Shown here piece after piece: positions 1 to 27,336 of a stretch of 27,336 bases of DNA. Position 1 is the first letter of the stretch. Every line of letters starts with the position of its first letter. The position numbers and the translations under genes are program-made. The notes beneath the pieces were generated by a model. That model was given only the letters and a program-made list of their open reading frames with translations, had not been told where the DNA came from and searched no databases. The stretch comes from a virus. The stretch spans positions 8,952 through 36,287 of the IMG/VR virus record IMGVR_UViG_3300000563_000010, one strand, 5' to 3'.

Positions 1-357
1 GTTATAAAGAATATCCGTAATGAATGGATAACCACAAGAGCAAAAGCAAAACGCTGGACTACCCCTAATAATAATTTCTCAACTGCACCGGGGGTATATA
101 AAAACCTAGAGTTTGATTATCCTGCTACTGTTAGACCCACTAATCGACAATATAACCATAGAGGAGAGATGATGAGCCCAAGGGAATTGGCTCGTATACA
201 AGGGATTCCAGATACTTTTAAGCTCTATTACGATACCAATAAACATAAATACTGTATTAACAAAGGAAGAGTAACTGTGACTAAAACTCCGCCTTTAGAA
301 GTTTCTGAATGGTTTTATAAACAAGTGATGAAAATAAAAAAGTATATATGGAAATAA
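1..357 (+). CDS. DNA cytosine-5 methyltransferase, C-terminal fragment (5' end outside window)
   Basis: The reading frame is open from base 1 to a TAA at 355-357, so the gene starts upstream of the window; the ATG at 169 is internal. The segment PRELARIQGIPDTFKLYY matches the late conserved block of C5 cytosine methyltransferases (R-E-x-A-R-x-Q-x-F/I-P-D-x-F), and the residues before it fit the end of a target-recognition region. The usual final GN-x-V-P-P motif is not seen; TKTPPLEVSEWF occupies that place. The catalytic PC and ENV motifs would lie upstream. Such enzymes methylate cytosine, and in phages typically protect DNA from host restriction. It lies just upstream of the packaging genes, separated by a hairpin-rich gap. 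The family call is fairly good; specificity cannot be judged. Confidence 0.7.
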   Translation, partial: VIKNIRNEWITTRAKAKRWTTPNNNFSTAPGVYKNLEFDYPATVRPTNRQYNHRGEMMSPRELARIQGIPDTFKLYYDTNKHKYCINKGRVTVTKTPPLEVSEWFYKQVMKIKKYIWK

Positions 358-525
358 ATTTTCGATTAAGGTATTATAGCCCTGAAATCCCCTTTAAAAG
401 AATAAGGAGATAGAAAAAAGAGGATATATGCACTATATATATTGAAAATATATAGTAGCATATAATCCCTTTTTACTCTATTTCTTCGAAATAGTAGTAT
501 CATATAATAAATTGTTTGTTTTATT
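358..525 (+). other. Non-coding gap before the terminase, with hairpins and a partial direct repeat
   Basis: No ORF is seen in these 168 bases. They hold the long imperfect hairpin at 422-468, a perfect 7-bp hairpin at 478-494 (CTATTTC, loop TTC, GAAATAG), and two related copies of ATAGTAG-CATATAAT (452-466 and 491-508, the second with three extra bases TAT). The gap separates the methyltransferase from the late genes, so it is a likely place for an upstream terminator and a late promoter. A clear Bacteroidota-type -7 box (TAnnTTTG) was not found; TAAATTGTTTG near 509-519 is only similar. Confidence 0.55.
422..475 (+). terminator. Candidate intrinsic terminator after the methyltransferase
   Basis: GGATATATGC-ACTATATAT pairs with ATATATAGTAGCATATAATCC across a short loop, with one-base bulges, giving about 19 pairs; the 3' arm is followed by CCTTTTT. 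Weaker pairing extends outward to about 411 and 480. The stem is A/T-rich, so terminator strength is uncertain. It could instead be an RNA-processing or regulatory structure. Confidence 0.45.
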
Positions 526-2028
526 ATGAGATCAGCTTACAACAGAAATATGACAGTGGCATCTAAGGATCAACTGAACGAATTAATGGGTGTCATGAAT
601 GATATTTTTTATTTTGCCACTTTCATATTTATCGTACATCCTTTAAGAGGAAAAATTAAATTTGATTTATATCCTTTTCAGAAATCCGTTTTATGGCAAT
701 TTCTCAATAATAGGTTTAATATAGTCCTTAAGTTCCGACAGGCAGGATTAACAGAACTTATCTCTATGTATTGTTTATGGAGAGCCTTATATCATCCTAA
801 TCAAAATATACAGATTATATCGATTAAGGATAAGGTTGCTAAAAGGGTTTTGAGAAGGATTAAATTTATGTATAAACATTTACCTAATCACCTTAAGTTA
901 CCAGTAGTTAATGGAGCTTCTGGGAAATTAGGTACTTCGGATGAATTAGAATTCGAAAATGGATCAACTATTATATCCATCCCAACTACTGAAGATGCGG
1001 GTAGGTCTGAGGCTGTATCCCTCCTTGTAATTGATGAGGCGGCGATATTAAGATGGGCTTCTACAATATGGGGGGCAGCCTTTCCCACCCTTAGTACAGG
1101 AGGATCAGCTATTGTTAATTCTACACCTTACGGAATTGGGAATTGGTACCACCAAACTTGGGTAGATGCATGTGCGGGTGGGAATGATTTTAATCCCATA
1201 AGGTTAATCTGGGATATGCACCCAGAGAGGGATTTAAAATGGTATGAAGAAATGAGAAAGATTCTCGGGCCTCGAAGAACTGCTCAAGAGGTAGACGGAG
1301 ACTTTCTTACTTCAGGAGATTCGGTATTTGATCTTTTGGATATAAAGGCTATAGAAGATTCTTTAAGTGAATATTTACCTATATCAATTCGCTATAATGG
1401 TAACTTAAGGATTTATGAACTTCCTAAAAAAGGTGAAAAATATGTAATCGGTGCGGATATTGCTTCCGGTAGATCTCGAGATTATTCAGCTTTTACCATT
1501 ATGAGAAGAGATGGAGAAGAAGTTGCCTGTTTTAAAGGTAAGATTACTATTGAACAATTTGCTCGATTATTGGATCTTATAGGAAGGGAATATAATAATG
1601 GGCTATTAGCCCCAGAGGCTAATGACATAGGGCAGGGTGTTATTAAATTATTACAGGAATGGAATTATCCTAATCTTTATTACACTATCCAGTTTATTAA
1701 GGAAAAAGGAGAATCTAAACCTAAGAAAGCTAAAATACCTGGTTGGTTAACTACTGTAAAGAATCGTCATACAATCATTATGGAATTAGAGGCTGATATC
1801 CGCAATGATGATATAATAGTTAAAGACCCATTTTTTGTTCAAGAAGCTTATACCTTTATATACAACGATCAGAATAAACCTATTGCTCTTGGCAAGGACA
1901 AAATAAAAGGGGATACTGGAGATGAACTTTTTGATGAAGATTATACAGATGATTCTATTTTAGGTAAGGCCATAACTAACTATATCCGTAAAGGAAAAAT
2001 TAATCAAGTTATTATATCACCAAAATAA
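526..2028 (+). CDS. terL: Terminase large subunit (DNA-packaging ATPase/nuclease)
   Basis: This protein is the motor that pumps phage DNA into the prohead and cuts the concatemer. The N-terminal ATPase has a non-classical Walker A, KFRQAGLTE (about residues 69-77), a Walker B LLVIDEAA (166-173, D170-E171 acidic pair) and a coupling motif NSTPYG (198-203). The C-terminal RNase H-like nuclease shows GADIASG (D311), APEAND (E364) and TDDSILG (D475/D476), the expected three acidic positions. A length of 500 aa is normal for the family. The start at 526 lacks a Shine-Dalgarno site; the Met at residue 9 (550) is an alternative. The portal gene follows after 7 bases. No small terminase subunit is visible nearby. 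Confidence 0.95.
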   Translation: MRSAYNRNMTVASKDQLNELMGVMNDIFYFATFIFIVHPLRGKIKFDLYPFQKSVLWQFLNNRFNIVLKFRQAGLTELISMYCLWRALYHPNQNIQIISIKDKVAKRVLRRIKFMYKHLPNHLKLPVVNGASGKLGTSDELEFENGSTIISIPTTEDAGRSEAVSLLVIDEAAILRWASTIWGAAFPTLSTGGSAIVNSTPYGIGNWYHQTWVDACAGGNDFNPIRLIWDMHPERDLKWYEEMRKILGPRRTAQEVDGDFLTSGDSVFDLLDIKAIEDSLSEYLPISIRYNGNLRIYELPKKGEKYVIGADIASGRSRDYSAFTIMRRDGEEVACFKGKITIEQFARLLDLIGREYNNGLLAPEANDIGQGVIKLLQEWNYPNLYYTIQFIKEKGESKPKKAKIPGWLTTVKNRHTIIMELEADIRNDDIIVKDPFFVQEAYTFIYNDQNKPIALGKDKIKGDTGDELFDEDYTDDSILGKAITNYIRKGKINQVIISPK

Positions 2029-2035
2029 TAAAACT

Positions 2036-3514
2036 ATGAACTTTATCGAATGGGTGATTAGCCGTATGAATCCACAAGTTTCTAATATTCAGAAGAAACC
2101 TATTGATGATTGGGAAATAAAGAAAAAAATATACGGTAATCCTTTGCCAGGCAGAGTAACTGAACCTGATTCAACTAATTTTACTGAATTTGTAAAAGGT
2201 GAATATTATTTTGCTAATCCCGATTACTTATTTGAAGTAATACCCATAATCCGTAGATTGGTTACTTATAATGAAGATTTTGGCCAAGTTATTTTTGACT
2301 TGGTTCAATTATGTAATACGGGGTATGAGATACGTTTTGATAAAAGCGTAAAACCAGATGATGTTGATAAGATGCGTAGGCACCTTACTAACAAAGCCAG
2401 AGTGTGGAATGATGGTGTTGCAGGAATGAACGGTCTAATTAACAAATTGATTGCTCAGATATTTATTTCCGGAGTTGTGGCAAATGAATGGGTAATTAAC
2501 CAGAATATGGATGGTGTAGATAATATATTTCTTGTTAAACCAGAAACTATTAGGTGGAGATATAACAAACGTAAACACCGTTATGAACCTTATCAAAAAA
2601 TAGTGAATCCTAAAAGCCCAAAGGATGTATACAGAAAACTTAATGCCTTTACCTTTAAATACTATGGGCTATTAGGTGATACTGAATCTCCTTATGGAAT
2701 ACCTCCTCTTATCCCCGCCCTTAGTGCTTTAAAGAAGCAAAAGGTTATGGATAAGAATATTGATCATATTATGGATCAATTGGGTATTCTGGGATTTCAA
2801 GAAACCAAATTGGAGAAGCCTGAACAACACCGAAATGAAAATGATAGTACCTATGAAAAGAGATTAGAGAAACTTTTATATAATACCAAAGAAAGTTTAA
2901 AAAGTTCACTTAAAGACGGTTTGGTGGTTGGTTTTAAGGACGACCATGAATTTGATTTTCATTCAACAACCAAGAATTTAGCTGGTGTTAGTGATATTTA
3001 TACTCAAAATCAAATACAATTATCTAAAGGATTAAAACACCCGCCTACATTTTTAGGTATTCGTTCTGATAAATCAGAAACACATATAAATATTGTATTC
3101 ACTAAAATGTTGGCTCAATTAGCCAATGTTCATGAAATACTCAAACAAAACTTAGAGTTTGGTTTTCAGCTAGAATTAAGACTTGCGGGCTTTAAGTTTG
3201 ACTTTTTAGAATTAAAATTTAAACCCTCAACTATTACTGACGATCTTAAATTACAACAAGCCCGAGAAATTAAGATACGAAATACTATTGCACTATATCA
3301 GCAAGGTATTCTATCTCAGGATCAAGTGGCTGATGAAAATGGTTATGAAGTACCCGATGTTAAAGAACCTCGTCAACCGATTGATGGGGAAGATCCAACA
3401 GGATCTAAGAAAAAGGAGGATAGGGAAAAAGATAAGGATAAATCTGATCGTAGGAGCCGAGATAAAGATAAACCCCAACCTAAACGGAAAGATAGAGATA
3501 CAAGAGAAAGATAG
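2036..3514 (+). CDS. Portal protein
   Basis: The portal is the dodecameric ring at one capsid vertex through which DNA enters and leaves, and on which the terminase docks. Evidence is the position directly after the terminase and before the protease, the length of 492 aa (usual for portals), and a composition typical of the family: an N-terminal region with YYFANPDYLFEVIPIIRRLV, a central GIPPLIPALSALKKQK segment likely in the helical stem region, and GLKHPPTFLGIRSDKSE (from about residue 332). The last 40 or so residues are an extreme mixed-charge tail of Lys, Arg, Asp and Glu, probably disordered. The gene ends in TAG and is followed by a hairpin with a T-rich flank. I did not recognise a specific portal subfamily with certainty. 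Confidence 0.85.
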   Translation: MNFIEWVISRMNPQVSNIQKKPIDDWEIKKKIYGNPLPGRVTEPDSTNFTEFVKGEYYFANPDYLFEVIPIIRRLVTYNEDFGQVIFDLVQLCNTGYEIRFDKSVKPDDVDKMRRHLTNKARVWNDGVAGMNGLINKLIAQIFISGVVANEWVINQNMDGVDNIFLVKPETIRWRYNKRKHRYEPYQKIVNPKSPKDVYRKLNAFTFKYYGLLGDTESPYGIPPLIPALSALKKQKVMDKNIDHIMDQLGILGFQETKLEKPEQHRNENDSTYEKRLEKLLYNTKESLKSSLKDGLVVGFKDDHEFDFHSTTKNLAGVSDIYTQNQIQLSKGLKHPPTFLGIRSDKSETHINIVFTKMLAQLANVHEILKQNLEFGFQLELRLAGFKFDFLELKFKPSTITDDLKLQQAREIKIRNTIALYQQGILSQDQVADENGYEVPDVKEPRQPIDGEDPTGSKKKEDREKDKDKSDRRSRDKDKPQPKRKDRDTRER

Positions 3515-3578
3515 TGCGATACCATGTTCATCAATAGTGTAAGTTATTTTCATAATGGTTGGTTTTGTGTTAATATTA

Positions 3579-3620
3579 GACTGGGGTTGAATTTTCAGGG
3601 TGTTCAACTCCAGTCTTCTT
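3579..3620 (+). terminator. Candidate terminator after the portal gene
   Basis: GACTGGGGTTGAA (3579-3591) pairs with TTCAACTCCAGTC (3603-3615): 13 pairs with one G-T wobble and an 11-base loop. It is followed by TTCTT. This is the strongest hairpin in the 122-base gap between portal and protease. The T tract is short and interrupted, so termination may be partial. Confidence 0.55.
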
Positions 3621-3636
3621 ATTAAATCATTAAATC

Positions 3637-5091
3637 ATGAAAAAACCCAAATCTCAAATGGATATTGTAATTTGTAATGCGAGTCATGCTATTGTTCATT
3701 CCAATAAAAGAGAAAAAACACCCAATTCGGAATTTGTAATAGATCCTAATAAAGAGGTTAAAGTAGACCATTCTAAATTTGGTTTATTTAATGTTACTGC
3801 ACCCAATATGAATACCTACTATCCCGATGTGGATGAAGGAGATATTAATCCCGGAGAAGGGGATTTTATATATCCGGTATTCAGATTACTTTCAGAGGTA
3901 GTAGTCAACAAAATGTTTAGCCCCATTGATTTTAGAAGGAACGATGTTCTGAAAAACTCAATGCACCTTTTAATAGGTCAGACAGTTTATACAGAACATG
4001 AAGATATTATTGGGAATCATGTGGGTGTGGTTCAGGATGTGTTTTGGCAAGATGCATATACTGCAAACGGAGTTAAAGTACCTGCGGGTATTAACGGAGT
4101 AATTAAGATTGATGCTAAAGCCAATCCTAAAATTGCTCGGGGTATTTTACAAGATCCTCCAGCTATTCATTCAGTTTCAGTTTCTGTTTTATATCAATGG
4201 GATAAATCTCATGATATGCCAGATGATGAATTCTATGGTAAATTGGGAACATTTGATGATAAAGGTAATTTAGTTCGTAAAATTGTTTCTGATATTGTTT
4301 TATATTCGGAAACATCTCTTGTACCACATGGTGCAGATCCTTTTGCTCAACTATTGAACCCCGAAGGAAAAATTCACAATACTACTTGGGCTAAGAAATT
4401 TTATTCTATCGGCGGAGATAAATTTACTGCCGTGGATTATAAACTATTGCCTAAAGGGAATTTGGAGGTCGAGATTAGTAAATTTAATCTAAATAACCCT
4501 AATAAAAACAAGACAAATATGGATTTTTTAAACAGTTTAGCTAAACTTGTGGGATTTGAAGGGGAAATCACTGAGTCAAATCAGGATAAACTCAAATCTC
4601 ATATTGATCAGCTTATCAAAGAAAACCTCCAAAATGAGCAGGATTATGCCAAGGAGATCAATGTTTTGAAAGCTGAAAAGGACAAACTGCAGGAATCATT
4701 AACTGAGAGAACAGATGAGCTTACTGTATTAAAGGAGAATGAGACCTTTATTAAAGTTGGCAAGAATCGTCTCACTGAGTTAAGGGATGAAGCAGTTAAT
4801 GCATACACTCTCTTAAAAGGAGAAAATAAAGATGAGAAGATTATTAATCTCATTCAAAGGGCGGATCTGGAAACAGTTACTTCCTTGCTTAAGGATTATA
4901 AGACTGATCTGGAGAAGCTTTCACCTCTTACTTGCCAAGATTGCAAGTCTGTCAATATTTCAAGAGCTTCTGCTGCTGAAGAGTCAACAGAAGGTGGAGA
5001 AAACGGACAACCTAAAATTAGGACCAATATGGAGGTTGTTGCCAATCGCCGGAAGCGACATCTTTCTACTAAAAGGTTACATGGCGAATAA
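3637..5091 (+). CDS. Prohead maturation protease fused to capsid scaffold
   Basis: The N-terminal part (about residues 40-260) looks like a herpesvirus/HK97-type prohead protease. YTEHEDIIGNHVGVV contains the candidate catalytic His (H121) and IHSVSVSV the candidate Ser (S181 or S183), with the usual spacing of about 60 residues. The C-terminal part, from about residue 295, is a charged, coiled-coil-rich region (KENLQNEQDYAKEINVLKAE and following) of the kind that forms the internal scaffold and is digested at maturation. The gene lies between portal and capsid genes. An in-frame ATG at 4519 (M295) starts exactly at the scaffold domain. A CQDC motif near residue 432 is unexplained. The total of 484 aa fits a protease-scaffold fusion. 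Confidence 0.8.
   Translation: MKKPKSQMDIVICNASHAIVHSNKREKTPNSEFVIDPNKEVKVDHSKFGLFNVTAPNMNTYYPDVDEGDINPGEGDFIYPVFRLLSEVVVNKMFSPIDFRRNDVLKNSMHLLIGQTVYTEHEDIIGNHVGVVQDVFWQDAYTANGVKVPAGINGVIKIDAKANPKIARGILQDPPAIHSVSVSVLYQWDKSHDMPDDEFYGKLGTFDDKGNLVRKIVSDIVLYSETSLVPHGADPFAQLLNPEGKIHNTTWAKKFYSIGGDKFTAVDYKLLPKGNLEVEISKFNLNNPNKNKTNMDFLNSLAKLVGFEGEITESNQDKLKSHIDQLIKENLQNEQDYAKEINVLKAEKDKLQESLTERTDELTVLKENETFIKVGKNRLTELRDEAVNAYTLLKGENKDEKIINLIQRADLETVTSLLKDYKTDLEKLSPLTCQDCKSVNISRASAAEESTEGGENGQPKIRTNMEVVANRRKRHLSTKRLHGE
4519..5091 (+). CDS. Possible nested scaffold protein from an internal start
   Basis: ATG at 4519 lies in the frame of the protease gene, preceded by A-rich ACAAGACAAAT, and would give a 190-aa protein, MDFLNSLAKLVGFEGE onward. 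Internal scaffold starts of this type are known, for example lambda Nu3 inside gene C. Here the ATG falls where low-complexity linker (NLNNPNKNKTN) gives way to the helical region, which fits an independent product. This is inference: no ribosome-binding motif can be used as proof in a genome that lacks Shine-Dalgarno sites. Confidence 0.35.
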   Translation: MDFLNSLAKLVGFEGEITESNQDKLKSHIDQLIKENLQNEQDYAKEINVLKAEKDKLQESLTERTDELTVLKENETFIKVGKNRLTELRDEAVNAYTLLKGENKDEKIINLIQRADLETVTSLLKDYKTDLEKLSPLTCQDCKSVNISRASAAEESTEGGENGQPKIRTNMEVVANRRKRHLSTKRLHGE

Positions 5092-5129
5092 ACAAACAAA
5101 TTTATTAATTAATTTAAACATTCACGATT

Positions 5130-5645
5130 ATGCCTAGAATTTTTGGAGAAAAGACCCATCATGTAATCCATAAAAGTGAAAGTCACAAACTGCACCAGCA
5201 GTTTGATGTGGATAAACATGATACAGCAGCCGGCGGTGAAGATATAAATATCGGTATGCCGGTAAAAATGGCGGGAGACTTTACTGTTGCTCCCCTTGAA
5301 TCTACAGATAATGCCAATCTCTGCATTGGTGTTGCGATTAAAGATTCTGACCTAGAGGGGTATAGAGATGAGAAAACCCCCTACAACTCAATGAAGGATA
5401 CATATAGCCTTAAGCGGGTAACCGTGGCTATGCGTGCCTATATTATTATCGAAGGGGTAGCTGGTTCTGGTGATGTTACCCCAGGTCCAGTAAAATATGC
5501 AGGTTATGCTGCCACTGATGACAACTTCCCTCACCCCGGTATTAATGTATTTGTTGATGCTGTAGCAACTGATGTTGCTCTTATTGGCTGGGCACTACAT
5601 GCTGCCGATGAAGGTGAAATAGTTAGAATAGCCTTGGCCGTTTAA
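5130..5645 (+). CDS. Putative capsid decoration (cement) protein
   Basis: This 171-aa protein is encoded directly before the major capsid gene, where decoration or stabilisation proteins usually lie. It is rich in Gly, Ala, Val and Asp, with short beta-prone stretches such as VTVAMRAYIIIEGVAGSGDV and VFVDAVATDVALIGWALHAADEGE. This resembles the small beta-rich cement proteins of the DUF2190/gpD type, which bind the outside of the expanded capsid. The N-terminus is His/Lys-rich. The start at 5130 is the first ATG after the protease stop, preceded by an A/T-rich leader. The assignment rests on position and composition, not on a diagnostic motif. Confidence 0.6.
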   Translation: MPRIFGEKTHHVIHKSESHKLHQQFDVDKHDTAAGGEDINIGMPVKMAGDFTVAPLESTDNANLCIGVAIKDSDLEGYRDEKTPYNSMKDTYSLKRVTVAMRAYIIIEGVAGSGDVTPGPVKYAGYAATDDNFPHPGINVFVDAVATDVALIGWALHAADEGEIVRIALAV

Positions 5646-5678
5646 AATAAATTGTAAAACCATAAAACAGACAGGAAT

Positions 5679-6800
5679 ATGAATAAGACTGCTTATGAAA
5701 AAAGTCAATTTAGGGGCAAGGTCAAAGAGACTGTTAAATTGGCAGAAGCATTAAGAACCGATAAGGATACTCCGGAGGATGTATCATTTGGGGAAGTGGT
5801 TAGTGATAAGTTTAATATCACACTTCCCGAGTTCTACAGGGATCTTGGTATTGATCCAAGTATTGATACCGTTCATAACATTTATACTCTGATGAGTGAA
5901 GATGAAAGATGGTTGATTCCTGAGATTTTCCGTGAGGCTCTTAGACTCGGTTATAGGAAAGCTCCCATTTGGCCCAATATTATCGCGGCTGAAGAACAAG
6001 TAAATGGACTAACACAGGTCCTGCCTCATATTAATATGAGTGAAGCTGCTCCCAAACTGGTAGGGGAATCAGAAACTATTCCTCTTGGGGATCTGAGCTT
6101 TGGTAAGAAAACTTTCTCTGCCTTTAAAATAGGTAGGGGTATAAAGATTTCTTATGAAATACTCCAGTTTAGTTCCTTGAATGTAGTTTCTATTTTCCTT
6201 CAGGACTTTGGTATTAAACTGGGTCATGCTATTGATGTACTGGCTCTTGATACCATAACAAATGGTGAACAGCTTGATGGATCTGAATCTGCACCCGTAA
6301 TTGGAGTTGAGACTCCAGGTACCGGTGCCAATGAAGGATCTACTTACCGGGATCTCCTGAGACTTTGGCTACGTCTTAGTCGTATTGGAAGGATGCCATC
6401 CGTTATGATAGGCGGAGAAAACATGGCTCTTAGAACTCTTATGTTTGACGAGTTTAGGAAATATGTTTATGGTTCTCCTCAGGAGAAACTGAACCTGAAA
6501 ACCCCGATACCTGCAACTACCAATTATTTCGTTCATGGTAATGTTGAAGATAATCAAGAGATAATCCTTGATCCTACTTCTTCTATTATTAAGATGAACG
6601 TTAATCCCCTTATGGTAGAATCTGAAAGGATCGTTTCTAACCAGACTGAAGCATTTTATGCTTCCCTTACTATGGGGTTTGCTAAGATGTTTACTGAATC
6701 TGCAATTATCATGGATCAGACTAAAGATTTTAATGGTAATTTTGGATTCCCAGATTGGATGGATGTCGATGCCCTTCAGAATGTCAATATCGAGGAATAA
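5679..6800 (+). CDS. Major capsid protein (HK97 fold)
   Basis: This is the shell-forming protein. Support is the location after protease-scaffold and decoration genes, the length of 373 aa and the internal organisation. An N-terminal helical, charged region (residues 1-110) is followed by SETIPLGDLSFGKKTFSAFK (about 131-150), typical of the E-loop/P-domain stretch of HK97-like capsids. Next come GRGIKISYEIL, a spine-like helix (FLQDFGIKLGHAIDVLALDTI), and a C-terminal A-domain-like region ending with AIIMDQTKDF. A strong hairpin follows the stop codon, as often seen after highly expressed capsid genes. The protease upstream may trim the N-terminus; the cleavage site cannot be read from the sequence. 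Confidence 0.88.
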   Translation: MNKTAYEKSQFRGKVKETVKLAEALRTDKDTPEDVSFGEVVSDKFNITLPEFYRDLGIDPSIDTVHNIYTLMSEDERWLIPEIFREALRLGYRKAPIWPNIIAAEEQVNGLTQVLPHINMSEAAPKLVGESETIPLGDLSFGKKTFSAFKIGRGIKISYEILQFSSLNVVSIFLQDFGIKLGHAIDVLALDTITNGEQLDGSESAPVIGVETPGTGANEGSTYRDLLRLWLRLSRIGRMPSVMIGGENMALRTLMFDEFRKYVYGSPQEKLNLKTPIPATTNYFVHGNVEDNQEIILDPTSSIIKMNVNPLMVESERIVSNQTEAFYASLTMGFAKMFTESAIIMDQTKDFNGNFGFPDWMDVDALQNVNIEE

Positions 6801-6824
6801 TTCCCCTTTGGTATAAATAAAGTT

Positions 6825-6867
6825 ATAAGTGGTAGCCGGGATTAACTCGGCTACTATTTATAATTTT
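6825..6867 (+). terminator. Candidate terminator after the major capsid gene
   Basis: ATAAGTGGTAGCCGGG (6825-6840) pairs with CTCGGCTACTATTTAT (6846-6861): 16 pairs including three G-T wobbles, around an ATTAA loop. It is followed by AATTTT. The centre of the stem is G/C-rich, unlike the surrounding sequence. It probably limits read-through from the capsid gene into the less abundant head-completion genes. Confidence 0.6.
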
Positions 6868-6890
6868 CATGTAAAAAATGTAAATATACC

Positions 6891-7298
6891 ATGAGTGAAA
6901 AGTATTTAAAACTAGGTGAAAAGAGTAATTCATTTTTTGATCCACAAACGGGATTCGGTTTAGCAAAAGGTGAAATTAAAGGTATTGTTCCGGCTTATCT
7001 TAAAAGCCCGCGTATTAGAAGATTTCTGAAAGGAGGTGGTTTGCAGTATGCCTCTAAAGAGGAATATAATGAATATGTGGCTAAATCTACCGCTAAGACC
7101 CAGGTTAAAAAAACCAAAACTTTAGAGGTAGAAGAAACTGAAAAATTGGAATTGGAGGATATGACTAAGAAGCAACTCATAGTTCATATCGAGGGTTTAG
7201 GTTGGCATGAGGATGATATTGAGGAAGCCAAATCCAAAAAGACAAAAGCCGAAATAATAGAATTCATCAAAGAAACCGAGTCGGAATATGAAGAATAA
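6891..7298 (+). CDS. Small head protein with C-terminal SAP/HeH-like helical domain
   Basis: The 135-aa product has no diagnostic family motif that I recognise with certainty. The N-terminal half (KYLKLGEKSNSFFDPQTGFG) is followed by SKEEYNEYVAKS and a charged linker. The last 45 residues (LEDMTKKQLIVHIEGLGW, then KKTKAEIIEFIKE) resemble the short helix-turn-helix SAP/HeH/LEM fold often found at the C-terminus of small phage head proteins. It lies between the capsid and the connector genes, so a minor head or head-completion role is likely. Spacing to the next gene is two bases, implying co-translation. Confidence 0.55.
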   Translation: MSEKYLKLGEKSNSFFDPQTGFGLAKGEIKGIVPAYLKSPRIRRFLKGGGLQYASKEEYNEYVAKSTAKTQVKKTKTLEVEETEKLELEDMTKKQLIVHIEGLGWHEDDIEEAKSKKTKAEIIEFIKETESEYEE

Positions 7299-7300
7299 TT

Positions 7301-8089
7301 ATGGAGGCTAAATTCTCATTTATTAAGTCGGGGTTATCTGTAGATTTTAAAAATGAATCCACAAATAACCCCGATTCATTTTTATGGAAATTTGGAGATG
7401 GGAATACTTCCACTCTAAATAATCCAACTTATACTTATAGTGAAATAGGATTGTATGAAGTTACCCTTGTTGCCACAAAAGCTTCACAAGATGACTCATC
7501 AGTGTCTAGCTATGTGGGTGTCCACAGTGATAAGTCTTTAAATATAATCGATATCCCTTTGACTCAACTCTTAAATCAATATGTACCTCAAGAGTTGGAT
7601 TCTACTGCCTATAATTTTGATATAGGTGTTGCCATTAAAAAGTGGCAATTGTTTTTACAACCTCTAGTAAATAGAGAAATTCCAAATAATAAAGTGCACA
7701 ATCAATCTTACTTTACTGCACTAGAGAATTTCCTAATTGGACAGCTAGTTGCCCGAGAATTAATCATTAATGGGTATAATCAATATTTAGCTTCACTCAA
7801 CCACCATGTACAGGAAAAAGTGAAAAATGATGGTAATGCTCAAGAATTAAAGTCGGTTGAGACGGGTCCTGCTAAAGCCGAATGGTATTCTTCTGCAGAA
7901 ATATGGAAGGATATACTTAGGGATGGTGGCCCTTTACATTTGTTAACTAATGCCACTTGTGAATTGGCTCATAGATTAAGGATAATTTTACATTTCTGTG
8001 GTCAACCAGCACAAAAGATTTTTTATCCAAGGGTTTATAAAGTACCTAAACCCAAACCCACTAATCCTTTTATTAAAACTCGAATATAA
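7301..8089 (+). CDS. Head-tail connector-type protein with N-terminal PKD domain
   Basis: Residues 1 to about 75 form a PKD (Ig-like beta-sandwich) domain. The hallmarks are SFLWKFGDGNTS (W29, F31-G32-D33-G34) and NPTYTYSEIGLYEVTLVAT (42-60). The remainder (about 85-262) is mostly helical, with LTQLLNQYVPQELD and a long stretch rich in Leu, Ala and Asn, and ends in a basic proline-rich segment. By position, first after the head genes and before the tail-completion genes, this part is a plausible head-tail adaptor. PKD domains usually mediate protein or carbohydrate contacts at surfaces, so this one may be displayed at the neck. The PKD call is strong, the connector call positional. The gene overlaps the next at TAATG. 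Confidence 0.65.
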   Translation: MEAKFSFIKSGLSVDFKNESTNNPDSFLWKFGDGNTSTLNNPTYTYSEIGLYEVTLVATKASQDDSSVSSYVGVHSDKSLNIIDIPLTQLLNQYVPQELDSTAYNFDIGVAIKKWQLFLQPLVNREIPNNKVHNQSYFTALENFLIGQLVARELIINGYNQYLASLNHHVQEKVKNDGNAQELKSVETGPAKAEWYSSAEIWKDILRDGGPLHLLTNATCELAHRLRIILHFCGQPAQKIFYPRVYKVPKPKPTNPFIKTRI

Positions 8090-8556
8090 TGGATATCTGG
8101 GGTCCTTTTGAAGCGGCAATAAACGGTCCAGCCTTTGATTTATTTAACCAAAAGGAGATTACTTGGAAACGGTTAAGTAAAAAATTGGATTTACATGGGG
8201 AGGGTACCAATACCGTTTATGATGAGGTAACTCTTAAATGTTTATTAAGACATAATGCTTTCAGAGCATTTCCTATTGATAAAGATACTGCAGCAGGTTC
8301 TTTGGATGAACAACATGTTATCGCTATCTTTAATAAGAAATATTTAAGGGATAATGGCTATCTAAATGATAGTGGTCATTTTGCCTTTAACAGTAAAATG
8401 GATTATTTTGTTATTGATGGAATTACCTATCAGGATGTAGGGGATACACAAGCCTCACAATCTTATGGTGATAATGTATTATTTTACCTTATTTTAAAAA
8501 GGATTGATACACCCACAGGTCAAGCTTCTTTTGGATACCCCGATCATAGCGAATAA
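8089..8556 (+). CDS. Putative head-closure / neck protein
   Basis: The 155-aa product is unrecognised by motif. It begins MDIWGPFEAAINGPAFDLFN, has a central region EVTLKCLLRHNAFRAF, and later strands such as KMDYFVIDGITYQDVGD and NVLFYLILKRID that suggest a small beta-barrel. Head-closure (stopper) proteins of siphoviruses and myoviruses are small beta-rich proteins encoded exactly here, between adaptor and tail-completion genes. Start and stop overlap both neighbours (TAATG at each junction), showing tight translational coupling. Confidence 0.5.
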   Translation: MDIWGPFEAAINGPAFDLFNQKEITWKRLSKKLDLHGEGTNTVYDEVTLKCLLRHNAFRAFPIDKDTAAGSLDEQHVIAIFNKKYLRDNGYLNDSGHFAFNSKMDYFVIDGITYQDVGDTQASQSYGDNVLFYLILKRIDTPTGQASFGYPDHSE

Positions 8557-9206
8557 TGGTTACTTATACTCAATATACAGATCAAACCTATACGGGAGGT
8601 TTTGGAAACTCAGCCGAAGTTCATTTAAACTATCGGTTGATTGGTGAATGGCAGAGGGCTAATTATATGTTACAAAGATTTCCTAAAATTATAAGTAGAG
8701 CCACTAATTTGGCTGCAAGGGAGATGGCATATAAATATAAAAAGCAGGTAGTCAAAAATATACAGAATCAAGGAGCAGAGCTTGGTTGGGCACCTATAAC
8801 ATCTCTAAAATACCGAGCTTATAAAGAAAGGCATTCCCCTCATAGTGTAGATGCACCATACCAATTCTTCGGAACTTTAATAAGGAGTATTACCGCTTAT
8901 AAACACCGAGCTATGGGATGGACTGCGGGTATTAAAAAGGGAGTTACTAATGATGCAATGACTAGTTTAAGAGGTGGGAAAAATACTCTATCCGTTGCTG
9001 AATATGCTGCCGTTTTGGAACATGGGAGTACTAAAATGAATATATCTGCTAGACCTTTATGGACTCCAAGTTGGAGACAGGTTGGGGGTAATGCAGAATT
9101 AACCCGAGTTTTAGTAGGTACTATAAGGACATTATTACCAGGTGTTAAACTTAAACTTTCTCCACGTATAGGAAGGGCTATGTCTTATAAATCTGCTTCG
9201 TTATGA
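8556..9206 (+). CDS. Tail-completion / neck protein, HK97 gp10 or Mu gpG-like
   Basis: This 216-aa protein has the layout of the gp10-like virion morphogenesis family. A long basic helix (IISRATNLAAREMAYKYKKQ) is followed by WAPITSLKYRAYKER and FFGTLIRSITAYK. The conserved-looking C-terminal segment VAEYAAVLEHGSTKMNISA leads to RPLWTPSWR; the YAxxxEHG-(n)-ARP(F/L) pattern is typical. Such proteins help join head and tail or seal the neck. Position upstream of the tail-terminator-like gene agrees. Its end overlaps the next start by four bases (ATGA). Confidence 0.7.
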   Translation: MVTYTQYTDQTYTGGFGNSAEVHLNYRLIGEWQRANYMLQRFPKIISRATNLAAREMAYKYKKQVVKNIQNQGAELGWAPITSLKYRAYKERHSPHSVDAPYQFFGTLIRSITAYKHRAMGWTAGIKKGVTNDAMTSLRGGKNTLSVAEYAAVLEHGSTKMNISARPLWTPSWRQVGGNAELTRVLVGTIRTLLPGVKLKLSPRIGRAMSYKSASL

Positions 9207-9913
9207 CTTCAATATATACATTAGATCTGTTAAACACTACATTAGATCCGTTAAACACTCAAGAACTAGTTGAGAGAACATTATATCATTCACTAAGGAA
9301 ACATTGTGTTGGAAGAGGTTATACTCCAGATATGGAAGAGTTTGATCAAACCAAACAAGGATATAATCAATATTTAGAGGCTTTTAAAACCATTAATGAA
9401 GAGAAAGGTTTTTCTATTGAAGTCTTTAATAGCGGAACACCTAGCGATAGAGAGTTAAGAAAAGTACCCAGAATAGCTATAGATACTCAGGGTTTTTCCA
9501 CAGGTAATGTGGGTTTAGATCAAAAACCTATTTATACTGAACAAGAGGATGGTACTTTTAATAAGGAATTGGCACCTTCACTACTTTCAGATTTATATTT
9601 TAATATCTTTATAGTAGCAGGAAGCATTACACAATTACGGATATTAAAATCCATTGTGGCAATAGCAATTCCTAAAATGAACTATATACCTCTATATGAT
9701 AATCCCGAAAAATTTATTTACACTAATTTCCTTTCATATACAGATACTTCTAATCGTCAAATAGATTCACCGTATTCAATAATGACTATATACAGATATA
9801 TCTGTCCTGATTTAATGGAAATACCTTATATATCTATTCAAGCAGGTATTCACCCATTTGTTGAATATGAACTTGATGCAGTTTTAAAAGAAGTTGAACT
9901 TAAAATTAAGTAA
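9203..9913 (+). CDS. Putative tail terminator / tail-completion protein
   Basis: The 236-aa product lies where a tail terminator, which caps the tube and sheath at the head end, is expected. It has a beta-rich centre, SDLYFNIFIVAGSITQLRILKSIVAIAIPK, and a C-terminal strand and helix (YRYICPDLMEIPYISIQAG), but I see no decisive motif. The N-terminus contains a two-copy peptide repeat, TLDLLNT/TLDPLNT, encoded by a near-perfect 21-bp tandem duplication (9218-9238 and 9239-9259). It overlaps the upstream gene and ends two bases before the next start. The assignment is mainly positional. Confidence 0.45.
   Translation: MTSIYTLDLLNTTLDPLNTQELVERTLYHSLRKHCVGRGYTPDMEEFDQTKQGYNQYLEAFKTINEEKGFSIEVFNSGTPSDRELRKVPRIAIDTQGFSTGNVGLDQKPIYTEQEDGTFNKELAPSLLSDLYFNIFIVAGSITQLRILKSIVAIAIPKMNYIPLYDNPEKFIYTNFLSYTDTSNRQIDSPYSIMTIYRYICPDLMEIPYISIQAGIHPFVEYELDAVLKEVELKIK
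9218..9259 (+). repeat. Tandem 21-bp duplication at the start of the tail-completion gene
   Basis: Two adjacent 21-base units (9218-9238 and 9239-9259) differ at one position, CTG against CCG, and encode TLDLLNT and TLDPLNT. The repeat is in frame, so the protein tolerates it. It looks like a recent slippage duplication. Confidence 0.8.
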
Positions 9914-9915
9914 TC

Positions 9916-10152
9916 ATGGCTAGAGTTGAAAAACGTCGTATTAAATTTGAATTGCCTATTATGAAGCCTACTACAGCTCCTGCTTCAAAAGAGGAATCGA
10001 AAAAAGAGGAAAATAAAAAAGGTTATAAACTAGTTCCTCGGTCAACTAAAGGTTGGTGGGATGTAGTGAATACTTCGGGTGAAGTGTTAAATGATAAAGC
10101 ACTTAGAAAACAGGAAGCACAGGTTGTAATGGATAAGTATGCTGTTAAATGA
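9916..10152 (+). CDS. Small basic protein of unknown function
   Basis: The 78-aa product is not recognised. It has a short N-terminus (MARVEKRRIKFELPI), a disordered Lys/Glu linker (about residues 20-34), and a compact C-terminal part, GYKLVPRSTKGWWDVVNTSG followed by EVLNDKALRKQEAQVVMDKYAVK. The last segment looks like a small folded unit with a beta hairpin and a helix. It lies two bases after the tail-completion gene, and its stop overlaps the start of the ATP-grasp gene (ATGA). It could be a minor tail protein or belong with the sugar genes. Confidence 0.55.
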   Translation: MARVEKRRIKFELPIMKPTTAPASKEESKKEENKKGYKLVPRSTKGWWDVVNTSGEVLNDKALRKQEAQVVMDKYAVK

Positions 10153-10967
10153 CGGAATTAGAAAAGTCTATAGCCCATTCTAAACATAGGCTAGGTTATA
10201 CAATAGATTTGGATAATCCCCAATCTCTTAGTGAGAAGGTTATTTGGCGAAAACATTTTTGTAGGAATCCTTTAATGCCGGTTACAACTGATAAGGTTAA
10301 AGCAAAACATTATTTATCAAACCTTATCGGAACTGATTATTTAATTCCCACGCTATTAGCCACTGACAATCCGGATGAGATTGATTTTGATAGTTTACCC
10401 GATAACTATATAATCAAACCTAATCATACTTCTGGACATTGGCATATTGTAACACAAGGCAAAGCCGATAGGAAAGAGATAATTAAAAAATGTAAGGCTT
10501 GGTTAAAAAGGTGTTACGGTAAAGATAAATTTGAATGGCACTATTCTCTTATAAAACCTCAGATTATAATCGAGCCTTTATTGCTTGATGATCGAGGTAA
10601 AATGCCTTTGGATTATAAATTTCAGGTATTAAATGGAAAATGGGAATGGTGTTATGTTTCTACACCAAGGAATAAGGGATTTAATATACATGGCAATTAT
10701 GATACAAACTGGATTAAAATGGCTATGTATGGAAGAATGGGACCTTGTAAACATTTTGTACCAAAACCCAAGAATCTGGATTTAATGGTAGAATTGGCAG
10801 AGTTATTAGCCGAGCCATTTGATTATTTAAGGGTAGATATGTATCTGATTAATGATAGGTTATATATGGGTGAATTAACTCATTTTCCTTCATCAGGGTT
10901 TTTTGGATTTAGTCCTATAAGCTTCGATTTTGAAGCAGGTAAAAAATTGATAAGTTATCACCGATAA
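10149..10967 (+). CDS. TupA-like ATP-grasp protein (surface-glycan type)
   Basis: The 272-aa sequence follows the TupA-like ATP-grasp family (Pfam TupA_ATPgrasp), which occurs in polysaccharide and teichuronopeptide synthesis loci and is predicted to join a carboxylate to an amine using ATP. Visible hallmarks are SLSEKVIWRKHF near the N-terminus, DNYIIKPNHTSGHWHIV (K90 candidate ATP-binding lysine), IIIEPLLLDDRG (139-150), DYKF (155-158), YLRVDMYL (D230) and GELTHFPSSGF (E242); the last two acidic residues are the expected metal ligands. Length is normal for the family. It is embedded between tail-completion and sheath genes and overlaps the glycosyltransferase at TAATG, so the two probably act together. 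Whether the acceptor is a virion protein or a host glycan is unknown. Confidence 0.8.
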   Translation: MTELEKSIAHSKHRLGYTIDLDNPQSLSEKVIWRKHFCRNPLMPVTTDKVKAKHYLSNLIGTDYLIPTLLATDNPDEIDFDSLPDNYIIKPNHTSGHWHIVTQGKADRKEIIKKCKAWLKRCYGKDKFEWHYSLIKPQIIIEPLLLDDRGKMPLDYKFQVLNGKWEWCYVSTPRNKGFNIHGNYDTNWIKMAMYGRMGPCKHFVPKPKNLDLMVELAELLAEPFDYLRVDMYLINDRLYMGELTHFPSSGFFGFSPISFDFEAGKKLISYHR

Positions 10968-11689
10968 TGCTTAAAATAGTTTGCTTTAAATGGAAATATA
11001 AAGAGGGATATAAGTTAGCCTCTCTTAATAATATCGAGAAATATACTGCTACCCATGTAAACAAATTATGCAAGGCCGTAAAAAAGAATTTAAGTATACC
11101 CCATGAGTTTATATGTATTACGGATGATGCAAGAGGATTAAGATGTAAATCTATACGTTTGTGGGATAAATGTATGGATTATGGAGGTTGTTATAACCGT
11201 CTTTACGTTTTTAGTAAAGATATGAAGGAATTAATTGGTGATAGGTTTATTTGCATAGATTTAGATATGGCTATAGTGGGTCCTTTGGATAATTTATTTG
11301 ACCGGGATGAAAGCTTTATTATAAACCAATTTTACGGTAAACATTTAAATCAGTATTATAACGGGGCTCTTTTTATGATGGATGCCGGAGCTAGAGATAG
11401 AGTCTGGTCTGAATTCGAAAAAGATATTCCCGGTAATATTGAAAAACTCATTAAATTAAAAAAGCAAAGAAAATACTTGGGTACCGATCAAGCTTGGATT
11501 AGTTATATTTTGGGAATTGAGGAACCCTTATTTACTATTGACGATGGAGTAATACCCTATTACTTATTACCAAAAAATGATAATAAGGTATATATACCTG
11601 ATTATGCTACAATAATTAATTTTGCTGGGAGACAAGATCCCAGCAATCATAAGGACAAATGGGTAAGAGATTACTGGGATAGCCTTTAA
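10967..11689 (+). CDS. Glycosyltransferase, GT-A fold
   Basis: The 240-aa protein has a GT-A organisation. An N-terminal strand, MLKIVCFKWK, and a nucleotide-binding region lead to the DxD motif in FICIDLDMAIVGPLDNLF (D98-x-D100), which binds the metal and the sugar-nucleotide phosphate. YYNGALFMMDAG (130-141), GTDQAWISYIL (172-182) and a late IINFAGRQDPSNHKDKW follow the pattern of GT8-like enzymes, where the late His may also bind metal. It should transfer a sugar from a nucleotide donor; donor and acceptor cannot be read. It is coupled to the ATP-grasp gene and followed by 52 A/T-rich non-coding bases before the sheath gene. A role in decorating tail or capsid proteins, or in altering the host surface, is inference. 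Confidence 0.82.
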   Translation: MLKIVCFKWKYKEGYKLASLNNIEKYTATHVNKLCKAVKKNLSIPHEFICITDDARGLRCKSIRLWDKCMDYGGCYNRLYVFSKDMKELIGDRFICIDLDMAIVGPLDNLFDRDESFIINQFYGKHLNQYYNGALFMMDAGARDRVWSEFEKDIPGNIEKLIKLKKQRKYLGTDQAWISYILGIEEPLFTIDDGVIPYYLLPKNDNKVYIPDYATIINFAGRQDPSNHKDKWVRDYWDSL

Positions 11690-11741
11690 GAATACGAGAT
11701 TAATAAATTCTATTATATAACGTTAAAAAAGAAAAATAATT

Positions 11742-13226
11742 ATGTCAACACCAGCTCCAAAAGTAGGTTATAGATTAGTGGATAGAACACTGACTACTCC
11801 GGACTTGCCTTCTGATATTGCCTTTGTTCAGGGTATAACTAAAAGGGGTCCCGTTAAAGATCCAAAAGACCTGATATATAGTTGGGATCAGTTTGAACGA
11901 CTATTCGGTGGACTTTTGACAACTTCTGATTTTCCTATGCATTGTAGGGCATTGCTTAATAGGGGTATTACTTTAAGGGTAAGCAGCATTAAAAAAGATG
12001 CTATAAAAGCAACTGTAGATGTTGTAAATGGCGATACAAGTGCTCCCGCTACTTTGTTTACCCTTGAAAGTAAATATCCGGGAGAGGATTACAACAATCT
12101 CCAAGTTATTCTCAGTGAACCTTCTGATAGCGAACTGGGTGACTTTAATATGGAGATTTCTTTCAATGGAGGAGAATATACTGAGTACTATGAAAATGTC
12201 AATACCGTTGAAACTGAATTGGAAGCTCAATTAGCCAATTCTAATTGGGTATCACTTGAATCTATGGGAGCAACAATAGGTAGTTTATCAGGAGCTGATC
12301 TTATTCCTGAATTCCAGACTTTGGATTTTACCAATGGAGATGATGGAAATGTAGATGTTGATTCTGAACTGTCTGATTTTTCACCTTTTGATGATTATGA
12401 GGATAGTATTTTCCTTTCTAATCTTTGTGATTATCCTTCTGATGAAATAGTGCTAGCCACTGCCGGTGAATTATATGCACGTACCCGAAAAGACCTGAGA
12501 TATTATCATAGTATTGCTTATAACAGTGATCCTAATGTTATGGTATCTACACGACAGGATTTCCCTTATTCTCGTTTTATAAGTTATTCTTCTGGCGGAT
12601 GGACTGTAATACATCCCAATACCGGTCAGCAGGTAGCCATAAGCGAAATATCTCATTTTATTGGTAATGGTATTCAAGTTATTAATACTGAAGGGTGGTG
12701 GTTTTCATTTAGTGGTCCTCAAAATACAGTACCGGGGGTAATTAAACCTGCGGTTAATTACGGGGGTAAAGCTCAGTTTAATGAACTTGATCTCCTTAAT
12801 CGGAATCAGATTAACATGGCTATTAATCGTAATGGTGTTAATATGTTCTGGGGTAATTTTTCAGGGCAAAGGGAAAACACTCATACTAAATTTATCAGCA
12901 CTAACAACCTGATTATTTATATGGGTAAATCTTTAATACCCGTATTGGAATCATTTATCGAACAACCTCTTGATATTCCTTTATTTAAGGAAATATATTA
13001 TCAGATAAAACCTTTCATGGATTCACTTGTTAATGGCAGGGCCCTTTTTAACTATGAATGGTTGGGTGATCAATTTGCAGCTTCTCTGGATGAATTGCAG
13101 GTTAATGAGGCTGAAGATATACAGCAAGGCAAATATAAGGTTAAACTGCCTATTACTAGAATAAATCCCTTGCAGGAATTTGAATTAGTAATTGAACTCA
13201 CTCGTGCAGGTGTAACTATTGAATAA
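11742..13226 (+). CDS. Tail sheath protein
   Basis: The sheath is the contractile outer layer of the tail. At 494 aa it has the usual length. The N-terminus PSDIAFVQGITKRGPVKDP followed by YSWDQFERLFGG matches the family's early domain (a new strand, then 'F-x-x-x-F-G'), and LLNRGITLRVSSIKKDAIKA is the typical core strand with variable side chains. The C-terminal domain, GRALFNYEWLGDQFAASLDE to the end (KVKLPITRINPLQEFELVIELTRAGVTIE), is the conserved part that interlocks neighbouring subunits. The tube gene follows after 20 bases. The A/T-rich leader at 11690-11741 may contain a promoter, but I could not define one. Confidence 0.92.
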   Translation: MSTPAPKVGYRLVDRTLTTPDLPSDIAFVQGITKRGPVKDPKDLIYSWDQFERLFGGLLTTSDFPMHCRALLNRGITLRVSSIKKDAIKATVDVVNGDTSAPATLFTLESKYPGEDYNNLQVILSEPSDSELGDFNMEISFNGGEYTEYYENVNTVETELEAQLANSNWVSLESMGATIGSLSGADLIPEFQTLDFTNGDDGNVDVDSELSDFSPFDDYEDSIFLSNLCDYPSDEIVLATAGELYARTRKDLRYYHSIAYNSDPNVMVSTRQDFPYSRFISYSSGGWTVIHPNTGQQVAISEISHFIGNGIQVINTEGWWFSFSGPQNTVPGVIKPAVNYGGKAQFNELDLLNRNQINMAINRNGVNMFWGNFSGQRENTHTKFISTNNLIIYMGKSLIPVLESFIEQPLDIPLFKEIYYQIKPFMDSLVNGRALFNYEWLGDQFAASLDELQVNEAEDIQQGKYKVKLPITRINPLQEFELVIELTRAGVTIE

Positions 13227-13246
13227 TTTTAAAAACCAATTAAGAT

Positions 13247-13711
13247 ATGGCAAAAGTTTCGAATCCTCGTAAACAATTTAAGTACTCCATTAGGATAATG
13301 GGTGGCTTAGGACTTGATCCGTGGCTTGTTCAGGAAGTGGATCACCCTGAAGAAGATGTTGAACCTGTACCTCATGGTGATGCGAATTATGATGTTAAAA
13401 CTGCAGGTAGGGTGATAATAGGTAATGCTACTATTAGCAAAATATCTCGAACAAGCGGACCGGATAACTTTCTCGTAAACTGGAGAAAGATGTGCCAGGA
13501 TGAATTATCTGGTGGTGGTCAAATACCTGATGTATACAAAAAGACAGTCATTGTCGAAGAGTATGCCGAAGATGGATTTACCATTATCAATACTTCAGTT
13601 TGGTATGGCGCTTGGCCTACTAAGGTTAATGTTAAATCACACTCTCGTATTGGTTCTGAAAATACAGTAGAATCTTTTGAACTTTCAATAGATGCGGTAG
13701 ATAAGTACTAG
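13247..13711 (+). CDS. Tail tube protein
   Basis: The 154-aa protein follows the sheath, as in contractile tails, and has the size of T4 gp19-like tube proteins. It is beta-rich: FKYSIRIMGGLGLDPWLVQE, then GRVIIGNATISKISRTSGPD, KTVIVEEYAEDGFTIINTS and a final WYGAWPTKVNVKSHSR plus SFELSIDAV. The pattern 'ATISKI..TSG' and the closing 'E-S-F-E-L-S-I-D' strand are characteristic of this fold. It forms the hexameric rings through which DNA passes. A G/C-capped hairpin follows the TAG stop. Confidence 0.85.
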   Translation: MAKVSNPRKQFKYSIRIMGGLGLDPWLVQEVDHPEEDVEPVPHGDANYDVKTAGRVIIGNATISKISRTSGPDNFLVNWRKMCQDELSGGGQIPDVYKKTVIVEEYAEDGFTIINTSVWYGAWPTKVNVKSHSRIGSENTVESFELSIDAVDKY

Positions 13712-13734
13712 TATAGTTAGTTGTGATGTTCCCG

Positions 13735-13777
13735 GGGACTATATTATATTAATAAAGTATATATAGTCCCTGTTTTA
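13735..13777 (+). terminator. Candidate terminator after the tail tube gene
   Basis: GGGACTATAT (13735-13744) pairs perfectly with ATATAGTCCC (13761-13770), 10 pairs with partial further pairing in the A/T loop. It is followed by TGTTTTA. It separates the abundant sheath and tube transcripts from the low-copy chaperone and tape-measure genes. Confidence 0.6.
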
Positions 13778-13793
13778 TTAAATCCCAATTAAT

Positions 13794-14618
13794 ATGGAAA
13801 ATCAGAGAAAGAAGTTACCTTTTACTCAGAGAGAAGATCAACACCCTTTATATGGAAGGGTTGCTGATTTATTATTACCTTCAGGTTATAAGGTAACTAT
13901 AAGAGAGCAGGATGGTGGTGATGATGATGTTATATCTTCATATCTTTCTCAGGATGATATGACAGGTCCCATTAATCGTTTTTTAGCAGGATTAATTATT
14001 GGTCATGATTTTGATTTTTTGCCCAAGAAGAATGTTGTTAAACCCGTAGAAATTAGGGATTTGCTTTTAAGGGATAAGTATTTTATCTTAATGGCTTCCC
14101 GTATATTTTCTATAAGTGAGTCTATTATTTTTAATTGGGATTGGAAAAACGGTAAACCGCCTGTTAGTTATGAGGAAGATTTAGTTCCTTATCTTTGGGA
14201 TTATAATAAACCTTTTCCGGAACCAGGTACACCTGGGTACTTTAAATACATGATTGAACCGTATCCGGAGAAACAAGTTAAAACTCGAGAGTTAGAGTTA
14301 TCCAAAGAAAAAAGACTCCGTTATGGTTATCTCGATGGTCACGGGGAAAACTATTTAATGAAGTTATCAGATAGTGAGAGAAGTATTAACTCAGGTCTTA
14401 AGGCTAGAGGTATTGAAATATTTGATAACAATGAATGGGTGCCTATTAAAAACTTTAAAGGTTTTAAGACTTGGGAGATGGCAAAAATAAGGGATGATGT
14501 CGATAAATTTGATAAGCAATTTGATGGTATGACAGATATAAAAAATCCTCATACCAATGAAATAGTATCTATCCCCTTATTGTCAATAACGGATTTTTTC
14601 TTTCCACGGGAAATATAG
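13794..14618 (+). CDS. Tail assembly chaperone, zero-frame product (gpG-like)
   Basis: The 274-aa protein lies between tube and tape-measure genes, the position of the tail assembly chaperone that binds the tape measure and recruits tube subunits. The sequence has a beta-rich start (LYGRVADLLLPSGYKVTIRE), an acidic DDDVISSYLSQDD segment, a helical middle (EIRDLLLRDKYFILMASRIF) and ends SITDFFFPREI before TAG. The family is not obvious from motifs. The role is supported by location and by the frameshift signal six codons before the stop. Lambda gpG and gpGT are the well-known parallel: most ribosomes make the short form, and a few shift to -1 to make the long form. Confidence 0.75.
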   Translation: MENQRKKLPFTQREDQHPLYGRVADLLLPSGYKVTIREQDGGDDDVISSYLSQDDMTGPINRFLAGLIIGHDFDFLPKKNVVKPVEIRDLLLRDKYFILMASRIFSISESIIFNWDWKNGKPPVSYEEDLVPYLWDYNKPFPEPGTPGYFKYMIEPYPEKQVKTRELELSKEKRLRYGYLDGHGENYLMKLSDSERSINSGLKARGIEIFDNNEWVPIKNFKGFKTWEMAKIRDDVDKFDKQFDGMTDIKNPHTNEIVSIPLLSITDFFFPREI

Positions 14619-14758
14619 AATGGGAGTATTTCTATGTTTCCCAGTTTAGTTTACACTTTACTTTTTCCGAATTTAAAAGCTTTCCTGTTTCTCGTCGACA
14701 AAAATTTATAGATTTTGCCGATGAAGAAAATGAAAGGAATAAAAAAGCCCTTAAATGA
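13794..14758 (+). CDS. Tail assembly chaperone, -1 frameshift fusion (gpGT-like)
   Basis: This is the join of 13794-14600 with 14600-14758 (base 14600 read twice). After the T TTT TTC slip, the -1 frame adds 52 residues, LSTGNIEWEYFYVSQFSLHF and onward to ENERNKKALK, before TGA at 14756-14758, giving 321 aa in all. The added domain is aromatic-rich and then charged, as expected for a T domain. The whole extension is open without a stop. Its TGA overlaps the tape-measure ATG at 14755 (ATGA), so shifted ribosomes end exactly at the next start. The product depends on frameshifting but has textbook sequence support. Confidence 0.8.
14594..14642 (+). promoter_or_regulatory. Programmed -1 ribosomal frameshift signal
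   Basis: Slippery heptamer T TTT TTC at 14594-14600 is in the correct phase: zero-frame codons TTT (14595) and TTC (14598), both re-pairing as Phe after a -1 slip. A 7-base spacer (TTTCCAC) leads to a stem-loop. GGGAAATATAGAA (14608-14620) pairs with TTCTATGTTTCCC (14630-14642), 13 pairs with one T-G wobble and a 9-base loop. The zero-frame TAG lies inside the stem at 14616-14618. Confidence 0.85.
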
Positions 14759-16878
14759 TTCTTAGTGCTGCTGCTGGTGCATCTTCTGGAGCTGTTGTAT
14801 CTGTAGGTCTAGATATATATGCAGTTAATAATTTTTCTGGTCCTGCGGCTCAAGCTGGAATGTCTCTTAAACAACTACAAAGTGAGTTTAGGAGAACGAT
14901 GTATGAGAACTTAAGGGTTGCTCGTAATATGTATGGGGGTATGGCTGCAGCAGGAGCCATACTAACTCGAGGTATGCATAACCTTTATAGAAGGTTTGCC
15001 GATTTTGATTATATGATGGTTGGTACTCAGGTGGTATCTCGAGCCACTGAGGAGCAATTAGGGGATCTTAGAAATGAGGCACTTCGTTTAGGTGAAACTA
15101 CGATGTTCTATGCCGATGATATTGCCAATTCTATGAGGGAGATGGCAAAATCTGGTATGGAAGTGGATGATATAATGAATAATATCCGAGCCTCTGTTGC
15201 AGGTGCGGGTGCTTCGATGGAAGGTTTGAATGTTACTACAAAAGCCATTATTTCTACATTAGCTCAGTTCCAAATACCTAGTGAACATGCTATGGATGTA
15301 ATGGATAAAATTGCTGCTGCTGCACTGGGTTCTAAATCCACAATAGGTCAATTATCTGATGCGTTAAAATATTCTGCCGCTGACTTCTATGCCTTGGGTA
15401 TACCTCTAGAAACTGCCCTTGGTATGTTAATGACAATGCATAACTTCGGTATTGAAGCCAGTATGGCTGGTACTGCTATGGGTAATGCGTTGAGGTATAT
15501 GGCGAAAGCCCAGTCTCAGTTAAGAACAGGGAGGCAGGCTGCTGCTCTTGATATATTCGGTTTAACTGAACATGATTTCCAAACCCCGGCAGGGGATTTC
15601 AAGGAAATGGTGGATGTATTTGGTATTCTGGCTGAAAGGATTGCAGAATTGCCTACTATTAGAGGTCAGGTTGCAATGGAGGCGTTATTTGGGATTAGGG
15701 GTAAAAGGGCAGCCTTTCCGATGGCAGCAGCAACAGAACAGGTAGCAAGAAATATTGAGAGGGTGGCTAATTCCGCAGGTATGGCTCAAGAGAACCTGGA
15801 GAAAATGATGGACACTCCTCATGGTGATTTTCTGAAAATGGTTTCCGCTTGGAAAACTACTGCCATTGCTCTAGGTTCTGCTTTAGAACCCGCATTTAGG
15901 ACAATGCACCAAGTATTGAGAGGTTTAGGTCAGGCTATAACATGGGTTACTCAAGCCCGAGCAGGAAATGTTGCTGCTGAAATATTCAAATATATAGCAA
16001 GCGGTTTAGCCCTATTTACTATGATTAACACTGTTGTATTCGGTATAAAAGCCGCTGCAGCTGGTGTTATGATGATGATTACCAGTAATCGTATTAGTTT
16101 TGCTAATATGAATAGGTCTATGGCTACTGGCTGGGCAATGCTTAAGCAAAGAGCTATGGGTTATAAACATGTGGTGGATGGTATTACCGTTAGCCACATG
16201 AGATTAGCTTCTGCTCAATTAGTATCTACTGCAGGGGGTATGAGAATGATCGGAGGCCACGGTTTAGTAGGAACCGCTTCAAGAACGGGTATAGGTTATA
16301 CAGCTCATGGTAGGCCTTATACTCGTTATCCTATGAGTGATATTTCTACTCGCCGAACCTATGCGGCTAATCGGTTTATACCTTTTAGAATGGCTCCGGG
16401 TATGGGTGGTCGAGGTTTAGGTCAAGGGGCACTTCAACAAATGCCAGCTCAACATGCTAAAAAAGGAATTCTTGGTGGTTTATTAAAAGGCACTGGAGGA
16501 GCTTTAGCTAAAGCAGGTGCTTTCTTAATGGGATGGAAAGGTTTAGTAGCTTTTATGTTACTTGGTCCTGCAATATCCGGTTTAACTCGAATAATAAGAG
16601 GTAATACTCGAGCAGTAGAGGAAAACACAAGAACTCAAAGGGATTATGCTTCTCATCCTTATAGAGTATTACCTAGATATGATGAGGAATTTTTTAATAG
16701 GAGTGATTTAATTGAAAGGCTATTAGCTAGGGAACAAGTTAGAACTGAATTGGCAGGTGGTACCTTAGATGTTAAAGGTAAAAAGGTGGATGTGATATTT
16801 AATGTTGATGGAAAGAATATGGTAAGGACAACAGTTGATGAAAGGACTGCTTCTTCAATGTATAAATTAGGATTGTAA
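14755..16878 (+). CDS. Tail tape-measure protein (TP901 type)
   Basis: The tape measure sets tail length and leaves the tail on injection. Residues about 70-340 match the TP901 tape-measure core: FDYMMVGTQVVSRATEEQLG, ALRLGETTMFYADDIANSMR, EMAKSGMEVDDIMNNIRA, then long Ala/Met-rich helices with GIPLETALGMLMTMHNFGIE and LFGIRGKRAAFPM. Two hydrophobic segments (about 414-442 and 597-611) may cross the host membrane. At 707 aa it is short for a myovirus; at about 1.5 angstroms per residue this would give a tail of roughly 100 nm. Its ATG overlaps the stop of the frameshifted chaperone. The mid-to-late part is Gly/Arg-rich and less regular. Confidence 0.88.
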   Translation: MILSAAAGASSGAVVSVGLDIYAVNNFSGPAAQAGMSLKQLQSEFRRTMYENLRVARNMYGGMAAAGAILTRGMHNLYRRFADFDYMMVGTQVVSRATEEQLGDLRNEALRLGETTMFYADDIANSMREMAKSGMEVDDIMNNIRASVAGAGASMEGLNVTTKAIISTLAQFQIPSEHAMDVMDKIAAAALGSKSTIGQLSDALKYSAADFYALGIPLETALGMLMTMHNFGIEASMAGTAMGNALRYMAKAQSQLRTGRQAAALDIFGLTEHDFQTPAGDFKEMVDVFGILAERIAELPTIRGQVAMEALFGIRGKRAAFPMAAATEQVARNIERVANSAGMAQENLEKMMDTPHGDFLKMVSAWKTTAIALGSALEPAFRTMHQVLRGLGQAITWVTQARAGNVAAEIFKYIASGLALFTMINTVVFGIKAAAAGVMMMITSNRISFANMNRSMATGWAMLKQRAMGYKHVVDGITVSHMRLASAQLVSTAGGMRMIGGHGLVGTASRTGIGYTAHGRPYTRYPMSDISTRRTYAANRFIPFRMAPGMGGRGLGQGALQQMPAQHAKKGILGGLLKGTGGALAKAGAFLMGWKGLVAFMLLGPAISGLTRIIRGNTRAVEENTRTQRDYASHPYRVLPRYDEEFFNRSDLIERLLAREQVRTELAGGTLDVKGKKVDVIFNVDGKNMVRTTVDERTASSMYKLGL

Positions 16879-16879
16879 A

Positions 16880-17455
16880 ATGGCTATAGAAATAACAAAC
16901 CCCTTAAGTGGATTAACAAAAAAAGGAAGATCTGTACCCCCTCGTTCTAATATTCACATTGTGAAAGTAGATACAGATGATCCCGAAAAGGATAGTGTAA
17001 CATTACCTTGGATTCCTAAGTCACTGGATTTTGATCCTATGTCTAAGTTAGTGGCTATGCCTTCTATCGGAAGAAATTTACCATTTTATCATTATACAGG
17101 TGCAGAAGATAGTTTGGAGTTTATTATTGACTGGTTTTTCACTGATGATAAGTCACGGACTAAAGCTTTGCACTCTGCAACTAAAATGGAGTCTTTTTCG
17201 AAGTCAAACGGATATGATGAGGTCTTGCCTAGACTTAAGATTATATGGGGTGGATCAAATATCTTTAAAAATTCTATTTGGTTACTAGAACATGCCCCTT
17301 ATAGACTTAGTAATTGGGTGGATCATGTATGGGATTTTCATAAGGATGAATATGTATCTTTTGAACTTTTACCTCAACAAATTATTCAGGAAGTGAAGTT
17401 TAAAAAAATAAGTAGCCATAATTTAACCTACCAAGATATAATCTTTGAACGATGA
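16880..17455 (+). CDS. Putative baseplate hub / tube-initiator protein
   Basis: The 191-aa protein is encoded between tape measure and LysM protein. It has a strand-rich core, SLDFDPMSKLVAMPSIGRNL followed by FYHYTGAEDSLEFIIDWFFT, then PRLKIIWGGSNIFKNSIWLL and a C-terminal KDEYVSFELLPQQIIQEVKF. This order resembles the tube-like hub adaptors of contractile systems (CIS tube / gp48-gp54 type), where the tube is nucleated on the hub. The 'L-x-F-D-P-x-S-K' start is suggestive. The gene overlaps the LysM gene by four bases. Family membership is probable, not proven. Confidence 0.55.
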   Translation: MAIEITNPLSGLTKKGRSVPPRSNIHIVKVDTDDPEKDSVTLPWIPKSLDFDPMSKLVAMPSIGRNLPFYHYTGAEDSLEFIIDWFFTDDKSRTKALHSATKMESFSKSNGYDEVLPRLKIIWGGSNIFKNSIWLLEHAPYRLSNWVDHVWDFHKDEYVSFELLPQQIIQEVKFKKISSHNLTYQDIIFER

Positions 17456-17706
17456 GTGCATATAATAATTTTACGATTGCTCGTTTTAAAGATGGTGAGT
17501 TATCATTAGATCGTCGAGTATTTAATTATAGACCTTCATCTAATGATAAATTTCATACGGTATTAGAAGGAGAAAGACTTGATTCTATTGCATATAAATA
17601 TTATAAGAATTCTACACTCTGGCATATAATTGCTGATGTTAATGTTATAACAAATCCTTTTTCGATAGAGCCCGGTGATGAATTAGTAATTCCTGCATTG
17701 ATATGA
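17452..17706 (+). CDS. LysM-domain baseplate protein (gpX-like)
   Basis: The 84-aa protein carries a single LysM fold at about residues 32-82. HTVLEGERLDSIAYKYYKNS is the first helix region, WHIIADVN the second, and NPFSIEPGDELVIP the closing strand. This matches small tail proteins such as P2 gpX and the LysM part of T4 gp53, which sit at the baseplate hub and bridge other subunits. It overlaps both the upstream and the downstream gene by four bases (ATGA). Confidence 0.85.
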   Translation: MSAYNNFTIARFKDGELSLDRRVFNYRPSSNDKFHTVLEGERLDSIAYKYYKNSTLWHIIADVNVITNPFSIEPGDELVIPALI

Positions 17707-20528
17707 CAAGCACAATAAATCCGGAAGGTTATGGAGCCCCAATAGTGGGGCTTTTTGATACCAATGGTAATTATCTATCCTTTGCTAGTCTTGGGTATGA
17801 ACCTGATCATGATCAAACAAGGGAGAAGGCTCATCAAATATCTAGTTGTGATTTGTCTGATGATGAGGAAGAAGGTATTGAAATGATCCTGACAATTGAG
17901 TCAGAGGATATTAATTTTATTGATAGTGATCATTTTCAATATGGCAATATGATCGTAATCAGGTATGGTTATATTGCTGAAGATAGGATTTTCTTTGGAA
18001 GAGGGTATTATCTGGTTGTTAAGGATTTTAGGGCAAAGTATGCTGATAATATTGAATTCACTTTAATATTAGTGGATCAGGTTACCTTTGCCAGTAGTGA
18101 TAGGGATCAAAGTGAATCACAACAAATACTTGATAGGGTAGAAGATGCTATTGTTTCCTCAGAGGGATTGAATTTAAGTGTAGAGGAATATAATGAGTAT
18201 ATAAGTAAACATGATGATGCAGCTACATTAAAAATCAATCTGAATGAGTTATTTATGGAACTCAATAAGATAAGAGCTAATTTTAAAGAGAGGTCTGGAG
18301 AATATCTTATAAAAGTACCTGTAGGAAAAAGATACCATGTTTCATTGGGTGTAAATTTTGGATATTTATCTTTTAACACTGTTAGTGAATTTAAACAGTT
18401 TTTCTCAACTCATGAAGCTAGGGATGCTTATAATTTACCTTTGGGAATAAGAAATATACTGGCTAAAGGTACTGATGAACAAATATTTAATGAGTTTGCG
18501 ATATTAAGGTCTGAAGCAGGATGGTGGTTAAGACATTCAGTTGTTACACGTTTTCCCCGAGATGCAGTGGATTTATATGGATTTACTATAGACTCTCACC
18601 ATAACCGTAATATCACAAGAGGTGAGGAGAGATGGTGGGATATGTTAAAAGAGGTGGGTTTTTATGAGAAATTAAAGGAACATAAAAATCTGTATGGCCG
18701 ACCCAATCAAAGTATATTATATGATGATAAGGGTAATTTTGATCCGGATAGATTAGATGCCTTTATTCAGAGTATATTGGACAATCGGGCTTGGGATTAT
18801 GTACAAGCTGATATGAATAAATCGGGTTATGAAAACCTTAGAACTTATTTAAGGGAAAGATTTGGCGATGTTAATATTTCAGATACTGCTGAAGATTTAA
18901 GAGGACCTCGATTAAGAGAAAGAAATTTAGATAGACCCCCTTATATGGACCTCCATTTTAAAGGGACAGATGATCTATTAGAAATTGACTTTGAAACTAA
19001 TTTTGAAGAATCCGAAGTTGTACAATCTGAATCTGTATCTGTAAATCCCGAAACAGGGGAATTGGTTAGTATGACTCAACTACATAGTAATCAAACGGGT
19101 AATCAAAATCCGGATAGGGTTGCAAGATATGTAGATGGAGCTATTAAGGATATTCAGGAAGGTAAAGAACCAAAGCCTTTAGAAAATTTCAGTCAATTAG
19201 TAATGCCGGGCTTTAGATATGATACTGGTACTCACTCGTATCAAGATAAGGACGGTAATTATGTATCAGGTGTTGATCATACTCGGGTAGTTAAAAAATT
19301 GCCTACTACTATATTTTTATCTTCACCTATTACTTTAGATGAAATAAAAGAGGAAATAGATAGCAGAAGAGCTGATGATAATCTTAAAAGGATAACTGCT
19401 TATGCCCGATTATTGGGTAATCCCTTTATTTCTTCAGGTATGGTTTTTAGAGTATCTGGAGTTGCAAAAAAGTTTGAAGGATTATACTATGCTTTAGAGG
19501 TTAGACATAAAATAGATTCTCAAAATGGTTATACTACAGAACTTGACCTTGGTAAAATACCTATTCAAACTGTTAGAGGTGTTATTGTAGAATTTAGAGA
19601 AGAGGAAGATGTTAACGTTACTAAAAAAGGGTGGGTAATAAAAGGTTCTCGTTTGGTTCAAATTGATTATCATGGGAATGAAATACAATCCCATAATGTA
19701 GAGCCAATGGCGGATAATCCAAATGTTTATAGATTTGTTGACAGGTTATCACCTTGGTTCTGGGATGATCAAGAAGGTATATTTATCCCAGCAAACTTTC
19801 TCAATAATCATTTATTCAAGGATCCTAATGAGAAATTTAAAGATTATGATATATTAGAAAGTATACAGCAAAAAAAGGACAGACAGTTTTATATTGATTT
19901 ATTTGGTTATGATCCGGATAAACCCATTCCTATGGATCTTCAATTATCTGAGGAAGGTCATATAGTGGATGTCGGTATAAAGAGATGGAGGGATGATCAA
20001 AGAATTGAAGATCAAGATTACAGACCCACTATAGATCCTGGTGAATATCCCATAACTGTTTCACCTGAGGAAATGGAGACTTTTCTTCGAATGAGTAATA
20101 AAGGAATACATATTTATATAAGGAGAGAATACCACCTGCCCGAAAAAAGATTATCGGATGGTACTATTGTAAGTGCTCGAGTTGCAGGCACTGCTCAGAT
20201 ATGGGAGGACAATGAATTATTATATACTTTTAAAACACTGGAGTTACCTTGGAGAAATAATCAAAGATATATTAGTTGTATACCTAATGGTAGATATAAA
20301 GCTAGCCCCGGTTTTTCTAGCAGTAAAGGTCAAATCATTAGATTACATGATGTACCGGATAGAGAAGGTATATTAATACATACAGGTAACGGACCTGATG
20401 ATTCCCAGGGATGTATATTGGCTGGTACTGGGTTTGATGGTAACTTTATTTTATTAGGATCCATTAATGCTATGAACAATATAATGAAATTAGTGGATAG
20501 AAACCTTTATATAACTATAATAGGATGA
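17703..20528 (+). CDS. Baseplate hub protein (gpD/gp27-like) with C-terminal DUF5675 domain
   Basis: The first 150 or so residues (MTSTINPEGYGAPIVGLFDT, ISSCDLSDDEEEGIEMILTI, MIVIRYGYIAEDRIFFGRGYYLVV) follow the late-control gpD/gp27 hub fold that makes the tube-like hub above the spike. The middle contains charged insertions including RSEAGWWLRHSVVTRFPRDA and a WWDML segment without recognised function. From about residue 800 a DUF5675-type domain begins: LELPWRNNQRYISCIPNGRY (846-865) and GILIHTGNGPDDSQGCILAG (889-908, H893 and C904). The His, Ser-x-Gly-Cys arrangement recalls L,D-transpeptidases of the YkuD fold, suggesting action on peptidoglycan at injection. The 941-aa length is large for a hub and reflects this added domain. 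Catalytic activity is inference. Confidence 0.75.
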   Translation: MTSTINPEGYGAPIVGLFDTNGNYLSFASLGYEPDHDQTREKAHQISSCDLSDDEEEGIEMILTIESEDINFIDSDHFQYGNMIVIRYGYIAEDRIFFGRGYYLVVKDFRAKYADNIEFTLILVDQVTFASSDRDQSESQQILDRVEDAIVSSEGLNLSVEEYNEYISKHDDAATLKINLNELFMELNKIRANFKERSGEYLIKVPVGKRYHVSLGVNFGYLSFNTVSEFKQFFSTHEARDAYNLPLGIRNILAKGTDEQIFNEFAILRSEAGWWLRHSVVTRFPRDAVDLYGFTIDSHHNRNITRGEERWWDMLKEVGFYEKLKEHKNLYGRPNQSILYDDKGNFDPDRLDAFIQSILDNRAWDYVQADMNKSGYENLRTYLRERFGDVNISDTAEDLRGPRLRERNLDRPPYMDLHFKGTDDLLEIDFETNFEESEVVQSESVSVNPETGELVSMTQLHSNQTGNQNPDRVARYVDGAIKDIQEGKEPKPLENFSQLVMPGFRYDTGTHSYQDKDGNYVSGVDHTRVVKKLPTTIFLSSPITLDEIKEEIDSRRADDNLKRITAYARLLGNPFISSGMVFRVSGVAKKFEGLYYALEVRHKIDSQNGYTTELDLGKIPIQTVRGVIVEFREEEDVNVTKKGWVIKGSRLVQIDYHGNEIQSHNVEPMADNPNVYRFVDRLSPWFWDDQEGIFIPANFLNNHLFKDPNEKFKDYDILESIQQKKDRQFYIDLFGYDPDKPIPMDLQLSEEGHIVDVGIKRWRDDQRIEDQDYRPTIDPGEYPITVSPEEMETFLRMSNKGIHIYIRREYHLPEKRLSDGTIVSARVAGTAQIWEDNELLYTFKTLELPWRNNQRYISCIPNGRYKASPGFSSSKGQIIRLHDVPDREGILIHTGNGPDDSQGCILAGTGFDGNFILLGSINAMNNIMKLVDRNLYITIIG

Positions 20529-21289
20529 GCAGTAGGATACCTTTTAAGCGATTCTTACAAAAGATAATGTATGAAGGATTAGAGTCTTTTGGTAGACATT
20601 ATTCTTCATACAGAGGTATTGTAATTGATAACAAAGACCCTAAAAATTATGATAGAGTCTTTGTTTACGTTCCTCATATATCGGGTAAAAAAGAGCAAGG
20701 ACAATGGGCTTGGCCCAAAGGTAAATCCTATACGAATAGGGAAGTACCTAAGAATGGTGATATGGTTTGGGTAGAGTTTGAAAGAGGGGATTTTAGATTT
20801 CCTATTTGGTCATTTGCAAACCAAACTGCTTCTTTGGGACAAGCTACTCCTCATGATCCTGAGGCTAAAGTTTTCCGAACTGAAAAGGGTCATTCAGTTT
20901 CAATGAGTGATAGAGAAGGTGTAGATAATGTTTCATTAAGCCATAGAAGCGGTAGTTATGTAAATGTTACTCAGGGAGCCATAACTTTAAAACATAAGGA
21001 CGGAGCTATAATACATATTACTAAAAATCATATTGCCATAGAGGAATATAATGGGGCTAAGGTATTAATTAAAGGGGGTAAGATATCTATGAACTCGGGT
21101 CTTAATCACGGTTTGATTAAGATTGAGGAACTTATTGAGAAATTAAATAATCTGGAAAGAAACTTTAATGAGCATATTCATGTTAATCAAGCGGGTCCCA
21201 CTGGTACTCCTCAGGACGCTACTCAAGCTCCAATTGTAATAACTCCAACCACTAAAGAAGAGTTGGAAAACCCCTCAGTTACTCATTAA
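20525..21289 (+). CDS. Baseplate spike protein (gpV/gp5-like OB fold)
   Basis: This 254-aa protein forms the puncturing tip below the hub. Residues about 24-100 are an OB fold of the phage-spike type: SYRGIVIDNKDPKNYDRVFV, then GQWAWPKG and PKNGDMVWVEFERGDFRFPI with the family's 'V-x-V-x-F-x-x-G-D'. A beta-helix region follows, made of repeating short strands (GHSVSMSD, VSLSHRSGSYVNVTQGAITL). The C-terminal EHIHVNQAGPTGTPQ contains H217 and H219, which could hold a metal at the tip as in other spikes. Its start overlaps the hub stop by four bases. Confidence 0.88.
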   Translation: MSSRIPFKRFLQKIMYEGLESFGRHYSSYRGIVIDNKDPKNYDRVFVYVPHISGKKEQGQWAWPKGKSYTNREVPKNGDMVWVEFERGDFRFPIWSFANQTASLGQATPHDPEAKVFRTEKGHSVSMSDREGVDNVSLSHRSGSYVNVTQGAITLKHKDGAIIHITKNHIAIEEYNGAKVLIKGGKISMNSGLNHGLIKIEELIEKLNNLERNFNEHIHVNQAGPTGTPQDATQAPIVITPTTKEELENPSVTH

Positions 21290-21316
21290 CCAACAAGCCC
21301 AGTAGGGTATATAAAT

Positions 21317-21715
21317 ATGGATAAATTGTCTACAACTTTACTGGGTCAAGGTATTGTATTTCCTGTTGAAATTGAAAATGGGAGTTCTAAATTAGAGACT
21401 GGGAAAAAATTAATTCGCCAGTCTCTGGTTAGTATAATATTTTGGCCATATCGATATAGGTATTTCATGGGTCATTATGGGTCTAAAATTGAGCAATTTA
21501 TTGAAAGGCCTCTTGATGATATAACTCTTGATTTACTAAGGGAGTCTATAATAAGTGCTGTAAATAAGTTTGAAAAAAGGGTAACCTTAAGACAGGTAGA
21601 TATTGAAGTAGATAGGGATAATGGTACAGCCAAATTACTTTTGAGTTATTTAATAAAACATAGTGATACTGTGGATTCCTTTATAGTGCCACTTTATTCA
21701 CGTATAAGACATTAA
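21317..21715 (+). CDS. Baseplate wedge protein, gpW/gp25-like
   Basis: The 132-aa protein has the features of gp25-like wedge proteins: an N-terminal TTLLGQGIVFPVEI, then IRQSLVSIIFWPYRYRYFMG, GSKIEQFIERP (the family's 'G-S-x-L-x-x-x-I/F-x-x-P' pattern) and a C-terminal strand pair, RVTLRQVDIEVDRDNGTA and LLLSYLI. In T4-like and P2-like tails it forms the core of the wedge and contacts the sheath. It precedes the gpJ-like gene by three bases, the standard order. Confidence 0.9.
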   Translation: MDKLSTTLLGQGIVFPVEIENGSSKLETGKKLIRQSLVSIIFWPYRYRYFMGHYGSKIEQFIERPLDDITLDLLRESIISAVNKFEKRVTLRQVDIEVDRDNGTAKLLLSYLIKHSDTVDSFIVPLYSRIRH

Positions 21716-21718
21716 AAA

Positions 21719-23401
21719 ATGAGCTTTAAAAACCCGTGGGTAGGATATTTGGAAAGAGGATATTTCCAAATTAAACAAAAACTTTTAAATAAACTCCGTA
21801 CCTCTAATCCTGAGATTACTGATTATAGTGAAAGTAATGTTTTTGTAATATTAATCAGTATATTTGCGGGATTAACCGAACAGTTAAATTACTATATCGA
21901 TCAACTATTAAGAGAATCTTTTTTGCCCACGGCTAGAAGATATTCTTCAGTAGTAAGATTAGTAAGATTAATTGATTACAGGATAAAAGCTGCAAATCCT
22001 GCTTCTACGGATTTAAAGGTGACGCTATTAGATTTAGATGAAAACCCCTATGAATTAAGTTATGGAGAAGGGGAAACTATTCCTATGGGTACAAGAATAG
22101 AAATCCAGGGTATGGATTTTTATACTACACGAGATTTAGTAATTAACTATCCTCATAAAGAAGGGTGGGTACCTGTAGCCCAATATACCAAACATCAAGA
22201 AAGTCATAACTTCTCCAGTGTAGAACCCGGATCAGTTTACCCCTTGGGTAATGATTATATTCACGATAGTTGTTCTGTTATAATTGAAACTCAAACTTGG
22301 GAAAGGGTAGATACTTTTGCTATGTCTAAAGCCGATGATAAACATTATATTGTGGATATTAAGGAAGACGGTATAGCATATATAGAATTCGGGGATGGTG
22401 AAAAAGGACAGTTACCCAATAATGGAGATAGTGCCACAATAAGCTGGCGATCGACAAATGGGAAAAGTGGAAACCTCTCTAGCGGTGCGGTAGATATAAT
22501 AGATACCAAATTCGGAGATGATGGTGATTTAACTTATGCTAATAAAATTAACATAGTTAATCCTAACAGGTTTACTGGTGGAACTTTATTCGAAGGGATT
22601 GAAGAAATAAGAAGGAATGCTCCTTTAAGCCTGAGAACACTTAATAGAGCCGTTACACGACAGGATTATATAGATGTGGCTAAGATGCACGCGGGTGTAG
22701 ATAAGGCCAATGTTTCTTATGATTGCGGTAAATTTGTTACTATATATGTATCACCGCAAGGCGGGGGTACGGCGTCATTAGCCCTATTGGATTCTGTTGA
22801 GACTTGGTTTGAAAAGTTTAGAATGATTACTACTTTTGTAGATATTAAATCTGTGGGAGAAGCAGACCTTAATTTGGATGTTACTGTTACAGGTAAATTA
22901 CATATGAAAGTAGCTGATATTGAAAATCAGGTTAAGACTGCTTTATTAGAGGAATATAATTATAGGAAGGCTGATGTAGGTAAAGCTGTAAGGATGTCCA
23001 ATATATGGGCTACTATCGATAACCAGTCTCAGGTTAAATTTGCTCATATAAATAAACTTTATACTATACCTTATTTCTTTCCCAGTAATCATAATACAGA
23101 ACTTAATAAGAACTTCACTTTAAAGGGTACTAATATAAAAAGGACTTATACTCTTATTTTTAATTCGGGTACTTCTTGGCAATTATTTGAAGGACCTTTT
23201 TTGGAAGCTGAGTTAACTACGGGTACTGAATATGAAAATGATTATTTCAAATTAACACCTGAAGCTGGAGCTTATACTTCGGATAATAGGTGGGTGTTTT
23301 CAGTTTATCCTGCAAATAAGGATATAGAGATAACACCCAATTCGATTGCTACTCTTAAAGAGGAAAATTTAACATTAACTATTAAAGAAACACTCAGTTA
23401 A
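21719..23401 (+). CDS. Baseplate assembly protein, gpJ/gp6-like
   Basis: At 560 aa this is the main wedge protein that forms the ring of the baseplate. The N-terminus (NPEITDYSESNVFVILISIF) and LTEQLNYYIDQLLRESFLPT, TARRYSSVVRLVRLIDYRI match the Baseplate_J family. The central region with YIEFGDGEKGQLPNNGD is a conserved beta domain ('F-G-D-G-x-x-G-x-x-P'). RTLNRAVTRQDYIDVAKMHA is the typical linker to the C-terminal domain. The last 120 residues are beta-rich. It overlaps the next gene at TAATG. Confidence 0.9.
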   Translation: MSFKNPWVGYLERGYFQIKQKLLNKLRTSNPEITDYSESNVFVILISIFAGLTEQLNYYIDQLLRESFLPTARRYSSVVRLVRLIDYRIKAANPASTDLKVTLLDLDENPYELSYGEGETIPMGTRIEIQGMDFYTTRDLVINYPHKEGWVPVAQYTKHQESHNFSSVEPGSVYPLGNDYIHDSCSVIIETQTWERVDTFAMSKADDKHYIVDIKEDGIAYIEFGDGEKGQLPNNGDSATISWRSTNGKSGNLSSGAVDIIDTKFGDDGDLTYANKINIVNPNRFTGGTLFEGIEEIRRNAPLSLRTLNRAVTRQDYIDVAKMHAGVDKANVSYDCGKFVTIYVSPQGGGTASLALLDSVETWFEKFRMITTFVDIKSVGEADLNLDVTVTGKLHMKVADIENQVKTALLEEYNYRKADVGKAVRMSNIWATIDNQSQVKFAHINKLYTIPYFFPSNHNTELNKNFTLKGTNIKRTYTLIFNSGTSWQLFEGPFLEAELTTGTEYENDYFKLTPEAGAYTSDNRWVFSVYPANKDIEITPNSIATLKEENLTLTIKETLS

Positions 23402-24192
23402 TGGATTTTAAAAATTACACCTGGGATTTATTTCCGGCTTTTTATAAGCAATTCGATTCCTACAAGGATCAGGATGGAGAAGGGTTCTTAGAAAGGTTTG
23501 TAAAAATATTCGGAGAAGAGGTAGATGAAGAGGTAATGAAGCATTTAGATGAAGAGTCGGATGATTATTATCATAAAAATCTAGACCCTCAATTTACTAA
23601 TGCAGATAAATTATTGCATGTTATTGCAGAATTACTAGGTGCGCCTCCTAATTTGCTTTCTGATGTAGAATATAGACTGCTTTTAAAGTATATTGTAAAA
23701 ATATATAAATTTAAAGGAACCTTCGAAGCCTATAAGATGTTTTTTAATCTTTGGGGATTTGATGTTGAACTAGATGAGAAGGACCCTGATCAAATAGTAT
23801 TCACTAATCTTTATGATTCAGGTTTATATTATGATGATTTAAATCGTTATGATGAGGATAAACCTACTTGTAATACCAGTTATTGTTCGGAGTATATTTT
23901 AACTATAACACCCAGAGATCCCAATTTTACTTTAACACCCGAATTGGAATATAAACTTTTGGAAGTTGCTCAATTTATTGAACCCATTAATGCTTCGGTA
24001 CTTGTTGAACTTCCAGATATTGAGGTATCGGATACTGATATTGGTACTTATTGCATACAGGAACATTTATCAATAGTGGTTACTACACCTCAGGATGAAA
24101 CTGCCTATATATTTAAAGCTTGGTGGGATTGCGATGGCATTGAGCATAAATATTCGATATTTGATGAAACATTCGATGACCCCTTTAATTAA
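23401..24192 (+). CDS. Baseplate protein, gpI-like (tail fibre attachment)
   Basis: The 263-aa protein follows gpJ, the position of P2 gpI, and shows the family core: LLKYIVKIYKFKGTFEAYKM followed by FFNLWG ('Y-K-x-K-G-T-x-x-A-x-x-x-x-F-x-L-x-G'). The N-terminus is acidic (YKQFDSYKDQDGEGFLERF). A later strand, YILTITPRDPNFTLTPELEY, leads to a helix ending in VAQFIEPINASVLVELPD. It contains five Cys residues in the C-terminal half. It is expected to attach the fibres to the baseplate, and the fibre genes follow six bases later. Confidence 0.8.
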   Translation: MDFKNYTWDLFPAFYKQFDSYKDQDGEGFLERFVKIFGEEVDEEVMKHLDEESDDYYHKNLDPQFTNADKLLHVIAELLGAPPNLLSDVEYRLLLKYIVKIYKFKGTFEAYKMFFNLWGFDVELDEKDPDQIVFTNLYDSGLYYDDLNRYDEDKPTCNTSYCSEYILTITPRDPNFTLTPELEYKLLEVAQFIEPINASVLVELPDIEVSDTDIGTYCIQEHLSIVVTTPQDETAYIFKAWWDCDGIEHKYSIFDETFDDPFN

Positions 24193-24198
24193 TAAGCC

Positions 24199-25272
24199 AT
24201 GACACTTAAAAATAGAGCAATTGAAATAAAGAATGAAACCGCTGTAGATGCCAACACTGCAATTAGAGTGGGAAGCCTCTTAGAAGATATGGTTGATGAG
24301 TTGGATAATAAGATCCAAAACCCGATGGAGGCTGCCGGTGATATGATATATGGTGGAATAAATGGAGCCCCGGAAAGACTATCATTGGGTGATGAAAATG
24401 ATGTATTAACTTTGGTAGGAGGGGTTCCAACTTGGACTGAATTAACTTTACCGGAGCCTCCGGGTATATTATGGGAAGAAGACGGACCGAGTCATATTCA
24501 ACCAAAAGATAGCAAACACTTAAGTTTACCTAATTTCTCGGGATCACCAGGGGATCCCGATTTAATGTTATTAGTGGATGCGGATGGACATGTTATATTA
24601 GGTGGAGAACCGGGATCCCCCACAGCAGGAGATGAAGATATAATTAATACCGCAGACGGAGCCGGGGGATTTAAAATTACAGATTTAAAGGGAATATTAA
24701 ATGAGATATCCCATAAAGATGAAGTTAATAGCAAGATTTCATTTCTTACCAATTTACTATCCCTTGTTAATCCAGTCCTAATAGATTTAGCTGCTCCTGA
24801 AATAATATTAGATAGTGCCAGTCCCAAACTACAAGAAGCGTTTGAGCCTAGCCACAATGATCATATTACCAATAAAAAATATGTAGATGATAAATGGCAA
24901 GACTCGGGATTGATTGTAGGACATGGCACTGCATATATGACTTCAGGTAATGAATTAGATATCTCCCTAGAAACTAATAACGTATTAATAAATACCCCAA
25001 ATAATTTTGATGCTCACTTACCAATACCTAATACTATACTTAATGCAGAAATGGTCGTTAGGAAAATGTCTTCTAATGCCTATTCGGTTAGTGCAACAGT
25101 GGGTAGTGCTAGTATTATCTTTAATAATCAATATAGTGACCTGGGGATAACTACTACCGATGAAGGAGCTTGGATTAGAGTAAAAGCAGTACAGATTAGT
25201 GCTAACGTAATAAATTGGATAGTTATTGAACATGGGGGGATATGGGAATTACAATCCCCTCAAAGTTTATAA
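24199..25272 (+). CDS. Tail fibre / receptor-binding appendage protein
   Basis: The 357-aa protein starts the fibre cluster. RAIEIKNETAVDANTAIRVG and SLLEDMVDELD form an N-terminal attachment segment that is common in phages of this group. GILWEEDGPSHIQPKDSK (W92) is one copy of a motif repeated in the gene at 26394. A Gly/Pro-rich stretch (GSPGDP and GEPGSP) is followed by SHNDHITNKKYVDDKW, the familiar fibre segment 'T-x-K-Y-V-D-D'. The last 110 residues form a beta-rich head ending in VINWIVIEHGGIWELQSPQSL. The ligand is unknown. Confidence 0.75.
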   Translation: MTLKNRAIEIKNETAVDANTAIRVGSLLEDMVDELDNKIQNPMEAAGDMIYGGINGAPERLSLGDENDVLTLVGGVPTWTELTLPEPPGILWEEDGPSHIQPKDSKHLSLPNFSGSPGDPDLMLLVDADGHVILGGEPGSPTAGDEDIINTADGAGGFKITDLKGILNEISHKDEVNSKISFLTNLLSLVNPVLIDLAAPEIILDSASPKLQEAFEPSHNDHITNKKYVDDKWQDSGLIVGHGTAYMTSGNELDISLETNNVLINTPNNFDAHLPIPNTILNAEMVVRKMSSNAYSVSATVGSASIIFNNQYSDLGITTTDEGAWIRVKAVQISANVINWIVIEHGGIWELQSPQSL

Positions 25273-25275
25273 TAA

Positions 25276-25584
25276 ATGGCTGATAACGATAATAAAATAG
25301 GTCCAAAAGTTACCCATTATACTACGGGTGCCGTTTTATATGAATCCTTAAGATTAAGGGTTGATATAAATGTAGAGACTGTTGAGGATAGAGATAATCT
25401 GCTTACTTATCAACGTAGATGGGGTATGATTGTTTATATAATACAGGATGATCATTATTACCGATTAGTTAAGAAAAATGATGTACTATCGGATAATGAG
25501 AATTGGGAGTCTATTATCACCCCATTCAAAAAAACCTTTAATTCCACGAGACTGGGAAGTAACAGCAGGAGGTTACAAGATTGA
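25276..25584 (+). CDS. Tail fibre module, N-terminal part, cut short by a frame break
   Basis: The 102-aa reading contains AVLYESLRLRVDINVETVED, RDNLLTYQRRWGMIVYIIQD and DHYYRLVKKNDVLSDNENWE, a module seen repeatedly in Bacteroidota phage fibres ('R-D-x-L-x-x-x-x-x-G-M-x-V-Y-x-x-x-x-x-x-Y-x-L'). After NENWESIITPFKK the frame passes a run of seven A residues (25528-25534) and then gives a non-fibre-like end, TFNSTRLGSNSRRLQD. The +1 frame continues a sensible sequence. The intact ancestral gene was probably 25276-25744. This reading is either the real truncated product or an artefact of one extra A. Confidence 0.6.
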   Translation: MADNDNKIGPKVTHYTTGAVLYESLRLRVDINVETVEDRDNLLTYQRRWGMIVYIIQDDHYYRLVKKNDVLSDNENWESIITPFKKTFNSTRLGSNSRRLQD

Positions 25585-25744
25585 TTTTAATCATGGATTT
25601 GGAGAGTCAGTACATTGTGAGGTGCGAAGCGGAGAAAAGAAAATCAGTCTGGAAACAATAACAGTAACAGAAAACATTGAAAGAATTTTTGTACCCGCAG
25701 ACCCTGACTTACGGTTCGAGGGTAGTATTATAATAGCCAAATAA
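25478..25744 (+). pseudogene. Tail fibre module, C-terminal part in the +1 frame
   Basis: From about 25529 this frame reads KKPLIPRDWEVTAGGYKIDF, then GESVHCEVRSGEKKISLETI and VTENIERIFVPADPDLRFEG, ending SIIIAK. It continues smoothly from the WESIITPFKK of the upstream reading if one A is removed from the A7 run. The listed ATG at 25478 overlaps the upstream gene in another frame, and its first 17 or so residues (MMYYRIMRIGSLL) look like shadow sequence, so independent translation is doubtful. The PDLRFEG end recurs at the end of the next gene. It is most likely the second half of a broken or recoded gene. Confidence 0.55.
25528..25534 (+). other. A7 homopolymer at the frame break
   Basis: Seven consecutive A residues lie exactly where the fibre reading changes frame. 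Six would restore a single frame from 25276 to 25744. Possible explanations are sequencing error, transcriptional slippage, phase variation or mutation. Confidence 0.7.
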
Positions 25745-25752
25745 CATTTATC

Positions 25753-26394
25753 ATGGACAGAAGAGGTGATTTCAGGGTAGGCAGAACGATTATAGCTGAC
25801 CGGAGGGTTGACTTCGGAGCTACTGCTGCAACCCTAAGCGCAACAAAAGACCTTGACAGGCACACTTACAAATGGCACAGGCTTAAAAACACAACAACCC
25901 AAAATGTGATTTTACCCAACGCAACGACATTGCTTTTGGGGTGGCAGGTTGTGATTGATGTGCCGGATGATTCTGCAGCAGCAGTTAATGTTCAAACTTA
26001 TCATGACACAACCCCCGCTACTTTGAAAAACATTGAGCCGGGAAGAGCCTATGAGCTTACTTGTGTGGATATTAGCACAGAGGTTGGGGAATGGCATGTG
26101 AACTTCCTCGAAGAAGCAGACAAAATCCCCACAGAAAGGTATGTGAAATCTTTTGATGATTCAGATACAGCTTCAGGATGGCCGACTTTATCCAACGGGT
26201 ATCACACTATTACCGTTCTGGAATCTGAACACGAGAGAGGAACCAAACCAACGGTTGATATTTTCCAAGCTGATGGGTCTGATTTTATTCAGGTTACTCC
26301 CGACAGAGTGAAGGTTGCAGCCAATGGTGATGTGAGTATCCGAGTTCCGGAAAATCCAGATTTAAGGTTTGAAGGTGAGGCAATTTTCATATAA
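25753..26394 (+). CDS. Tail fibre / appendage protein
   Basis: The 213-aa product begins with MDRRGDFRVGRTIIADRRVD, followed by a beta-rich head, WHRLKNTTTQNVILPNATTL and LLGWQVVIDVPDDSAAAVNV, whose pattern resembles the C-terminal head of the gene at 24199. A second part, KSFDDSDTASGWPTLSNGYH to VKVAANGDVSIRVPENPDLR, ends in PDLRFEG like the preceding gene. Base composition is richer in G+C than the baseplate genes. It overlaps the next gene at TAATG. It is probably an accessory fibre or knob subunit; function is inferred only from position and fold-like pattern. Confidence 0.6.
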   Translation: MDRRGDFRVGRTIIADRRVDFGATAATLSATKDLDRHTYKWHRLKNTTTQNVILPNATTLLLGWQVVIDVPDDSAAAVNVQTYHDTTPATLKNIEPGRAYELTCVDISTEVGEWHVNFLEEADKIPTERYVKSFDDSDTASGWPTLSNGYHTITVLESEHERGTKPTVDIFQADGSDFIQVTPDRVKVAANGDVSIRVPENPDLRFEGEAIFI

Positions 26395-27077
26395 TGATAA
26401 TAAAAGGTAGTATCCATATAGGTAATTTTATTTATCTACGGAGTGCTTCAAATACAGAAGACACAGTGGATGATATACGCTTGTATGCTACAGGAGGGCA
26501 GTATATTGTCGAGAAGTGTATCACAGCGGATGCAGCAAAAGGGGGCGGAACATGGGAAGCTACCGGAGAGAGTCATGACAGACTACATAAAATAACCTCT
26601 AATGAAGACCACGAAACGGAGATTGAACACGCTGACAAGGTAGCGGGCTGGGATGAAGAAGGTAAGCCCAATGCAACACCGTCTAAGCAAATACCTTCTA
26701 AGCAGATACCCACAAAAGACGTAGACCTTGACGCTATTGGAAGATGGGAAGATGACGGTGAGGGGCAGATCAAGCCAAAAGAAGAAAAGAAAGTTGACGC
26801 ACAGCACATTGTAAACCTCCCTGATGGGAGCAACTGGGAAGACGATGGCGAGGGGTATATCAAACCTAAAAGCGGCGATCAGGTAAAGGAGCAGCACCTT
26901 GATATACCCACAAAAGAATACACATATAAGCACATCCAGCAGGAAGCTGTGCCGCCTGTGGCTAATTATACGGCAGGCGATACATGGACAAGAGAGCCCG
27001 AAATGAGTAAATTTCAGCTTTTGCAAGTTAATAGCACAAAGTTTTGGATTCAAACCTCAAGCCCTAAAATAATATGA
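26394..27077 (+). CDS. Tail fibre protein with repeated W-E-D-D-G motif
   Basis: The 227-aa protein contains two clear copies of a 30-residue repeat, WEDDGEGQIKPKEEKKVDAQ (W118) and WEDDGEGYIKPKSGDQVKEQ (W148), and a degenerate third at W86 (WDEEGKPNATP). A short in-frame repeat, SKQIP-SKQIP, lies between. The N-terminus (MIIKGSIHIGNFIYL) leads into a charged, Gly-rich middle, and the end (FQLLQVNSTKFWIQTSSP) is beta-like. The same motif occurs once in the fibre at 24199. Such repeats usually build elongated shafts. It overlaps the next start at ATGA. Confidence 0.6.
   Translation: MIIKGSIHIGNFIYLRSASNTEDTVDDIRLYATGGQYIVEKCITADAAKGGGTWEATGESHDRLHKITSNEDHETEIEHADKVAGWDEEGKPNATPSKQIPSKQIPTKDVDLDAIGRWEDDGEGQIKPKEEKKVDAQHIVNLPDGSNWEDDGEGYIKPKSGDQVKEQHLDIPTKEYTYKHIQQEAVPPVANYTAGDTWTREPEMSKFQLLQVNSTKFWIQTSSPKII
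26682..26711 (+). repeat. Tandem 15-bp repeat in the fibre gene
   Basis: Units 26682-26696 and 26697-26711 differ at two positions and encode SKQIP twice. The repeat is in frame and could vary in copy number. Confidence 0.65.
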
Positions 27078-27336
27078 GCGCATACGAAATTCGAAAAAAC
27101 ATTTACCTGAAAGACCTCGATGGTGAATACCTGAAGGAGGGTAATGAATACCTTACCGAGCAGTATCGTATATCCCCCTATGAGGAATCCACCATTGATT
27201 CCATGATAGACCCACAGCCGTACACGGGCGGAACTTACCCTTACGGCTTTTGTGTTACTGACAGTGGCAACACCTATCAGGTCAACAACTATTCAGGCAC
27301 AAGTGAAGGTGTGGCACACGCTGATTGGGATGATTT
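27074..27336 (+). CDS. Fibre-region protein, N-terminal part (3' end outside window)
   Basis: ATG at 27074 overlaps the preceding TGA (ATGA), and the frame stays open to the window edge, giving 87 complete codons. The reading begins MSAYEIRKNIYLKDLDGEYL and continues YRISPYEESTIDSMIDPQPY, TGGTYPYGFCVTDSGNTYQV. The line at 27181 is 32 of 60 G+C, clearly above the baseplate genes. Its position suggests another appendage protein, a fibre assembly factor, or the start of the next module; no family is recognised. Confidence 0.6.
   Translation, partial: MSAYEIRKNIYLKDLDGEYLKEGNEYLTEQYRISPYEESTIDSMIDPQPYTGGTYPYGFCVTDSGNTYQVNNYSGTSEGVAHADWDD

Follow-up and report, generated by a model that had tools for sequence, protein, structure and literature searches.

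A candidate −1 frameshift signal with a partly conserved stem-loop in a T4 gp26/gp51-like tail assembly chaperone gene of uncultured phages

Frameshifting in tail assembly chaperone genes is classical and well known. Lambda gpG attaches to the tape measure protein, and gpGT, a longer form made by −1 frameshifting (Xu, Hendrix & Duda 2004, cited in PMC5009743), contacts the tube protein through its T domain (PMC5009743). A review of the T4 tail counts gp26 and gp51 among the hub assembly chaperones and does not place gp51 in the particle (PMC3004832). That T4-like gp26/gp51 act as chaperones has been published (Vladimirov, Gautam & Davidson 2022, doi 10.1016/j.virol.2021.11.003, cited in PMC12846349), so this link is not new. 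Gene 17.5/17.5* of SPP1 carries an annotated UUUUUUC slip site (PMC6316719), and the tail chaperone locus of phage Adele (Vandenendeviridae/Andersonviridae), also contractile-tailed, has a slip site of the poly-T type and keeps its −1 frame open across relatives, features recognized by the same comparative logic as the signal described here (PMC12846349).

We analysed a 27,336-nucleotide stretch (the window) of a 36,287-base IMG/VR virus record. Like lambda G/GT, its chaperone locus has a short form and a predicted frameshifted long form just upstream of the tape measure gene. The heptamer and stimulator of G/GT differ from those of the window, and no G/GT family appeared in Pfam or PHROG scans of the window. 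An earlier note on this DNA cited lambda G/GT for tail chaperone frameshifting; the homologous family is that of T4 gp26/gp51 (PF12322, PHROG 150/634), with which the window protein shares its fold and co-linear homology across the fusion, and whose genes likewise adjoin the tail tube gene. With SPP1 the window has in common the identical UUUUUUC heptamer, a predicted −1 shift and its location in a tail chaperone gene, whereas SPP1 is a siphovirus of a Gram-positive host, and the passages of PMC6316719 drawn on here mention no stimulatory stem for 17.5. The Adele motif reads GTTTTT, with no stem described in the passages of PMC12846349 that we used.

The chaperone gene and its family

The window encodes terminase, portal, major capsid protein, sheath, a T4 gp19-like tube, the chaperone, tape measure and a baseplate protein with a Phage_base_V domain; judged by this gene content, the module is that of a contractile tail. 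The chaperone gene and its two neighbours are as follows.

13247..13711, + strand: tail tube protein (T4 gp19-like), upstream neighbour (Pfam PF06841 1.4e-06; PHROG tail tube)
13794..14618, + strand: zero-frame tail assembly chaperone gene, short form, remotely T4 gp26-like (ORF; 35 related contigs; AlphaFold2 model; BFVD matches)
14755..16878, + strand: tail tape measure protein (Pfam PhageMin_Tail 4.6e-31; PHROG tape measure 8.8e-44)

The gene lies between tube and tape measure genes, as expected of a G/GT-type chaperone, and its sequence predicts two products by frameshifting. Its protein gave no match above threshold in Pfam or PHROGs, PF12322 and PHROG 150 included. Among 28 homologues, nine weakly matched PHROG 150 ('baseplate hub', best 4.6e-6) and five weakly matched PF12322 ('T4 bacteriophage base plate protein', best 2.5e-4). 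An AlphaFold2 model of the chaperone (mean pLDDT 89.5) retrieved T4-like baseplate hub assembly, gp26 and gp51 models from BFVD with Foldseek (probability 1.0, named matches with E down to 1.7e-10). Searches of the PDB with the same protein found nothing by fold and nothing credible by sequence.

Profile–profile comparison agrees with the fold. Aligned by hhalign, the window-family fusion and the gp26–51 fusion share 272 co-linear columns (probability 96, E 4.9e-9), and the two phenylalanines of the slip site fall opposite one another; a reversed control gave 0.1 and 30 shuffles gave at most 1.7. Significance was reached only with the gp26–51 family profile, comparison of the window family with single T4 gp26 or gp51 sequences being non-significant. 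The −1 extension alone found no convincing profile match to the gp51 tail (probability 6.8%), as it is too short and divergent. T4 gp26 and gp51 are paralogues, both in PF12322, and the extra C-terminal part of gp51 matches PHROG 634. In both families the long form equals the short form plus a C-terminal domain, which the window family would add by frameshifting. On these profiles and the predicted model, we place the window protein, as a distant member, in the T4 gp26/gp51 family of tail assembly chaperones. Its earlier designation as a tail assembly chaperone is thus supported by the order tube–chaperone–tape measure, by the AlphaFold/Foldseek matches and by full-length gp26–gp51 profile homology, and a protein without a name in Pfam or PHROGs can be assigned a function.

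T4 uses two paralogous genes where the window has one gene with a predicted frameshift. Other T4-like phages are closer: of 21 T4-like gp26 genes that we read (from cyanophages and others), 18 end in an in-phase T6 heptamer 0–3 nt before the stop, and 17 of those 18 have a −1 frame that continues without a stop into the gp51 domain. S-RIM2 and HTVC008M are examples, their gp26 genes ending in a T6-based heptamer with gp51 in the −1 frame, like the window. The window family differs in its longer distance from heptamer to stop (15 nt, against 0–3 nt) and in that some of its members share a conserved 3′ stem. At the gp26 loci of L049, L050 and L052 to L066, gp51 is annotated as a separate ORF of 45–60 aa or omitted; the heptamer suggests that these annotations should be joined as gp26–gp51 fusions. 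Synechococcus phage S-SCSM1 (L048, 3175–3374) is a separate case: its gp26 ends in TTTTTTC and its gp51 ORF lies in the +1/−2 frame, unlike all other cyanophages read; a −2/+1 shift, independent initiation of gp51 or an indel in the deposited sequence may explain this.

Anatomy of the candidate signal

The zero-frame gene runs from ATG 13794 to TAG 14616–14618 and encodes 274 aa ending D-F-F-F-P-R-E-I-stop. The elements at its 3′ end are listed below.

14594..14600, + strand: slippery heptamer U UUU UUC (sequence; T6-based heptamer in 34 of 36 contigs; codon-usage test)
14601..14607, + strand: 7-nt spacer (of equal length in every relative with the full stem)
14608..14642, + strand: stimulatory stem-loop, predicted (fold; covariation; synonymous-recoding null)
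14616..14618, + strand: zero-frame stop TAG, within the 5′ arm of the stem (sequence)
14600..14758, + strand: −1 frame extension, 52 codons plus TGA (translation; homologous −1 extensions in all relatives)

The earlier note had claimed each of these elements from the letters alone, and each was recovered: the heptamer T TTT TTC base for base and in phase (zero-frame codons GAT TTT TTC), the 7-nt spacer, the 13-bp stem with its 9-nt loop, the stop inside the stem and the 52 open codons of the −1 frame. The stem comprises 13 uninterrupted pairs, one of them G-U, between arms at 14608–14620 and 14630–14642, with the loop at 14621–14629. Folded as a single sequence it reaches −19.3 kcal/mol (z −3.4), and 1 of 200 shuffles was equally stable. 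The −1 frame reads from CTT (14600) to AAA TGA (14756–14758), its stop overlapping the tape measure start at 14755 (ATGA). Translation bears out the 321-aa size given for the fusion, whose predicted junction is DFF-LST, that is ...SITDFF-LSTGNIEWEYFYVSQ....

Such a combination is unique among the heptamers of the window. Its 28 genes contain 58 in-phase X XXY YYZ heptamers, and only the one at 14594–14600 has a long −1 continuation past the zero-frame stop, the runner-up extending for 16 codons. Only five stems on the + strand of the 27-kb window pair perfectly over 13 bp or more with loops of 3–12 nt, and the one in the chaperone gene begins exactly 7 nt past that sole heptamer, inside the 5–9 nt expected for a 3′ stimulatory RNA structure.

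We consider it very probable that this one gene gives rise to two chaperone forms by −1 programmed ribosomal frameshifting. Most ribosomes would stop at TAG 14616 and release the 274-aa short form. With tRNA-Phe in both P and A sites on U UUU UUC, the hairpin 7 nt downstream would hold the ribosome, allowing a minority to re-pair one base back and continue past the stem in the −1 frame; the minor 321-aa form so made would gain a C-terminal domain of 52 aa. If lambda G/GT is a guide, the short form may coat the tape measure protein, and tube subunits may be recruited by the long form. Frameshifting at this locus, its rate and the division of labour between products are what we infer from sequence and analogy. 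An upstream Shine-Dalgarno stimulator is unlikely, because Shine-Dalgarno-like leaders precede only 3 of the 28 window genes and are absent family-wide.

Conservation of heptamer and stem

Relatives were collected from annotated phages, IMG/VR and species genomes, giving 36 distinct contigs (window included) that hold the gene end. The earlier note had proposed related phages as a check, and for heptamer and open frame the check is favourable. A homologous −1 extension of similar length is found in all 36, down to about 30% protein identity, and a T6 heptamer is kept in 34: TTTTTTC in 33 and TTTTTTA in L040, where the second residue is altered and the slippery pattern preserved. The stop lies 15 nt past the heptamer (as TAG or TAA) in most relatives too. 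Across 33 distinct genes the first phenylalanine codon is always TTT and the codon before it always ends in T, although TTT makes up as little as 14–33% of overall phenylalanine usage in some of them (log10 P about −13, with genes treated as independent). The heptamer is damaged in L034 (TTTTTAC) and L043 (TTTCTTC), in both of which the −1 frame is still open and homologous; assembly errors or another slip mechanism may account for these two. A diverse, uncultured, contractile-tailed phage group can thereby be added to those with predicted tail-chaperone frameshifting.

Conservation of the stem, the other half of that check, proved mixed. At the window's pairing positions all 13 pairs form in the window (and its near-identical L012), L011, L023, L028 and L031; 12 form in L040, 11 in L017 and L019, and 10 in L024, L036 and L038, while L026 and L027 have two helices with an internal loop (11 pairs). 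About a dozen divergent relatives thus share the stem, and compensatory changes are seen among them: A-U becomes G-C in L011 and, on a separate branch, in L038, and G-C becomes A-U in L028, L031 and L040. Every relative that keeps the full stem also keeps the 7-nt spacing from the heptamer. The stem is missing from L021, L025 and L029 and from a gut-phage branch (L002, L003, L007, L008, L009 and L013). Carriers and non-carriers are interspersed in the protein tree. Because part of the family lacks the stem, it cannot be a strict requirement there, and by these comparisons the heptamer is the constant part of the signal and the stem a lineage-dependent enhancer.

Covariation was scored on 15 sequences, a stem-bearing group chosen after looking, against a shuffle control that leaves shared ancestry in: two-sided changes occupied 9 cells, compared with 4.4 in the shuffled sets, 4 of 500 of which scored as high, and the covariation score was equalled in 1 of 500. 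In the same 15 sequences, 84% of cells were paired, compared with 33–65% in slid versions. RNAalifold, run on 15 mixed sequences, preferred a weak hairpin involving the slip site itself (−1.6 kcal/mol); given so negligible an energy and a set that mixes stem-bearing with stem-less members, we discount it.

The stem could instead be a by-product of the protein sequence encoded in the −1 frame, without RNA function, the heptamer alone being what matters. Several relatives without a stem do retain heptamer and extension, and coding constraint by itself produces many pairs. We therefore compared 28 sequences, a set not picked after looking and including all those that share the same spacing, with synonymous recodings confined to the codons past the stop, since these also encode protein. 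For the window alone the recoded mean is already 11.5 of 13 pairs, and its single-sequence energy is marginal (P 0.05); the signal sits in the set. Jointly, the 28 sequences have 257 paired cells against a mean of 236, exceeded or equalled in 0 of 5000 recodings, and their summed folding energy lies at z −6.5 (0 of 1500). Third codon positions differ by 38–81% between stem carriers while the pairs are retained, so these pairs were not simply inherited unchanged. Taken as a group, the remaining 16 sequences show no significant folding excess (z −1.6). A by-product stem is accordingly improbable, and the comparative evidence shows selection acting on the stem at the RNA level in a subset of relatives.

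Conserved spacing and covariation also bear on transcriptional slippage, in which the polymerase would add a U on the T run and produce a mixed mRNA population, with the ribosome not involved. The heptamer is itself a run of six T, and runs of at least that length persist in nearly all relatives. Six T is, however, short for efficient transcriptional slippage, and a conserved 7-nt spacer with a covarying stem at ribosomal distance is not needed for it, making this explanation very unlikely. That the downstream ORF starts independently, as in phages with a separate gp51 such as T4 itself, or T4-like Cygsa01 with its short ORF and overlapping ATG start, is scarcely credible here, where the window's −1 extension contains no ATG, GTG or TTG codon and the heptamer is kept in nearly every contig.

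Ribosomal frameshifting remains our preferred reading, and what is least ordinary about the signal is its conserved 3′ stem. Searches of an open-access library found no tail chaperone gene described as having a covarying 3′ stem, which does not prove that none has been. Tentatively, and as a possibility that we rate below an even chance, the ratio of chaperone forms may be set by a hairpin under selection that has been gained, reshaped or lost among branches of an uncultured contractile-tailed clade almost devoid of Shine-Dalgarno leaders, with the heptamer constant. If true, these phages would offer a natural series relating frameshift efficiency, stem stability and tail architecture. In any case, with genes that have the stem aligned to genes that lack it, one can now test what a 3′ stimulator does in a phage chaperone.

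Host clues and neighbouring features

Near-absence of Shine-Dalgarno leaders is typical of Bacteroidota-type hosts, so a Bacteroidota host, as the earlier note supposed, is plausible from the window's gene starts, which do not by themselves point to a particular host. Presence of the stem does not correlate with absence of such leaders among the family, as the whole family lacks them. Two relatives lie in metagenome-assembled genomes (MAGs): L012 (PWOA01000087.1), a 99.8% identical contig in a Candidatus Cloacimonadota MAG, and L013 (CANQPD010000018.1) in a Dysosmobacter MAG. These placements may hint at hosts, or the phage contigs may be mis-binned; among 99 Cloacimonadota genomes searched, the only match was in that same MAG, which gives no host link.

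Elsewhere in the window, a TupA-like ATP-grasp gene (PF14305, 2.3e-34) and a following gene without a Pfam match, possibly a glycosyltransferase, occupy 10149–11689, inside the tail module and ahead of the sheath gene. A 941-aa tail protein at 17703–20528 ends in a DUF5675 domain (1e-22). Very stable, perfect intergenic hairpins at 6819–6867 (22 bp, after the major capsid gene) and 3578–3616 (15 bp, before the gene at 3637) are probably transcription terminators.
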